From contig NZ_CCBB010000001.1 of NCBI RefSeq assembly GCF_000613185.1, forward strand, positions 1,860,001-1,924,000: 64,000 bases of DNA, given 5' to 3'. This document shows positions 1 through 64,000 of this stretch, piece by piece. The stretch is from Mycolicibacterium cosmeticum. Lineage in GTDB: Bacteria; Actinomycetota; Actinomycetes; Mycobacteriales; Mycobacteriaceae. The first letter of the stretch is position 1. Each line of letters opens with the position of its first letter. Below the pieces are notes generated by a model. That model was not told where the DNA came from. It saw nothing but the letters and a program-made list of their open reading frames with translations, and did not search any database. Made by a program: the position numbers and the translations under genes.

Positions 1-1084
1 TCTGCGCCTCCACCTCACTGGCCGGGCGCATCGAACGGAACTTGAAGAGCTCGAACGTCTTCCCGTCACGCCCGACCCTGGTCTGCCGGAAGATCACGCC
101 GCGCCCACCCTCGATGCGGACGGCCAGCGCGCTGACGACGAGGATGGGTAGCAACACGATCAGCGCAGTCGCGGCGACGACGATATCGAATGCCCGCTTG
201 GTCAGTCGGGCCGGACCGTGCAGGTTCGGGTTGCCGATTCGCATGATGGGTATCGAGCCGATGTGGTCGGCCGCGCCCGTCAGGGTGTGGAAGTGATACA
301 GCCGCGGGACCACGAGAACCTGGGTGCGCCCGCACACCGTGCTCCGGACCGCGTCGATGAGGGCGCGCTCCTGGAATTCGCCGTCGGCCACCAACAACGT
401 GTCCGCGCCACTTCCGGACACCGCGATATCCAGGTCGGTGAGCCGGCCGAGGTGGGGCAGATACTGCCCAGCCGGTGCGGTCGGGCGATCATCGACGTAG
501 CCGGCCAGTTCGAGTCCGTACTGCCGGTGATCGGCCACGATTCTGGCCAGTTCTGCGGTGAGCGGGCCGCCGCCGATCACTACGGTGCGGTGGGTCGCGA
601 TGCCACTGCGGCGGCCGAGCGCGATGAGCCTGGTGCTCAGCACGCGGCCGGCGATGACGAGCAGCACTGCCTGAGAGGCGGTTTCGAGGAAGACCAGTAC
701 CTGCTCCCTTTGGTGCAGATAGAGGATTATGGCTGCGACGACGGCCACTGCGGTGAGCAGCCGCGCCAGGATGGCGGGCAGTTCGTCGAGGACGCTGAGG
801 TGCAGCCGAGCGATATACCGGCCGCCCCCGCTGAGCAGTGCGGTGCCGAGCACTGCGAGCGCCAGGGTCGCGAGCGGCTGCGGCGGCCGCCAGGCGAGAG
901 GCGCCATCAGCAGCGCGAAATCCACGGCGGGGACTAGCATCCACGATCGCACCCGATGGATCAGGCCGACACCCACCGACGGCGTGACTGCACTCCGGGC
1001 GTGATCGAGGACCACCTGAGGTGCGACGTTGGTCAGTGACACCCGCGGCGCGAGCACCGACCTCGGTTCGAGAACCCCCGTCAT
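1..1084 (-). CDS. Sugar transferase (polyprenyl glycosylphosphotransferase), 3' end outside window
   Basis: Translation of the minus strand from the ATG at 1084 stays open for 361 codons to the window edge. The N-terminal half has several hydrophobic segments (roughly residues 50-135), followed by a CoA-binding-like Rossmann segment containing VVIGGGPL and GYVDDR. It then enters the catalytic domain of the WcaJ/bacterial sugar transferase family, with the motifs FDIVVA, FRQTRVGRDG and FKFRSMRP. Such enzymes move a sugar-1-phosphate from a nucleotide sugar onto undecaprenyl (here probably decaprenyl) phosphate at the inner membrane, starting exopolysaccharide or glycan assembly. The catalytic C-terminus is missing only because the window ends. 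The substrate cannot be told from what is visible. Confidence 0.9.
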   Translation of the reverse strand, partial: MTGVLEPRSVLAPRVSLTNVAPQVVLDHARSAVTPSVGVGLIHRVRSWMLVPAVDFALLMAPLAWRPPQPLATLALAVLGTALLSGGGRYIARLHLSVLDELPAILARLLTAVAVVAAIILYLHQREQVLVFLETASQAVLLVIAGRVLSTRLIALGRRSGIATHRTVVIGGGPLTAELARIVADHRQYGLELAGYVDDRPTAPAGQYLPHLGRLTDLDIAVSGSGADTLLVADGEFQERALIDAVRSTVCGRTQVLVVPRLYHFHTLTGAADHIGSIPIMRIGNPNLHGPARLTKRAFDIVVAATALIVLLPILVVSALAVRIEGGRGVIFRQTRVGRDGKTFELFKFRSMRPASEVEAQ

Positions 1085-1400
1085 GACCGAGAACCCCAAG
1101 GCCCGTGCGTATCTGCGTGCCGTGCCACCGCCATGTTCAACCCCCTGCAGCACCGATTACGGCTTGCCGGCGAGATCCGGCCACCCAAAGCCGTGGCCGC
1201 GGGCCGTCACGTCAACTGGCCCGTCCCCAGACTATTCACACGGGGGTAAATTGATAAATGAGGTGTTTCCCTATGCTTTTCCACCGCACCCCCCAAAGAC
1301 GGTTTGGGATAACGACTTTCGATGCCGACCACCGCAAGTACCCGGCCGGTCGCGTATCGCGACAGGTCGGGTGCGGGCGGCGCGTGGTCAGGAGTACCGG
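1085..1400. other. Intergenic stretch, no gene recognised
   Basis: This 316-nt stretch lies upstream of the sugar transferase and downstream of the small secreted protein, which is also on the minus strand. Open frames crossing it have no recognisable protein features. It should carry the sugar transferase promoter. I see no clear terminator or operator. Confidence 0.5.
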
Positions 1401-1889
1401 TCAAACCTCGCACAGGCCGGTGCGGTCACAGATCTGCTTGCACGCTTCCAGCCGTTTCGGGTCTTCGTTACACCAGGCGGGATTCTTGCTGATGTTGTGA
1501 GCCGCCTGCCGTTCCTTCAGCGCCTTGCGCCCCTCGGGTGAGGCCGCCGAGTTTCCCGGTTTACCCGGCGCAGCGACAGGGGCGGTACAGTTCAGGTTCA
1601 CCAGGACTTCCTTGTCCGGTCCCTCACCGCTGGCGTCCAGGAACATCGAGTTCATCGAACTGACCACGATGCAGTCATCGGTGGCCACCTGATCACCGCT
1701 CACGGTGGCGATCACGGCCTTCTGATGCATCGAGGCGATCCGCGACTTGGCGTCGGCATACGTCATGCCGGCGTATACATCCGCCGACGCGACACCGGGA
1801 CCGAGCGCCGCTGAGATCGCAGCCATCGCAAACGTGGCCACGATGATCCCGCTGCGCCTCCCATGCCGCCCGAGTCCGTTGGATTTCAC
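1401..1889 (-). CDS. Small secreted cysteine-containing protein, PASTA-like segment
   Basis: The product is a 162-residue protein with a classical signal peptide: a basic start (VKSNGLGRHGRR), a hydrophobic core and an AxA-type cleavage site (VASA, then DVYAG). I chose the GTG at 1889 because GGGAGG lies 6 nt upstream; an in-frame GTG at 1928 would add 13 residues ahead of the signal peptide. After cleavage the sequence YAGMTYADAKSRI resembles a PASTA or DUF-type repeat of secreted mycobacterial proteins. The C-terminal third has four cysteines (CNEDPKRLEACKQICDRTGLC), suggesting disulfide bonds outside the cell. Function is unknown. It is divergent from the large LuxR-type regulator. Confidence 0.75.
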   Translation of the reverse strand: MKSNGLGRHGRRSGIIVATFAMAAISAALGPGVASADVYAGMTYADAKSRIASMHQKAVIATVSGDQVATDDCIVVSSMNSMFLDASGEGPDKEVLVNLNCTAPVAAPGKPGNSAASPEGRKALKERQAAHNISKNPAWCNEDPKRLEACKQICDRTGLCEV

Positions 1890-2384
1890 CCGAATCCTCC
1901 CGTTCACCCGATTGAGTTGGGGCGCCACCGAAATCGATGCGTCGCTCGTCGGCTAGACGCTAATCGCGGGCGACGTCGAGGTGAATCGGGTGTTTCCCCC
2001 CATCTGGCCGGCCGGGTCCCCACCGCACGGCCGCCCACCTCCCCGCCCGCCCGCGTGGCAACGGTCGGTGCGCGCGCGCCGCTCTGTGCCGGTAGCCGCG
2101 ATTCCGCCGCACACGTGCATTCACAGCGACTTCCCACGCGCCTCCCATGGTTTGCTGACCACGTGAAATGGTGTCGACAGCAAATACTTAGACGGCCTGA
2201 TACACCATCGGCAAGCGCTCAGATTGCGGAACAATCAGCAGCATTTAGTGCAGCCTTACTGCACTTTTGCCGGTCATCACGCCGCCATAACTTGCGTTTG
2301 CAAGCATTCAGGCAAATTTACGGCCCGGACAAAAATTTGGCGAAATCCGCTTCCTGTCGATTTGCTGACTGTAATACTCGTCCG
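1890..2384. other. Long divergent promoter region, AT-richer in its right half
   Basis: This 495-nt gap separates the secreted protein (minus) from the LuxR-type regulator (plus). Positions about 2160-2370 are visibly richer in A and T than the flanking genes, which fits a promoter region or recently acquired DNA. A short inverted repeat (ATGGTGT at 2168-2174 and ACACCAT at about 2202-2208) is present, of uncertain meaning. The regulator frame remains open through this stretch, so a longer N-terminus cannot be excluded, but the extra sequence does not look like protein. Confidence 0.45.
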
Positions 2385-5176
2385 GTGTCCGAGGGCCCGG
2401 CGGCCCGCTCGGCCGAGCGGCAGACGATTGACGACTTCTTGCGAGAAGCCGCCCACGAGCCTGCTTGCCTGGTGTTCGAGGGCGAGGCCGGGATCGGCAA
2501 AACCACGCTGTGGCTGTCGGCCGTCGACGAGGCGCGCACTCGCGGCTTCCACGTGCTACGCGCCCAGCCCGGCCAATCCGAATCGGTGCTCGCCTACGCG
2601 AGCACCGCCGACCTTCTCGCCGATATCGAACAGGCCGCATTCGACCGGCTCCCTTCCCTGCAACGCATTGCGCTGGAACGCATTCTGTTACGCACCGAGG
2701 CGGTCGATGCCCCGGCCGATCCGCGGGTGGTCGCCACCGCAGTGCTGTCACTGGTCGAGGGGTTGACAGCCGATGCACCGGTGCTGGTCGCGATCGACGA
2801 TGTGCAGTGGCTCGACCCGTCGAGCAAGGCCGTCGTGGCGTTCATCGCCCGCCGGTTGAGGGGCCGGGTGGGCCTGGTGCTCACCGAACGGATGCCGTGC
2901 CCGACGGAGGCCACGGCTACCTGGCTACGGATGGGACGTCCGGATGGCATCGAGCGAATAGTGGTGCCACCGTTGGATTTCTGTGGTCTGCGCGAGCTCT
3001 TCGCCACCAAACTCGGCCGGGCCTTCCCCCGCCCGACCATGCTGCGCTTCGCCCAGGTGTCCGGCGGGAACCCCTATTTCGCACTCGAGATGGCCCGGAC
3101 CGTGGCCGGGACCCCGCCCGCAGGTGACGTGCTGTTGCCCGCCACCTTGGCAGCGGCGGTCCGGGCACGCATCGGCCAGCTCGACGACGACACGCACACC
3201 ATGCTGCTCGCCGCCGCCTGCGCGGACGAGCCGACGGTGGACCTGCTGGCCCGGGCGACCGGCACCACCGTCGCGCGCGCGGTGGAGGTTCTGGAGGTCC
3301 CGGAGAGTCGCGATATCGTCGCGATCCGCGGGAACCACGTCTGCTTTTCTCATCCCCTGCTGGCCAAAGGTGTTTACACCGACGCCAATCCGGCGCGCCG
3401 CAGGGCGATGCACGCGGCGCTGGCCAAGGTGGAGAACCGGCCGGAGGTTGCGGCCCGACATCTGGCACTGGCCTGCACCACCTCCGACCCGGTGACCTTG
3501 CGCGCGCTCGACGAGGCCGCCGACAGCGCGCATGCCCGCGGCGATTCCACCGCGGCGGCGGAGTTGGTCGAAGCCGCGATCCGGCTCGGTGGTGAGACGC
3601 CGGTGCGTCGGCTCAGGGCCGGCGAATTCTACTTCCAGGCCGGCGACAACGCCCGGGCCGGCGCCCTGATCGAGCCGGCGGTCAGCCTGTTGACCGTCGG
3701 GCCGCAACGCGCGGCAGCCCGCAATCTGCTTGCCGAGATCCAGGTCTACGAAGGGCGCTTCACCGAAGCGGTCGAGCTGCTGCGCAACTCGTTGTGCGAC
3801 GCCGCAGGCGATCACACGGTGCTGGTGCAAACACTGCTGCTGCTCTCCCTGGCGCTGGTCAACACCGGCGAGTTCGACGAGTCGTCGCTGCAGGCGCAGC
3901 AGGCGGTGCTGCTGGCCGAGGAGCTCGACTGTCCGGCGCTGACCAGTCAGGCCCTGGCGATGTGGGTGACGGTGAACTGCCTGTGCGGCCACGGGGTGGA
4001 CGAACCCAGCCTGGTCCGAGCCCTGGAGCTCGAGGATCCCGACGCCGACATCCCCGTGCATTTCCGGGCCGGCACCAATGCTGCCCTGGTGCTGGCGTGG
4101 ACCGGACGGGTGGGCGAGGCCCGCAGCGAGATGCGTGACATCCGGCGCCGCTGTATCGAGCGGGGCGCCGAGAGCCGGACACTGTTCGTCTCGCTGCACA
4201 GTGCGCTGATCGAGATCTGGCATGGCAGTTTCGGCGACGCCGCGCAGATCGCCGAGGAGGCGATGGAACGCGCCGAACAGCTGGGTGGTCACCAACTGCT
4301 TGCCATCGCTCATTCCATCCGGCTCACGGTCGCGGCGTACACCGGCCGCGCCGACGAGGCCCGGGCCGAGGCCGATGCTGCCCTGGCGGCCGCCCGTCAC
4401 TGCAGCGCGCCCCGGATGACCGAGCGGGTGACCGCGACGCTGGGGTTCCTGGAGGTCTCGCTCGGGAACTATGCCGAGGCACTGGCCATCCTCGACCCGT
4501 TGATCTCCGGATTCGGGGCGACGGCCTGCACCGAGATCATCACGGCGGCCTTCCTGCCCGACGCGGTGGAGGCAATGGTGGCGCTGGGCCAGCTCGATGA
4601 GGCCGACCCGTTGATCACGGCGCTGGAAACGAACGGCCGCCGCCTGGACCGGCCGTGGATGCTGGCCGTCGGGGCCCGATGCCGCAGCATGTGGCTCGCC
4701 GCGCACGGTGATGTCGGCGCCGCCGACCGGATGGCGCACCAGGCGATGCGCGAGCACGACCGCCTGCCGATGCCGTTCGAGCGTGCCCGCACCGAATTAC
4801 TCGTCGGGCAGTTGCTGCGCAGGCAGCGCCGTAAGGAGGGAACGTCGGAGACCCTGCAGGCGGCGCTGCATGCCTTCGAGGAGTTGGGCGCGCCGCTGTG
4901 GGCCGAACGGGCGCGCGCCGAACTGGCCAAGACCCGCGTCACCAGGGCCCACGACCTCGGGCTGACCCCCGCCGAACAGCGGGTCGCCGAGCTGGCGGCA
5001 TCGGGGATGACCAACCGCGACGTCGCCGCGGCATTGTTCATCAGCCCGAAGACCGTCGAACACAATCTCGCCCGCGCCTACCGCAAGCTCGCCATCCATT
5101 CCCGGGCCGAGCTGGGCCAGCGGATCAGTCAGCTGCAGCTCGACGATTCATCCGAAAACTTCAGCAGCGCAAACCA

Positions 5177-5180
<4 letters not shown>
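2385..5180 (+). CDS. Large ATP-binding LuxR-family regulator (LAL type)
   Basis: The protein has 931 residues from the GTG at 2385, the usual size of LAL regulators. Near the N-terminus is a Walker A motif (GEAGIGKT, residues 33-40) in a STAND-type ATPase domain, with a Walker B-like VLVAIDDVQWLD about 100 residues later. The middle is alpha-helical and TPR-like, rich in Ala and Leu. The last 72 residues form a GerE/LuxR helix-turn-helix (LTPAEQRVAELAASGMTNRDVA, residues about 860-925). Such proteins activate target promoters after binding a ligand and ATP. The start places the domain just after the initiator, as in relatives. Its stop overlaps the convergent shikimate dehydrogenase stop by a few bases. 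The target is unknown. Confidence 0.88.
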
Positions 5181-7050
<1,870 letters not shown>

Positions 7051-7157
7051 CTACGACTTCGGGGCCTGGCAGGTCCACGAACCGGCGACGACGCGCACCG
7101 GACTTTGCTGTGTGGCGCGTGAGGTTGGCCTCGTAAGCAGCGTTTCTACGCACCGGT

Positions 7158-7167
7158 CAGATATCTG
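7158..7167. promoter_or_regulatory. 10-bp perfect palindrome between pat and tetR
   Basis: CAGATATCTG is self-complementary and sits 15 nt before the TetR start, in the divergent intergenic region. It could be part of the operator of that TetR protein. A 10-bp palindrome alone is weak evidence. Confidence 0.35.
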
Positions 7168-7182
7168 TGGCAAACTCCGCGT

Positions 7183-7830
7183 ATGACTCAAGCGCTGCGC
7201 CGCACTCGCGGTCGTCCCCGGGCAGCTAACGGATCGGAGACTCGGGAGCGAATCATCCGTGCGGCACGACAGGTTTTCAGCGAACTTGGCTACGACGCGG
7301 CGACGTTCCAGGCGATCGCCGAACGCGCCGACCTGACCCGGCCGGCGATCAACCATTACTTTGCGAACAAGCGCGCTCTGTACCAAGAGGTGCTCACGGC
7401 GACCAACGCGGCGCTGATCACGTCGGGGATGACGGCCGCGGCAGCCCAGACCAGACTGGTCGACAGGCTGTCGGCGTTCCTGAGCGGCATGATGCTGGCG
7501 CACCGCGAGTACGACTCGGCGGCGGCGTTCCTGGTGACGTCGATGCTGGAGTCCCATCGCCATCCCGAGCTGAGCCAGGACAGTTACGCCCCGCGCGAGG
7601 ACGTGCGCAGCTTCGTGAGCTCCGCCGTCAGCGAGGCGGTGGCCCGGGGCGAGGTCAGCGCCGGCAGCGATCCCGAGATCCTGGTGGAAATGCTGCTGGT
7701 GCTGATGTTCGGCATCGGCTTCTACGCGGGATTCGTCGGTACCGATGCCGAGGTGGCGGCCGTCGTGGACAAGTTGCAGCGGCTGCTGGCCAACGACCTG
7801 TGGAAACTGCAGGAGCCGGCCGCCAGCTGA
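7183..7830 (+). CDS. TetR-family transcriptional regulator
   Basis: The 215-residue protein has the TetR helix-turn-helix at residues about 18-65 (RERIIRAARQVFSELGYDA, then AINHYFANKRALY). The C-terminal ligand domain has no recognisable subfamily signature. It ends in a hydrophobic helix region containing LLVLMFGIGFYAGFVG. It diverges from pat and lies 125 nt upstream of a carboxymuconolactone-decarboxylase-family gene on the same strand. Either could be its target. The ATG at 7183 lacks a clear ribosome site. Confidence 0.88.
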   Translation: MTQALRRTRGRPRAANGSETRERIIRAARQVFSELGYDAATFQAIAERADLTRPAINHYFANKRALYQEVLTATNAALITSGMTAAAAQTRLVDRLSAFLSGMMLAHREYDSAAAFLVTSMLESHRHPELSQDSYAPREDVRSFVSSAVSEAVARGEVSAGSDPEILVEMLLVLMFGIGFYAGFVGTDAEVAAVVDKLQRLLANDLWKLQEPAAS

Positions 7831-7955
7831 CCGCGGCGGCGACACGAGGGGGACCTCGCCCTGCCGGTAGCGCGGGCCGTGCGGCAATCTGAGAGGGCCG
7901 CCCTGATCACTCGGGGCGCGCGCTCGCAGTTCCGTCACGGAGAGGACCGGCCTGA

Positions 7956-8543
7956 ATGACCCGTGTTGACCCGCTGCCCACCAGGCAGTGGCCGCCGACG
8001 ATGCGCGATGCCCTGGCTGCGATGAACCCGCCGGTACGCCGCCACCCCCAGCTCGAGACCGAGGGCAGGCCGAAGGGGCTCAACGTGCTCGGCGCGCTCG
8101 CACATCACCCGGAACTGGCGCGGGCGTTCTTCACCTTCAACGGTCATCTGCTGTCGGCGACCTCGCTGACGCCACGCCAGCGGGAACTGCTCATCCTGCG
8201 CACCGCCGTGCTGCGGAAGTCCGAATACGAATGGGCTCAGCATGTGGTGATCGCCGGCGACGTCGGGATCTCGCGCAGCGAGGTCGCCGCGATCGCATGG
8301 GGCCCCGACGCGTCGACATGGTCGGAGGCCGACGCGGCGCTGCTGCGCACCGCCGACGAATTGGTGGCAGACGGGGTGATCGGCGACACCACCTGGGCGG
8401 CACTGACGGCACAGCTGAGCACCCAGCAGATCTTGGACGCCATCTTCACCGTCGGCGCTTACGAGACGCTGGGCTGGATGCTGCGCAGCTTCGGTGTCCA
8501 GCTCGACGACGACGTGCGCGCCTACCTGGCCGAACAGGATTAG
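7956..8543 (+). CDS. Carboxymuconolactone decarboxylase (CMD) family protein
   Basis: The 195-residue all-helical protein has the CMD/AhpD-like core: LTPRQRELLILRTAVLRKSEYEWAQHVVIA, and later IFTVGAYETLGWMLRSFG. The CxxC pair of AhpD-type peroxidases is absent, since the matching position reads EYEWAQH. Thiol peroxidase activity is therefore unlikely, and a decarboxylase or isomerase-like role is more plausible. GGAGAGG lies upstream of the ATG at 7956. The stop overlaps the convergent DUF4239 gene. Confidence 0.8.
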   Translation: MTRVDPLPTRQWPPTMRDALAAMNPPVRRHPQLETEGRPKGLNVLGALAHHPELARAFFTFNGHLLSATSLTPRQRELLILRTAVLRKSEYEWAQHVVIAGDVGISRSEVAAIAWGPDASTWSEADAALLRTADELVADGVIGDTTWAALTAQLSTQQILDAIFTVGAYETLGWMLRSFGVQLDDDVRAYLAEQD

Positions 8544-9331
8544 CCGACGGGTTCGGTCAGCACCCGGACCGCTTCGCGCAAAGGGTCCGGTGTGGTGGCG
8601 ATATCGCCGATGAACGGGTGCGCCAACTCGAGGACCAGGAAGAGGTTGGTGGCCACCAGCACCCCGACGATGATCACCATCGGGTAGTGCATCGCCGGCC
8701 GCTCGACACCGTAGACGATCGCGGTGCCCAGCACCATGGCGCTGGTGATGAAGATGACCGCCCACAGCGGCCATGGCGGTCCGTCGTCGGTGCGAGCCTG
8801 CAGGATGCGCGCCGTCCGTGCCTGGCCGATCTTGTCGAGATTGCTGAATGACGTTGCCAGAAGCGTCTTCTGGGGGTCCGCGCCCGCCCGCACCTGGCCG
8901 TAGGCGGTGCGCAGGTCGATCAACGCCCGATCGGCCGCCGGGGATCGCTGATTGTTCCCCTCGGTCCACTCGGCGATGGCAGCGTTCTCGTAGGACAGCA
9001 GCGCGGCCCGCACCCTGTCCCGGTCGGTCGGCGCGAAAACCGTGGCATCCGTTGCCATCTGGACCGCGGCGGCACCCTCGGTCCGCGCGTTGCCGTCGGC
9101 GGTGTTGATCGCACCCCACATCGACGAGACGACGAAGCCGATGAAGAAGGCGTACACGAATCCGATCACGCCGTAGGTGAACCGCGTGACGTCGTTGTGC
9201 TCGTCCAGGGTCAGCGCCGGGTAGCGGTGCCGGATCGCCCTGAGCACCAGCACGGCACCGCCCGCGACAACCACGATCAGGACGGTCAGCAGCAGCCCCG
9301 CCGGGATGTGCTGTACCAACCAGGCAGCCAC
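8540..9331 (-). CDS. DUF4239 (bestrophin-like) membrane protein
   Basis: The 263-residue protein has two N-terminal membrane segments (about residues 5-27 and 47-68), a long hydrophilic helical middle, and two C-terminal segments (AVIFITSAMVLGTAIVYGV and MVIIVGVLVATNLFLVLEL). This is the layout of DUF4239 proteins, which resemble bestrophin channels. I place the start at the GTG at 9331 because AGGGGAG lies 5 nt upstream; an ATG at 9349 would add six residues and overlap that ribosome site. Function in mycobacteria is unknown. Confidence 0.8.
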   Translation of the reverse strand: MAAWLVQHIPAGLLLTVLIVVVAGGAVLVLRAIRHRYPALTLDEHNDVTRFTYGVIGFVYAFFIGFVVSSMWGAINTADGNARTEGAAAVQMATDATVFAPTDRDRVRAALLSYENAAIAEWTEGNNQRSPAADRALIDLRTAYGQVRAGADPQKTLLATSFSNLDKIGQARTARILQARTDDGPPWPLWAVIFITSAMVLGTAIVYGVERPAMHYPMVIIVGVLVATNLFLVLELAHPFIGDIATTPDPLREAVRVLTEPVG

Positions 9332-9490
9332 CGGGTCTCCCCTCGTCATGGGTCACGCGGTTGAAAACCCTAAACGGTGTCGGTGGCATCCGGCGGCGGT
9401 TTGCCCGGCAACCCGCCGAATTGGGTTGCCAGCTGCCTGTTCTCGCCACGGACACCCGGGCCCCGTGGCGGGCCGCTACGCTGTGCGCCT

Positions 9491-10507
9491 GTGAAGGCCA
9501 TGGCCCAACGCACCTGGGCGGCGGGCGCGCCACTGGAGTTGCTCGAGTTGCCGACACCCGAGCCGCGCCGGCATGAGGTACGGGTGCGCGTGCAGGCCAT
9601 CGGCGTGAACCCGGTGGACTGGAAGATGCGCAGCCACGGCCCACTGCGGTGGGCGGCTCGTCTGCTGGGCCCGAGGCCACCGGTGATCGTGGGGGTGGAT
9701 TTCGCCGGGGTGGTGGACGCGGTCGGTCCTGCGGTGACCGATCTCGCGGTCGGCGACCGGGTGGCCGGCGGTACCAACTTCGCGCGCGGGCAGCGCGGCT
9801 CCTATGCCGACACGGTGCTGGTGCGCCGAGATCAGGTCTGCCGCGTGCCCGATTCGGTCGACATCACGGCGGCGGCCGCCCTGCCCATCCCGGGTGTCAC
9901 CGCCTGGATGTCGGTGATCGACCTCGGCAGGATCCGCCGGGTGCCGATGGCCGAGCGTCGAGTGCTGGTGCTGGGCGCCTCCGGCGGCGTCGGCCAGCTG
10001 GTGGTGCAGATCGCCAAACGGGAGAACGCCCTCGTGTGCGGGGTCTGCTCGAGCGCCAATGTCGACCGGGTCGCCGGTCTGGGTGCCGACGTGGTGATCG
10101 ATTACACCGGCGGCGACGCCCTGGCCCAGGCGCGGGCTCATGGTCCGTTCAGTGTCGTCGTCGACTGCGCGGGCGGGTACTCCGCCCGTCGGTGTCGGGC
10201 GCTGTTGGCGCCGGGCGGACGACACGTCATGGTGGCCGGTGATGACGCCGCCGCCCTGGCGGCCAGGGTGCTCGCCCCGCGAAGGTCCAAGGGCATCTTG
10301 GGCCGACCCACCGGCGCCCGGCTCGCGCCGCTGCTCGATGCGGTGGCGGCCGGCTCGTTGCGCGTCACCATCGCCCAGGCCTTCCCGCTGGCCGATGCCG
10401 AGGAGGCACACCGGCTCAGCCGCACGGGCCGAATGACCGGGAAACTGCTGCTGATTCCCGACGCCGCGCCGGCCCCAGGTTTCGAACGGCAGCTGGGCGG
10501 GGATTAG
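9491..10507 (+). CDS. Zinc-free medium-chain dehydrogenase/quinone-reductase-type oxidoreductase
   Basis: The 338-residue protein shows the MDR fold. An N-terminal GroES-like domain contains GVNPVDWKMR and VGVDFAGVV. The nucleotide-binding domain carries VLVLGASGGVGQLVVQIAK. The catalytic zinc ligands of alcohol dehydrogenases are absent, so it should be an NADPH-dependent quinone or enone reductase. The GTG at 9491 matches where the family starts; an ATG lies three codons on. The gene is followed by a strong hairpin terminator and faces a PPOX-family gene. Confidence 0.87.
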   Translation: MKAMAQRTWAAGAPLELLELPTPEPRRHEVRVRVQAIGVNPVDWKMRSHGPLRWAARLLGPRPPVIVGVDFAGVVDAVGPAVTDLAVGDRVAGGTNFARGQRGSYADTVLVRRDQVCRVPDSVDITAAAALPIPGVTAWMSVIDLGRIRRVPMAERRVLVLGASGGVGQLVVQIAKRENALVCGVCSSANVDRVAGLGADVVIDYTGGDALAQARAHGPFSVVVDCAGGYSARRCRALLAPGGRHVMVAGDDAAALAARVLAPRRSKGILGRPTGARLAPLLDAVAAGSLRVTIAQAFPLADAEEAHRLSRTGRMTGKLLLIPDAAPAPGFERQLGGD

Positions 10508-10550
10508 TAGCCGCAGGCGTGCGAGCCCAACCCGGGTGGTCTCTGCGCCA

Positions 10551-10584
10551 GGTTCCCCCGGTACAGACAGCTGCCGGGGGAACC
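10551..10584. terminator. Bidirectional hairpin terminator
   Basis: An 11-bp perfect stem (GGTTCCCCCGG and CCGGGGGAACC) encloses a 12-nt loop, midway between two convergent genes ending at 10507 and 10606. There is no T-run, which is usual for mycobacterial terminators. Confidence 0.7.
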
Positions 10585-10605
10585 GTCCCGAGTAGCGGCG
10601 CCGGC

Positions 10606-11031
10606 TCAGTCGGAGAAGTCCGCGGTGATCCACCGGTCCGGACGCACCAGGAAGAGCACGCTCGGCTTGTCCTTCATCCCCTCGACGAATGCGCGTCCGC
10701 CTTCCTCACCCAGATAGCGGATGGCGATCGCTTCCCGCACGTCGCGCGGCGCCGGCTCGATGGTGTCCACGACGCTGCCCTCGACGACCACGTACTGGTA
10801 GGGCGGTTCCTCCCGTTGCACGACGAGTGTCACCGCGCCGGCTTGCCGGATCAGCCGGACCTTGCGCGACGCCGTGCCGGTGTTGATCCGGATCAGCCCG
10901 TCGGGCGTGTAGTCATACCAGATCGGGACGCTCGCGGGTGGTCGGCCGTCGGTGGCCGCCACCGACAGCACACCCACGTGCTTGGCCGCCAGGAACTCTT
11001 CGCGCTGCGCTTCTCCGAGGGGTCTGCTCAT
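10606..11031 (-). CDS. PPOX-class flavin/F420-dependent oxidoreductase
   Basis: The 141-residue protein fits the split-barrel pyridoxamine-phosphate-oxidase-like family: HVGVLSVAATDGRPPASVPIWYDY, then INTGTASRKVRLIRQAGAVTLVVQ and YQYVVVEGSV. These proteins bind FMN, F420 or heme-type cofactors; in mycobacteria many reduce substrates with F420H2. I chose the ATG at 11031 because the longer frame would overlap the upstream small gene. It is the last of a possible three-gene minus-strand group with the 88-aa and DUF3349 genes. Confidence 0.82.
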   Translation of the reverse strand: MSRPLGEAQREEFLAAKHVGVLSVAATDGRPPASVPIWYDYTPDGLIRINTGTASRKVRLIRQAGAVTLVVQREEPPYQYVVVEGSVVDTIEPAPRDVREAIAIRYLGEEGGRAFVEGMKDKPSVLFLVRPDRWITADFSD

Positions 11032-11075
11032 ACTGGCGGGCAACATCGCCGCGGACGGGGCGTATTCCCGGCCGA

Positions 11076-11342
11076 TCACCGGGTCCGCAGGAAGCGCGCG
11101 TCGATGGCCTCGAGCATGCGCGTCGCCTCCTCGATGCGTTCGAGCACCACCGCGATCCGGCCCGGCGGTTCGACATAGCCCTTGACCTGACAGCGACGAC
11201 GCCAATCCGCCTCGGCCTTGGTGATTTTCGCCGTCATGGTGGTGATCTCGTCGCGGAGCACCTCGGCGAAGAGTTCGGCCTGGGCCCGCTCGGACGGCTG
11301 GGTCAGCCGGCGGACCACGGCATCGTCGAGGGTCACGTCCAC
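11076..11342 (-). CDS. Small conserved hypothetical helical protein
   Basis: The 88-residue charged helical protein has no signal peptide or membrane segment. Its C-terminus (ERIEEATRMLEAIDARFLRT) and its QAELFAEVLRDEI segment resemble the 99-residue protein at 53345-53644. The two are probably paralogs of a mycobacterial family of unknown role. It sits 4 nt after the DUF3349 gene, so both are likely co-transcribed. Function is unknown. Confidence 0.7.
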   Translation of the reverse strand: MDVTLDDAVVRRLTQPSERAQAELFAEVLRDEITTMTAKITKAEADWRRRCQVKGYVEPPGRIAVVLERIEEATRMLEAIDARFLRTR

Positions 11343-11346
11343 ACCC

Positions 11347-11655
11347 CTATTTCGGGAAGGTCAGCGGATCGTCGATCGGCCAGCCGGCCGCCAGCAGCCG
11401 GCGCTCGACGCGGTGCACGTCCTCGGGTGAGGGCAGTTCGTCGGTCAGCTTGGTGATGGCCACGCGGACGTCGGTGCCCTGCGCCGGTCTGGTTCCCGCG
11501 GCCATCAATCGGGTGGTGAGCGCCAGCACTTCGTCCTCGGTCAGCCGCCGCCGCAATACCGCGACCAGCGGGATGTAGTCGTCGGCCGGGATGCCGTCGG
11601 GATAACCGGCCCGCAGGAAGGCCAAGATCCGGGCAAGCACATCCGACAGCGCCAC
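11347..11655 (-). CDS. DUF3349 domain protein
   Basis: The 102-residue protein matches the mycobacterial DUF3349 pattern: [26 protein letters not shown], and a C-terminal [11 protein letters not shown]. The fold is small and mixed helical; the molecular role is unknown. It appears to be the first gene of a three-gene minus-strand group (DUF3349, 88-aa protein, PPOX protein). The PhoU gene lies about 150 nt away on the other strand. Confidence 0.78.
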
Positions 11656-11809
11656 AGTTCCCCCTCAGCCCCCCGGCCACGTCAGCGTTCATCCCTTGGT
11701 AGTCGGTATGACCGCCGCGGAGCAAGGCGTTTCACCGTCCGGCCAGATCACATTCACGAGGTATTCACCACCTGCGACTTCCGGCGCGACCAGCATCTAT
11801 CGTGTGACG

Positions 11810-12457
11810 ATGCGCACCGGATTCCAGGAGCAGCTCGACGGGCTCACCCAGACGCTCAGCGACATGTGCGGACTGGCCGGTGCGGCCATGGAGCGGGCCA
11901 CCCAAGCCCTCCTGCAGGCCGATCTGGTCACCGCCGAGCAGGTGATCAGCGACCACGAACACCTGGCGGCGCTGCGCACCCAGGCGGAGGAAGCGGCGTT
12001 CATCCTGCTCGCGCTGCAGGCACCGGTCGCCAGTGACCTGCGATTGGTCGTCGGGTCGATGCAGAGCGTCGCCGACTCCGAACGGATGGGCGGCCTGGCA
12101 CTGCACGTGGCCAAGATCGCGCGCCGCCGGCACCCGGAGCACGCCGTACCCGAGGAGGTGGACGGCTACTTCGCCGAAATGGGCCGCATCGCAGTCGAAC
12201 TCAGCGCATGCGCGCAAGAGGTGGTGTTGTCCCGCGATCCGGAGAAGGCGGCCCAGATCAGCCGCGACGACGAAGCCATGGATCAGCTGCACAAGCATCT
12301 GTTCACGGTGCTGATGGACCGGGAGTGGGACCACGGTGTGGCCAGCGCGGTGGACATCACCCTGCTGGGCCGGTTCTACGAGCGGTTCGCCGACCACGCC
12401 GTGGAGATCGGGCGGCGGGTGATCTTCCAGGTCACCGGGGAGACCCCGGAGGGGTGA
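11810..12457 (+). CDS. phoU: PhoU-family phosphate signalling protein
   Basis: The 215-residue all-helical protein has two PhoU repeats, one around residues 15-100 ([26 protein letters not shown]) and one around 120-210 ([41 protein letters not shown]). The paired metal-binding [14 protein letters not shown] and ERFADHAVE motifs are present. PhoU proteins couple the Pst phosphate transporter to inhibition of the SenX3/PhoR-type sensor kinase; mycobacteria carry two, PhoY1 and PhoY2. No pst genes are nearby. I chose the ATG at 11810, where the family normally begins (MRTGFQEQL), not longer in-frame starts upstream. Confidence 0.9.
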
Positions 12458-12704
12458 GCTGACCCGGAAATTCTGGTGGGCCTGAGGGGAGAACTGTCGA
12501 ACCCTGATACCGCCGATCGAATCCGACGTCTATGCAGGTCAGGCATTGATCAAGCGTGTACGGCAGACCCACGCGCCCGATAATGATCGTTGTCCATGAC
12601 GATCTCGTGACTGTGCTCACCCACTCAGCCTCCGCCGACGCACTTCGGTCAACCGCGGTCCCTAGGTAGATCTGGCACCCGTTGCACCCCGGCCCGTCTT
12701 CGTG

Positions 12705-12735
12705 TTGCGTTTGAGCGCGCTCGAACTCCTAGCGT
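12705..12735 (+). promoter_or_regulatory. MerR-type promoter with 19-bp spacer
   Basis: TTGCGT (12705-12710) and TAGCGT (12730-12735) are separated by 19 nt, the over-long spacing typical of promoters opened by MerR proteins. The spacer holds the palindrome GAGCGCGCTC (12713-12722). The SDR start codon is only 7 nt further on, so the transcript would be nearly leaderless. The MerR regulator gene is the second gene of this operon, giving a natural autoregulated unit. Confidence 0.5.
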
Positions 12736-12742
12736 CACGGTC

Positions 12743-13615
12743 ATGACCGAACCATCAGCATCACAGACATGGATTATCACCGGCGCCTCGAAGGGGTTGG
12801 GGCGCGCGCTCACGCAGGCAGCTCTACTCGCGGGCGACAGTGTCGTTGCCGCAGTGCGCAATCCCGACGATATGACCGATCTGGCGTCTGTCCACGATGA
12901 TCGCCTTGCGTGTGTCCGGTTCGACGTCCGAAACACCGACGAGGCCGCGGGCCTGATCGGTTTGGCGGTGCAGCGGTTCGGCCGGGTCGACGTCTTGGTG
13001 AACAACGCCGGGCGTGCCGTGGTTGGCGCAGCCGAGGAAGTCACCGATGCTCAGCTGCGCGATCTGATGGAATTGCATCTGTTCGGTCCTGCGGCGTTGG
13101 TCCGAGCAGCGTTGCCCGTCATGCGGGCCCAGCGCAGCGGGACGATCGTGCAGATGAGCAGCCAAGGCGGCCGGATGTCGTTTCCCGGCGTCTCGACGTA
13201 CTCGGCATCGAAGTTCGCGTTGGAGGGCTGGTCGGAGGCCCTGGCAGGCGAAGTGGCGCCGTTCGGGATCCGCGTGATGCTGGTCGAACCAAGCCGCTTC
13301 CGTACCGCATTCAACGCCGCCGGCGTGCTCGACTTCACCGAGATCTCGACCACCTATCGCGACATCCTGCACGACGTCCGCGCCGACATGGCCGGCGCCG
13401 ATGGCGTCCAGGAAGGTGACCCCGCCAAGGCCGCGGAGATCATCGTGTCCTTCGCCCACGCCGAGGTTGTGCCCCTGCGACTACCGCTGGGTGCTGAAGC
13501 AGTTGAGCGACTCACCGCCACCTATCAGCGCGGTCTCGACGAGGTCAACCAATGGGCCCTACTGGCCGGCAGCGCCGATTACGCCGACAGCACCCCGTCC
13601 GCTCGCCCGATCTAG
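12743..13615 (+). CDS. Short-chain dehydrogenase/reductase (SDR)
   Basis: The 290-residue protein is a classical SDR. The cofactor loop is ITGASKGLGRAL near the start, the NNAG motif is present, and the catalytic pattern is S in QMSSQGG plus YSASK. The sequence after the loop (VAAVRNPDD) suggests NADP preference through the Arg. The length fits the subgroup with an extended C-terminus. A MerR regulator gene begins 8 nt after its stop on the same strand, so both are probably co-transcribed. The substrate is unknown. Confidence 0.9.
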   Translation: MTEPSASQTWIITGASKGLGRALTQAALLAGDSVVAAVRNPDDMTDLASVHDDRLACVRFDVRNTDEAAGLIGLAVQRFGRVDVLVNNAGRAVVGAAEEVTDAQLRDLMELHLFGPAALVRAALPVMRAQRSGTIVQMSSQGGRMSFPGVSTYSASKFALEGWSEALAGEVAPFGIRVMLVEPSRFRTAFNAAGVLDFTEISTTYRDILHDVRADMAGADGVQEGDPAKAAEIIVSFAHAEVVPLRLPLGAEAVERLTATYQRGLDEVNQWALLAGSADYADSTPSARPI

Positions 13616-13623
13616 CATCAAGT

Positions 13624-14097
13624 ATGTCCAGTGATGAGCTGATGAGCCGAGCACTCGCCTCGCTCGACGAGATCGATGGCCCGATGTCAATTGAAGTCAT
13701 CCACCGCCTTACCGACACCAGTGATCTGCGCGAGCCGATGACCATCGCGGCCGTCGCCGAACTCCTCGATATCTCGGTGCACACCCTGCGGTACTACGAA
13801 CGCGCCGGACTGGTCGAGGTCGACCGCGACAGCAACGGTCACCGCAGCTATTCACCCGAGGCGGTACGCAGACTCGTTTTTCTGACTCGAATGCGGTTGT
13901 CGGGTATGGCTATTCGTGATCTTCAGCATTACATTTCACTGGTCGATAGCGGCGATCAGACGGTACCCGAACGCCTGGACATGCTGCTCGAACACCGCGA
14001 CACCATCCGCCGCCAAATCCGCGAACTCACACTCTCCCTGGCCGCTACCGAATACAAAATCACCACCTACGGCGGAAGCACCGGCGAGCTCTGCTAA
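13624..14097 (+). CDS. MerR-family transcriptional regulator
   Basis: The 157-residue protein has an N-terminal extension of about 35 residues, then the MerR winged helix (MTIAAVAELLDISVHTLRYYERAGLV), the RSYSPEAVRRL wing and a long dimerisation helix ending near the C-terminus. No metal-binding cysteine cluster is visible, so the signal is probably organic. The gene follows the SDR gene by 8 nt and likely controls the 19-bp-spacer promoter upstream of it. Confidence 0.88.
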   Translation: MSSDELMSRALASLDEIDGPMSIEVIHRLTDTSDLREPMTIAAVAELLDISVHTLRYYERAGLVEVDRDSNGHRSYSPEAVRRLVFLTRMRLSGMAIRDLQHYISLVDSGDQTVPERLDMLLEHRDTIRRQIRELTLSLAATEYKITTYGGSTGELC

Positions 14098-14250
14098 GGA
14101 CATCGATCTCTGAACGAGCGCCTTACGGTGGACCGTATGGATGTTCGGTCCGACTCGTACACCACTCTGCTCGACGCAACCTACACCAACGGCCGTACAC
14201 AGCCCGACCACAACTTTCCTTGGTTGAAGTGCAAGGCAAAGACATTCGTG

Positions 14251-14901
14251 TCATGCGCCACCAGACGCGGTTTGCTCGAGCGAACTGGGTTCACGGCCAA
14301 CTCCCACGCAGGTCGCGATCACGGCGAGCGACGCCAGGCCCCCGATGGCCGCCGACCAAACGAAGAAATTGTCGGAGCTGCACAGGCCGGCGGCAGCCCA
14401 CGCAAAGTTCGCCGTGGCCAACACCAACCACGTCAAAATCGACACACCGGCGGCCGTTCTCGACCTGAGCACGCCCCAGATCTGCGCAACGCGCGTTATC
14501 ACCGATGCCAACGATGCGGCCACCAAGCAGGGACCCGGCCCGAACACGGCGAAAGCGCCCGCCACCAAGAGGGTGCAGACAACGGTGCACATCGCGGTTC
14601 GGCGCCAGGCAAGCAACCGCGAGACGACCGCCAAGCTGCCGCAGGCGAACGCTCCTTCACTGATCAACAAGACCCACTGCTGGGTCGCGAGTCCGTAGCC
14701 CGCCCAGATCAGACCCAACGCGAAGCTCTGCAACCACGCTGATAACGACAGGCCTGCGGTCTGCCGCAGCGCTCGGTGAAACTGCGGGACGGAGCACACC
14801 GCCGTCAGAGCCGCAGCAATCAGCGAGAACATCACGGCCGTCGACATCAACTGAGTTTCGGTCTCCAGCGACGCAGCTCCAACCTCTTTTCCAGTCGCCA
14901 A
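14251..14901 (-). CDS. PQ-loop (SWEET-like) membrane protein
   Basis: The 216-residue protein is strongly hydrophobic, with about six to seven membrane segments. Two repeats fit the PQ-loop pattern: VPQFHRALRQTAGLSLSAW in the first, and AQIWGVLRSRTAAGVSILTW in the second, each followed by a W/Y-G motif. PQ-loop proteins include SWEET sugar carriers and lysosomal amino-acid carriers; the bacterial full-length members are poorly known. A start further inside (ATG in LMSTAVMFS, residue 19) is equally likely. The neighbours give no clue to a substrate. Confidence 0.65.
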   Translation of the reverse strand: MATGKEVGAASLETETQLMSTAVMFSLIAAALTAVCSVPQFHRALRQTAGLSLSAWLQSFALGLIWAGYGLATQQWVLLISEGAFACGSLAVVSRLLAWRRTAMCTVVCTLLVAGAFAVFGPGPCLVAASLASVITRVAQIWGVLRSRTAAGVSILTWLVLATANFAWAAAGLCSSDNFFVWSAAIGGLASLAVIATCVGVGREPSSLEQTASGGA

Positions 14902-15038
14902 TCACCGTAGGCAAGCACCTGCGGTCGTTGCGCCAACGGCGGAACGTTCACACTCGTCCGCAGCGGGTAGGCCGTACCGAGCTGTCGCAGATCTAGAGAA
15001 TGAAGATGGCTCAGATGTTGTCTCACATGATGAATCGA

Positions 15039-15953
15039 CTAGCGATCTCGGACAGATGCGAGCTCACGGAGGAGCTCTGTGCTGGACCAGTTCTGCTGGT
15101 TGAGATGGTCGAGCATGGCGGTCTCTGCTGAACCGGGATTGCGTCGCACGCCGACGAGGACGGGCTCGGTCAGGGAGGGTACCAGCGGGCAAGCCAGGTC
15201 TTCGAAACCTTCGGGGATGGCCGAGGCCGGGACGACCGTGACGCCCAGCCCTTGCGCCACGAGGCGCACCGCGGTGGAGATCTGTGACGCTCGGGCTACC
15301 GTGTGCGGGCTCAGGCCGGCGCCGGCGAACAAGCGGGCGAGGTAGTCGTCGAGCAGGCTGGCGCCCCGGAATCGAATCCAGCCCTCTGCGGCCAAATCTT
15401 CCAGGCGCACAGCGCCGTCCGAGTGGAGCGGGTGCCCCTTCGGCACGACGGCGACATAGGTTTCCTCGCCCAGCCGGTGTACATCGAAGGTGCATCCGGC
15501 GGGGATGCGGTGTACAAGGACCATGTCGAGGGTGCCCTGGCGCGCCAGTCGTTCCATATCCGCGGGATCGGGCTCCTCGTAGAGCGTTACCTGCAGCTTG
15601 GGGTGGCGACGGCGTAGCTGCCCCAATGCCTCGGGCAGCTGGCGCGCTCCCAGGCCCATGTGGACCGCGATGATGAGTTCGCCGGCCAGTTCCTCGTTGG
15701 CGGCGCGGGCGGCCGTGATCGCCCGCCGGGATGCGGTCGTCGCGATCTTCGCCTCTGCTAGGAAAGCCCGCCCGGCTACCGTCGCCGTGGCACCGTTTGG
15801 GGTACGGGTGAATAGCTGGACCCCGAGGTGCTTCTCCAGGGCGCCGATCTGTTGCGACAGAGAGGGTTGGGCGACCCGCAGGCGCTCTGCCGCCGCTGTC
15901 ATAGAGCCTTCTTCGGCGACAGCCAGGGCGTATTCGAATTGGCGCAGGTTCAT
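15039..15953 (-). CDS. LysR-family transcriptional regulator
   Basis: The 304-residue protein has a complete LysR layout. The N-terminal helix-turn-helix (MNLRQFEYALAVAEEGSMTAAAERL, then VAQPSLSQQIGALEKHLG) is followed by a linker helix and a type-2 periplasmic-binding-like effector domain. It diverges from the F420-dependent oxidoreductase gene at 16121. A palindrome of LysR type lies 20-40 nt upstream of its start, so it likely controls itself and the oxidoreductase. Confidence 0.92.
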   Translation of the reverse strand: MNLRQFEYALAVAEEGSMTAAAERLRVAQPSLSQQIGALEKHLGVQLFTRTPNGATATVAGRAFLAEAKIATTASRRAITAARAANEELAGELIIAVHMGLGARQLPEALGQLRRRHPKLQVTLYEEPDPADMERLARQGTLDMVLVHRIPAGCTFDVHRLGEETYVAVVPKGHPLHSDGAVRLEDLAAEGWIRFRGASLLDDYLARLFAGAGLSPHTVARASQISTAVRLVAQGLGVTVVPASAIPEGFEDLACPLVPSLTEPVLVGVRRNPGSAETAMLDHLNQQNWSSTELLRELASVRDR

Positions 15954-15973
15954 TCGAATCCGCCTTTACTGTG

Positions 15974-15992
15974 ACATAGGAGATGGCTATGT
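15974..15992. promoter_or_regulatory. LysR-type operator candidate
   Basis: ACATAG and CTATGT form a perfect 6-bp inverted repeat with a 7-nt spacer, just upstream of the LysR start and in the region shared with the divergent oxidoreductase. This position and the T-rich/A-rich symmetry fit a LysR recognition site. Confidence 0.5.
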
Positions 15993-16120
15993 GAAGTATA
16001 CGTTGCCACTATTTGCTTCTATGTCCATCCATTCCTACCGTGGTGACACACAGCGCCGGCTAGGCGCCGGTTCGGTCAATGGTCTTGCCGACATCACAAC
16101 CAAACACGATGGGACAACAC

Positions 16121-16939
16121 ATGAGTCGCCGACTACGCATCGGAGTGCAACTGTGGCCCGGCGGGGCGCCGGACTACCAGAGCTGGCGCAGCGCGGTAAT
16201 CCGTGCCGAGGATCTGGGTGTCGACATCATCTTCGGCTACGACCACTTTCATGCCCCGGCTGCCAGCGGTGTCACCGGCGGGCTGCCCATCCTCACCGAG
16301 GACCAACCCGATGTGAACAACTTCGAAGGTTGGACAGCTCTGGCCACCTGGGGCGAAATCACCAAGCGCCCTGAGATCGGCACGCTGGTCACCGGGATCG
16401 GGTACCGAAACCCCGACCTGCTTGCCGATATGGCGCGCACCGTTGACCACATCAGCGGAGGCCGACTGATCCTGGGCCTGGGCGCCGGCTGGTATGAAAA
16501 GGACTACACCACCTACGGATACGACTTCGGCACCCTGAAATCGCGGTTCGACCAGTTCGACGCCGGACTGGACCGCATAGCGGCGCGACTACCGATCCTC
16601 AAACCTCCCCCGCTGCGCAAGATCCCAATTCTGATCGGCGGGGCCGGCCCCAAACGTGCCCTTCCCGCAGTTGCCCGCCATGCAGACATCTGGCACACCA
16701 ACCTGCAAACGATCGAGGAATTCCGCGACGCCACCGCTCGGGTCGATGACCTCGCCGCCGAAGCAGGCCGCGACGGCAGGGCCATCGAACGCTCCGTGCG
16801 CTGGCACGGTGCCCAAAGCGCTGAGACCTTCCGTCGCGCGGGCGTAACCATCTTCACCACCGAAATCCATCCGACAGACGAGGGCTACGACTTCTCAGTC
16901 CTCACTGAGATGCTGGCCTGGCGTAAAGCGCAACAATGA
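16121..16939 (+). CDS. LLM-class F420-dependent oxidoreductase
   Basis: The 272-residue protein belongs to the luciferase-like superfamily: RIGVQLWPGG start, VTGIGYRNPDLLADMARTVDHISGGRLILGLGAGWYE core, and IPILIGGAGPK. Mycobacterial members mostly use F420. The ATG at 16121 directly precedes the first beta strand; an in-frame ATG lies four codons upstream. It is divergent from a LysR gene that probably controls it. The substrate is unknown. Confidence 0.88.
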   Translation: MSRRLRIGVQLWPGGAPDYQSWRSAVIRAEDLGVDIIFGYDHFHAPAASGVTGGLPILTEDQPDVNNFEGWTALATWGEITKRPEIGTLVTGIGYRNPDLLADMARTVDHISGGRLILGLGAGWYEKDYTTYGYDFGTLKSRFDQFDAGLDRIAARLPILKPPPLRKIPILIGGAGPKRALPAVARHADIWHTNLQTIEEFRDATARVDDLAAEAGRDGRAIERSVRWHGAQSAETFRRAGVTIFTTEIHPTDEGYDFSVLTEMLAWRKAQQ

Positions 16940-17069
16940 GTACTGCGCAACAGCGGCTGCGCATCACGCGTCGAGTGACGAAAGGTCACTCTTCGATGCC
17001 AGGTAGTCGAGTCTCAGATCTGGAGAACCGAGATCAATCGCATTCTGCCCCAAGGCGAATGGACCGGAT

Positions 17070-17873
17070 TCACGCGACTGATGCACCGGCTGTGCGTCGG
17101 GTGAGCAGTTCGCTGACGGTGACAAATCGGTAGCCATCGGACTGCAACCGGTCGATGATCTGCGGGACCGCGGCGCGTGATGCTGCGCGGCTTTCCAGCA
17201 TGACGTGCAGCAGGATGATCGAGCCGGGGCGGACATTTTCTACGGTGTCCTGCACGATCTGGTCGGTGTTCGGAGTGCCGGCCGAATCTGGTTCCAGATC
17301 CCATGTGATCGTGGTCCGTCCGTGTTCGGCGAGGTAATGCGGAAGTGCCCACAGTTTCTTGCCGTACGGCGGCCGAAACGTCACCGGACCGCGATAACCC
17401 GTTCGCGCGATGGCTTCGTCAGTGCGCTCGATCTCGTCGGCGACGGTCTCATCCGAAACGAACATCATTCGGCGGTGGGTGTAGGTGTGATTGCCGATCT
17501 CGTGACCCGCACGCGCAATCGCTGCACCTTGGTCGGGGCGCCGGTCCAGATCGGCACCGTTGAGGTAGAACGTCGCCGGGATATCGGCCGTGGTCAGCAT
17601 GTCGAGAACTTCCGGCGTCCACTCAGTGGGGCCGTCGTCAAAAGTCAGTGCCACCACCTTGTCGGAAGTGTCCACCCGGTTGACGATCTGACCGGCCAGT
17701 TGAAAGGTCCGCGATTTGGACAAGGTGTAGCCGGCGAAAGTAACGGCGAGCAGCACCACCAGCGCGAGAGACGTTCCGATAGCCCATTTCCGCACGAGAT
17801 CCGTGTCTACCAGAACAACGACAACCTGATCTTGATTGCGAATCGCAGACGATGAGGGCGGGAGGTTCGCCAC
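17070..17873 (-). CDS. Membrane-anchored polysaccharide deacetylase (NodB domain)
   Basis: The 267-residue protein has one N-terminal membrane helix (about residues 30-50) and an extracytoplasmic NodB domain. The metal and catalytic motifs are intact: TFDDGP at 77-82, HTYTH at 129-133, RPPYGK, and the late ILLHVM. This is the set seen in peptidoglycan or chitooligosaccharide N-deacetylases, so it probably modifies cell-wall glycan. The GTG at 17873 has a ribosome site too close to it; the GTG at 17795, just before the membrane helix, is an alternative start. Confidence 0.86.
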   Translation of the reverse strand: MANLPPSSSAIRNQDQVVVVLVDTDLVRKWAIGTSLALVVLLAVTFAGYTLSKSRTFQLAGQIVNRVDTSDKVVALTFDDGPTEWTPEVLDMLTTADIPATFYLNGADLDRRPDQGAAIARAGHEIGNHTYTHRRMMFVSDETVADEIERTDEAIARTGYRGPVTFRPPYGKKLWALPHYLAEHGRTTITWDLEPDSAGTPNTDQIVQDTVENVRPGSIILLHVMLESRAASRAAVPQIIDRLQSDGYRFVTVSELLTRRTAGASVA

Positions 17874-17895
17874 GCCTCCACTTGCACTCGTTCAA

Positions 17896-18510
17896 CTACG
17901 TCGCTTGCGCGAGCCAGATGGTTCGTTGCCCGCACGTGGGGTCCGTGACGACGTGAGCAACGACGTCGAAGCCGTTGTCGCCGAGTAGTGCGCGGTATTC
18001 GGAAGGGCTGAGGCTGGCGTGGTAGAGGGGGTCGCTTTGATAGCTGCCGATCTGTTCGCCGGCCGATGGACCACTATTGAACAGGAGCACTGCACCGGGG
18101 GCCGCATGTCGGGCGAAAATCTGGAACATGCGCCGCTGATGATGCTGGGAGAGGTGAAATAGACTGTCCCAGGCGATGATTCCATCAAATCGACGGCCCA
18201 GAGCCAGCGCGCGCATATCGGCCACCTCCCATCGGTGCTCCGGGAAACGCGATGAGCTCAGCTCGATCATCGCGCTCGACCCGTCGACGCCGTGGACCTG
18301 ACACCCCTGTTGGATCAGGTACGCGCCAATGGGCACCGCCGTTCCGCACCCCACATCCAGGACGGCGCGACGCTGACCAGGCAGGGCCGCAACAAACTGA
18401 TCCAGCCACGCGCGTTCGACCAGCCGGTCACCGCGGTCGCGCAACCAGCTCTCGGCATGACGGTCATACAACGCGATGACGCGATCGGCGTCGGGATGCT
18501 CGTCCACCAC
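17896..18510 (-). CDS. SAM-dependent methyltransferase, class I
   Basis: The 204-residue protein has the Rossmann methyltransferase motif I (VLDVGCGTAVPIG), motif II (VHGVDGSSAMIEL) and the acidic IIAWDSLFHL. I took the GTG at 18510 because DADRVIALYDRHAESW is where relatives begin and GGAG lies just upstream; the frame stays open to 18621 with low-complexity basic sequence. The substrate is unknown. It lies 22 nt upstream of the deacetylase gene on the same strand, so the two could be co-transcribed. Confidence 0.82.
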   Translation of the reverse strand: MVDEHPDADRVIALYDRHAESWLRDRGDRLVERAWLDQFVAALPGQRRAVLDVGCGTAVPIGAYLIQQGCQVHGVDGSSAMIELSSSRFPEHRWEVADMRALALGRRFDGIIAWDSLFHLSQHHQRRMFQIFARHAAPGAVLLFNSGPSAGEQIGSYQSDPLYHASLSPSEYRALLGDNGFDVVAHVVTDPTCGQRTIWLAQAT

Positions 18511-18687
18511 ATCTCCAGTATTGCGATGTTGCGCCGCGTAGTAGCGGAGTCGCCGCGGCGCACGATGAACCCGCGCTGCCCCTACTGGCGATCTGCTCAC
18601 CTCAGTTGTGCGATTCGGCATCGCCGAAGCGAAAGCCCTGCCAACGGCGGCAAGGTTTCGATCGTGCGACCCTAGGTGCCGAAAGAG

Positions 18688-18760
18688 TGGAGCTAAGGGG
18701 AATCGAACCCCTGACCTTCTCGATGCGAACGAGACGCGCTACCAACTGCGCTATAGCCCC
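18688..18760 (-). tRNA. tRNA-Ala (anticodon CGC)
   Basis: The minus strand gives a 73-nt cloverleaf starting GGGGCTATAGC and ending TAGCTCCA. The acceptor arm is GGGGCTA with TAGCTCC, the anticodon stem TCTCG/CGAGA holds the loop TTCGCAT with anticodon CGC, and the T arm contains GGTTCGATTCC. CCA is not encoded. It reads GCG, a frequent alanine codon in this GC-rich genome. It lies at the border between accessory genes and the conserved sepX-galU group. Confidence 0.95.
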
Positions 18761-18834
18761 TTGTGCCGGTAGCAGGTTACCAGTAACACCGGCGACGGCC
18801 GAAACCGGCCGCTAGGACGCGGTCCCGGGCAGCG

Positions 18835-19905
18835 TCATTGCCCCGCCGCGCGCGGGAGATCCCAGCTGCGCGCGGCCGAGGTGTACTCCAGATGCTCGAA
18901 GATGGGATCCTCGTCGTCGATCTCCAAGACGGCCGCACCGGGGCGCCGCAACCGCGAGGGCACCACGTCGTACTCGGGGTCCCCGGTGTTCTCCACGCCC
19001 AGCCGCGACCGCATCATCCGGTGCGCACGCCGACGCCGCAGCTGCTCCTCGATGCGGGTCTGACGGCGTAGGTAGGCCAAATACAGCACGGTCACCGCGG
19101 CGACGGATCCGCACGCCCACCACATGCCCGGCCCCAGGAGGAAGGGCAGGACCGCGGTCACCATCAGCAGCACCGCCATCACCGACAACACGCGCTTGCG
19201 GAAGGTGTACTTGCGGGCGCTGACCGCCTGGGCGGTCTTGGACTCGAAGCGGTCGCGCCGCGCGGCCGCGAAGGACCGCGCCCCGGCGGCTTCCGACTCG
19301 GCCTCGGGCTCCAGGCCCGACGAGTCGTCGACGTACTCGTAGTCGTCCTCGGTGCCGTCGGTGAGATCGGCCGGCTCGTCTTCGGTGCCGGCCACCGCTT
19401 CGGGACGGTCGGGCTCGGCGTCCTCGGCCGTCTGCTGGGCCACCGGTTCGGTCTCGGGTTCGAGGTTCGCATCGCCGAAATCCAAGGACAATTCCTCGGA
19501 TTGGGGCTGTTCCCGCCCGAACGACTCGCCGATCGGCAGCGCACCGGAATCCTCTTCGACGATGTCCACGTCGAGGTAGTCCGGTTCGGAGCTTTCCTGC
19601 ACCGCCTCGGCCAGCACCACGGCGCGGCGCACCCGCGGCTCGGCACCGTCGTGGTCGGCGTCGTCGAGGTCGCCGACGTACTCGTCCTCGGCCGGCTGCC
19701 AGTCCGGATCGCTCTGGTGCCCGCTGGCCGGACGGGTGCGCCGGCGCAGCCGCGTGTTGCGGCTCGTGTTGAGCACCCGGGTCGCGAGGGCGACATCGCT
19801 GGTGCGGCGGACGGTGTCGCGTTTGCTCACCAACATCGGCACCAGCACGAACAGCCAGAGCACGACGAGGGAGATCCACAACAGAGATTGGGGGATGCTT
19901 GGCAT
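18835..19905 (-). CDS. sepX: Divisome membrane protein SepX/GlpR (Rv0996-like)
   Basis: The 356-residue protein starts at the ATG at 19905 (MPSIPQSLLW). It has one N-terminal membrane helix, a long acidic disordered region rich in Glu, Asp and Pro (residues about 65-215), two closely spaced membrane helices (about 235-280), and a basic C-terminal tail with conserved RRRAHRMMRSRLGVENTGDPEYDVVPSRLR. This matches Rv0996, called GlpR in Corynebacterium and SepX in Streptomyces, a membrane partner of the cell-division ring. Its presumed partner Glp, a MoeA-like protein, is two genes away, which supports the assignment. An upstream palindrome may control it. Confidence 0.85.
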   Translation of the reverse strand: MPSIPQSLLWISLVVLWLFVLVPMLVSKRDTVRRTSDVALATRVLNTSRNTRLRRRTRPASGHQSDPDWQPAEDEYVGDLDDADHDGAEPRVRRAVVLAEAVQESSEPDYLDVDIVEEDSGALPIGESFGREQPQSEELSLDFGDANLEPETEPVAQQTAEDAEPDRPEAVAGTEDEPADLTDGTEDDYEYVDDSSGLEPEAESEAAGARSFAAARRDRFESKTAQAVSARKYTFRKRVLSVMAVLLMVTAVLPFLLGPGMWWACGSVAAVTVLYLAYLRRQTRIEEQLRRRRAHRMMRSRLGVENTGDPEYDVVPSRLRRPGAAVLEIDDEDPIFEHLEYTSAARSWDLPRAAGQ

Positions 19906-19972
19906 GACGCCTGCTCCTTTCCCCTTCAGGCTAGGTCTGTGACCAGCGCATCCGTCCACGGCGCGCCGAGAC

Positions 19973-19990
19973 AATTACACACCTGTAATT
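19973..19990. promoter_or_regulatory. Perfect palindrome upstream of sepX
   Basis: AATTACA and TGTAATT are exact inverted repeats with a CACC spacer, 68-85 nt upstream of the sepX start. The AT-rich arms stand out against the GC-rich surroundings. The binding protein is unknown. Confidence 0.45.
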
Positions 19991-20115
19991 CATCGAGTAC
20001 AAGCACCACCAGTCACACGAGTCACATTCGCCACATCGGACACCGCCGAGATCGACGAAATACCGAAACGCACTCGCACTTTCCCGCCCGTTTGATCAAT
20101 TGGGCGGGACGGGGG

Positions 20116-20790
20116 TCAGGTCCAGCTGGCGCGGCCGCTGCGCACCAACTGCGCGGCCACCGAGCCCTGCACTTCCTCGATGGTGATCGCCACCAACAGA
20201 TGGTCGCGCCAGGCGCCGTCGACGTCGAGGTAGCGCTGCAGCAGGCCCTCTTCCCGGAAGCCGGCCTTGGCCAGCACCGCGCGGCTGGCCTGATTCTCCG
20301 GGCGCACGGTGGCCTCCACCCGGTGCAACATCACCGGACCGAACGCGTGGTCCAGCCCCAGTGCCAGGGCCGCGGTGGCCACCCCGGAGCCGGTGAACTG
20401 CTTGGCCACCCAATACCCGATCCATGCCGACCGCAGCGCGCCGTGGGTGACGTTCCCGATGGTGATCTGCCCGGCGAACTGGCCGTCGAGTTCGATGACA
20501 TACGGCAGCATGCGCCCCTTGCGCGCCTCGCCCCGCAGTCCCGAACACACCGCGGGCCACGACGAAATGGCATGGCGCACTTCCCAGCTCACGTCGGCGC
20601 TGGGTTCCCACGGCTCCAGGTGGGCCTGGTCGGCGAGCCGCAGTCTGCTCCATTGGGCACCGTCGCGCAGCCGGATCGGCCGTAACCCCACCATCCCGGC
20701 CGGCACCCGGATGGGTCCGGCGGGCAACGGCCATCCCGGATGGACCGCACTCGTACGCCAGCGGTTCACGCGATCAGCCGCGCTGCGCAA
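20116..20790 (-). CDS. rimJ: RimJ/RimL-type N-acetyltransferase (Rv0995-like)
   Basis: The 224-residue GNAT protein has the RimJ layout: RPIRLRDGAQW at the first strand, QITIGNVTHGALRSAWIGYWV, the acetyl-CoA loop GSGVATAAL, and the RPENQASRAVLAKAGF motif typical of alanine-acetyltransferases acting on ribosomal proteins. M. tuberculosis Rv0995 has about 203 residues, so a later start such as the GTG at 20769 is possible. The gene sits between the moeA-like gene, whose end it overlaps, and sepX. Confidence 0.85.
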   Translation of the reverse strand: MRSAADRVNRWRTSAVHPGWPLPAGPIRVPAGMVGLRPIRLRDGAQWSRLRLADQAHLEPWEPSADVSWEVRHAISSWPAVCSGLRGEARKGRMLPYVIELDGQFAGQITIGNVTHGALRSAWIGYWVAKQFTGSGVATAALALGLDHAFGPVMLHRVEATVRPENQASRAVLAKAGFREEGLLQRYLDVDGAWRDHLLVAITIEEVQGSVAAQLVRSGRASWT

Positions 20791-22018
20791 GGAAAGCGAC
20801 GTCGACCACCTCGCCGGTGCGGATCTGCTCGGCGTCGCTGGGCACGATCACCAGACAGTTCGCCTCGGCGAGAGTGGCCAGCAGATGCGACGACGCACCG
20901 GGCGCGCCGCCGAGGGCCTGCACCAGATATTCGCCGGTGTCCTGATCGCGCATCAGCTGCCCGCGCAGGTACCCCTTGCGCCCGGCCACCGAGCTGATCG
21001 GCGACAAGGTCCTGGCCTGGATCACCCGGCGCATCGGCTGCCGTTTACCCAGCGACATCCGGATCAGCGGGCGGACCATCACCTCGAAAACCACCAGTGC
21101 GCTCACCGGGTTGGCCGGCAGCAGGAACACCGGAACCCCGTCGCGACCCAGCTGACCGAACCCCTGCACCGAGCCGGGGTGCATCGCGACCCGCACGACC
21201 TCCATCTCCCCCAGCTCGGAGAGCACGGAACGGACTGCCTCGGCGGCCGCCCCGCCGACCGCGCCGGCGATCACCACCACCTCGGAGCGGCTGATCTGGC
21301 CCTCGACGACCTCGCGCAGCTCCGCCGGGTCACCGTTGACGATCCCGACCCGGTTCACCTCGGCACCGGCATCGCGGCCCGCGGCGGCCAGCGCATAGGA
21401 GTTGACGTCATAGACCTGCCCGTTGCCCGGCGTCCGCGAGACGTCGACGAGTTCCCCACCCACCGACAGCACCGACATCCGCGGCCGCGGATGCACCAGC
21501 ACCCGGTCCCGGCCGACGGCGGCGAGCAGACCGACCTGCGCGGCGCCGATGATCGTGCCGGCCCGCACGGCCACGTCACCGGGCTGCACATCGTCACCGG
21601 TGCGGCGCACGTAGGCACCGGAGCGGACCCCGCGCAGCACCCGCACCCGGGACTGGCCGCCGTCAGTCCAGCGCAGCGGCAGCACCGCGTCGGCCAGGGT
21701 CGGCATCGGCGCACCGGTTTGCACGCGGGCGGCCTGCCGCGGCTGCAGCCGACTCGGCGTCCGGGCGCCGGCATCGACATGCCCGACCACCGGCAGGCTC
21801 ACCTCACCGCCGCCTTCATCGCCCCCGACGGTGGCCACGTCGACGCTGCGGACGGCGTAGCCGTCGATGGCGGCCTGATCGAAACCCGGCAGCGGTCGCT
21901 CGGTGACCACCTCTTCGGCGCACATCAGGCCCTGCGATTCGGCGATCGCCACCCGCACCGGACGTGGTGCCACCGCGGCAGCCGCTACTCGAGCCTGCTG
22001 CTCCTCAACCGAACGCAC
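20774..22018 (-). CDS. glp: MoeA-like protein with degenerate active site, probable Glp divisome factor (Rv0994-like)
   Basis: The 414-residue protein keeps the full MoeA/gephyrin fold length and the IDGYAV motif (51-56). Several molybdopterin motifs are changed: the usual TGDEL is SVGGEL (185-190), the usual SGGVSxGxxD is AGAVGGAAAE (251-260), PGKP is HPGSVQ (280-285), and LPGNP is LPANP (300-304). In Corynebacterium a MoeA-like Glp binds FtsZ and the membrane receptor GlpR; the neighbouring sepX/glpR gene fits that pair. I start at the GTG at 22018; longer in-frame sequence upstream overlaps galU. The alternative is a genuine molybdenum insertase, which is what older annotation (MoeA1) says. 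Confidence 0.82.
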   Translation of the reverse strand: MRSVEEQQARVAAAAVAPRPVRVAIAESQGLMCAEEVVTERPLPGFDQAAIDGYAVRSVDVATVGGDEGGGEVSLPVVGHVDAGARTPSRLQPRQAARVQTGAPMPTLADAVLPLRWTDGGQSRVRVLRGVRSGAYVRRTGDDVQPGDVAVRAGTIIGAAQVGLLAAVGRDRVLVHPRPRMSVLSVGGELVDVSRTPGNGQVYDVNSYALAAAGRDAGAEVNRVGIVNGDPAELREVVEGQISRSEVVVIAGAVGGAAAEAVRSVLSELGEMEVVRVAMHPGSVQGFGQLGRDGVPVFLLPANPVSALVVFEVMVRPLIRMSLGKRQPMRRVIQARTLSPISSVAGRKGYLRGQLMRDQDTGEYLVQALGGAPGASSHLLATLAEANCLVIVPSDAEQIRTGEVVDVAFLAQRG

Positions 22019-22058
22019 CGCACGCCTTTCTCCTGTCCGCAGACCGGCCGCGCAGTCG

Positions 22059-22979
22059 TTATTTCTCGGCCAGGCCCAATCGCTCGACCAACCACCGCCG
22101 CAGCTCTGGTCCGTAGTCGTCGCGTTCCAACGCAAAGTCAACCGCAGCCTTGAGGTAGCCGCCGGGATTTCCCAAGTCGTGTCGGGACCCGCGGTGCACC
22201 ACCACATGCACCGGGTGGCCCTCCTCGATCAGCAGCGCGATGGCGTCGGTCAACTGAATCTCGCCACCCACGCCGCGGTCGACCCGGCGCAGCGCGTCGA
22301 AGATGGCCCGGTCCAGCACATAGCGCCCGGCCGCCGCGAACAGCGATGGGGCGTCCTCCTTCTTCGGCTTCTCCACCATGCCCTTGACCTTGAGCACGTT
22401 CGGGTTGGCCGCGTCCGGAACCACCTCGACGTCGAAGACGCCGTAGGCACTGATCTCGTCCTCGGGTACCTCGATCGCGCACAGCACCGTGCCGCCGCGC
22501 TTGGCACGCACCTTCGACATGGTTTCCAGCACGCCGGTGGGCAGCACCAGATCGTCGGGCAGCAGCACGGCGATGGCGTCCTCGTCGTCGAGCAGCTTCT
22601 CCTCGACGCAGCCGACGGCGTGTCCGAGTCCGAGCGGCTCGGCCTGGACCACCGATTCGACCTTGATCAGGGCGGGCGCGCGGCGCACCTTCTCCAGCAT
22701 GGTGTGCTTGCCGCGGGCTTCCAGCGTGCCCTCGAGGATCAGGTCCTCGACGAAGTGCGCGACGACGCCGTCCTTGCCCTCGGAGGTGACGATGATCAGT
22801 CGTTCGCCACCGGCCTCGGCCGCCTCGGCGGCCACCAGCTCGATACCCGGGGTGTCCACCACCGGCAGGAGTTCCTTGGGAACCGTCTTGGTGGCCGGGA
22901 GAAATCGTGTCCCCAGACCGGCTGCGGGAACGACCGCCGTCCTCGGGATCGGTACCTGTGCCTGTGTCATCGTTGACAC
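22059..22979 (-). CDS. galU: UTP-glucose-1-phosphate uridylyltransferase
   Basis: The 306-residue protein has the nucleotidyltransferase signature AAGLGTRFLPATKTVPKE near its start, VDTPGIELV, and the GHPVHVVVHRGSRHDLGNPGGYLKA region near its end. GalU makes UDP-glucose, the precursor for UDP-galactose, trehalose and cell-wall arabinogalactan. Starts are possible at GTG 22979 or ATG 22970; the ATG aligns better with what I recall of the M. tuberculosis protein. It is the first gene of the galU-glp-rimJ-sepX group and diverges from the cyclo-ligase gene. Confidence 0.95.
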   Translation of the reverse strand: MSTMTQAQVPIPRTAVVPAAGLGTRFLPATKTVPKELLPVVDTPGIELVAAEAAEAGGERLIIVTSEGKDGVVAHFVEDLILEGTLEARGKHTMLEKVRRAPALIKVESVVQAEPLGLGHAVGCVEEKLLDDEDAIAVLLPDDLVLPTGVLETMSKVRAKRGGTVLCAIEVPEDEISAYGVFDVEVVPDAANPNVLKVKGMVEKPKKEDAPSLFAAAGRYVLDRAIFDALRRVDRGVGGEIQLTDAIALLIEEGHPVHVVVHRGSRHDLGNPGGYLKAAVDFALERDDYGPELRRWLVERLGLAEK

Positions 22980-23023
22980 ACTAATACCAGCCAGTACCTA
23001 GGCGAAGGGGTAGCGGCGCAATC

Positions 23024-23602
23024 GTGGCAATCATGACAAAACCGGTGCTGCGAGAACGCATTCTCGCCGCTCGGCGCGCGGTGCCGGCGCAGGTCCGGCG
23101 CGCGGAGGCCACCGCCCTGCAAACCCATCTGTGCGCTGTCCTTCGTTCGGGTGACACCGTGTGCGGCTACGTGCCGGTGGGGTCCGAACCCGGCTCGCTC
23201 GCGCTGCTCGACGCACTCGACGCGGCCGGGGTGCGGGTGCTGCTGCCGGTCGCCAGGGCGGGGCAGCCGATGCGGTGGGGCGCGTACGCGCCCGGCCGGT
23301 TGGTCGCCGCGCCGTTCGGCCTGCGCGAACCGGCGCCACCGTGGCAGGAGCCCGAGGCGATCGGGGCGGCGTCGGTGGTGCTGGTGCCCGCACTGGCGGT
23401 CGACCGGCGCGGGGTGCGGCTGGGACGCGGCGCCGGTTTCTACGATCGGGCCCTGCCGCTGGCCGATCCGGCTGCCCGGTTGATCGCGGTGGTGCGTGAC
23501 GACGAAGTGCTCGACGAGCTACCGGTGGAGCCGCACGATGTGCCGATGACGCATGCGCTGACCCCCGGTCGGGGCATCGTGGCGCTGGTGGGACGGGAAT
23601 GA
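23024..23602 (+). CDS. 5-formyltetrahydrofolate cyclo-ligase
   Basis: The 192-residue protein matches the family: an N-terminal KPVLRERILAARRAV helix, the YVPVGSEPGSLALLDAL segment, and the ATP/folate-binding GVRLGRGAGFYDRAL motif, followed by VRDDEVLDELPVEPHDVPMTHALTP. It converts 5-formyl-THF to 5,10-methenyl-THF using ATP, recovering folate for one-carbon metabolism. It diverges from galU, as Rv0992c does in M. tuberculosis. The start is GTG 23024 or the ATG three codons later. Confidence 0.93.
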   Translation: MAIMTKPVLRERILAARRAVPAQVRRAEATALQTHLCAVLRSGDTVCGYVPVGSEPGSLALLDALDAAGVRVLLPVARAGQPMRWGAYAPGRLVAAPFGLREPAPPWQEPEAIGAASVVLVPALAVDRRGVRLGRGAGFYDRALPLADPAARLIAVVRDDEVLDELPVEPHDVPMTHALTPGRGIVALVGRE

Positions 23603-23621
23603 CCTGCCCCACGTAGCGGTT

Positions 23622-23648
23622 CTAGCACTTGGGCCGGTAGAGTGCTAG
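23622..23648. promoter_or_regulatory. CIRCE operator (HrcA site)
   Basis: CTAGCACTT and GAGTGCTAG flank a 9-nt spacer. This differs from the consensus TTAGCACTC-N9-GAGTGCTAA at only three positions. It lies 27 nt upstream of the ruc start codon, where HrcA repression would control it as it does groEL and other heat-shock genes. Confidence 0.9.
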
Positions 23649-23674
23649 AAAGTTTGACTGTCTCGGAGGTTTTC

Positions 23675-23995
23675 GTGCCTACCTATTCTTATGCGTGCAC
23701 CGCATGCGACAACCGGTTCGATGCCGTGCAGGCCTTCAGCGATGACGCGCTGACCACGTGCCCCAAGTGCTCCGGGCGCCTGCGCAAGCTCTTCGGCAAG
23801 GTGGGCGTGGTGTTCAAGGGCAGCGGCTTCTACCGCACCGACAGCCGCGACTCGTCGAAGTCCAGCAGCACCACCGGTTCGTCGAGCAAGAGCGACAGCG
23901 GCTCGAGCTCGTCGTCGTCCTCATCGGACTCGTCGTCGAGCAGCGCGTCGTCCAGCTCGAGCAGCTCGGCTCCGGCCGCCGCCGCGTCCAGCTAG
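23675..23995 (+). CDS. ruc: FmdB-type zinc-ribbon protein, Ruc chaperone (Rv0991c-like)
   Basis: The 106-residue protein begins with a GTG at 23675 behind a TCGGAGG ribosome site. Its N-terminal zinc ribbon has four cysteines (C8, C11, C29, C32). The last 50 residues are nearly all Ser with some Asp, Lys and Ala, so that part is disordered. In M. tuberculosis this protein (Ruc) is described as a redox-regulated chaperone: oxidation releases zinc and lets it bind unfolded proteins. The CIRCE operator directly upstream fits heat-shock control by HrcA. Confidence 0.9.
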   Translation: MPTYSYACTACDNRFDAVQAFSDDALTTCPKCSGRLRKLFGKVGVVFKGSGFYRTDSRDSSKSSSTTGSSSKSDSGSSSSSSSSDSSSSSASSSSSSSAPAAAASS

Positions 23996-24056
23996 TTATC
24001 CACAGGCGCGTCGCGCGGGCTGTCCCCCACCGCACCACCGGCCTTAGCGTGAGGCC

Positions 24057-24716
24057 GTGGGGGAATCACTGAATCCTGCGCCGTGGTCGCGGCTGCGGCA
24101 TGGCCTACGGCCCAGCTGGACCCGGACCGTGGCCGCCCGCCGGGTCGCGGCGGGTCTGCTGGTGTTGCTGGCCGCCGCCGCGGCGCTGCGGCCCGACCCG
24201 GAGACCGCCGTGCGGCCCGTCCTGGTCGCGGCCCGCGACCTGGCACCCGGCATTGCCCTCACGCAGGCCGACGTACAGATCGAAAAGCGTGTGGCGGCAA
24301 CCATTCCCGACGGTGCGCACAGCGACATCGCGGCCGCAGTGGACGCCACGCTGGCCGGACCCGCCCGTCGCGGCGAGGTGCTCACCGATGTGCGTCTGCT
24401 GGGACCCCGCCTCACCGAAGCCACCGCGGGACCGGACGCCAGGATCGTCTCCCTGCACCTCGCCGACGATGCGTTGGTGGACCTCATCCGGCCCGGCGAT
24501 GTGGTGGACGTGCTGGCCGGCGGCAGCACCGCCGCGGGCCCAGACACCCGGCCCGAGGTGATCGCCACCGACGCGGTCGTGACCCTGGTGTCGCCGCCCA
24601 CCTCCGGTTCGGCCGGCGGTGCGGACCGGGTGGTGCTGGTGGCGTTGCCCCGCGCGGCCGCCAACATCGTCGCCGGGACGGCACTGACCAGGCAGATCAC
24701 GGTCACATTTCACTGA
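24057..24716 (+). CDS. SAF-domain protein, CpaB/RcpC-like (Rv0990c-like)
   Basis: The 219-residue protein has one N-terminal membrane helix ([14 protein letters not shown], about residues 30-45). The SAF domain follows ([24 protein letters not shown], then [17 protein letters not shown]), with a second beta-rich domain ([11 protein letters not shown]) and [15 protein letters not shown] at the end. SAF/CpaB proteins assemble Flp-type pili, but mycobacteria keep this gene next to mscL without other pilus genes here, so the role is open. It starts with GTG at 24057. Confidence 0.83.
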
Positions 24717-24786
24717 GGACGGCCGCCACCCCGGCTCGGTAAGGTTTGCGGGGTCGATACCGTCGAACTGCTGGAAGGGTCCCCGC

Positions 24787-25182
24787 ATGCTCAAAGGTTT
24801 CAAAGAGTTCCTGTTGCGCGGCAACATCATCGATCTCTCGGTTGCCGTCGTCATCGGCACCGCGTTCACCGCGCTGGTCACCAAATTCACCGACAGCATC
24901 ATCCAGCCGTTGATCAACCGGATCGGCGCCGGCAGCGATTCCGACTACGGCATCCTGCGGATCGGCATCGGGGGCGGGCAGACCATCGATCTGAATGTGT
25001 TGCTGTCGGCCGCCATCAACTTCGTCCTCGTCGCGGGGGTCGTCTACTTCCTGATCGTGCTGCCGTACAGCAAGTTCCGCAAAGAGAAGGAAGAAGTCGC
25101 CGACGCCGAAGTGGTGCTGCTGACCGAGATTCGCGACCTGCTGGCCGGACGCAGCGAAGGCAATCCGCTCGACAAGGCGTGA
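24787..25182 (+). CDS. mscL: Large-conductance mechanosensitive channel
   Basis: The 131-residue protein starts [24 protein letters not shown], the conserved MscL N-terminus and first pore helix. The second membrane helix ([17 protein letters not shown]) and the charged cytoplasmic helix bundle ([22 protein letters not shown]) follow. The pentameric channel opens under membrane tension and releases solutes on osmotic downshock. It ends 7 nt before a strong hairpin terminator. Confidence 0.96.
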
Positions 25183-25189
25183 ACACGAC

Positions 25190-25219
25190 AGCAGCCCCCG
25201 GTTCCGGCCGGGGGCTGCT
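25190..25219 (+). terminator. Hairpin terminator after mscL
   Basis: The arms AGCAGCCCCCGG and CCGGGGGCTGCT form a perfect 12-bp stem with a 6-nt loop. There is no U-tract. It separates mscL from the convergent porin gene and may act on both. Confidence 0.75.
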
Positions 25220-25245
25220 CTCGTGGGAACGAGTCAGTTCATGTA

Positions 25246-25869
25246 CTAGTTCATATTCCAGGGCTCGCCGTAGGTGGTGACCGAGTCACCCTCCTTGGCG
25301 ATCAACCGAGCGAACGGACGCAGCAGCACACCACCGGCAGCACCGGTCACCGTGCCGTGCGCGTTGGACACCGCGACCGCACCATTGGCACCCGACACAT
25401 CGGTCGAGAAGGTCGCAACCTCCTGGATGCCCGGGCCGTTACCCAGGTCAGCGCTGATCGACGCACCCGGGAACAGGTTCGGGGTGATCACCTGAAGCGG
25501 GTTGGCCGGCGTCGCATCGTCGAGCAGGATGTTCGGCGTGGTGTAGCTGAAGTTGATACCCACACCCAGCGACCAGGGGAAGCCGATCTGGTAACCCAGC
25601 TCCAGCGTGCCCTCGAACTCATCAGCACCCGGACCCGACACGATGTACTTGGCCTTACCCGAATGGAACCACTCACGGGTCAGCCGGTTGCGGTCCAACG
25701 GGAACACGCCATTGAGGAACGTATCCCACTGCTGAATGGTCAGGGTCCGGTCCTTGCCGTCCACGAGGCTCAGCTCGTTGTCCAGACCTGCGTGAGAAGT
25801 GCCCGTACCGACGAAGAGCGCAGCAATCGCCGCGACCATCGCAAGCAGCACCCGACTGAATGCCTTCAT
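25246..25869 (-). CDS. mspC: MspA-family porin, copy 1
   Basis: The 207-residue protein has a signal peptide cleaved after residue 27, giving a mature 180-residue protein starting GLDNELSLVDG like MspA. The octameric goblet-shaped porin lets hydrophilic solutes through the mycolate outer membrane. The constriction aspartates D90 and D91 are present, but the third (D93 in MspA) is T here, and the loop after it is about four residues shorter than I recall for MspA. The protein is identical to the copy at 25962. The position beside mscL fits the mspC locus of M. smegmatis, so the symbol is by position. Confidence 0.9.
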   Translation of the reverse strand: MKAFSRVLLAMVAAIAALFVGTGTSHAGLDNELSLVDGKDRTLTIQQWDTFLNGVFPLDRNRLTREWFHSGKAKYIVSGPGADEFEGTLELGYQIGFPWSLGVGINFSYTTPNILLDDATPANPLQVITPNLFPGASISADLGNGPGIQEVATFSTDVSGANGAVAVSNAHGTVTGAAGGVLLRPFARLIAKEGDSVTTYGEPWNMN

Positions 25870-25905
25870 GGTTCTCCCTAGTGTGTGGTGGCCTAATACG
25901 CAGGT

Positions 25906-25937
25906 GGTGCCGCCCGGGCCGAAGCCCAGACGGCACC
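25906..25937 (-). terminator. Hairpin between the twin porin genes
   Basis: GGTGCCG and CGGCACC pair around an inner GGGC/GCCC stem, downstream of porin copy 2. It should limit read-through, so copy 1 may depend on its own weaker promoter in the 92-nt gap. Confidence 0.5.
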
Positions 25938-25961
25938 CCCGCGCCGTTTATCGCCGAAACG

Positions 25962-26585
25962 TCAGTTCATGTTCCAGGGCTCGCCGTAGGTGGTGACCGA
26001 GTCACCCTCCTTGGCGATCAACCGAGCGAACGGACGCAGCAGCACACCACCGGCAGCACCGGTCACCGTGCCGTGCGCGTTGGACACCGCGACCGCACCA
26101 TTGGCACCCGACACATCGGTCGAGAAGGTCGCAACCTCCTGGATGCCCGGGCCGTTACCCAGGTCAGCGCTGATCGACGCACCCGGGAACAGGTTCGGGG
26201 TGATCACCTGCAGCGGGTTGGCCGGCGTCGCATCGTCGAGCAGGATGTTCGGCGTGGTGTAGCTGAAGTTGATACCCACACCCAGCGACCAGGGGAAGCC
26301 GATCTGGTAACCCAGCTCCAGCGTGCCCTCGAACTCATCAGCACCCGGGCCCGACACGATGTACTTGGCCTTACCCGAATGGAACCACTCACGGGTCAGC
26401 CGGTTGCGGTCCAACGGGAACACGCCATTGAGGAACGTATCCCACTGCTGAATGGTCAGGGTCCGGTCCTTGCCGTCCACGAGGCTCAGCTCGTTGTCCA
26501 GACCTGCGTGAGAAGTGCCCGTACCGACGAAGAGCGCAGCAATTGCCGCGACCATCGCAAGCAGCACCCGACTGAATGCCTTCAT
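25962..26585 (-). CDS. mspC: MspA-family porin, copy 2
   Basis: The gene encodes a 207-residue protein identical to copy 1. Comparing the two genes I find about four base differences besides the stop codons (TAG in copy 1, TGA here), all silent. Identity ends about a dozen bases upstream of the ATG, within the shared GAGAACC/GAGAAC ribosome-site region. This gene is nearest the long upstream region with the CRP-type site, so it is probably the more strongly expressed copy. Features of the mature protein are as for copy 1. Confidence 0.9.
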   Translation of the reverse strand: MKAFSRVLLAMVAAIAALFVGTGTSHAGLDNELSLVDGKDRTLTIQQWDTFLNGVFPLDRNRLTREWFHSGKAKYIVSGPGADEFEGTLELGYQIGFPWSLGVGINFSYTTPNILLDDATPANPLQVITPNLFPGASISADLGNGPGIQEVATFSTDVSGANGAVAVSNAHGTVTGAAGGVLLRPFARLIAKEGDSVTTYGEPWNMN

Positions 26586-27253
26586 GTTCTCCCTAGCTGT
26601 GCCGACGGTGTTCTGGCGTGTTCACCGTATGTGTCGATGTGTGTCCCGGCCCTAGCCCAAACCTCACACCTTGCAAGACCTTCATGTGGACCAAATTAGA
26701 AAGCCCACATGTTGCTCTTACTCTTTGCTCATCGTTGACACGAGGAACATAACGGGGAGGCATCCACCCGGCAACGCGTGCGTGCCGACATCCGACACCG
26801 CAGCGGCCCGTTCCGGAAGTTTGCTGAGGGGTGCGAATCCAGCAACGATCAGGCGCACCACAGGCGCAACACCGAGGCGACAGCGGATTTGCCTCGTCCG
26901 TCGAATCGGACGGAGTTTCCAACCGGAATCAAAGAGATTCTGGCCGATCGGAACGAAATCACAGCTCAGCCGTGGTGTGGCGGCACGTTGTCGCGGAGCC
27001 AGCGATCACGCTCGGAGGCCTCCGCCGGCAAATCATCGGCCCGCTCGTCCCGCGTGGTGCTGGGCAGCTCGTCGCCGAAGATGGCGTTAACTACATCTCT
27101 CGATGGCCTGGAGGGCCCGCTCACATCGCCCTTCATGTGTGACGAAGATCACATTCTGCTCGGGTAACCCGTTCACGCGGCTGTAACGCAGCGGGCCTGC
27201 GTTTTCTTCCCTCACGTGCACGAACGAGCATATTTCCAACCGGACAAGCGCCG
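26586..27253. other. Long upstream region of the porin genes
   Basis: This 668-nt stretch holds no convincing gene. It lies upstream of porin copy 2 and downstream of moaB, so any signals here serve the porins. It contains an inverted repeat CATGTGG/CCACATG (26683-26689 and 26705-26711) and the CRP-type site at its far end. A long untranslated leader has been described for mspA in M. smegmatis, and a similar arrangement is possible here. Confidence 0.55.
27138..27153. promoter_or_regulatory. CRP-type site upstream of the porins
   Basis: TGTGA-N6-TCACA is a perfect match to the cAMP receptor protein consensus (Rv3676-type in mycobacteria). It lies about 550 nt upstream of porin copy 2 and about 100 nt from the moaB stop, so the porin transcript is the only sensible target. 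Confidence 0.6.
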
Positions 27254-27820
27254 CTAAATGTCAAGGCTCGAGAGCTGGCCGATGATCTGGCCGGCGAGCG
27301 GTCCCAGGGTGGCCATGCCGTCGCGCACGGCCGCGCGGGAACCGGCGATGTTGACCACCAGGGTGCTGCCGGAGATGCCGGCCAATCCCCGGGAGACGCC
27401 CGCGTCGATGATGCCCGCGGACAGACCCGACGCCCGCAGCGCTTCGGAGATGCCGAGAAGTTCACGGTCCAGGATGTCGACGGTGGCCTCGGGGGTGACG
27501 TCACGGGGGCTCACCCCGGTGCCGCCGACCGAGATCACCAGATCGACCCCGCCGATCACCGCGGTGTTGAGCGCGTTGCGGATCTCCACCTCGTCGGCGG
27601 CGACCACCACCACGCCGTCGACCAGGAATCCGGCCTCACCGAGCAGTTCGGTGACCAACGGCCCACTGTGGTCTTCTTCCCCGTGTGCAGTCCGGTCATC
27701 GACGACGACGACGAGTGCACGCCCTACCAACGCCCCAGGTTGTTCCATGAGTGCCACCGTATATCCGGCAGGGGACAACGGAGCAGCCGACAGCCTGGCG
27801 CGGCCACGTGTGCGGGTCAC
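27254..27820 (-). CDS. moaB2: MoaB/Mog-family molybdopterin protein (Rv0984-like)
   Basis: The 188-residue protein has the MoaB/Mog fold with the molybdopterin-binding motif SVGGTGVSPRDVTPEAT. The family adenylates molybdopterin or keeps related roles in molybdenum-cofactor synthesis. Its GTG start at 27820 overlaps the pepD stop as GTGA, so translation is coupled; an internal ATG at 27748 would give 164 residues. The same pepD-moaB2 order occurs in M. tuberculosis. Confidence 0.9.
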   Translation of the reverse strand: MTRTRGRARLSAAPLSPAGYTVALMEQPGALVGRALVVVVDDRTAHGEEDHSGPLVTELLGEAGFLVDGVVVVAADEVEIRNALNTAVIGGVDLVISVGGTGVSPRDVTPEATVDILDRELLGISEALRASGLSAGIIDAGVSRGLAGISGSTLVVNIAGSRAAVRDGMATLGPLAGQIIGQLSSLDI

Positions 27821-29148
27821 TGGGCCGCCTTCCCCAAGGTGACGTCCAGGGTGGCCGGTTTCCCGGACGGATCCAGATAGGTCAGGGTGATCTTGGTGCC
27901 CGGCGCCTTCGAACGGACGGCGGCCACCAGCGCGTCGGCGCTGCTGATCACCCGGTCGTTCACCTTGGTCACCACGACGCCGCTGGGCAGGCCCGCCGTC
28001 GCGGCGGCCCCGCCGGCGGTCACCTCCACGATCTTGGCGCCGTCGACGCCGGCGTCGTTGCCGACCTGCACCCCGAGTGAGGCATGCGTCGCGGTGCCGT
28101 TCTGCACCAACTCGTCGGCGATCCGCTTGGCCTGGTCCACCGGGATGGCGAAGCCCAGCCCGATGGACCCGCTCTGCGACTGCCCGGAGTCACCACCGAG
28201 GGTCGCGATGGCGGAGTTCACGCCCACCAGCTCGCCGTTCATGTTGACCAGCGCGCCGCCGGAGTTACCCGGGTTGATGGCGGCGTCGGTCTGGATGGCG
28301 TCCAGCACGGTGTTCTGGTTCCTGGCGTCACCGCCGGCCGCCACCGGGCGGTTCAGCGCGCTGACGATGCCGGTGGTGACCGTGCCCTCCAGACCCAGCG
28401 GGGACCCGACGGCCACCACGTCCTGTCCCACCCGCAGGTTCTCCGACGAACCCAGGGTGATCGGGGTCAGCCCGGACACGCCCTGGGCCCGCACCACCGC
28501 GATATCGCTGCTGGGGTCGGTGCCGACGATGCTGAAGGTGGTGGTCCGGCCGTCGGCGAACGTCACCTTGGTCTGCGCGGCGCCGGCCGGGGCGCCGGGA
28601 GAGCCGGGGGCGCCCGGCGCGGCGGCGGCCACGACGTGGTTGTTGGTGAGGATCAGTCCGTCACTGCTGAGGATGATCCCGGAGCCTTCCTCGGACGCCC
28701 GGCCCATATCGGTCTCCAGCTTGACCACGCTGGGCACCACCTTGGCCGCGACCTGCTCGACCGAACCGACCGGCAGGCTGGCGGCCGGCACGCTCGGGGC
28801 GGCGCCGCCGAAGGAGGTGGTGGTCGTGGTGCGGTCGGGCTGGGCCAGGACGGCCACCCCGCCGCCGACACCGGCGGACACCACGGCGATGGCAACCGCA
28901 CCGGCAACCAATGCCCCTGTGCGCGAACGCTTTTGCTGACGCGGGGCGGCCGCCCCGGCCGGCCGGTAGGGGTCGTACTGCGGTCCGACGGGATGCTGCT
29001 GCCGCGGCTGCTGCGCGTAACGCCAGTCGTACGGCTGCTGGGAGTGCTGATAACCGGACTGCGGGACACCGTGCGTGGCGGAGTATCCGGACCCCGGCTC
29101 GTACCCGCCGGGCCGCTGCGGGGGCGTGTACCTGGGGTGGTTGGTCAT
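27817..29148 (-). CDS. pepD: HtrA-family serine protease PepD
   Basis: The 443-residue protein has a Pro/Gln/Tyr-rich cytoplasmic N-terminus (1-75), one membrane helix (about 78-102), a trypsin-like protease domain and a PDZ domain (about 355-440). The catalytic triad is complete: His171 in LTNNHVV, Asp215 in SSDIAVV and Ser296 in GNSGGAL. PepD degrades or refolds damaged proteins in the periplasm-like space and is under MprAB/SigE control in M. tuberculosis. An MprA-box-like repeat lies about 80 nt upstream, and moaB2 overlaps its stop. Confidence 0.95.
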   Translation of the reverse strand: MTNHPRYTPPQRPGGYEPGSGYSATHGVPQSGYQHSQQPYDWRYAQQPRQQHPVGPQYDPYRPAGAAAPRQQKRSRTGALVAGAVAIAVVSAGVGGGVAVLAQPDRTTTTTSFGGAAPSVPAASLPVGSVEQVAAKVVPSVVKLETDMGRASEEGSGIILSSDGLILTNNHVVAAAAPGAPGSPGAPAGAAQTKVTFADGRTTTFSIVGTDPSSDIAVVRAQGVSGLTPITLGSSENLRVGQDVVAVGSPLGLEGTVTTGIVSALNRPVAAGGDARNQNTVLDAIQTDAAINPGNSGGALVNMNGELVGVNSAIATLGGDSGQSQSGSIGLGFAIPVDQAKRIADELVQNGTATHASLGVQVGNDAGVDGAKIVEVTAGGAAATAGLPSGVVVTKVNDRVISSADALVAAVRSKAPGTKITLTYLDPSGKPATLDVTLGKAAQ

Positions 29149-29223
29149 GTGGCTCCGCGCTCTCTCTGTCGTGGTGCTGTTACCTGGTCAACGCGTCCGT
29201 CACGTCCACAGTGCCCAGTCGGG

Positions 29224-29241
29224 CTGAGAATCCACTTAGAG
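29224..29241. promoter_or_regulatory. MprA-box-like repeat upstream of pepD
   Basis: On the plus strand CTGAGAA-TCCA-CTTAGAG repeats with the same 11-nt phase as the repeat before mprA, with one change in each half. It lies 76-93 nt upstream of the pepD start. Confidence 0.55.
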
Positions 29242-29319
29242 AACGTCGTGGACGGCGCGAGGAAATCCTCACGCGTCACAGATCACACCCCGATGCGGCG
29301 CTACACCCCCAGCCGAACG

Positions 29320-30819
29320 TCAATTATTGTCCGCGCCGGCCACCGCGCCGTCCACCGAATTGATCGTGCGTGTCGCAACCGGAACATCGCCGGTGACGGC
29401 GGGGGCCTCGGGCAACGCCCGCCGGCCGGGCAGCATGATGCGGATCGAGGTGCCCGGAGGTTGCCCGCCCGGCACGGTCTCCTCGACGCGGATCGTGCCG
29501 CCGTGTTTGAGCACCACCTGTTTGACGATCGCCAGACCCAGGCCCGATCCCGGCATCGCGCGTGCCGAGGTGGACCGGTAGAAGCGCTCGAAGACCAGCT
29601 CACGCTCCTCCGGCGGGATGCCCGGTCCATGGTCGGCGACCACCAGTTCGGCGTGTACGGCGTCGCGTTGCTGCAGCCGCACCGACACCCGGCCGCCCGG
29701 CGGGCTCCATTTGGCCGCGTTGTCCAGCAGATTGAGCACGGCGCGGGACAGCCCCGCGGCGTCACCGTAGACCTGCCACGAGATCACGTCGGCGTCGAAC
29801 TCGATATCGCTGCGGCGCCGGCGAACTCGCTCCAGGGAGCGATCCACCACATCGGAGATGTCCACCGTCTCGTGGATCACCACGCCGGCGTCGTCGCGAC
29901 TCAGATCCACCAAATCGCCTACCAGGGTTGACAATTCACCGATCTGGGCAATCACATCGGCCTGCAGCCCGGTCATCTCGTCATCGGGCAGCCGGGGTGC
30001 CCCCGGGGCCATGGAGGCCATCAGCAGTTCGACGTTGGTGCGCAGCGACGTCAGCGGGGTGCGCAGTTCGTGACCGGCGTCGGTGACCAACCTGGCCTGG
30101 CGCTCCCGGGATTCGGCCAGCGCGCGCAGCATCATGTTGAAGGCCTCGGTGAGCCGGGCCAATTCGTCGGTGCCCACCACCGGGATCGGGCGCAGGTCGT
30201 CGGTGCGCGCCACCCGTTCGGCGGCCTGGGTCAGCCGGCCCACCGGGCGCAGGCCGGCGCGGGCCACCATGCCCCCGGAGATGGCGGCCACCGCCATCCC
30301 CGCACCGCCGACGATGGCCAGGATGGTGCCGAGCCGTTTGAGCAGTGCCAGCGTCGGCGCCAGGCTCTTGGAGATCAGCAGGGAGTTGCCGTCGGCCAGA
30401 TGCACGGCCAGCACCCGCTGGTTGTTGGCGGTCCGCAACGACATCAGCAGGTCACCCTGCACCACCGCTTTCTCCGGCGCCCCCAGCGGCAGGGTCTGCC
30501 CCTCCTGGTTGGCGGTGTAGATGTACCGGCCCGGGCTGACCAGCATGGCGTTCACGTCGGAGTAGGCGGTGCCTTCGATGGCCTTTCCGGGGTCGGCGGC
30601 CAGCGAGCCGCTCTCGATGAGTAGCCGGGCCCGGCTGTGCAGCTGGTTGTCGATGTCTGCGAACACCGACCGGGACACCACGACGTACACGGCGACGGCC
30701 ATCAGCACCACCACCATGGCCACCATCGACATCGCCAGCAGCATCACCCGCCAGCGCAGCGATACCGAACTGACGTTGCGCACCGTGGTGTAGCGGCGGT
30801 AGGGCAGTTTCACGGACAT
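29320..30819 (-). CDS. mprB: Sensor histidine kinase MprB
   Basis: The 499-residue protein has two membrane helices (about 24-49 and 163-186) around an extracytoplasmic sensor domain. A HAMP linker (RPVGRLTQAAERVA) follows, then the HisKA domain with the phospho-acceptor His250 in AGHELRTPLTSL, and a HATPase domain with NLLDNAAKWSPPGG and DHGPGIPPEE. MprB senses envelope stress and phosphorylates MprA. Its ATG shares a base with the mprA stop (TGATG), so the two genes form an operon. Confidence 0.95.
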   Translation of the reverse strand: MSVKLPYRRYTTVRNVSSVSLRWRVMLLAMSMVAMVVVLMAVAVYVVVSRSVFADIDNQLHSRARLLIESGSLAADPGKAIEGTAYSDVNAMLVSPGRYIYTANQEGQTLPLGAPEKAVVQGDLLMSLRTANNQRVLAVHLADGNSLLISKSLAPTLALLKRLGTILAIVGGAGMAVAAISGGMVARAGLRPVGRLTQAAERVARTDDLRPIPVVGTDELARLTEAFNMMLRALAESRERQARLVTDAGHELRTPLTSLRTNVELLMASMAPGAPRLPDDEMTGLQADVIAQIGELSTLVGDLVDLSRDDAGVVIHETVDISDVVDRSLERVRRRRSDIEFDADVISWQVYGDAAGLSRAVLNLLDNAAKWSPPGGRVSVRLQQRDAVHAELVVADHGPGIPPEERELVFERFYRSTSARAMPGSGLGLAIVKQVVLKHGGTIRVEETVPGGQPPGTSIRIMLPGRRALPEAPAVTGDVPVATRTINSVDGAVAGADNN

Positions 30820-31511
30820 CAGGGTGGGGTCTCACGCAGCACGTAACCCACCCCGCGCACGGTGTGGATCAGCCGCGGTTCTCCTTCGGCCTCGGTCTTG
30901 CGGCGCAGATAACCGACATACACCTCGAGGGCGTTGCCCGACGTCGGGAAGTCGAAACCCCACACCTCCTCGAGGATGCGGCTGCGGGTCAGCACCCGGC
31001 GCGGGTTCGCGATGAGCATCTCCAGCAGCGCGAACTCGGTGCGGGTCAGGCTGATGGACCGCTCGCCGCGGGTGACCTCACGGGTCACCGGATCCAGGCT
31101 GAGGTCGGAGAAGGTCAGGGCCCGGGATTCGCTGGTGTCCTCGGGCACCCGGCGGCGCAGCAGCGCGCGCATCCGCGCCAGCAGTTCTTCGAGGGCGAAG
31201 GGCTTGGGCAGGTAATCGTCGGCGCCGGCGTCCAGCCCGGCCACCCGTTCGGACACCGAGTCACGGGCGGTCAGCACCAGGATCGGCAGATCGTCACCGG
31301 TACTGCGAAGGTGCCGGCAGACCTCCAGGCCATCGAGCCTCGGCATCATGACGTCCAGGACCAAGGCGTCCGGACGGTCACTGGCGATCAGATCCAGTGC
31401 CTCGACACCGTCCTGGGCCAGTTCGACCGAGTACCCGTTGAAGGAGAGCGACCGGCGCAGCGACTCGCGCACCGCGCGATCGTCATCAACGACAAGAATG
31501 CGCACCGGCAC
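30819..31511 (-). CDS. mprA: Response regulator MprA
   Basis: The 230-residue OmpR-type regulator has a receiver domain with the acidic pair in VVDDDRAV, the phospho-acceptor Asp53 in VLDVMMP, and Lys in [11 protein letters not shown] winged helix with [23 protein letters not shown] and [10 protein letters not shown] completes it. It regulates sigE, pepD and its own operon in M. tuberculosis. An MprA-box-type direct repeat lies 17-34 nt upstream. Confidence 0.96.
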
Positions 31512-31527
31512 AGTGTCACCCGCGTGT

Positions 31528-31545
31528 CTGAGAGCGACCTGAGAG
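31528..31545. promoter_or_regulatory. MprA box upstream of mprA
   Basis: CTGAGAG occurs twice, 11 nt apart (31528-31534 and 31539-31545); on the coding strand it reads CTCTCAG twice. Two direct subunits one helical turn apart are the known form of the MprA site, and the position fits autoregulation. Confidence 0.75.
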
Positions 31546-31567
31546 GCGCGCCGCGGGCGGTGCCGAG

Positions 31568-31741
31568 CTACTTGCGGTCGAGGTCAACCAGGCCGAGGCG
31601 GGCAGCCTTGAGCAGGCGCCGGGGCACCTTGTGCTGCTGACCGGCCACGTTGACGTTGACCAGGCCGGTGGCCTCGGTCTTCCACTGCGCACGCCGGCTA
31701 CGGGTGTTCGAGCGCGACATTCTCCGCTTGGGCACGGCCAT
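31568..31741 (-). CDS. rpmF: 50S ribosomal protein L32
   Basis: The 57-residue basic protein begins [21 protein letters not shown], the conserved L32 N-terminus. The zinc-ribbon cysteines found in many L32 proteins are absent, so this is a cysteine-free (C-minus) form; such forms are common in mycobacteria as part of zinc sparing. I chose the ATG at 31741 over an in-frame start three codons earlier. Confidence 0.94.
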
Positions 31742-31872
31742 GACGTGCATCTCCTTGTGTCTGGTTCTGGAAAAGCCAAAGTCGCGCGGAACCTCAGCGG
31801 CGACAATTGCACTTGAGGATAGCCGGTGAGCCGCGTCGGCTCCAAAACGAGCCAGCAGGCGCGACCCACCCC

Positions 31873-31914
31873 TTGACTCGAGACCTGCGGTACCCGATAA
31901 CCTACCGGTTGGTT
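31873..31914 (+). promoter_or_regulatory. SigA-like promoter with TetR-type palindrome before the atuA-like operon
   Basis: TTGACT (31873-31878) and GATAAC (31896-31901) are 17 nt apart, an excellent housekeeping promoter. It is overlapped at the -10/+1 region by AACCTACCGGTTGGTT (31899-31914), which is symmetric at 14 of 16 positions. ACCnACCGGTnGGT palindromes are typical of TetR-type acyl-CoA-responsive repressors. The start codon of the operon's first gene is at 31954. Confidence 0.65.
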
Positions 31915-31953
31915 GGGATGCGCCCGCATCCCGCCCGGTTCAAGGGAGAATGC

Positions 31954-33660
31954 GTGGCGTCTGCGGCCGGTGATGCGGTTCGGATCGGCAATTGTTCGGG
32001 CTTCTACGGTGATCGCTTCGCCGCGATGCGAGAGATGCTCACCGGCGGTGAACTGGATTACCTGACCGGCGACTACCTCGCCGAACTCACGATGCTCATC
32101 CTGGCCCGCGACCGGGCCAAGAATCCGGCCCTGGGCTACGCCAAGACCTTCCTGCGCCAGCTCGAAGAGTGCCTGGGCATCGCGCTCGATCGGGGCGTGA
32201 AGATCGTGGCCAATGCCGGCGGACTCAACCCCGTCGCGCTGGCCGGTGCGGTGCGCGAGCTCGCCGATCGGCTGGGCCTGACGGTCAACGTGGCCCATGT
32301 CGAGGGCGACGACCTGGTGGCCCGCGCCGACGAACTCGGATTCGGAAGCGTGCTGGCGGCCAACGCCTACCTGGGCGCCTGGGGCATCGTCGACTGCCTG
32401 AACGCCGGCGCCGACGTCGTGGTGACCGGTCGGGTCACCGACGCGTCGGTGATCGTCGGACCGGCGGCCGCCCACCACGGCTGGTCGCGCACCGACTACG
32501 ACGCACTGGCCGGTGCCGTCGCCGCCGGCCACATCATCGAATGTGGCACGCAGGCCACCGGCGGCAACTACTCCTTCTTCACCGAGCTACCCGATCTGAC
32601 CCGGCCGGGATTCCCGCTGGCCGAGATCGCGGCCGACGGGTCGTCGGTGATCACCAAGCACGCCGGTACCGGCGGATCGGTGAGCACCGGGACGGTCACC
32701 GCGCAGCTGCTCTACGAGATCACCGGGGCGCGCTATGCCAACCCGGACGTCACCTTGCGGATGGACAGCGTGTCGCTGTCGGCCGACGGGCCGGACCGGG
32801 TACGGGTGCACGGCGTGCGCGGCGAGGCGCCGCCACCCACGCTGAAGGTGTCGCTCAACAGCATCGGCGGTTTCCGCAACGCTACGTCCTTCGTGCTCAC
32901 CGGCCTGGACATCGAGGCCAAGGCCGAGCTGCTGCGCCGTCAGTTGGAGAGCAGTCTCACCGTGCGGCCCGCCGAGCTGGAATGGACATTGGCCCGCACC
33001 GACCATCCCGACGCCGATACCGAAGAAACCGCCAGTGCACTGCTGCACTGTGTCGTGCGCGATCCCGACCCCGCCAAGGTGGGACGTCAGTTCTCCTCGG
33101 CCGCAGTCGAACTCGCGTTGGCCAGCTATCCCGGTTTCACCTCCACCGCACCGCCGGGTGACGGCCAGGTGTACGGGGTGTTCAAGCCCGGCCGGGTGGA
33201 TGCCGAGCTGGTGCCGCACGTCGCGGTGCACGCCGACGGCCGTCGGGTCGAGATCGCCGCGGCCACTGACACCCTCGAGCTGGCTCCGGTGGCCGACCCC
33301 GCGCTGCCGCCCGCACCGGAGGCCGGGCCGGTGGTGCGCGCCCCGCTGGGCCGCATCGCCGGGGCCCGTAGCGGCGACAAGGGCGGATCGGCCAACGTGG
33401 GCGTCTGGGTGCGTACCCAAGACGAATGGGCTTGGCTGGCACACACGTTGACCGTGGCTAAGGTGCGCGAGCTCCTCCCCGAGACTGCCGACCTGCCGGT
33501 GACCCGGCACCTGCTGCCGAATCTGCGGGCGGTCAACTTCGTGATCGAGGGCATCCTCGGCGAGGGGGTGGCCTACCAGGCCCGCTTCGACCCGCAGGCC
33601 AAGGGACTCGGCGAATGGCTGCGGTCCCGATATCTCGATATCCCGGAAAGGTTGCTGTGA
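31954..33660 (+). CDS. AtuA family (DUF1446) protein (Rv0976c-like)
   Basis: The 568-residue protein starts at the GTG at 31954 behind AAGGGAG. The large N-terminal domain has the family signature VRIGNCSGFYGDR, VANAGGLNP, GADVVVTGRVTDASV and ECGTQATGGNYSFF. A C-terminal AtuA-like domain (RIAGARSGDKGGSANVGVW) is fused, as in many actinobacteria. AtuA is encoded in the acyclic terpene utilisation cluster of Pseudomonas and is needed there, but its reaction is not settled. Here it opens an operon of acyl-CoA carboxylase and beta-oxidation enzymes. Its stop overlaps the next start (GTGA). Confidence 0.88.
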   Translation: MASAAGDAVRIGNCSGFYGDRFAAMREMLTGGELDYLTGDYLAELTMLILARDRAKNPALGYAKTFLRQLEECLGIALDRGVKIVANAGGLNPVALAGAVRELADRLGLTVNVAHVEGDDLVARADELGFGSVLAANAYLGAWGIVDCLNAGADVVVTGRVTDASVIVGPAAAHHGWSRTDYDALAGAVAAGHIIECGTQATGGNYSFFTELPDLTRPGFPLAEIAADGSSVITKHAGTGGSVSTGTVTAQLLYEITGARYANPDVTLRMDSVSLSADGPDRVRVHGVRGEAPPPTLKVSLNSIGGFRNATSFVLTGLDIEAKAELLRRQLESSLTVRPAELEWTLARTDHPDADTEETASALLHCVVRDPDPAKVGRQFSSAAVELALASYPGFTSTAPPGDGQVYGVFKPGRVDAELVPHVAVHADGRRVEIAAATDTLELAPVADPALPPAPEAGPVVRAPLGRIAGARSGDKGGSANVGVWVRTQDEWAWLAHTLTVAKVRELLPETADLPVTRHLLPNLRAVNFVIEGILGEGVAYQARFDPQAKGLGEWLRSRYLDIPERLL

Positions 33661-34838
33661 CCGACATCTGGCACACTCCCGAACGCGAAGCGCTCCGAAA
33701 ATCGGTGCGCGCGTTCGCCGAACGCGATGTGCTCCCCTTCGCCGACGAGTGGGAACGCAACGGTGAGATCCCGCGCGAACTGCACCGCAAGGCCGGCGCC
33801 GCCGGGCTGCTCGGCGCCGGGATGCCCGAATCGGTGGGTGGTGGCGGCGGTGACGGCGCCGACGCCGTCGTCATCTGCGAGGAGATGCACCAGGCCGGAT
33901 CCCCCGGTGGCGTGTTCGCGTCCCTGTTCACCTGCGGCATCGCGGTGCCGCACATGATCGCCTCCGGGGATCGGCGCCTGATCGACACCTACGTGCGCCC
34001 CACGCTGCGCGGTGACCTGATCGGCTCGCTGGCGATCACCGAACCGGGCGGCGGCTCCGACGTCGGCCACCTGACCACGCGCGCGGTGCGGGATGGCGAC
34101 CACTACGTGGTCAACGGCGCCAAGACCTACATCACCTCGGGAGTGCGCGCCGACTACGTGGTGACCGCGGTGCGCACGGGCGGACCCGGCGCGGCCGGCG
34201 TGTCCCTCCTCGTGGTCGACAGGGGCACGCCCGGTTTCGAGGTCAGCCGCAAATTGGACAAGATGGGCTGGCGGTCCAGTGACACCGCCGAGCTGTCCTA
34301 CACCGACGTCCGGGTGCCGGTGGAGAATCTGGTCGGGATGGAGAACACCGGCTTCCTGCAGATCGCCGGCGCGTTCGTCTCCGAGCGGGTGGGCCTTGCC
34401 GCCCAGGCGTATTCGAGCGCGCAGCGGTGCCTGGACCTCACCGTCGACTGGTGCCGCAACCGCGAGACGTTCGGGCGCCCGCTGATCACCCGGCAGGCCG
34501 TGCAGAACACGCTGGCCGAGATGGCCCGCCGGGTCGACGTGGCGCGGGTGTACACCCACCACGTGGTGGAGCGGCAGTTGGCCGGAGCCGCCCCGGCGGC
34601 GACATCGGGCTTGGGGGATTCCAACCTGATCACCGAGGTGTGTTTCGCCAAGAACACCGCGGTGGAGGCCGGCGAGTGGGTGGCCAACCAGGCCGTCCAA
34701 TTGTTCGGCGGCATGGGTTATATGGCCGAATCCGAAGTCGAGCGCCAATACCGCGATATGCGCATCCTCGGCATCGGCGGCGGGACCACCGAAATCCTCA
34801 CCTCACTGGCCGCCAAGACCTTGGGATACCAGTCATGA
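33657..34838 (+). CDS. fadE13: Acyl-CoA dehydrogenase FadE13
   Basis: The 393-residue protein has the three-domain acyl-CoA dehydrogenase layout: IAVPHMIASGD, SLAITEPGGGSDVGHLTTRAVRDGDHYVVNGAKTYITSG, and a C-terminal QLFGGMGYMAESEVERQYRDMRILGIGGGTTEI. The glutamate of the usual YEGT loop is G in IGGGTTEI, so the base probably lies elsewhere, as in isovaleryl-CoA-type enzymes. It would introduce an alpha-beta double bond into a (branched) acyl-CoA before carboxylation. It overlaps the genes on both sides by 4 nt. Confidence 0.92.
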   Translation: MTDIWHTPEREALRKSVRAFAERDVLPFADEWERNGEIPRELHRKAGAAGLLGAGMPESVGGGGGDGADAVVICEEMHQAGSPGGVFASLFTCGIAVPHMIASGDRRLIDTYVRPTLRGDLIGSLAITEPGGGSDVGHLTTRAVRDGDHYVVNGAKTYITSGVRADYVVTAVRTGGPGAAGVSLLVVDRGTPGFEVSRKLDKMGWRSSDTAELSYTDVRVPVENLVGMENTGFLQIAGAFVSERVGLAAQAYSSAQRCLDLTVDWCRNRETFGRPLITRQAVQNTLAEMARRVDVARVYTHHVVERQLAGAAPAATSGLGDSNLITEVCFAKNTAVEAGEWVANQAVQLFGGMGYMAESEVERQYRDMRILGIGGGTTEILTSLAAKTLGYQS

Positions 34839-36430
34839 CCACCTTGAGATCCACCCTCGACCCTCGCTCGTCGGCGTACACCGAAGCGGCCCAGGCGATG
34901 ACGGCCAAACTCGCCGAACTGGATGCCGAGCACGCCAAGGCCCTGGCCGGCGGCGGCCCCAAATACGTCGACCGCCACCATGCCCGCGGCAAGCTGACCG
35001 CGCGCGAACGCGTCGAACTGCTGCTCGACCCCGACGCCCCGTTCCTGGAGCTCAGCCCACTGGCGGCCTGGGGCACCGATTTCACGGTCGGCGCCAGCGT
35101 GGTCACCGGTATCGGCGCCGTCTCCGGCGTCGAATGCCTGATCGTGGCGAACGATCCGACCGTCAAGGGCGGCACCAGCAATCCGTGGACGCTGAAGAAG
35201 ATCCTGCGGGCCAACCAGATCGCCATGCAGAACCGGTTGCCGGTGATCTCGCTGGTGGAATCCGGCGGTGCGGATCTGCCCACCCAGAAGGAGATCTTCA
35301 TCCCGGGCGGCCAGATGTTCCGGGATCTCACCCGGTTGTCGGCGGCCGGGATTCCCACCATCGCACTGGTTTTCGGCAACTCGACCGCGGGCGGGGCATA
35401 CGTGCCCGGCATGTCCGACCACGTCGTGATGATCAAGGAACGCTCCAAGGTGTTCCTGGCCGGCCCGCCGCTGGTGAAGATGGCCACCGGTGAGGAATCC
35501 GATGACGAATCCCTCGGCGGCGCCGAGATGCACGCCCGCACCTCGGGTCTGGGCGACTACCTGGCCGCCGACGAGCTCGACGCCATCCGGATCGGCCGGC
35601 GCATCGTGGCTCGGTTGAACTGGCGCAAGCAGGGCCCCTCCCCCGCCCCCGTGCTGGAACCGAGGTTCGACGCCGAGGAACTGATCGGACTCGTCGGCGC
35701 CGATCTGCGGATCCCGTTCGACCCGCGCGACGTGATCGCCCGCATCGTCGACGACTCCGATTTCGACGAGTTCAAGCCGCTGTACGGGTCGTCGCTGGTG
35801 ACCGGTTGGGCGCGGCTGTACGGATATCCGGTCGGCATCCTGGCCAACGCCAGGGGCGTGCTATTCAGCGAGGAGTCACAGAAGGCCACCCAGTTCATCC
35901 AGTTGGCCAACCGGTCCGACACACCACTTCTGTTCCTGCACAACACCACCGGCTACATGGTGGGTAAGCAGTACGAAGAGGGCGGGATGATCAAGCACGG
36001 CTCGATGATGATCAACGCCGTGTCCAACTCCACCGTGCCACACATCTCGCTGCTGATCGGGGCGTCCTACGGCGCCGGCCACTACGGCATGTGCGGTCGC
36101 GCCTACGACCCGCGCTTCCTGTTCGCCTGGCCCAGCGCCAAATCGGCGGTGATGGGTGGCACCCAGTTGGCCGGCGTGCTCTCGATCGTCAGCCGCGCCG
36201 CCGCCGAGGCGCGCGGACAAACCGTCGACGAGGACGCCGACGCCGCCCTACGGGCCGCCGTCGAGGCGCAGATCGAGGCCGAGTCCCTGCCGGCCTTCCT
36301 GTCCGGGCGGCTCTACGACGACGGGGTGATCGACCCGCGGGACACCCGCACCGTGCTCGGAATGTGCCTGTCCGCCATCGCCAGCGGCCCGATCGAGGGG
36401 ACGTCGAATTTCGGCGTCTTCAGGATGTGA
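34835..36430 (+). CDS. accD2: Acyl-CoA carboxylase beta subunit AccD2
   Basis: The 531-residue carboxyltransferase has two crotonase-like halves. The N-terminal half contains HHARGKLTARERVELLLDPDAPFLEL and GGTSNPWTLKKILRANQIA, with oxyanion glycines in GNSTAGGAYVPGMSD; the C-terminal half contains NTTGYMVGKQYEEGGMIKHGSMM and GASYGAGHYGMCGRAYDPRFLFAWP. It resembles methylcrotonyl/geranyl-CoA carboxylase beta chains more than propionyl-CoA ones. With AccA2 it should carboxylate an unsaturated acyl-CoA. Its ATG at 34835 overlaps the fadE13 stop (ATGA). Confidence 0.93.
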   Translation: MTTLRSTLDPRSSAYTEAAQAMTAKLAELDAEHAKALAGGGPKYVDRHHARGKLTARERVELLLDPDAPFLELSPLAAWGTDFTVGASVVTGIGAVSGVECLIVANDPTVKGGTSNPWTLKKILRANQIAMQNRLPVISLVESGGADLPTQKEIFIPGGQMFRDLTRLSAAGIPTIALVFGNSTAGGAYVPGMSDHVVMIKERSKVFLAGPPLVKMATGEESDDESLGGAEMHARTSGLGDYLAADELDAIRIGRRIVARLNWRKQGPSPAPVLEPRFDAEELIGLVGADLRIPFDPRDVIARIVDDSDFDEFKPLYGSSLVTGWARLYGYPVGILANARGVLFSEESQKATQFIQLANRSDTPLLFLHNTTGYMVGKQYEEGGMIKHGSMMINAVSNSTVPHISLLIGASYGAGHYGMCGRAYDPRFLFAWPSAKSAVMGGTQLAGVLSIVSRAAAEARGQTVDEDADAALRAAVEAQIEAESLPAFLSGRLYDDGVIDPRDTRTVLGMCLSAIASGPIEGTSNFGVFRM

Positions 36431-36437
36431 GACGCAA

Positions 36438-38405
36438 TTGATCACGAGAGTTCTCGTCGCCAACCGTGGTGAGATCGCCCGCCGCGTCTTCACCACCTGC
36501 CGCCGGCTCGGTATCGGCACCGTCGCGGTGTACACCGATCCGGACGCCGGCTCGCCCCACGTGGCCGAGGCCGACACCCGGGTACGCCTGGAGGGCCGCA
36601 ACGGGTATCTGGACAGCGCCCAGCTGATCGCCGCGGCGCGTGCCGCCGGGGCCGACGCGATCCATCCCGGGTACGGGTTCCTCTCGGAGAACCCGGATTT
36701 CGCCGCCGCCGTGCAGCAGGCCGGCCTGACCTGGATCGGGCCGCCGGTACCCGCCGTGGCCGCGATGGGTTCCAAGATCGAGGCCAAGAAGCTGATGGCG
36801 GCCGCCGGCGTGCCGGTGCTGGCCGAGCTGGACCCGGATACCGTCACCGCCGATCAGTTGCCGGTGCTGATCAAGGCGTCGGCCGGCGGCGGCGGCCGCG
36901 GCATGCGGGTGGTCCGTGAATTGTCCGCGCTGGCGGGCGAAGTCGCCGCCGCCCAGCGCGAGGCGCAGTCGGCATTCGGCGATCCCACGGTGTTCTGTGA
37001 GCGCTACCTGGCCAGTGGCCACCACATCGAGGTGCAGGTGATGGCCGATGCGCACGGCACCGTGTGGGCCGTCGGCGAACGCGAATGTTCCATCCAGCGC
37101 CGGCACCAGAAGGTGATCGAGGAGGCACCCTCGCCGCTGGTGGAACGCACCCCCGGCATGCGGGACAAGTTGTTCGAGGCCGCCCGGCTGGCCGCCGCGG
37201 CCATCGGCTACACCGGCGCGGGAACCGTCGAGTTCATGGCCGACGACAACGGTGACTTCTTCTTCCTGGAGATGAACACCCGGCTGCAGGTCGAGCACCC
37301 GGTCACCGAGGAGACCACCGGGTGCGACCTCGTCGAACTGCAGCTCGAGGTGGCCGACGGTCACCGGCTCGACCCGGCTGCCCCTGCTGCACACGGGCAT
37401 TCGATCGAAGCCCGGCTCTATGCCGAGGACCCGGCCGAGAATTGGCAGCCCCAGGCCGGGCCGGTGCACCGGTTCGACGTGCCCGCCACCCGTACCCAGT
37501 TCGACACGCTGGGTGGGCGCAGCGGCGTGCGGGTGGACTCCGGCATCGTCAACGGTTCGCAGGTGTCGGTGTTCTACGACCCGATGCTGGCCAAGATCAT
37601 CTCCTATGCGCCCACCCGGGAGCGCGCCGCGGCGATCCTGGCCGACGCGCTGGCCCATGCCCGCCTGCACGGCATCAAGACCAACCGCGACCTGTTGGTC
37701 AACGTGCTGCGGCACCCGGCGTTCCGTGCCGGCGACACCGACACCGCCTTCTTCGACACACACGGACTGGCCGAGTTGGCCGCCCGTCCGGGCGATGCGG
37801 CCGCCGTTTCCGCCACCGCGGCAGCGCTGGCCGACGCCGCGTACAACCGCAGCACCGCAACGGCTTTCGCGCCGACGCCCAGCGGGTGGCGCAACCTCGC
37901 CTCCGGCTACCAGACCCGGACGTACCGCGACGCGGCCGGATCCGAACAGGTGGTCCGCTACCGGTTCACCCGGGCCGGGGTGCAGTTGCCCGACCATGAC
38001 GGTGTGGCTCTGGTGTCGGCGACGCCGGAGCGGGTCGTCCTTTCCGTCGACGGCGTGGAGCGGACCTTCGACGTGGCCCGATACGGCGACGAGGTGTTCG
38101 TCGACTCCCCGCTGGGCGCGCTGCGCCTGCTGGCCCAGCCGCGCTTCCCCGACCCCGACACGGCCGTCGCGCAGGGCTCCCTGCTGGCCCCGATGCCCGG
38201 ATCGGTGGTGCGCGTCGGCGCCGCCGTCGGGGACACCGTCACCGCCGGCCAGCCGCTGATCTGGCTGGAGGCCATGAAGATGGAGCACACCATCACCAGC
38301 CCGCAGGCCGGAGTGCTCGCCGAACTCCATGTCAGCGCCGGCCAACAGGTCGATGTCGGTGCCGTGCTCGCCCGTGTACAAGAACCCGAAGGAGAACAAC
38401 CATGA
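36438..38405 (+). CDS. accA2: Acyl-CoA carboxylase alpha subunit AccA2 (biotin carboxylase/BCCP)
   Basis: The 655-residue protein begins at a TTG (36438), giving MITRVLVANRGEIARRVF, the exact family N-terminus. The biotin carboxylase domain (1-450) includes the glycine-rich KASAGGGGRGMRVV and EMNTRLQVEHPVTE. The C-terminal biotin carrier domain ends with EAMKMEH, Lys614 being the biotin site. It carboxylates biotin with ATP and bicarbonate for transfer by AccD2. The 7-nt gap to accD2 and the ATGA overlap with fadE12 show one operon. Confidence 0.94.
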   Translation: MITRVLVANRGEIARRVFTTCRRLGIGTVAVYTDPDAGSPHVAEADTRVRLEGRNGYLDSAQLIAAARAAGADAIHPGYGFLSENPDFAAAVQQAGLTWIGPPVPAVAAMGSKIEAKKLMAAAGVPVLAELDPDTVTADQLPVLIKASAGGGGRGMRVVRELSALAGEVAAAQREAQSAFGDPTVFCERYLASGHHIEVQVMADAHGTVWAVGERECSIQRRHQKVIEEAPSPLVERTPGMRDKLFEAARLAAAAIGYTGAGTVEFMADDNGDFFFLEMNTRLQVEHPVTEETTGCDLVELQLEVADGHRLDPAAPAAHGHSIEARLYAEDPAENWQPQAGPVHRFDVPATRTQFDTLGGRSGVRVDSGIVNGSQVSVFYDPMLAKIISYAPTRERAAAILADALAHARLHGIKTNRDLLVNVLRHPAFRAGDTDTAFFDTHGLAELAARPGDAAAVSATAAALADAAYNRSTATAFAPTPSGWRNLASGYQTRTYRDAAGSEQVVRYRFTRAGVQLPDHDGVALVSATPERVVLSVDGVERTFDVARYGDEVFVDSPLGALRLLAQPRFPDPDTAVAQGSLLAPMPGSVVRVGAAVGDTVTAGQPLIWLEAMKMEHTITSPQAGVLAELHVSAGQQVDVGAVLARVQEPEGEQP

Positions 38406-39559
38406 GTTTCGTCGAGACCGAGGAACAGCGGGCGCTGCGCGATGCCGTCAGGGCGATGGCCGCCAACTACGGCCAGGATTACTACCTGGAGAAGGCACGC
38501 GCCGGCCAACACACCACCGAATTGTGGAACGAGGCAGGCAAGCTCGGCTTCATCGGGGTGAATCTGCCGGAGGAGTACGGCGGCGGCGGGGCGGGCATGT
38601 ACGAGCTCAGCCTGGTCATGGAGGAGATGTCGGCGGCCGGCTCGGCCCTGCTGATGATGGTGGTCTCACCCGCCATCAACGGCACCATCATCTCCAAATT
38701 CGGCACCGAGGAACAGAAAAAGCGCTGGATTCCCGGTATCGCCGACGGGTCCATCACCATGGCGTTCGCCATCACCGAACCCGATGCCGGGTCCAACTCC
38801 CACCGCATCACCACCACCGCGCGCCGGGACGGCAGCGACTGGATCCTCAAGGGCCAGAAGACGTTCATCTCGGGCATCGACCAGGCCCAGGCCGTACTCG
38901 TCGTGGGCCGTACCGAAGACCACAAGACAGGCAACCTCAAGCCGGCGCTGTTCGTGCTGCCCACCGACACCCCGGGTCTGAGCTGGACCAAGATCGAGAT
39001 GGAGATCATCAGCCCGGAGAGCCAATTCCAGGTGTTCCTCGACGATGTCCGGTTGCCTGCCGACGCCCTGGTCGGCTCCGAGGACGCGGCCATCGCGCAG
39101 TTGTTCGCGGGGCTGAATCCCGAGCGCATCATGGGCGCGGCCAGTGCGGTCGGGATGGGCCGCTTCGCGATCGGGAAGGCCGTCGACTACGTCAAGACCC
39201 GCCAGGTCTGGAAGGTCCCGATCGGTTCGCACCAGGGCCTGTCACATCCACTGGCGCAGAACCACATCGAGATCGAGCTGGCCAAGCTGATGATGCAGAA
39301 GGCCGCCACGCTGTACGACACCGGCGACGATTTCGGCGCGGCGGAGGCCGCGAACATGGCCAAGTACGCCGCCGGCGAGGCGTCGGTGCGGGCCGTCGAC
39401 CAGGCCGTGCAGTCGCTCGGTGGCAACGGCCTGACCAAGGAGTACGGCATTGCCGCGGCGGTGACCGCGTCCAAGCTGGCCAGGATCGCCCCCGTGAGCC
39501 GCGAGATGATCCTCAACTTCGTCGCGCAGACCTCGCTGGGCCTGCCCCGGTCGTACTGA
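38402..39559 (+). CDS. fadE12: Acyl-CoA dehydrogenase FadE12
   Basis: The 385-residue acyl-CoA dehydrogenase has MAFAITEPDAGSNSHRITTTARRDG for FAD/substrate binding and a C-terminal SLGGNGLTKEYGIAAAVTASKLARIAPVSREMILNF. The catalytic-loop EGT of MCAD-type enzymes is replaced by VSREM, as in other mycobacterial FadE12 proteins, so its substrate range may be unusual. It would act with FadE13 and EchA7 on the carboxylation route product or precursor. Both ends overlap neighbouring genes. Confidence 0.92.
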   Translation: MSFVETEEQRALRDAVRAMAANYGQDYYLEKARAGQHTTELWNEAGKLGFIGVNLPEEYGGGGAGMYELSLVMEEMSAAGSALLMMVVSPAINGTIISKFGTEEQKKRWIPGIADGSITMAFAITEPDAGSNSHRITTTARRDGSDWILKGQKTFISGIDQAQAVLVVGRTEDHKTGNLKPALFVLPTDTPGLSWTKIEMEIISPESQFQVFLDDVRLPADALVGSEDAAIAQLFAGLNPERIMGAASAVGMGRFAIGKAVDYVKTRQVWKVPIGSHQGLSHPLAQNHIEIELAKLMMQKAATLYDTGDDFGAAEAANMAKYAAGEASVRAVDQAVQSLGGNGLTKEYGIAAAVTASKLARIAPVSREMILNFVAQTSLGLPRSY

Positions 39560-40323
39560 TGACGCAACTCGTCCGCTACGACGTCGACGGTGCCGTCGCG
39601 CGGGTGACCCTTGATTCGCCGCACAACCACAACGCGTTGTCGTCGGTGCTGGTGACCCAACTGCGTGAGCGACTGGCCGACGCAGCAGGATCCGGCGCCC
39701 GCGCGGTGGTGCTCGGCCACACCGGCAAGACGTTCTGCGCCGGCGCCGATCTGAGCGAGGCGGCCGGGCGGGATCCCGGTGACCTCGCGGTGGACCGGGC
39801 CCGGGAGATGACGGTGGTGCTGCGCTCGATCCTGGAGCTGCCGATTCCGGTGATCGCCGCGGTCGACGGGCATGTGCGCGCCGGCGGGATGGGGCTGGTG
39901 GGTGCCTGCGATATCGCGGTGGCCGGGCCGGCGAGCACCTTCGCACTGACCGAGGCCCGGATCGGGGTGGCACCGTCCATCATCTCGCTCACACTCTTGC
40001 CGAAACTGACGGCTCGGGCGGCCGGCCGCTATTTCGTGACGGGTGAGAAGTTCGGGTCCGCCGTGGCCGCGGCCGTCGGTCTGATCACCGATGCCGCCGA
40101 GGATGTCGGCGCCGCGGTGGCGGCGTTGACCGGCGAAATCGTGAAGGGTTCGCCGCAGGGGCTGGCGGCGTCGAAGGCCCTGACCACGGCGCCGATCCTG
40201 GCCGCTTTCGACGCGCACGCCGACGAGCTGGCATTGCAGTCGGCGCGGCTGTTCACCTCCGACGAGGCGCGCGAGGGCATGCTCGCCTTCCTGCAGAAGC
40301 GCAGCCCCAACTGGGTGTCGTGA
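39559..40323 (+). CDS. echA7: Enoyl-CoA hydratase/isomerase EchA7
   Basis: The 254-residue crotonase-fold protein has the CoA/oxyanion motif HTGKTFCAGADLSEA and the second oxyanion segment VDGHVRAGGMGLVGACDI, and ends in a C-terminal helix region. It could hydrate the carboxylated glutaconyl-type intermediate, as AtuE does for isohexenyl-glutaconyl-CoA. The ATG overlaps the fadE12 stop by one base (TGATG), and it is the last gene of the six-gene operon. Confidence 0.92.
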   Translation: MTQLVRYDVDGAVARVTLDSPHNHNALSSVLVTQLRERLADAAGSGARAVVLGHTGKTFCAGADLSEAAGRDPGDLAVDRAREMTVVLRSILELPIPVIAAVDGHVRAGGMGLVGACDIAVAGPASTFALTEARIGVAPSIISLTLLPKLTARAAGRYFVTGEKFGSAVAAAVGLITDAAEDVGAAVAALTGEIVKGSPQGLAASKALTTAPILAAFDAHADELALQSARLFTSDEAREGMLAFLQKRSPNWVS

Positions 40324-40440
40324 TCCGAGCGACGCGAATACAGCAAACAATGCGTCCGCCGCAACGAATTCGTCAACGGTATTGCATGTGCGGCTATTCG
40401 TCGTACGCTCGTCAGTGATGAGCGCCGGCGCGAAGAACAG

Positions 40441-41052
40441 ATGGCACTGATGAGCACGTCAGCGTCCTGGAGTGGATCGATGCGTGCCGCCGACACCGAC
40501 CGGATACAGGTGGCGCAATTGCTGACGGACGCGGCCGCCCAGGGCCGGCTTTCGCTCGACGAGTACGAGACCCGGCTGGCCAAGGCGTATGCCGCCCAGA
40601 CCTGCGCGGACCTGGATCGGTTGAGCGCCGATCTGCCCGGCGGCAGCGCGACCGGCAAGGGTGTCTGCCGGCCGGCGCCGTCCACCCTGTTGCTGGCCAT
40701 CATGAGCGGGTACGAACGCCGCGGCCGGTGGAACGTGCCCAAGAAGCTGACCACCTTCGCCTTGTTCGGCGGCGGCGTCGTCGACCTGCGCTACGCCGAC
40801 TTCACCACGGCCGACGTGGAGATCCGCAGCTACTCGATCTTCGGCGGGCAGACCATTCTGGTGCCGCCGGAGGTGAACGTCGATATCGGCGGGGTCGGCG
40901 TGATGGGCAGCTTCGACCACAGCGTGAACGGCAGCGGGACACCGGGCGGTCCCCGGGTGCGGGTGCGCGGGTTCTCGCTGTGGGGCAGCGTCGGCGTCAA
41001 GCGCAAGAAGCGCCGTCACACCAACGCCGACGACACCGTCGACAGGGCCTGA
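40441..41052 (+). CDS. DUF1707 protein with LiaF-like C-terminus (Rv0966c-like)
   Basis: The 203-residue protein has the DUF1707 helical motif MRAADTDRIQVAQLLTDAAAQGRLSLDEYETRLAKAYAAQT at residues about 14-55, a short linker without a strong membrane helix, and a beta-rich end (VDLRYADFTTADVEIRSYSIFGG) resembling the LiaF/DUF2154 fold. The end is very basic (KRKKRRH). Similar proteins link to envelope-stress response in Gram-positives. An alternative ATG is at 40450. It converges on the VWA gene with a 2-nt gap between stops. Confidence 0.8.
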   Translation: MALMSTSASWSGSMRAADTDRIQVAQLLTDAAAQGRLSLDEYETRLAKAYAAQTCADLDRLSADLPGGSATGKGVCRPAPSTLLLAIMSGYERRGRWNVPKKLTTFALFGGGVVDLRYADFTTADVEIRSYSIFGGQTILVPPEVNVDIGGVGVMGSFDHSVNGSGTPGGPRVRVRGFSLWGSVGVKRKKRRHTNADDTVDRA

Positions 41053-41054
41053 CG

Positions 41055-43025
41055 CTACCTCCGCCGCGAGGTCAGGTAGTCGCCCACCACCGCGGCGCCG
41101 AGGCCATCCAGATCCGGCACGACGACGCGGCCCTGCACCCGCCGGGCGACCTGGTCGATGAATCGGGCCAGGCCCGGATCGTTGCCGAGCCGGAAGATGG
41201 TCACCTGCGCGCCGAGCCGGGCCACCTCGTCGAAACCCTTGACCGTGAACGCGATGGTGCGCGGGTGCGGCGGGTAATCAAAGAAAACGGCAGAACTTCC
41301 TTCTGCGTCGCCGTAATCCTCCAGGTGGGCGGTGGGCTCACCGTCGGTGACGATGAGGATCACCGGTTGGGCGTTGGGATGCCGGCGCAGATGCCGCGCC
41401 GCCAAGGCCAGCGCGTGATGCAAGTTGGTGCCCTGCTCGTAGACGCCCTCCAGCCCGGTCAGTTCGGCAGCGGTCAGCGTCCGGGCGTACCGGCCGAACG
41501 CGATGATCTGCAGGTCATCGGACCGGAAGCGGGTGCTCACCAGATGATTCAGGGCCAGCGCCGTGCGCTTCATCGGCAGCCACCGGTTCTCCATCACCAT
41601 CGAGAAGCTGGTGTCCACCAGCAGGGCCACGCAGGCTTGGGTGCGGGTCTCGGTTTCGGACACCTCCACGTCCTCGACCGTGATGGTCAGCGGCCCGTGC
41701 CCGTCGGTACCCGCCCGCCGCAGCACCGCGTTCGTCAGCGTCCGCGTGACGTTCCAGGGTTCGGTGTCGCCGAACGCCCACGGCCGGGTCGCCCCGGTCA
41801 GTTCGCCCGCCGCGCCGGCCCGTTGGGTCTGGCGTTCGCCGTTGCGTCCGGACAGTTGGCGCGCGACGTCGCGCAACGCGGTCTGGCCCAGCTGCCGCAT
41901 CGCCTTGGGCGACAACCGCCACTTGCCGTCGGACCCACGGTCCAGGAAGCCCTGGTTCATCAGCGCGCGTTCCAGGTCGGCGAGGGTGCGGGCGTTCACC
42001 GCCGCGTCGTCGCCGAGCTGGCGGGCCAGCATGTCCAGGTCGACGTCGTCCATGGTGGCGCCCGGGTAGCTCTGCGACAGTTGCTCGGCCAGCTGTTCCA
42101 GCTCGGCGATATCGGCCAGCGCCTGGGCTCCCTCGCCCATGCCCAGCGGGTCCCCGCCGGAGAACTCCTGCGATCCCGTCCAGTCCTCACCGGGCCGCGC
42201 GGCCTGCAGGTGGGAATCCAGCCGGTTCAGCGCATTCATCAGCGACGGTGAACCGAAGGCCTGCTGCGCCAGGGCATCCAGCTCGGCGCGCTGCTGCGCC
42301 GACAGGCTGTTGCGGAAACGCTGGGCGGCCGCGGCGCGCTGGGCCAGCGAATCGATCAACTCCTCCACGTTGCGCGGATTCTCCGGGAAGTACTGGCCGT
42401 GCTTGGCCATGAAGTCCTGGAAGTCTTGCTCGGAGTCCTGCCCTTGTGCGTGCTTGTCGAGCAGGTCGTTGAGGTCGTCGAGCATGTCGTTGACGGCCTG
42501 GCGGTCCTCGTCGGTGGCGTTCTCCAGGGCCTGCTTCATACCGGCGAAACGCTGGTCGAGCATCTCGCGGCCGAGCAGATCGCGGATCTGCTCGTACTTC
42601 TGCCTGGCCTCGGCCGAGCGCCAGTCGTAGTCGGCGAGTTCGCGCACCGCCTTGGCCGGGGACGGGGACAGCGCCTCCATCTGCATCTCGCCGAAGCGGG
42701 CGTCATCGTCGAGCGCGCGCGCCAGTTCCTTGCGTTCGGCCAGCACCGCCTCGTCGAGCAGCTTCTTGATGTCCTGCAGGGTGCCGTCGAGATTGTTGCG
42801 CTGCAACAACTCCCGCCGCCTGCGGTTGGCCTCGGCGGCGAGCTTGTCCGCCCCGGACAGGGTGCGGGTGCCGCGGCGCAACAACTCCGAGAGTGCCCGC
42901 CGCGGCGACGAGCCCTCCATCACGTCCTGCCCGATCTGTTCGAGCGCTTCGCGCAGGTCGACGGGCGGCGCCAGCGGGTCGGGACCGCCGCTGTATCGCG
43001 AGTAACGCGAGAGATGGTTAGCCAT
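41055..43025 (-). CDS. VWA-domain (CoxE/chelatase-like) protein (Rv0959-like)
   Basis: The 656-residue protein starts MANHLSRYSRYSGG at 43025, overlapping the stop of the upstream ATPase gene by 8 nt. The first 430 residues are helical, Gln- and Arg-rich. The C-terminal VWA domain has an intact MIDAS: DTSFS at 471-475, then TNLHHA and TDGEPT. With the MoxR-like AAA ATPase encoded just before, it forms the ATPase/VWA pair seen in metal chelatases and MoxR systems that insert cofactors or remodel protein complexes. The target is unknown in mycobacteria. Confidence 0.86.
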   Translation of the reverse strand: MANHLSRYSRYSGGPDPLAPPVDLREALEQIGQDVMEGSSPRRALSELLRRGTRTLSGADKLAAEANRRRRELLQRNNLDGTLQDIKKLLDEAVLAERKELARALDDDARFGEMQMEALSPSPAKAVRELADYDWRSAEARQKYEQIRDLLGREMLDQRFAGMKQALENATDEDRQAVNDMLDDLNDLLDKHAQGQDSEQDFQDFMAKHGQYFPENPRNVEELIDSLAQRAAAAQRFRNSLSAQQRAELDALAQQAFGSPSLMNALNRLDSHLQAARPGEDWTGSQEFSGGDPLGMGEGAQALADIAELEQLAEQLSQSYPGATMDDVDLDMLARQLGDDAAVNARTLADLERALMNQGFLDRGSDGKWRLSPKAMRQLGQTALRDVARQLSGRNGERQTQRAGAAGELTGATRPWAFGDTEPWNVTRTLTNAVLRRAGTDGHGPLTITVEDVEVSETETRTQACVALLVDTSFSMVMENRWLPMKRTALALNHLVSTRFRSDDLQIIAFGRYARTLTAAELTGLEGVYEQGTNLHHALALAARHLRRHPNAQPVILIVTDGEPTAHLEDYGDAEGSSAVFFDYPPHPRTIAFTVKGFDEVARLGAQVTIFRLGNDPGLARFIDQVARRVQGRVVVPDLDGLGAAVVGDYLTSRRR

Positions 43026-44403
43026 ATACCGTTTCGCCCTCATCGGAGGTCTTGTCGATTCGCTTGGCCAGGTACAGCGCTTCCAGGGCCAGCTCCACCG
43101 CCGCGGCCCGTTCACCGTCGTTGGTGGCCCCGAGCCGTTCGGCGATCGCGTCCAGCACCGGCAGATCGGGCAGCGCGGCCAGTACGTCCTTGGCGCTGAC
43201 CCGCTCACCCGTGGTCACCGGTGAGCCGTCCTCGACGGCGGCCACCAGCGGCCCCACGTCGATACCGCCCAGCGCCCGCGACGCGGTGTCGGCCGTCGCC
43301 CGGCGCAGCAGATGCTCCAGCACCACCTGCTCGCGGCCTTCCTCGCCGGATTCGAATTCGAGCTTGCCGCGCAGCACGTCGATCACGGTGCCGAGGTCGA
43401 CGACGCGGGCCACCGGCTCCTGTTCGCCGAGGACGGCCCCGCGGTGCCGGGCGGACGCGGCCACCGTCTCGGCTGCGGCGATCGCGAACCGCGCCGAGAC
43501 GCCGGACCGCTGGTCGATGGCGCTGGACTCGCGCAGCGAGCGGGCGAACCGGGCGACGATCTGCAGCAGGTAGTCGGGCACCGGGGCGCTCAGGTGCGCC
43601 TCCTGCCTGATGACGGCCACCTCGGCGGCCAGCTCGAGCGGATAGTGGGTGCGGATCTCGGCGCCGAACCGGTCCTTGAGCGGGGTGATGATGCGGCCGC
43701 GGTTGGTGTAGTCCTCCGGGTTGGCACTGGCGACGACGAGCACGTCGAGCGGCAGCCGCAGGGTGTAGCCGCGGACCTGGATATCGCGCTCCTCCATCAC
43801 GTTGAGCATGGCCACCTGGATGCGCTCGGCGAGGTCGGGCAGCTCGTTGACGGCGACGATGCCGCGATGCGACCGCGGGATCAGGCCGTAGGCGATGGTC
43901 TCGGGGTCGCCGAGGCTGCGCCCCTCGGCCACCTTGATGGGGTCGATATCGCCGACCAGGTCGGCGACGCTGGTGTCGGGCGTCGCGAGCTTCTCGGTGT
44001 AGCGCTCACTGCGGTGCCGCCACGCGATGGGGAGGTCGTCCCCGACCTCGGCGGCCCGGCGGATCGATTCCGGGGTGATGGGGCTGTAGGGGTGTTCACC
44101 CAGCTCAGAGCCGGCGATGACGGGCGTCCATTCGTCGAGCAGACCGGCCAGTGAGCGCAGCAGGCGGGTCTTGCCCTGTCCGCGTTCACCCAGCAGCACG
44201 AAGTCGTGTCCGGCGATCAGGGCGCGTTCGACCTGGGGCAGCACGGTGTCCTCGAAACCGAACAGCCCGGGCCAGATGTCGTCGCCCGTGGCCAGCCTGG
44301 CCAACAGATTTTCCCGGATCTCCTGCTTGATCCCGCGCTCGACATGACCGGAAGCACGCAGCTCGCCGACGGTGCGGGGCAGATCGTTAGGTGACGTCAC
44401 CAC
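43018..44403 (-). CDS. MoxR/magnesium-chelatase-type AAA+ ATPase (Rv0958-like)
   Basis: The 461-residue ATPase has Walker A GERGQGKT (72-79), a Walker B-like GIVAVNELPDL, sensor 1 in VVASANPEDYTNRGRIITPLKDRFG and an arginine-finger region. This is the layout of the ChlI/MoxR branch. It is the first gene of the pair with the VWA protein, with overlapping ends, so both are made together and likely form one complex. The N-terminal start (GTG or ATG at 44403) is the longest option before the divergent esterase gene. Confidence 0.9.
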   Translation of the reverse strand: MVTSPNDLPRTVGELRASGHVERGIKQEIRENLLARLATGDDIWPGLFGFEDTVLPQVERALIAGHDFVLLGERGQGKTRLLRSLAGLLDEWTPVIAGSELGEHPYSPITPESIRRAAEVGDDLPIAWRHRSERYTEKLATPDTSVADLVGDIDPIKVAEGRSLGDPETIAYGLIPRSHRGIVAVNELPDLAERIQVAMLNVMEERDIQVRGYTLRLPLDVLVVASANPEDYTNRGRIITPLKDRFGAEIRTHYPLELAAEVAVIRQEAHLSAPVPDYLLQIVARFARSLRESSAIDQRSGVSARFAIAAAETVAASARHRGAVLGEQEPVARVVDLGTVIDVLRGKLEFESGEEGREQVVLEHLLRRATADTASRALGGIDVGPLVAAVEDGSPVTTGERVSAKDVLAALPDLPVLDAIAERLGATNDGERAAAVELALEALYLAKRIDKTSDEGETVYG

Positions 44404-44473
44404 TCCACGCTACGACTGCTGCCGAGTGCCGGCATGGTCACCTGGATTTTCCTCGCCGGAAGTACCCAGTACC

Positions 44474-45496
44474 ATGGGTACCGTGAATTCGCTCGAATGG
44501 CGCGACCGGCCGACCACCGTGCAGTTCGGCCCGGCCTGCCGGCAATCCCGATTGCTGGGTGTGCTGACCGCGATCTCCCTGCGCACCGTGCTGGGGATCG
44601 CCACGATCATCGGCCTCATCGTCAACAGGGTGTGGCCGGCCGGCCTGCAGCGGGCGCATCTGGATGTCATCGACAAGCCGCTGCGGTTCATCCCGGCCCT
44701 GCCCGGCACCAGCCTCACCCCGGAGCGGCTGCCGCACTGCCCGGCCGAGTGGGTCGTCGCACCGAATGCCCGCGACTCCGATCGGGTGATCGTCTACTTC
44801 CACGGCTCGGCGCTGGTGACCCTCGGCCTCAACTCGCACCGGCGGTTCGCCTCGAAGCTGTCCGAGGCCACCGGTTCTCAGGTGTTCAACGTCGGGTACC
44901 GGTTGGCGCCGCAGGCCAGCATCGAGGAGGCCGTCGAGGATGGCCTGGACGCCTACCGGCACGTGCTCTCGCTCGGATTCACCCCGGATCGCGTTGTGCT
45001 GGCCGGTGATTCGGCCGGTGGGCTGATGGCCGCCGATACCGCGCTGGCGATTCGCGATGCCGGCCTGCCGGTGCCCGCCGGTCAGGTTCTGCTGTCGGCG
45101 CTGACGTCAGCGGACATGCAGCTGAAGTACGCGGCGCTCAAGGAACATGTGGATGTGCTGTTCCCGTTCATGACCGTCAAGTTCATCTACGACGTCTTCG
45201 CCACGGTCAACGGCACCCGGCCGGTGCCGATCATGCCTTCTGAGGCGAACATGAGCGGACTGGGCCCGTTCCTGTTGCAGATCGGCACCAACGAGATGCT
45301 GCGCAACGACACCTTCACCCTGGCCGACCGGCTGCAGGCCGACGGTGTCCCGGTGTGGGTTCAGGTGTGGGACAAGGCGATGCACATGTTCCAGTTGTCC
45401 TTCGACGTGAATCCCGACGCCCGCCGCGCGGTCGAGGAGATCGCGTCGTTCGTGGAGTACGTGACGACGCCGGCGCGGGACGAGGCCACCGCCTAG
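44474..45496 (+). CDS. Alpha/beta hydrolase (HSL/lipase family)
   Basis: The 340-residue protein has the hormone-sensitive-lipase pattern. The oxyanion motif is YFHGSAL (110-113 HGSA instead of HGGG), the nucleophile is Ser180 in GDSAGG, and the acid/His appear late in IGTNEML and DKAMHMFQ. A hydrophobic stretch near residues 28-52 may be a membrane anchor, so it is probably an envelope-associated esterase or lipase. Starts are possible at ATG 44474 or GTG 44483. It diverges from the MoxR-like gene. Confidence 0.85.
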   Translation: MGTVNSLEWRDRPTTVQFGPACRQSRLLGVLTAISLRTVLGIATIIGLIVNRVWPAGLQRAHLDVIDKPLRFIPALPGTSLTPERLPHCPAEWVVAPNARDSDRVIVYFHGSALVTLGLNSHRRFASKLSEATGSQVFNVGYRLAPQASIEEAVEDGLDAYRHVLSLGFTPDRVVLAGDSAGGLMAADTALAIRDAGLPVPAGQVLLSALTSADMQLKYAALKEHVDVLFPFMTVKFIYDVFATVNGTRPVPIMPSEANMSGLGPFLLQIGTNEMLRNDTFTLADRLQADGVPVWVQVWDKAMHMFQLSFDVNPDARRAVEEIASFVEYVTTPARDEATA

Positions 45497-45503
45497 CGTC
45501 GAG

Positions 45504-45532
45504 TGGCCAGTTATCGCACGCATTCTGGGATG
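45504..45532. repeat. 29-nt direct repeat, left copy
   Basis: This stretch matches 46465-46493 at 28 of 29 positions. Read in one frame it encodes EWPVIARILG, the exact C-terminus of the nuclease downstream, although no gene ends here. It begins 7 nt after the esterase stop. Confidence 0.85.
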
Positions 45533-45627
45533 GTCGACGATCCACACCCGCGGATTCATCCACAGGGTCGGCTGTGCACAGGTGTCGACGCGCGAGATCC
45601 GTCCGCCTACGCCGACATATTGGCGTC

Positions 45628-46494
45628 ATGGTGGCACATCCCTTCGTGGGGACCGAGGCATTGGCCCGCGGCATTGTCGGTCGGCGAAGTCTGCGCACGC
45701 AGAACACCCCGATCTACCGGAATGTGTATCTGCCCCGAGGAGTTGACGTCACCGCGGCGACTCGTGCCGAGGCCGCGTGGTTGTGGTCCGGCCGAACCGC
45801 CATCGCGGGAGGACTGTCCGCGGCCGCGCTCTACGGCACGCGCTGGATCGGGGCCGACGAACCCGCGGAGTTGTACCGCACCAACGGAAAGCCGGTCAGC
45901 GGCATCCTCATCCATCGGGACACGCTGTACCCGGACGAAATCGGGTCGGCGTCGAGCATCCCGGTGACGACACCGGCTCGCACCGCATTCGATCTGGGTC
46001 GGCGGCGCGGCACGACGCTCGCCGTGACGCGGATCGACGCGCTCGCTCAGGCGACCGGGGTTCGGGTGTGCGATATCGAACCACTCATCGCGCGCCATCG
46101 GGGAGCGCGAGGATTGGTCCAGCTCCGCGAAGTCCTCGACCTGGTCGACGGCGGCGCCGAGTCGCCTCAGGAGACCAGGACCCGGCTCGTGCTCGTCGGC
46201 GCCGGATTGCCGCGGCCCAGCACGCAGATCGTGGTTCGGCGCTATCGCATCGACCTCGGCTGGGAGCAATTCAAGGTCGGTGTCGAGTACGACGGGGAGC
46301 AACACTGGAAGGACGCCCGACAGCACGCCCGCGATATCGATCGACTGGCGGAATTGTCCGCATCGGGTTGGCGCGTCATTCGCGTCAGCGCAGAAATCCT
46401 ACGCAACCGGCGCCACGTGATCGTGGAGCGAACCTGTGCTGCACTGCGCGAGGCAGGTGCCGAATGGCCAGTTATTGCACGCATTCTGGGATGA
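45628..46494 (+). CDS. DUF559 Vsr/EDxHD-like endonuclease with AbiEi-like N-terminus
   Basis: The 288-residue protein has an N-terminal region like AbiEi-type antitoxin domains (YRNVYLPRGV, AIAGGLSAAALYGTRW, TTPARTAFDL). The C-terminal DUF559 nuclease domain (about 180-288) carries candidate catalytic residues E182 (PQETRTRL), D209 (RIDLGW), E220/D222 (VEYDG), H226 (QHW) and D236. This is the Vsr-like EDxHD fold also found in homing endonucleases. Mycobacteria carry many such genes of unknown role. Here the gene is bracketed by near-identical 29-nt repeats and followed by an inverted copy, which suggests mobility. The start at ATG 45628 is where relatives begin. Confidence 0.8.
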   Translation: MVAHPFVGTEALARGIVGRRSLRTQNTPIYRNVYLPRGVDVTAATRAEAAWLWSGRTAIAGGLSAAALYGTRWIGADEPAELYRTNGKPVSGILIHRDTLYPDEIGSASSIPVTTPARTAFDLGRRRGTTLAVTRIDALAQATGVRVCDIEPLIARHRGARGLVQLREVLDLVDGGAESPQETRTRLVLVGAGLPRPSTQIVVRRYRIDLGWEQFKVGVEYDGEQHWKDARQHARDIDRLAELSASGWRVIRVSAEILRNRRHVIVERTCAALREAGAEWPVIARILG

Positions 46495-46512
46495 AGCGTG
46501 TAATAACTGGCC
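46465..46512. repeat. 29-nt direct repeat, right copy, plus inverted copy
   Basis: Positions 46465-46493 repeat the left copy. In addition GGCCAGTTATTGCACGC (46466-46482) pairs with GCGTGTAATAACTGGCC (46496-46512) at 16 of 17 positions around a 13-nt loop. The hairpin overlaps the last codons of the nuclease gene and ends 8 nt before the purH stop, so it may also end transcription from both sides. Confidence 0.85.
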
Positions 46513-46519
46513 GGTCGAC

Positions 46520-48088
46520 CTAGTGGGCGAAGTGCCGCGCCCCGGTCAGGTACAGCGTGATCCCCGCCTTCGCCGCCGCCTCGGTCACCACGTCGTCACG
46601 CACCGAACCACCCGGGTGCACAATCGCTTTCACACCCGCGTTGGTCAGGGTTTCCAGGCCGTCCGGGAACGGGAAGAAGGCATCGGAGGCCGCGACGGCG
46701 CCCTTGACCCGGTCACCGCCACGTTCCACTGCCAACCGGGCGGCGTCCACCCGGTTCACCTGACCCATACCCACTCCCACGGTGGCACCGTCGGCCGCGA
46801 CGACGATGGCATTCGATTTCACCGCACGGCAGGCCCGCCATGCGAACACCAAGTCGGCCAGCGTCGCCGAATCGGCGGGCTCGCCGGTGGCCAGCGTCCA
46901 GTTGGCCGGGTCGTCGCCGGGGGCGTCCAGCGCATCGCGCTCCTGCAGCAGCAAGCCGCCACTGATCTGCCGGAATTCAACGCCGCTGTCCTGCGGCTCG
47001 GAGGCGACCAGGATGCGGATGTTCTTCTTACCGGACAGGATCTCGACGGCGCCTGGCTCGTAGGCGGGCGCGACGATCACCTCGGTGAAGATGTCGGCCA
47101 CCGTCTGCGCCATCTCCACGCTGACGGTGGTGTTGGTCGCGATGACCCCACCGAACGCCGAAAGCGGGTCGCATTCATGGGCTTTGCGATGCGCGTCGGC
47201 CACCGACACCGACGAGACGGCGATACCGCACGGATTGGCGTGTTTGATGATCGCCACACAGGTCTGCTCGTGGTCGAATGCGGCCCGCCAGGCGGCATCG
47301 GCGTCGGTGTAGTTGTTGTAGGACATCTCCTTGCCGTGCAACTGCTCGGCCTGCGCCAACCCGGGCCAGCCGGCATCGTTGCGGTACAGCGCCGCGCCCT
47401 GGTGCGGGTTCTCGCCGTAACGCAGCACCGCGGCGCGATGCCAGGTGGCACCCACCCACTGCGGCGGGGCGTCCGGACCTGCACCGTCTTCGGGCGCCAA
47501 CACCGAGCCCATCCAGCTGGCCACCGCGACGTCGTACTCCGCGGTGTGCCGGAATGCCAACGCCGCCAGCCGCTTCCGCTCGGCGAGCGTGAAACCGCCG
47601 GACCGCACCGCGGCCAGTACGCCCTCGTAGCCGAGCGGGTCGACCACCACGGCCACGCTGGGATGGTTCTTGGCGGCGGCGCGCACCATGGATGGTCCGC
47701 CGATGTCGATCTGCTCGACGCACTCGTCGGGCGCCGCGCCGGAGGCCACCGTCTCGGTGAACGGGTAGAGGTTGACCACCACCAGCTCGAACGGCGCGAT
47801 GCCCAGATCCGCCAGCGCCGCCTCGTGCTCGGACTTGCGCAGGTCGGCCAGCAGGCCGGCGTGCACCTTCGGGTGCAGGGTCTTCACCCGGCCGTCGAGC
47901 ACCTCGGGGAAGCCGGTGACGTCCTCCACCGGGGTGACCGGAACACCGGCCTCGGCAATCGTTTTCGCGGTGGAGCCCGTCGACACGATGCTCACGCCCG
48001 CGTCGTGCAGCCCGCGGGCCAGCGCCCCCAGACCCGTCTTGTCGTACACGCTGATCAACGCGCGCCGGATCGGCCGCTTATCACTCAT
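46520..48088 (-). CDS. purH: Bifunctional AICAR transformylase/IMP cyclohydrolase
   Basis: The 522-residue protein has the N-terminal cyclohydrolase domain ([56 protein letters not shown]). The C-terminal AICAR transformylase domain has [19 protein letters not shown] and a closing [11 protein letters not shown]. It carries out the last two steps of IMP synthesis. The ATG at 48088 is preceded by purN 10 nt upstream, so purN-purH is an operon. Confidence 0.96.
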
Positions 48089-48098
48089 CGCTGCATCC

Positions 48099-48740
48099 TC
48101 AACATCCGAAGGTCGCCTTTCGCCCGGTCCAGGTGAGGCCGCGGGTGGCCACCGCGGCGAGCACGTCCACCAGCAGTCGCCGTTCGACCACCTTGATGCG
48201 TTCGTGCAAAGTTTCTTCGTCGTCATCATCGAGCACGGGCACGGTTTCCTGCGCCAGAATCGGCCCGGTGTCGGTCCCGGCATCGACCAGGTGCACGGTG
48301 GCGCCCGTCACGCGCACGCCGTAGTCCAGCGCTTCGGCGACGGCCCGCGCGCCCGGGAAGGCCGGCAGCAACGCCGGATGGGTGTTCACCACACGCCCTT
48401 CGAAGCGCGAAAGGAATTGGGGACCAAGAATTTTCATGAACCCCGCGCTGACGACGAGATCGGGTTCGTGGCGCGCCACCGCATCGGTGAGCGCGCTGTC
48501 CCAGGCGGCCCGGTCGGTGTGGTCGCCGAGTCGCACGGTGAACGACGGCACCCCGGCGCCCGCGGCGATCTCCAGCGCACGGCACGCCCGATCGGTGCCG
48601 ACGGCGACCACCTCGCCCGGATAGTCGCCCCCAGCGGCCAGCAGTGCCTCCAGCAGGGATCCGGTACCCGAAGCCAACACCACCAGCCGCGACGGCGCGG
48701 TCGGAGGCACCCTGATCGGGTCCCGGAGCGGGGGCTGCAC
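48099..48740 (-). CDS. purN: Phosphoribosylglycinamide formyltransferase
   Basis: The 213-residue protein has the PurN pattern: [16 protein letters not shown] for phosphoribosyl binding, [13 protein letters not shown] with the catalytic Asn/His, and [21 protein letters not shown] with the catalytic Asp. It formylates GAR with 10-formyl-THF. I chose the GTG at 48740 ([13 protein letters not shown]), which aligns with the M. tuberculosis start as I recall it. It follows the DUF6350 gene by about 10 nt and precedes purH. Confidence 0.95.
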
Positions 48741-48750
48741 GCCCAGCAGC

Positions 48751-50109
48751 CTAGTCGGCCTGGTCGCGCGGCTTTTCGGCCGGATCCCCGTCGGTGAGGA
48801 AGTGCTCTTCCGGATCGAGCAGTGGTTCGTCGGGCTCCTCCGGCCGCTCGGCAGGTGGCGCGACCTCCCCGGCCTCCACAACCTCGACGACCTCGACGTC
48901 GACCGGTTCGTCCAGCACCACCACATCGGTGACGGCATCGTCGGGCTCGGGATGCGGCTCCGGCTCGGCTACCGGCTTGACCGGCTTGGGCCGCTTGGCC
49001 AGGCCGCCCGCCATCGCCACGGTGAGTCCGCCGATCGAGACGAACCAGAGGAACACCGCGGGCCCGAACGTGACCTGGTCGACCCCGACGTCGCCGAAGT
49101 TGCCGAGCCGTCCGCCACCGGCGTAGCCGAGCAGCGCCATCACCGCGGCCGCGACGGCGGCGGCCACCACCAGCTTTGCGGCGGCGGCGGGCAGCGGCAC
49201 CGGGCGCCGCGCGCACTGCTGCCCCAGCGCCACCGCCGAGACCGCCGCGACGATCAGCAACGCGACCCAGATCGGCCCGAGCGGCGGGGTGGGCATGGCG
49301 GCCAACACCGGCACCGCCGGGATGTCACCGCCCAGCACGGTGAACGAGCTGAAGGTGGCCAGCCCGACATGCGCCGTCGACCCGACGGCCACCGCCGCGG
49401 TGCCGACGATGACGTTGGGGATGTACAGCGCCGACAGCAGGGTGAGGCTGAATTGCCCGAATACCGAGTCGGTGATCCCGAACAGGTCGTGCATGGTGCC
49501 CCAGTGCACGATCAGCGAACCCGTCGCCACGACGCCGGACAGGCCGAACAGCGCGAGTACCCCGGCGCCGGCACCGCGGAAGGCGTCGGGCAGCCAGCCC
49601 GGCACCCAGGGCACCGATCGCATCTTGCCGGTGAGCAGCACGCCCACGACCGCACCGATCGCGTGCACCGCGAGCACGCCGGCGAAGGCGCGCCCGGCGT
49701 TCGGCGTCTGGAGTTCGGTGAGCACCGAGGACGCGTCGTGGATGACGGCGAGCGCGAGCGCGGCGATCAGCAGGGGGCCGCCCAGCGCGGAGGCCACCAC
49801 CCAGCGGATGACGAACCAGGACGACCGCGCCGCGGCCGCGGCCGTGGTCCGGGCGGTGCCCCACACCATCAGCAGCACCGGCAGCAGCGGCATCACGCCG
49901 AGCTCGCGGCCACCGATCGACACCGGGACCTGGTGCACGCCGAGCCACATGCTGGCGATCGCGCCGAAGGCGCCGGTCATATCGCTGTTGGCGATCAGCA
50001 ACTGCAGCAGCGTCACCGCCGCGATGATTCCGAGCGCAACCAGCGAGGGACCGAACGCGACGCGCAGCAGATCGCGTGCCTGCCGGGTCCCGACTGACCG
50101 GTTGTCCAC
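48751..50109 (-). CDS. DUF6350 multi-pass membrane protein (Rv0955-like)
   Basis: The 452-residue protein has about nine hydrophobic segments from residue 20 to about 370, with the conserved [27 protein letters not shown] loop, and an acidic Glu/Pro/Val-rich cytoplasmic tail of about 80 residues. I chose the GTG at 50109 with AGGAG 11 nt upstream; the frame stays open to 50178. It lies directly before purN, as Rv0955 does in M. tuberculosis. Function is unknown; the long acidic tail suggests protein contacts. Confidence 0.82.
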
Positions 50110-50193
50110 TAGCTGGGTCGCTCCTCGCGTGCTGGCCTCACGCACGCCGAATGCACACGGCCCGGATGCGCTTCTCAACCATGGAAGCCCAGA

Positions 50194-51066
50194 CTACGAC
50201 GGCGGCGGCCCGGCTTGCTCTGAGGACGCGGCGTGAGATTGTGTCGGGACCGCTGTGGTCGGGTCCGACGATCCGGCCGGCTGCGGCTGACCGAACGCGG
50301 GGAAACCGGTGGGCGGCGTGGGCGGACCGCTCTGCGGACCGGGCGCGCCGGCGGCGGCGAAACCGCCGGTGCTCGGACCCTGGTAACCGGCGCCGTACTG
50401 GGCCGGCGGCGCGTAGCCGGGCCGGCCCTGCTGCGGCGGCGCCGGCGGTGCGCCGTACGGCTGCCCCGGCTGACCATGCTGTTGGCCGGGCTGCTGACCA
50501 CCGTGCTGTCCGTAATACGGCGCACCGTACTGGCCGTAGGGCTGCTCGTACCGCGGCCGCGGTTCCGGCGCGGTGATGATGCCCGCCTCCAGCAGCAGCG
50601 CCGCGATCGCGGCGCCGGCCTGCAACACCGTGCAGATGATCACCAGATACAGCGCCCAGCCGATCGACACCCCCTGCGGCGCGTTGATCACCTCACCGAG
50701 CACGAGCAGGAAGGACAGCAGCGCGATGGCCGCCACCACACCGGCGGAGACCTTCTGCTTGGGCAGCAGGGCGACGGCGGCGATCAGGCCGGCCAGCACC
50801 GACGCGGCCACCGCCAGCCCGATGCCGATGGTGCTACCACTGGCGCTGCCGAACTGCGGGAAGTCCGAACTCTTGATGGTGAGCAGCGGACCGAAGTTGA
50901 ACGCGTAGGTGGCCAGCCCGAGGACGGCGACCGCGGCGAACAGGTAGACCGGCAGCTTGACCGGCTCGGCCGGATCCGCGACCTTCCCGAACTGCTGGGT
51001 CGGCGCGACGTACTGGTTGCCCTGCTGGGACTGCGGATATCCGGGACTACCGGGTGGGTAAGTCAT
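50194..51066 (-). CDS. DUF5336 membrane protein, 34-kDa antigen type (Rv0954-like)
   Basis: The 290-residue protein has a short Pro/Gln-rich start (MTYPPGSPGYPQSQQG), four membrane helices (about residues 40-175), and a long Pro/Gly/Gln/Tyr-rich cytoplasmic tail (QPYGQYGAPYYGQ and similar). The M. tuberculosis homologue Rv0954 has been linked to the cell division complex, and M. paratuberculosis has a related 34-kDa antigen. The gene precedes the DUF6350 gene on the same strand. Confidence 0.85.
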   Translation of the reverse strand: MTYPPGSPGYPQSQQGNQYVAPTQQFGKVADPAEPVKLPVYLFAAVAVLGLATYAFNFGPLLTIKSSDFPQFGSASGSTIGIGLAVAASVLAGLIAAVALLPKQKVSAGVVAAIALLSFLLVLGEVINAPQGVSIGWALYLVIICTVLQAGAAIAALLLEAGIITAPEPRPRYEQPYGQYGAPYYGQHGGQQPGQQHGQPGQPYGAPPAPPQQGRPGYAPPAQYGAGYQGPSTGGFAAAGAPGPQSGPPTPPTGFPAFGQPQPAGSSDPTTAVPTQSHAASSEQAGPPPS

Positions 51067-51125
51067 GACTCTCCTGTGTCGGCGATCTCGACCACCCACG
51101 CTAGCGCACCCACATGTGAGCGACC

Positions 51126-52256
51126 TCAGGCCGATACGAGCACCGACGAGTCCAGCGCGCCTTCCTCCGACGCCTCGATTTCCCGGACCAGCGGCAGCAC
51201 GTGCTTGCCGAAATACTCGATTTCTTCCTGGAAGTGGAGGAAGCCACCCAGGATGAGATCGACACCCCGTTTGCGGTAGGCGGCGATGCGCTCGGCGATC
51301 TGCTCGGGGGTTCCGATCAGCTGCGTGCGGAACCCGTCGTTGTACTGGACGAGGTCCTCGAACGACGAGTCGGCCCACATGCCCTTCTTGTCCGCGGTCG
51401 AGTTGCCCGCCTGCTGCACCGCCCCGCGGAAGCCCTCCACGGCCGGCTTATTGGCCTTGGCGATGATCTCCCGCAGCGTTTCCTTCGCTTCCTTCTCCGA
51501 GTCCCGCGCGATGATGAACCCGTTCAGGCCGAACTTCACCTCACGCCCGGCGGCACGCGCATGGTCACGGACCTCGACCACCTGCTCGGTGAGGCCGTCG
51601 AAGTCCTTGCCGTTGGAGAAATACCAGTCGGCGTAGTAGCCGCCGTTGCGGCGTGCGGCCGTGGAATTACCACCCTGGAACAGTTCGGGGTTGGGCCGCT
51701 CGGGGGTGTTCAGCGGCTTGGGCTTGAGCGTGAAGTCGTGGATGCGATAGAAGTCGCCGCGGAAATCCACGTCGTCCTCGGTCCAGATCTTGCGCAGCAC
51801 CTGCAGGAACTCGGCGCTGCGCCGGTACCGCTCGTCGTGCTCCAGCCAGGGCTCGCCCAGGTGGGTGAACTCGTCCTTGAACCAGCCGGACACCACGTTG
51901 ACCGCGAACCGGCCGCCGGACAGGTGATCGGCGGTGGCCCCCAGCTTGGCCAGCACAGCGGGCTGCCACAGGCCCGGATGCACCGCGGCGATCACCTTCA
52001 GCCGCTCGGTCGCCAGCAGCAGGGCCAGGCTGAAGCTCGTCGATTCGTGCTGGTACTCCGCGCCGTAGCTGGCCTCGTACCGGACCTGCGACAGGGCGTA
52101 CTCGAACCCGTTGTTCTCGGCCGTCTGCGCGAGCTTGCGGTTGTACTCGTAATTCCAGTCGGTGCGCTGCTCGATATCACTGGTGACCAGGCCGCCGCTG
52201 ACGTTGGGCACCCAGTAGGCGAATTTGATGTGATCGGCGATGCGTTCGGTCGTCAT
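51126..52256 (-). CDS. LLM-class FMN-dependent monooxygenase, dimethylsulfone monooxygenase (SfnG)-like
   Basis: The 376-residue protein has the pattern of SfnG enzymes: KFAYWVPNVSGGLVTSDIEQRTDWNYEYNRKLAQ, HESTSFSLALLLATERLKVIAAVHPGLW, and VNVVSGWFKDEFTHLGEPWLEHDERYRRS, then NPELFQGGNSTAARR. SfnG uses FMNH2 and oxygen to cleave dimethyl sulfone into methanesulfinate, so sulfur scavenging is likely, though related alkane sulfonate or other monooxygenases are possible. I chose the ATG at 52256. It diverges from an F420 oxidoreductase with a KstR-type site between them. Confidence 0.82.
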   Translation of the reverse strand: MTTERIADHIKFAYWVPNVSGGLVTSDIEQRTDWNYEYNRKLAQTAENNGFEYALSQVRYEASYGAEYQHESTSFSLALLLATERLKVIAAVHPGLWQPAVLAKLGATADHLSGGRFAVNVVSGWFKDEFTHLGEPWLEHDERYRRSAEFLQVLRKIWTEDDVDFRGDFYRIHDFTLKPKPLNTPERPNPELFQGGNSTAARRNGGYYADWYFSNGKDFDGLTEQVVEVRDHARAAGREVKFGLNGFIIARDSEKEAKETLREIIAKANKPAVEGFRGAVQQAGNSTADKKGMWADSSFEDLVQYNDGFRTQLIGTPEQIAERIAAYRKRGVDLILGGFLHFQEEIEYFGKHVLPLVREIEASEEGALDSSVLVSA

Positions 52257-52346
52257 GGCTGCCATGGCAGCAGCCAGGGCGGCGACAGTCACGGGTAACG
52301 ATCTGCCTGAACCGAACCGAGCCCGTCCCGCCCTTGCCCTGCAGAC

Positions 52347-52360
52347 TAGAACACGTTCTA
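52347..52360. promoter_or_regulatory. KstR-type operator
   Basis: TAGAACACGTTCTA fits the KstR consensus TnnAACnnGTTnnA at every fixed position and has perfect 6-bp arms. It lies 10 nt upstream of the F420 oxidoreductase start and about 90 nt upstream of the SfnG-like gene, so either may belong to the cholesterol-induced regulon. Confidence 0.72.
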
Positions 52361-52369
52361 ATTCTTGCC

Positions 52370-53218
52370 ATGGACTATGGGCTCGTACTCTTCACCAGCG
52401 ATCGCGGCATCGCCCCGGCGGCCGCGGGCAAGCTCGCCGACGACCACGGCTTCACCACTTTCTACGTGCCCGAGCACACCCACATCCCGATCAAGCGGCA
52501 GGCCGCGCATCCGACCACCGGCGACGAGACGCTGCCCGACGACCGCTACATGCGGACCCTCGATCCGTGGGTGTCGCTCGGCGGGGTGGCCGCCGTGACC
52601 GACCGGGTGCGGCTGTCCACCGCGGTGGCCCTGCCCGTCGAGCACGACCCCATCACGCTGGCCAAGTCGATCGCCACGCTGGACCACCTGTCCGGCGGCC
52701 GGGTCAGCCTCGGTGTCGGATTCGGTTGGAACACCGACGAACTCGCCGACCACAAGGTGCCGCCGGGTCGCCGTCGGACCATGCTGCGGGAGTACCTGGA
52801 GGCCATGCGGGCATTGTGGACCCAGGAAGAAGCCGCCTATGACGGCGAATTCGTCAACTTCGGCCCCAGCTGGGCGTGGCCCAAGCCGGTCCAGTCGCAC
52901 ATCCCGGTACTGGTCGGCGCGGCCGGCACCGAGAAGAACTTCAAGTGGATCGCGAAGTCGGCCGACGGCTGGATCACCACGCCCCGGGACTTCGACATCG
53001 ACGCGCCGGTGAAGCTGTTGCAGGACACCTGGGCCGCGGCCGGCCGCGACGGGGCGCCGCAGATCGTCGCGCTCGACTTCAAGCCGGATCCCGACAAACT
53101 CGCGCGCTGGGCCGAGCTCGGTGTCACCGAGGTGTTGTTCGGGCTGCCGGACAAGTCCGAGGCAGAAGTCGGGGCGTATGTCGAGCGGTTGGCGGGCAAA
53201 CTCGCCGCCCTCGTCTGA
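52370..53218 (+). CDS. LLM-class F420-dependent oxidoreductase (Rv0953c-like)
   Basis: The 282-residue protein is in the luciferase-like family: GLVLFTSDRGIAP, DRVRLSTAVALPVEHDPITLAKSIATLDHLSGGRVSLGVGFGWN and IPVLVGAAGTEKNFKWIA. The length equals that of Rv0953c as I recall it. Its ATG at 52370 is 10 nt after a KstR-type palindrome, suggesting induction on sterols. The substrate is unknown. Confidence 0.88.
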   Translation: MDYGLVLFTSDRGIAPAAAGKLADDHGFTTFYVPEHTHIPIKRQAAHPTTGDETLPDDRYMRTLDPWVSLGGVAAVTDRVRLSTAVALPVEHDPITLAKSIATLDHLSGGRVSLGVGFGWNTDELADHKVPPGRRRTMLREYLEAMRALWTQEEAAYDGEFVNFGPSWAWPKPVQSHIPVLVGAAGTEKNFKWIAKSADGWITTPRDFDIDAPVKLLQDTWAAAGRDGAPQIVALDFKPDPDKLARWAELGVTEVLFGLPDKSEAEVGAYVERLAGKLAALV

Positions 53219-53344
53219 GGTTGCTGGACCACCCGGGAAGGTAACCCGCGACCGTCCATTCGGTGACCCTGCGGTGAACACCGTCCGACCGATCGGCGAC
53301 CGCACTCACAGCACATTCACCGGAACAGGGCCAACGATGCTCGC

Positions 53345-53644
53345 ATGTCAGTCGCCCCGCTCTCGGACGAATACGAGTTCCGCCTCCCCGCCCGGCCGGT
53401 TCTGGTCACCGCAGGGCGGCGACATCCCGGCGCGGCCGACGCGGCACAGGCACGCCTGTTCGCGGGGCTGCTGGAAGCCGAGATCGCCGAACTCAGCGCG
53501 TATGCCGTAGCGGCCGAGGAGAAGTGGCAGCGCAGCCACCCGGCCGACGCCAAGCGTCCCGACGGGCTGGCCCGTCAGCATGCCCGGGTCGAGGAGGCGC
53601 GCCGCCTGCTGGCCGCGCTGCACCAGCGGTTCGCCCTGACATGA
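53345..53644 (+). CDS. Small conserved hypothetical helical protein
   Basis: The 99-residue protein has no signal or membrane segment. The stretch QARLFAGLLEAEIAEL and the C-terminus ARVEEARRLLAALHQRFALT resemble the 88-residue protein at 11076-11342, so the two are probably paralogs. Function is unknown. The gene stands alone between the F420 oxidoreductase and the convergent thiolase-like gene. Confidence 0.68.
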   Translation: MSVAPLSDEYEFRLPARPVLVTAGRRHPGAADAAQARLFAGLLEAEIAELSAYAVAAEEKWQRSHPADAKRPDGLARQHARVEEARRLLAALHQRFALT

Positions 53645-53737
53645 CCGAATTCGGATCAGCCGGAATCGAATTCGGGCCGGCCACTCACCCGCGAGCCGTC
53701 GACCGCAGGCACCGGTGGGCCGCCGGATTTGCTGGAC

Positions 53738-55264
53738 TCAGGCCAACGTCGCGCGGTTGCCCTGCTCGGTCGAGCGCACCGCGATCGCCGCGCCCAGCGG
53801 TTCGCCGTCAGACAGCAGCGCCACCAGCGCCGCGTCGTCGGTGGTGGCCAGGAAGCGCGACCCGTCGGCGGCCAACCGGCCGACGATGATGCCGGTGTGC
53901 GGGGTCCAGTCGTAACGCACCGTGTAGGTCTCGACGGTCGCCGGCCCGTCGGCCTGCTCGGTGACGGCCACCGCCGGGTAGCCGGCCACCTCGCCCTGCA
54001 GTTCGGTGCTGCGGTCGGGCGCCCAGTCGGCGGGTTCGGTGGAGTAGATGCCGACCGAGTACTTGCTCGCGATACCGCCGTTGGCGCCGACGAGCGCGAA
54101 TTGGCCGGGCTTGTCCCGCATTTCGTTGACCGCTTCGGCGATTCCATGCAGCGAGTAGTTGTTGCCCGGACCGCCGAAGAAGGGCAGTCCGCCGGTCAGG
54201 GTCAGCCCGCGCTCGTCATCGGTCGCCAGCCCGAGCCCGTCGCAGATGTTGAACACCGGGAACGGGAAGCAGCTGTAGAGGTCGAACGCCGCGATGTCGT
54301 CCAGGCCGATACCCGCCAACCGCAGCGCCTCGCGCACCGCGAGCACCGAGGCGGGGCTGGCGCCGAGATCGGCGCGCTCCAGCAGCTTCTGTTCCTTCAT
54401 GTCGGCATGCCCGCGCAGATATACCCACTTGTCTTCCGGCACACCGAGTTCGCGCGCCCTGGCCACCGACATGAGCAACGCCGCCGCACCCTGGTTCACC
54501 TGGTCGCGGGCCACCATGAGGCGCGGATAGGGATCGCAGATCATCCGGTTGGCGGGGGTCACGGTGACCAGTTCGTCCACCGACCGTTCCGTGGGCGCCG
54601 ACGAGTACGGGTTCTTGGCAGCGACTTTGGAGAACGGCGCGAACAGCTCGGCCATCGCCAACCGGTAGTCGGCGACCGATAGCCCCAGCCTTGCGCGCCG
54701 CGCGTTGTCCAGCAAACCGTACTGGACCGGGGCGCCGATGAGGCCGTGCTTGATCGTGTACTCGTCGAAGATGCCGTCGTAGCCGTAGCCACGGTCCTCC
54801 AGTTGCCCGCCGACGGTCTCGGAGTGATCGGGCTTGTCGTCGCGGTCCGCGAAGTACCGCAGGCTCGAGGTGTTCTCCGACCCCATCACCAGCACCACGT
54901 CGGCCTGCCCGGCGGCGATGGCACCGGCGAACTCGGTGACCAGATGCTGCGGGCTCTGGCCGCCGATCACCTCCAGCACGGCTCGCGCGGGGTCGGCGCC
55001 GATGCGCGCGGCCACCGACCGCGGGTAGTTGTCGGACTTGCCCAGGGGCGCCGGTGTCCGGCCGGAGATCTCGAACTGCCGGGTTCCGGCGATGACGTCG
55101 ATGGCGCGTGCGACGGCTCCGGGATCGGCGCCGGTGTTCTCCAGGGCGGCCCGCGCCGCGGCGGCGGCGAGGTCGACCGACGACATGCCGCGATAGCCGG
55201 AATCGCCGAGGCGTTCGGTGAACTGGCCCACGCCGACGACGACCGGGGTACGGGAATCGACCAT
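53738..55264 (-). CDS. Thiolase-like protein without the nucleophilic cysteine (TLP1/SCP-X-like)
   Basis: The 508-residue protein has the thiolase fold: TPVVVGVGQFTERLG start, VDLAAAAARAALENTG, and LDDIAAFDLYSCFPFPVFN, plus a C-terminal OB-like extension of about 110 residues. The usual CGSG segment with the acyl-accepting cysteine reads VIGGQSPQHL, and the late GHPxG reads FGGPGNNYSLHG. It therefore cannot do normal Claisen chemistry. Mycobacterial TLP1 has this build. It may bind acyl-CoA or lipids, or catalyse retro-aldol steps as some sterol lyases do. It diverges from the tandem ATPases. Confidence 0.85.
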   Translation of the reverse strand: MVDSRTPVVVGVGQFTERLGDSGYRGMSSVDLAAAAARAALENTGADPGAVARAIDVIAGTRQFEISGRTPAPLGKSDNYPRSVAARIGADPARAVLEVIGGQSPQHLVTEFAGAIAAGQADVVLVMGSENTSSLRYFADRDDKPDHSETVGGQLEDRGYGYDGIFDEYTIKHGLIGAPVQYGLLDNARRARLGLSVADYRLAMAELFAPFSKVAAKNPYSSAPTERSVDELVTVTPANRMICDPYPRLMVARDQVNQGAAALLMSVARARELGVPEDKWVYLRGHADMKEQKLLERADLGASPASVLAVREALRLAGIGLDDIAAFDLYSCFPFPVFNICDGLGLATDDERGLTLTGGLPFFGGPGNNYSLHGIAEAVNEMRDKPGQFALVGANGGIASKYSVGIYSTEPADWAPDRSTELQGEVAGYPAVAVTEQADGPATVETYTVRYDWTPHTGIIVGRLAADGSRFLATTDDAALVALLSDGEPLGAAIAVRSTEQGNRATLA

Positions 55265-55344
55265 GACACATCTCCTGACAGGTGTTAATTCGCCAGGCTA
55301 ATGGATAGCCCTGCGGGAAGCACAACGGTCTCCACGTCACCATT

Positions 55345-55384
55345 GATGTACGTCGTGTTAGACGTACATCAGATCCGACGTACA
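55345..55384. promoter_or_regulatory. Perfect 10-bp palindrome with an extra half-site
   Basis: GATGTACGTC and GACGTACATC are exact inverted repeats with a 6-nt spacer (55345-55370). A third half-site GACGTACA follows at 55377-55384, 16 nt from the second. It lies 9-48 nt upstream of the first ATPase and 81 nt upstream of the thiolase-like gene. Its symmetry and size fit a TetR or GntR dimer. Confidence 0.72.
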
Positions 55385-55392
55385 ATTACCGC

Positions 55393-56529
55393 ATGTCGTG
55401 GCCGGTTCGTCCGATGTCCCTGGTGGTGGGTGGCGTGGTGCCGCCCGAGAACGTCGTGGGCCGCGTCCGGGAGCAGCAGGAGATCCTGGCCAGCGTGCCC
55501 CACGGCGGCGCGGCGCTGGTCGGCGACCGTAGGCACGGGAAGACCTCGCTGGCGCGATTGGTGGCCCACACCGCGCGCGAGCACGGCTGGCCGGTGATCT
55601 CGGTGAGCGCCGAACGGCAGACCTACGCCGAGTTCGTCTCGGCGCTGGCGGGTGAGCTCGGCCGACTGGACACGATGCTGCGCCAGGAGGTCGAGCGCTG
55701 GAAGATCGCCTTCGGCACCGGTCCGGTGCGGTTCGAGCGGGCGCGTGCCGAGGCCGCACTCGACGACCTGCTGCAGCGGGCGGTCGGCCGTGCCCGCGGT
55801 GGCCCGCTGGTGCTGTTCATCGACGAGGTCACCGTGCTGGCCCGCAACCTGGAGCGGGAAAAGCCCGGCGGCGGAGACGGTTTCCTGCATCTGTTGCGAC
55901 GGTTACGGCAGGAGCACTCCGGCCGGCTGGCCACGGTGCTGTCCGGATCGATCGGTTTCCACCATGTTTCCGGCGACGCCCTGAGTTCGGTCAACGACAT
56001 CCGCAAGGTCACGGTCGGCCCGATCCGCCCCGACCATGCCACCTACCTGGCCGAATGCCTGCTGTTGGGCGCGCAGGTCGACACGACCGACCGCCATGCG
56101 GTGGCCACCGCCGTCGCGGCCGCGGCCGAACACGTGCCGTATTACATCCAGCACCTGGTGGCCGCCGCGGCCCGGCTCGGCGAACCGGTCAGCGCCGAAC
56201 ACATCCCGCGGTTACTCGACGCGGCGATCGCCGATCCGCATGATCCGTGGGACCTGCGCCATTACCGCGACCGGCTGCGCAACTACTACGGCGACGATGC
56301 GCCGGCCATCGCCGAACTGCTCGACATCTACGCCCACGCTTCGGAACCGTTGGGCGTCAACGCGGTTCTGCGGTTGTTGCACAGCGAGGGCTCCCCCATC
56401 GCCGACAAGGATCAGCTGGTGTCCTTCGTCGAGCGGCTCGAGCAGGACCACTATCTGCGCCGGCACGGTGATGACGACACCTTCGCCTCCGGCCTGGTGC
56501 AGCGCGCCTGGCGGGCCATGCGGAGATGA
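55393..56529 (+). CDS. AAA/STAND-type ATPase, first of a tandem pair
   Basis: The 378-residue protein has Walker A GDRRHGKT (44-51) and Walker B LVLFIDEV (139-146), like archaeal-type and STAND ATPases. Its last 80 residues look like a winged helix (AELLDIYAHASEPLGVNAVLRLLHSEG). The N-terminal segment (PPENVVGRVREQQEIL) is typical of Orc/Cdc6- and MNS-type ATPases. It is followed after 4 nt by a second, different ATPase gene. A palindromic operator lies just upstream. Function is unknown; candidates are regulation, DNA handling or conflict roles. Confidence 0.78.
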   Translation: MSWPVRPMSLVVGGVVPPENVVGRVREQQEILASVPHGGAALVGDRRHGKTSLARLVAHTAREHGWPVISVSAERQTYAEFVSALAGELGRLDTMLRQEVERWKIAFGTGPVRFERARAEAALDDLLQRAVGRARGGPLVLFIDEVTVLARNLEREKPGGGDGFLHLLRRLRQEHSGRLATVLSGSIGFHHVSGDALSSVNDIRKVTVGPIRPDHATYLAECLLLGAQVDTTDRHAVATAVAAAAEHVPYYIQHLVAAAARLGEPVSAEHIPRLLDAAIADPHDPWDLRHYRDRLRNYYGDDAPAIAELLDIYAHASEPLGVNAVLRLLHSEGSPIADKDQLVSFVERLEQDHYLRRHGDDDTFASGLVQRAWRAMRR

Positions 56530-56533
56530 GCCG

Positions 56534-57616
56534 ATGAGCGCACCGCTGTACACACCGGGCACCGCCGCCGCCGCCGACCTGGAAGCGCGCACGGTCGGGC
56601 GGGAGGCGTTGCTGGCGCGACTGGTCCAGCGCATCGGGACCGCCGCGACGGACGGCTCCCGGCCACACACCCTGCTCGTCGGACCGCGCGGCAGCGGCAA
56701 GACCCACACCGTCCGCGTCGCCCTCCATCGCACCCTGACCACACACGCCGAACACATTCTGCCCCTTGTCATTCCCGAAGATGCGTTGGCGATCGGGAGC
56801 TACGCCGATCTGCTCGTCGAGTTGCTGCGGACCCGTCGAGAGGACGCGAAGGGCCGGCGCGACGACGTGGTCGAGCTGGAACGGACCATCGTCGACATCG
56901 CCGACGGCCGGATGGTGCTGGCCGTCATCGAGAATCTGGACCGCGTCTTCGACGCGATCGGCGAAGCCGGTCAGGGCAGTCTGCGGGCTTGGATCGAGAC
57001 ATCAACTTCCGTCACGCTTTTCGCCACCGCACCGACCCTCTTCCCCGGCGTGTCGTCACGCACCCACCCTTGGTACGGGTCCTTCATCATCGAGAACCTG
57101 GCCGACCTGAGCGTCGAAGACGGGGCGCAGATCGTGGCCAGGACGGCCCGCGATCGTGGCGACGACGAGCTGGCCGGTTACGCGTGCTCACCCGACGGTC
57201 TGCACCGGCTGGCGGAGATCGCCGCGGTGACCGGCGGGGCTCCCCGGATGTGGCGGATGGTCGGTGACGTCGCCGACCGCGACGGCCTGGCCGCCGTCAC
57301 GCCGGTACTGACGGCACTGTTGGACCGGCTGACCCCGGTCTACCAGCATCGGCTGTGGGAACTGCCGGCCGGCGAACAGCGTCTGGTGGTCGAGATCGCA
57401 CGCGGCGACGGGCCGCGCACCGTATCCGATCTCGCTGCCGCCGTGGGCGTTTCGAATCAGACCGCGTCGGCGGCACTGGGCCGGCTGGTGGCCGCGCGCT
57501 GGGTCACGGCCGCCAAGTCCGCTGCCGGCGACCGGCGCGCCACCTGGTACGACCTCACCGAGCCACTGGTACGCCACGTGCTGCGCTATCGCGAGGGACA
57601 ACCGCCCACCCCTTGA
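56534..57616 (+). CDS. AAA/STAND-type ATPase with C-terminal winged helix, second of pair
   Basis: The 360-residue protein has TVGREALLARLVQRIG, Walker A GPRGSGKT (50-57) and a Walker B-like MVLAVIENLDRVF, where the usual Asp-Glu is Glu-Asn followed by Leu-Asp. The C-terminus is a MarR-like winged helix (TVSDLAAAVGVSNQTASAALGRLVAARWV). ATPases with a DNA-binding tail fit sensing or replication-initiator roles. It begins 4 nt after the first ATPase, so the two are co-expressed and may form a complex. They are not close copies of each other. Confidence 0.78.
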   Translation: MSAPLYTPGTAAAADLEARTVGREALLARLVQRIGTAATDGSRPHTLLVGPRGSGKTHTVRVALHRTLTTHAEHILPLVIPEDALAIGSYADLLVELLRTRREDAKGRRDDVVELERTIVDIADGRMVLAVIENLDRVFDAIGEAGQGSLRAWIETSTSVTLFATAPTLFPGVSSRTHPWYGSFIIENLADLSVEDGAQIVARTARDRGDDELAGYACSPDGLHRLAEIAAVTGGAPRMWRMVGDVADRDGLAAVTPVLTALLDRLTPVYQHRLWELPAGEQRLVVEIARGDGPRTVSDLAAAVGVSNQTASAALGRLVAARWVTAAKSAAGDRRATWYDLTEPLVRHVLRYREGQPPTP

Positions 57617-57621
57617 CGAGC

Positions 57622-57662
57622 TTGTCACTTAGTGACACAGTGGAGCTGTCACTAAGTGACAA
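57622..57662. promoter_or_regulatory. Double palindromic operator of the TetR gene
   Basis: TTGTCACTTAGTGACA (57622-57637) and TGTCACTAAGTGACAA (57647-57662) are exact reverse complements with a 9-nt spacer. Each arm is itself a palindrome of the form GTCACT-N-AGTGAC, so two TetR dimers could bind. It ends 10 nt before the TetR start and begins 5 nt after the stop of the second ATPase gene. Confidence 0.82.
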
Positions 57663-57672
57663 GCCAAAGGGG

Positions 57673-58296
57673 GTGGTGCAGATCGGCGACAAACAGGCGC
57701 AGGCACGCCTGGCCGTGTCCCGGCACGCGGCCGCGCTCTTCTGGGAACGCGGGGTCGCCGCCACCAGTGGTGACGATATTGCCGCTGCCGCAGGGCTTTC
57801 CACCAGGACGATCTGGCGTTACTTCCGGACCAAGGAGAGCTGCGTGGAGCCGCTGCTGGCCAAATCCGCGGAACGCTTCCTGGATTCGGCGCGCCGTTGG
57901 CCGCACGAACTGTCCCTCATCGAACACCTGGCGGCCGAGGCCGTCACGTACCCGTTGTCCCCGCAGGACATCGAGGACGAGGTCGCCGCGCTGCGGATCG
58001 CCACGCTGTCGCACACCGACCCCGCGCTGCGCACCGCCTATCTGATGGTGCACGACCAGATGGAGCGCGGGTTGATCCCGGTGATCGCCGACCGGCTCGG
58101 CGTGCCGGACGACCATCTGTCTGCACGGCTCTACGCCGCCTCGGTCACCGGCGCGTTCCGCGTCATCGACGAGGACGTCGGCCACACCGTCGTCGTCGAA
58201 GGCAAGCCGGTCAGCCAGGACGAGGCCTATGCATTGATCGACCGAGCCATCAAGGAAGCCACCGACGGCCGCATCGGCGGACCCGTGCGGCGCTGA
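57673..58296 (+). CDS. TetR-family transcriptional regulator
   Basis: The 207-residue protein has the TetR helix-turn-helix (ARLAVSRHAAALFWERGVAATSGDDIAAAAGLSTRTIWRYFRTKE). The ligand domain is helical with a polar C-terminus. Starts are possible at GTG 57673 or 57676, both right behind AAAGGGG. It follows the double operator and precedes the S9 peptidase gene, so it probably represses itself and that peptidase. Confidence 0.88.
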   Translation: MVQIGDKQAQARLAVSRHAAALFWERGVAATSGDDIAAAAGLSTRTIWRYFRTKESCVEPLLAKSAERFLDSARRWPHELSLIEHLAAEAVTYPLSPQDIEDEVAALRIATLSHTDPALRTAYLMVHDQMERGLIPVIADRLGVPDDHLSARLYAASVTGAFRVIDEDVGHTVVVEGKPVSQDEAYALIDRAIKEATDGRIGGPVRR

Positions 58297-58373
58297 CCTG
58301 TTCTCCCCCAATTCATCACGAGCCCACATCACGGTGGGCCCGTCGACCCAGCCTGCCCCGAGAAAGGACAACC

Positions 58374-60263
58374 GTGCCCACCCACATCACCGTCGAGGAG
58401 TTCTTCCGCCCGCCCGAGCGCACCGCGGCGACCATCTCCCCCGACGGCACCCGCCTGGCCTATCTGGCCCCGTGGCGCAACCGCCTCAACGTCTGGGTGC
58501 AGCGCCTGGACACGAACGAACCCGCCCGCTGTGTCACCGCCGACGACACCCGCAGCGTGTACATCTACCGCTGGACCCCCGACCCGCGCTGGCTGCTGTA
58601 CATGCAGGACACCGGTGGCGACGAGAACTGGCACCTGTACCGCATCGATCTCGACGACCCGTCCGCCCCCGCGGTCGACCTCACCCCATTTCCCGGCACC
58701 CGCGCGGATTTCGAGGTGCTCAAGGGGCGGCCCGGCAAGGCGATCGTCCAGCTCAACAAGCGCAATCTCGAACTGTTCGACGCCTACGAACTCGATATCG
58801 CCACCGGCGAGCTGACGCTGCTGGCCGAAAACCCCGGCACCGTTGTCGGATGGTTGAGCAGCCAGACCGGCGAACTGTTCACCAACACGCTGACGGCCGA
58901 CGGCGACGTCGAACTGTCGCACTGGGACCCGGCGGCAAAAGCGTTGCGTCCCATCAAGGTCTACGACGGTGCCGACTACCCACTGGGCATCCACCCGATC
59001 GCCGTCACGCCCGACGGCACCGGCCTGTGGCTGGGCTCCAACGAGGGCACCGACCGCACCCGCCTGGTCCGCGTCGACGTGGCCACCGGCGCCGAGACCG
59101 AGGTCGACAGTCACCCCAGCCTCGAACTGGCCACGCAGCTCATGCTGCCCGCACCGATGATCCGCAGTGCCCGCACCGGCGAGCTGATCGGGGCCCGCTA
59201 CTACGGCGAGCGTCAGGTGATCCACGCGCTGGACCCGGAATTCGCCGACGTGCTGGGTGCTTTGACGGCGCTGTCCGACGGTGACCTGGCCGCCATCTCC
59301 TCCGACGACAGCGGGCGACGCTGGGTGGTGAGTTTCACCGACGACCGCGACCCTTGGGCCACCTACCTCTACGACCACGCCACCGGCGAGCATCGGCTGT
59401 TGTTCCGGCCCTACCCGCACCTGGATCCCGAGGCGCTGGCCCCGATGCGGCCGGTCACCATCGAATCGCGCGACGGCCTGGACCTGCACGGCTATCTCAC
59501 CCTGCCGGTCGGGACGGAACAGACGAACCTGCCGATGGTCCTGCTGGTGCACGGCGGGCCGTGGGCACGGGACTGCTGGGGTTACCAACCCGACGTGCAA
59601 CTGCTGGCCAACCGCGGATATGCGGTGCTGCAGGTCAACTTTCGCGGCTCGACGGGCTACGGCAAGGCGTTCGTCCAGGCCGCCATCGGCGAGTTCGCCG
59701 GCAAGATGCACGACGACCTGATCGACGCCGTCGACTGGGCCGTGCAGCGGGGCATCGCCGACCGGGACCGGGTGGCGATCTTCGGCGGCTCCTACGGCGG
59801 GTACGCGGCGCTGGTCGGCGTGACCTTCACCCCCGATGTCTTCGCCGCGGCCATCGACTATGTCGGGATCTCCAGCCTGCCCAACTTCATGCGGACCCTG
59901 CCGAATGTCGCGCGGCCCTTCCTGGCCAACAACTGGCACCGCTACGTCGGCGACCCGTCGGATCCGGTGCAGGAGGCCGATATGCTGGCCCGCTCACCGA
60001 TCACCAAGGTGGACGCCATCCGCACCCCGCTGCTGATCGTCCAGGGCGCCAACGATTCTCGGGTGGTGCAGGCCGAGTCCGACAACATGGTGGCGGCACT
60101 GCGGGCCCGCGGGGTGCAGGTCGAGTACCTGGTGAAGGACGACGAGGGGCACGGCTTTCTCAACCCCGACAACCAGATCGACCTGTACCACGCCGTCGAG
60201 CGGTTCCTGGCCGAGCACCTGTCCGCCGAGACGACGGTTGATGGCGCGAAACAGCCCGATTGA
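58374..60263 (+). CDS. S9-family prolyl oligopeptidase-like serine peptidase
   Basis: The 629-residue protein has an N-terminal beta-propeller (about 10-370), with WD-like blades such as SPDGTRLAYLAPW and RWTPDPRWLLYMQD, and a C-terminal alpha/beta hydrolase domain. The triad is complete: Ser473 in GGSYGG, Asp561 in GANDSRV and His593 in DEGHGF. The oxyanion part is VLLVHGGPW. There is no signal peptide, so it acts in the cytoplasm on short peptides or acyl-peptides. It starts with GTG behind GAAAGGA and follows a TetR gene. It ends before a strong bidirectional terminator. Confidence 0.9.
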   Translation: MPTHITVEEFFRPPERTAATISPDGTRLAYLAPWRNRLNVWVQRLDTNEPARCVTADDTRSVYIYRWTPDPRWLLYMQDTGGDENWHLYRIDLDDPSAPAVDLTPFPGTRADFEVLKGRPGKAIVQLNKRNLELFDAYELDIATGELTLLAENPGTVVGWLSSQTGELFTNTLTADGDVELSHWDPAAKALRPIKVYDGADYPLGIHPIAVTPDGTGLWLGSNEGTDRTRLVRVDVATGAETEVDSHPSLELATQLMLPAPMIRSARTGELIGARYYGERQVIHALDPEFADVLGALTALSDGDLAAISSDDSGRRWVVSFTDDRDPWATYLYDHATGEHRLLFRPYPHLDPEALAPMRPVTIESRDGLDLHGYLTLPVGTEQTNLPMVLLVHGGPWARDCWGYQPDVQLLANRGYAVLQVNFRGSTGYGKAFVQAAIGEFAGKMHDDLIDAVDWAVQRGIADRDRVAIFGGSYGGYAALVGVTFTPDVFAAAIDYVGISSLPNFMRTLPNVARPFLANNWHRYVGDPSDPVQEADMLARSPITKVDAIRTPLLIVQGANDSRVVQAESDNMVAALRARGVQVEYLVKDDEGHGFLNPDNQIDLYHAVERFLAEHLSAETTVDGAKQPD

Positions 60264-60290
60264 CAGCAGAAACCGTAGTGTCGGCGCGAC

Positions 60291-60327
60291 GAGAATGGCC
60301 CCCGCGAATCCCGCGGAGGCCATTCTC
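60291..60327. terminator. Bidirectional hairpin terminator
   Basis: GAGAATGGCC (60291-60300) pairs exactly with GGCCATTCTC (60318-60327), with further pairing CCGCG/CGCGG inside. It lies between the convergent S9 peptidase and sucD genes. Confidence 0.8.
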
Positions 60328-60339
60328 GTATGCAGCTCG

Positions 60340-61242
60340 TTACAGCGTCTCGAAGATCTCCCGGGCCAGCTTGGCGGTCTCGGACGGCGTCTTGCCGACC
60401 TTCACGCCGGCGGCCTCGAGGGCTTCCTTCTTGCCCTGCGCGGTGCCCGCACCGTCGGAGACGATGGCACCGGCGTGGCCCATGGTCTTGCCCTCCGGCG
60501 CGGTGAAACCGGCGACGTAGCCGACGACCGGCTTGGTGACGTTGGCCTGGATGTACGCGCCGGCCTTCTCCTCGGCGTCGCCACCGATCTCGCCGATCAT
60601 CACGATCAGCTTGGTCTCGGGATCCTTCTCGAACGCCTCGAGGGCGTCGATGTGGGTGGTGCCGATGACCGGGTCACCGCCGATGCCGATGGCGGTGGAG
60701 AAGCCGAGATCGCGCAGCTCGTACATCATCTGGTAGGTCAGCGTGCCGGACTTGGACACCAGGCCGATGGGGCCCTTGCCGGTGATGTTGTTCGGCGTGA
60801 TGCCGACCAGCGACTCGCCGGGGGTGATGATGCCGGGACAGTTCGGGCCGATGATCCGGGTCTTCTGGCCCTTCTCGACGTTATAGGCCCACGCGTAGGC
60901 GCTGTCCTGCACCGGGATTCCCTCGGTGATGACCACCAGCAGCGGGATCTCGGCGTCGATGGCCTCGATGATGGCGTCCTTCGAGAAGGCCGGCGGCACG
61001 AAGGCGATCGACACGTCGGCGCCGGTCTCCTTGATGGCCTCGGCCACCGAACCGAACACCGGCAACTCGATGTCGTTGCCGTCTTTGTCCTTATGAGCGA
61101 CGGTAGTACCCGCCTTGCGCGCGTTGACGCCGCCGACCACCTGGGTGCCCGCCTTGAGCATCAGCGCGGTGTGCTTGGTGCCCTCGCCGCCGGTGATGCC
61201 CTGGACGATGACCTTGCTGTCCTTGTTCAGAAAAATCGACAT
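60340..61242 (-). CDS. sucD: Succinyl-CoA synthetase alpha subunit
   Basis: The 300-residue protein has the CoA-binding Rossmann domain ([30 protein letters not shown]), the ligase domain with [12 protein letters not shown] and the phosphohistidine loop [15 protein letters not shown]. It makes succinate and ATP/GTP from succinyl-CoA in the TCA cycle. It follows sucC by 12 nt. Confidence 0.97.
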
Positions 61243-61254
61243 TGATTGCGTCCC

Positions 61255-62418
61255 TTACTTGTTCGCCAGCTCGGCGGCTTTGTCGGCGCCGGCGTCCATG
61301 GTCTCGGCCTGGATCACCAGCGGGTGGTTGGCCTCGGCCAGGATGCGGCGGCCCTCTTCGACGTTGTTGCCGTCCAGGCGGACCACGAGCGGCTTGTTGG
61401 CCTCGTCACCGAGGATCTGCAGCGCCTTGACGATGCCGTTGGCGACCGCGTCGCAGGCGGTGATGCCGCCGAACACGTTCACGAACACGCTCTTGACCTG
61501 AGAGTCACCCAGGATGACGTCCAAACCGGCAGCCATCACCTCGGCCGACGCGCCACCACCGATGTCGAGGAAGTTGGCCGGCTTCACGTTGCCGTGCTTC
61601 TCGCCGGCGTAGGCGACGACGTCCAGGGTCGACATGACCAGACCGGCACCGTTACCGATGATGCCGACCTCACCGTCGAGCTTGACGTAGTTGAGGTCGT
61701 TCTCCTTGGCCTTGAGCTCCAGGGGATCGGTGGCGTCCTTGTCCTCGAACTCCGCGTGCCCGGGCTGCCGGAAGTCGGCGTTGGCGTCCAGGGTCACCTT
61801 GCCGTCCAGTGCCAGGATCTGGTTGTCCGGGGTACGCACCAGCGGGTTGACCTCGACCAGGGTGGCGTCCTCGCCGACGAAGACCTCCCACAGCTTCTGG
61901 ATGGTCACCGCGGCGGCGTCGAGCACCTCGGCGGGCAGGTGACCCTTCTCGGCGATCTCCCGGGCGAAGGCCAGGTCGACACCCTTGACCGCGTCGACCG
62001 GCACCTTGGCCAGGCGCTCGGGCTTGGTGGCGGCCACCTCTTCGATCTCCATGCCGCCCTCGACCGAGCACATGGCCAGGTAGGTGCGGTTGGAGCGGTC
62101 CAGCAGGAAGGAGATGTAGTACTCCTCGGCGATGTCACTGGCCTCGGCGACGAGCAGCTTCTTGACGATGTGACCCTTGATGTCCAGACCGAGGATGTTC
62201 TGCGCGTGGGTGAAGGCGTCCTCCGGGGTGGCCGCGTACTTCACGCCGCCGGCCTTGCCGCGGCCACCGACCTTGACCTGAGCCTTCACCATGACCGGCT
62301 TACCGATCTCCTCGGCGATCGCCTTGGCGTCCTCGGGCGAGTCGGTGACCCGGCCGGGCGTGGTGGGGACGTTGTGCTTGGCGAACAGCTCTTTCGCCTG
62401 ATATTCGAAGAGATCCAT
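61255..62418 (-). CDS. sucC: Succinyl-CoA synthetase beta subunit
   Basis: The 387-residue protein has the ATP-grasp domain ([61 protein letters not shown]) and the C-terminal [36 protein letters not shown]. It is the nucleotide-binding partner of SucD. It is the first gene of the pair and shares an upstream region with the M23 peptidase that includes a CRP-like site. Confidence 0.97.
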
Positions 62419-62567
62419 GAGCTCGGAGAAATCCCTGTCTGTCTGCGTTGACGTTTGAATTCACTTCAGCGTTTGGGCCTGACTGGCTCGCTGGGCACTT
62501 TATCGACCCGCGGGACGACCTCCCCCATCGCCCACCTGACTTGTGCTAAATCTCACCGACCCCCCGC

Positions 62568-62583
62568 AGTGATACAAGTCACA
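62568..62583. promoter_or_regulatory. CRP-like site between sucC and the M23 peptidase gene
   Basis: AGTGA-TACAAG-TCACA matches TGTGA-N6-TCACA at 9 of 10 fixed positions. It is 150 nt upstream of sucC and 105 nt upstream of the peptidase start, a natural place for cAMP-dependent control of either. Confidence 0.58.
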
Positions 62584-62688
62584 ATCCCGGGTGGAATACC
62601 CGCTTGGGTTGCCACTCACATTCGCGTTTCGTTACCGTGCCTACTGGTCCAGATCACGGCAAGGTCACGAAAAGAAGGACATCGCAGG

Positions 62689-63759
62689 TTGCTTGAGCAC
62701 AGTTCGCCCCGCTCCCCGAAGGGAACCGCGACGAGCGCTCGCAAGCCGATCAGTCCTCCCTCTGCCGCCGAAGTGACCGACATCATCCCGTTCAACGAGT
62801 TCGGTGACCTGCCCGAACTCGATTTCCGGGACAGCTCGGCGTTCGACAAGGAGCAGCGCGTCATCGCCGCCCCGGAACTCGACGACCTGAACGACACCGA
62901 CGATCTGGTCCCACTGCGGCTGGCCGTGCCGAGTGAGTTCGCATCCGACCAGCCCGCACCGTCAGCCCGCGGTTACCGGGACAGCCACACCGACCTGAGC
63001 GACGGTCTGGCCAAGACCGACATCATCGACATCCGCGGCCAGCGTGCCGGTGGCGCGCACCGCAAGCAGACCGTCGGCGCCGTCAAGAGCCGCCTGCTGA
63101 TCGCCGCCATGGCCGCCGGTGCCACCGCCTCGGGCGCGTACACGCTGAGCACCGCCGACTCGGCCAAGCCCACCTCGGACACCATCCTCACCGGCGCGCA
63201 GGCCGGCATCAGCGGCGGTGTCATCACCGGGTCGACCGATGGCATGCAGATCGTCACAGTCGAGCCCGCCGCCAGCTCCGCGGTGCACGCCGAGGAGATC
63301 ACCAAGGCCGCCGCCTTCGCCCAGGAGCGCGCCGAGCGGGAGGCCCGGCTGGCTCGGCCGCTGTTCGTGATGCCCACCAAGGGCGTGTGGACGTCGGGCT
63401 TCGGGTACCGGTGGGGCGTGCTGCACGCCGGTATCGACATCGCCGGACCGATCGGCACGCCCATCGTGGCCGTGGCCGACGGCACCGTCATCGACGCAGG
63501 GCCGACCGCCGGCTACGGGGCGTGGGTCAAGATCCGCCACAACGACGGCACCGTCACGCTGTACGGCCACGTCAACACCTGGCTGGTGTCGGTCGGTCAG
63601 CGCGTGATGGCCGGCGACCAGATCGCCACCATCGGCAACCGCGGCAACTCGACCGGCCCGCACTGCCACTTCGAGGTCTTGCTCAACGGCAGCAACCGCA
63701 TCGACCCGGTGCCGTGGCTCGCTCAGCGGGGGCTTAGCCCCGGCACCTACGTTGGATGA
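62689..63759 (+). CDS. M23 (LytM-type) peptidase, membrane-anchored (Rv0950c-like)
   Basis: The 356-residue protein starts at a TTG (62689) behind AGAAGGA. The N-terminal 125 residues are cytoplasmic and contain the conserved TDIIPFNEFGDL. One membrane helix (about residues 142-160, SRLLIAAMAAGATASGAY) precedes the extracytoplasmic M23 domain (about 225-345). The zinc/catalytic motifs are HAGID and HCHFEV, both intact. LytM domains cut peptidoglycan cross-bridges or activate other hydrolases. It faces away from sucC with a shared CRP-like site. The next gene begins 1 nt after its stop. Confidence 0.88.
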   Translation: MLEHSSPRSPKGTATSARKPISPPSAAEVTDIIPFNEFGDLPELDFRDSSAFDKEQRVIAAPELDDLNDTDDLVPLRLAVPSEFASDQPAPSARGYRDSHTDLSDGLAKTDIIDIRGQRAGGAHRKQTVGAVKSRLLIAAMAAGATASGAYTLSTADSAKPTSDTILTGAQAGISGGVITGSTDGMQIVTVEPAASSAVHAEEITKAAAFAQERAEREARLARPLFVMPTKGVWTSGFGYRWGVLHAGIDIAGPIGTPIVAVADGTVIDAGPTAGYGAWVKIRHNDGTVTLYGHVNTWLVSVGQRVMAGDQIATIGNRGNSTGPHCHFEVLLNGSNRIDPVPWLAQRGLSPGTYVG

Positions 63760-63760
63760 T

Positions 63761-64000
63761 GTGAGTTCCGACCCGTCCGACGAACCCCGCACGAACATCA
63801 TCCGCCGGAGCCCCACCGGTTCGTTCCCGGCTCTCGGCGATGACCGCACCACCTTCGTGCGTGGCCCGGCCGAGCCCGACCAGACCAGCTACATCCCCAG
63901 CTACACCCCGCGGCCCAAACCGCAGGCCGTGTCGGCGCGGCCTGAACCCGGCGCCGCGGCGGCCATCGCCGCGGCGGTGTTCAGCATCCTGACCGGCTGG
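63761..64000 (+). CDS. Probable membrane protein, N-terminal part only
   Basis: A frame open from the GTG at 63761 to the window end gives 80 residues: a Pro/Arg-rich hydrophilic start (VSSDPSDEPRTNIIRRS, IPSYTPRPKPQ), then the beginning of a hydrophobic helix (AAAAIAAAVFSILTGW). It probably is a membrane protein with a disordered cytoplasmic N-terminus, co-transcribed with the M23 peptidase. No family can be named. Confidence 0.65.
   Translation, partial: MSSDPSDEPRTNIIRRSPTGSFPALGDDRTTFVRGPAEPDQTSYIPSYTPRPKPQAVSARPEPGAAAAIAAAVFSILTGW

Follow-up and report, generated by a model that had tools for sequence, protein, structure and literature searches.

Why does an intact nuclease gene in Mycolicibacterium cosmeticum lie between near-identical repeats? 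The locus is part of a window of 64,000 nucleotides, the whole stretch of DNA that was analysed, and an earlier note on it had proposed that the gene and its repeats may form a selfish element. The gene encodes a DUF559 protein, and annotations commonly list its relatives as antitoxins or as proteins of unknown function. It sits between an esterase-like gene and purH, which are convergent. The features discussed below are:

44372..45496, + strand: alpha/beta hydrolase (esterase-like) gene, Abhydrolase_3; flank, outside the element
45498..46519, + strand: whole element (5' palindrome, gene, 3' palindrome); in three relatives without the palindrome (G172, G222, G030) the junction is 12–15 nt
45498..45538, + strand: 5' (left) palindrome, degraded, with the first arm and spacer kept and the second arm gone
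45628..46494, + strand: DUF559 nuclease gene, 288 aa, with an AbiEi-like N-terminal part and a Vsr/EDxHD-type nuclease domain
46459..46519, strand ".": 3' (right) palindrome, two inverted half-sites (GAATGGCCAGTTATTGCACG at left) with a 15-nt spacer
46520..48283, - strand: purH (AICARFT/IMPCHase), PF01808 and PF02142; convergent flank, outside the element

The gene and its two palindromes

Positions 45500–45532 and 46461–46493 are identical at 31 of 33 positions, at a spacing of 961 nt, and the 29-mer repeat that had been described falls inside this match. The last ten codons of the gene (EWPVIARILG) lie in the first arm and spacer of the right palindrome, so that the right copy does encode the C-terminus of the nuclease. 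An inverted copy of the first 17 nt of the repeat had also been noted, and it is present at 46496–46512; the two are not separate units, however, but form one palindrome of about 61 nt (46459–46519). The stretch 46455–46525 has a fold energy of -41.3 kcal/mol (z -7.75), and the bases directly after 46519 are CTAGTGGGCG. With up to three mismatches, the 17-mer has three sites in the window (left, right and the inverted copy), compared to a mean of 0.08 in shuffled sequence, where three sites were reached in 0 of 100 shuffles.

Both copies contain the spacer ATTCTGGGATG, and their two-arm palindrome scores are 18/30 for the left and 29/30 for the right. The match itself is real. Since both arms occur at the orthologous position in G278, the left copy is better described as a palindrome that has lost its second arm. 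Rfam gave no matches at the gathering threshold in 45400–46700.

At E<=1, a Pfam scan of the protein gave only MTES_1575, DUF559 and AbiEi_1, with no match to an HUH/Y1 transposase. DUF559 (PF04480) scores 33 bits against a cut-off of 20.6. The predicted fold has an AbiEi-like part at residues 1–174, for which the structural match has a high rmsd (5.7 Å over 165 residues), and an I-Bth0305I/Vsr-type nuclease domain at residues 179–278. The closest structural match to the prediction is the homing nuclease domain of I-Bth0305I, and the EDxHD catalytic fold and residues are present in the predicted structure, with E220, D222 and H226 as putative active-site residues, in agreement with the proposed relation to Vsr/EDxHD homing nucleases. 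Solved structures searched by sequence produced a single insignificant match, and NCBIfam a single weak match far under the cut-off. A viral fold search gave partial matches, several of which are phage DUF559 proteins. Phages and plasmids were considered as carriers and rejected, P0001 having matched just seven plasmid records (all at less than 60% identity) and one phage record.

DUF559 genes and cognate palindromes

The window's genome has 12 DUF559 genes, and at least one relative was found in 296 of 297 genomes of the genus. When 30 DUF559 loci were compared (one per genome, best matches first), a clade-1 palindrome was present upstream of the gene in 24, at the stop codon in 26 and at both places in 23, using a score threshold of 22/30 that was chosen after seeing the data. 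Four of 89 control stretches reached this threshold, all 640–900 nt upstream of the gene, and these four (G201, G255, G020 and G021) resemble further palindromes. A variant palindrome, like TGTGGGCTTG or TGTGGACTTG, occupies the same positions at three of the 30 loci (L253, L254 and L256). At most loci the 5' palindrome lies about 90–160 nt ahead of the start codon. In 24 of the 30, 42 nt separate the beginning of the 3' palindrome core from the end of the stop codon, so that the stop codon falls inside the second arm and the C-terminus of the protein is written by the palindrome (e.g. EWPVIARILGDRVA).

Matching 5' and 3' ends, in either orientation and with a score of at least 16, were found at 81 of 89 mycobacterial DUF559 loci, compared to 4 of 133 other genes taken from the same loci. 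A motif-free comparison of 5' and 3' zones, at a score of at least 14, gave 74 of 89, and the same score was reached by 306 of 2225 cross-locus pairs and by 4 of 88 downstream zones; both cut-offs were fixed after seeing the data. This sample comprised 92 loci (80, plus 12 from the window's genome), three of them without enough flank. Ungapped inverted repeats scoring at least 11 were present in 34 (5') and 41 (3') of the 92 zones. Shuffled sequence gave 0 (5') and 1 (3'), and distant zones 4 and 3 of 77. As only 34 and 41 zones reach this score, the palindromes must often be imperfect. Two clade-1-like genes, L089 and L249 (G226), have an internal stop codon and keep at least one palindrome; by their sequence they appear to be decaying elements.

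The same arrangement occurs outside the genus. Matching ends were found in 17 of 20 DUF559 ORFs (269–309 aa) from other genera and families of the order, picked by ORF length and not by repeats; here direct or inverted matches were counted, and the control (1/19) counted direct matches only. One of these loci (L338) also matches its own control zone, and another (L351) is exactly at the threshold. In other families of the class, ends matched in 19 of 20 loci compared to 3 of 20 controls, or 18 of 20 compared to 0 of 20 at a score of at least 18; 23 of 30 loci were used, seven of the order itself being omitted, and three had too little flank.

Each nuclease subclade has its own palindromes, such as CGAACGTCGACTTGTTG, CGCGAAAGTGCAACTGG, GCCGAAACTGAACTTATG and CGAGCAGACGCAAAATCGC, as judged by eye and by an own-locus test. 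They are about 56–61 nt long, and the tips of those inspected are mostly GCCGA or GCGAG. Clade-1 palindromes are present in 25 of 26 genomes that have a clade-1 nuclease and in 38 of 271 others, a count over related genomes that is uncorrected for phylogeny; the single exception among the 26 is G226. The clade-1 nuclease is here defined by E<=1.7e-111 (the next value being 9.1e-107), a cut-off set by eye after seeing the data. Three distant DUF559 genes (L165, L166 and L063, 27–31% identical to P0001) have in common palindromes starting GAGCAGAC.

Palindromes are also dispersed away from nuclease genes. When 61 genomes were searched for the window stretch, G020, G021 and G034 each gave matches to the palindrome alone at several places. 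Half-sites with up to two mismatches, searched in 24 genomes, exceeded the reversed control in G020 (45/13), G021 (61/15), G034 (25/15) and G033 (13/5), and the excess was small or absent in most of the others. The paired pattern (fixed spacing, up to three mismatches) occurs in 63 of 297 genomes of the genus, with a maximum of 24 per genome, and its control count is zero throughout. The earlier note had proposed to see whether the 17-mer flanks other DUF559 genes elsewhere in the genome. The exact 17-mer occurs only once in the window's genome; relatives carry dispersed palindromes of its family, and these do flank other DUF559 genes.

A second type of palindrome, CGAGCAGACGCAAAATCGC, is found in 65 of 98 genomes of the genus, with no control matches, and is absent from G000. 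Its half-sites peak in G006 (59 forward, 57 reverse), and it brackets a DUF559 gene in G121. Among the solitary copies fetched, those of G121 are mostly the stem variant GCAGAATCGC and those of G006 mostly GCAAAATCGC. Thus in these type-2 palindromes (L377–L396) one stem variant dominates per genome; the spacers vary, and are often self-complementary. Such uniformity within a genome points to homogenisation or to strong selection.

The two types differ in covariation, as measured in sets that were gathered by consensus, which biases the fixed columns in both, and that are uncorrected for relatedness. In 107 distinct clade-1 palindromes there is none at the two motif-free columns, and one other column has a z of 6.2, whereas in 44 type-2 palindromes several columns have a z of 3–7. 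Pairing may therefore matter in type 2 and is unsupported in clade 1. Hairpin structure as the sole constraint was rejected, and on sequence grounds the clade-1 palindromes seem to behave as two conserved half-sites. Three genomes (G148, G165 and G296) have 9–14 clade-1 palindromes and a best DUF559 match far from clade 1; in G148, with 14, the best nuclease match has E 3.5e-68. These copies could be orphans, or could be retained for some function in the host.

Occupied and empty sites

The earlier note had argued that an empty esterase-purH junction with a single repeat copy in relatives would show insertion or excision, and that mobility would be unlikely if all relatives carried the gene and the 17-mer were confined to the 3' ends of nuclease genes. 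Run here, this check did not refute the selfish-element idea. Around the 3' end of the esterase gene 30 loci were compared, and both esterase and purH could be read in 24. A DUF559 gene is present in 13 of the 24 (tblastn E<=1e-8) and missing from 11. With neither gene nor palindrome, the junction is down to 15 nt in G222 and 12 nt in G172, and in G030 13 nt separate the stop codons; in G202 and G118 the gene is missing and one palindrome is present. These two solitary palindromes (L170 in G202 and L193 in G118) are of two different types.

The occupied junctions carry clade-1 elements in G000, G278, G034, G211 and G120, the gene being preceded by a complete palindrome in G278, G034 and G120, while the others carry different DUF559 types of 39–44% identity, in both orientations. 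Matching ends, most of other sequence, were found at 13 of 15 junction loci (including two without purH). The two loci without them are L167, the window's own, for which an upstream start codon was taken, and L168 (G310), which has a different DUF559 type. The end of the esterase gene in G310 is 97% identical to that of G000, yet the DUF559 proteins are only 41% identical, and elements therefore seem to turn over among close relatives. Compared with G278, the nuclease is 68–69% identical, the esterase 87% and PurH 94%, for the parts of the neighbours seen. From these sequences the nuclease seems to evolve fast, but separate insertions at one junction would give the same picture. A CTAG present at both ends (45493–45496 and 46520–46523) was considered as a target duplication and rejected; several relatives have other left stop codons (TGA, TAA), so that the match is taken as chance.

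The flanks of the 11 other DUF559 loci of the window's genome were sought in five genomes, and at nine of the 11 the gene is missing at the same place in a relative. The flanks are then 254–578 nt apart, compared to about 1300–1400 nt when occupied. Such short gaps were found in G310 (L156, L159, L166), G278 (L156, L157, L159, L161, L162, L165) and G202 (L156, L157, L159, L160, L161, L164), and several of the same gaps recur in G222 and G120. G310 has gaps of occupied size at L157, L158, L160, L161, L163, L164 and L165. The count omits L163, for which G120 offers a weak case of 573 nt, and L158, whose flanks are not adjacent in G120 and G222.

Clean junctions leave 3–4 nt for L156/L290 and L162/L293 (G278); in L166/L289 (G310) there is a 4-nt overlap, with the tip GCCGAGCAG in both, and other gene-less junctions leave 12–16 nt. 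The readable junctions (L160/L298 could not be read) thus follow no rule, and a general target-site duplication was rejected. At the L157 site there is a solitary cognate palindrome in G202 (L296) and half a palindrome in G222 (L303), and the L159 site in G310 resembles an internal deletion that has retained the 3' palindrome. Six gene-less sites (L287, L291, L297, L299, L302 and L304) have an unlike long hairpin between the flanks, possibly a terminator or a member of a further palindrome family.

The spacers of the two palindromes of an element are at least 80% identical in 6 of 23 clade-1 elements, three of these being identical, compared to 6 of 506 comparisons between elements. This resembles paired ends that originate from one event and later diverge. 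Elements also favour the space between convergent genes (37 of 76, compared to 55 of 256 control pairs, using a crude GC3 gene caller and omitting 16 of 92 loci).

Possible explanations

We suggest that the locus is a mobile unit of about 1 kb, resembling REP/RAYT but with a Vsr-type nuclease in place of the HUH transposase, and put the probability of this at slightly over one half. The reading builds on the pairing of gene and palindromes, the subclade-specific palindromes, their dispersal and the presence or absence of units at orthologous sites, all of which are established at the level of sequence. The gene and its two palindromes would form one unit. The protein, probably a dimer, would recognise the palindrome through its AbiEi-like part, and the nuclease domain would cut or nick the DNA and so drive movement. 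Whole palindrome-gene-palindrome units, and sometimes lone palindromes, would reach new sites, often between convergent genes, and later decay would remove arms and genes and leave solitary palindromes. The selfish element proposed earlier thus gains good support from the empty junctions, the dispersed palindromes, the other flanked DUF559 genes and the predicted homing-nuclease fold, and the interpretation in the earlier note is, overall, partly supported. Against our reading, the junctions show no consistent target-site duplication, and the structural match to AbiEi has a high rmsd. Many solitary copies also occur in some genomes without a clade-1 nuclease (e.g. G148), and the palindromes may therefore persist for another reason, such as termination.

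The unit would work like a REPtron, which consists of a RAYT gene and its REPs, but with an unrelated enzyme. REPtrons (PMC2817692) too have a single gene between two palindromes and dispersed cognate palindromes that follow the enzyme group; gene and repeat numbers correlate, and RAYT genes evolve faster than their neighbours. In contrast, RAYTs are IS200/IS605-type (HUH/Y1) transposases, their palindromes have the head GT(A/G)G where the DUF559 palindromes (about 56–61 nt) start GCCGA or GCGAG, and in the window the left palindrome is degraded.

The first alternative is a free-standing homing endonuclease gene. The nuclease would cut a solitary palindrome, and repair would copy palindrome, gene and palindrome into the break, so that a solitary palindrome is an empty site. 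We consider this unlikely. In its favour, I-Bth0305I, whose nuclease domain is the closest match to the predicted fold, reportedly dimerises on a target just short of 60 bp (PMC3943268), close to the length of the palindrome; the clade-1 palindromes look like two half-sites, with no covariation at two motif-free columns; and solitary palindromes occur at the window junction (G202, G118) and at the L157 site (G202). Other gene-less sites, however, have no palindrome: L156 in G278 and G202, L162 in G278, and the window junction in G222, G172 and G030. The many targets in a genome should also harm the host, unless cutting is restricted. The DUF559 gene further differs from EDxHD homing endonuclease genes in being intergenic, in being bracketed by its presumed recognition sites and in having an AbiEi-like N-terminal part. 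Of the gene-less alleles, some hold a solitary palindrome and others none. Neither Vsr nor TnsA is known to be encoded in a single-gene unit bracketed by palindromes.

It is improbable that the nuclease is a passenger, with DUF559 genes that simply settle beside palindromes which something else spreads or keeps, such as a use as bidirectional terminators. The excess of convergent locations would fit, as would the type-2 covariation, which is expected of a retained hairpin, and the solitary copies in genomes without a clade-1 nuclease. This leaves unexplained why the two ends match and differ between subclades, and why palindromes are linked to cognate nucleases. A search for T-tailed G+C-rich hairpin terminators (loops 3–8, this shape only) gave no sites in 45400–46700.

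We regard as more doubtful still an autoregulated locus of toxin-antitoxin type, in which the upstream palindrome is an operator bound by the AbiEi-like part and the downstream palindrome terminates transcription. According to PMC3985639, AbiEi binds inverted repeats of 11 bp, which extend to 23 bp, in the promoter of its own gene, and the similarity of residues 1–174 to AbiEi and the usual position of the 5' palindrome ahead of the start would suit such a role. The matched 3' copy, the dispersed copies and the presence or absence of whole units are not accounted for. Unlike AbiEi antitoxins of type IV systems, the AbiEi-like part is here fused to a nuclease and has repeats on both sides and dispersed through genomes, and a Pfam search found no AbiEii in either neighbour (the Abhydrolase_3 hydrolase and purH).

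Finally, the left copy could be what is left of a sibling DUF559 gene, as the earlier note had suggested, or of a tandem duplication. It would encode the same C-terminal peptide, but the idea is strongly disfavoured by the full 5' palindrome at this junction in G278, G034 and G120 and the generality of matching upstream repeats.

Our preferred reading, a mobile unit run by a homing-type nuclease, would apparently constitute an undescribed kind of mobile DNA. No description of such elements was found in the open-access PMC literature (most subscription journals being outside it); there, DUF559 with Mycobacterium, and three repeat strings, gave nothing, and DUF559 with "palindromic" gave unrelated papers only. 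M. tuberculosis has dispersed stem-loop repeats (Myt-1 and others) that were catalogued in 2008 (PMC2267715), in a paper whose text does not contain "transpos". They are likened here by description alone, both being dispersed stem-loop repeats of mycobacteria, and some of the solitary palindromes may already be catalogued there.

The wider proposal has about an even chance of being correct: that such elements are a mobile class widespread in the Actinomycetes, combining a homing-type nuclease and an AbiEi-like part with cognate palindromes of about 60 bp, convergent with REPtrons and a main source of dispersed palindromes in mycobacteria. The model is open to direct trial with one small protein and one oligonucleotide. 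If the nucleases do drive their cognate repeats, bacteria have mobile DNA outside the usual enzymes (DDE, tyrosine, serine and HUH), and natural variation would provide many pairs of nuclease and ~60-bp target for deciphering a recognition code. The dispersed palindromes of mycobacteria would then be explained, and the logic of the REPtron would have evolved at least twice.
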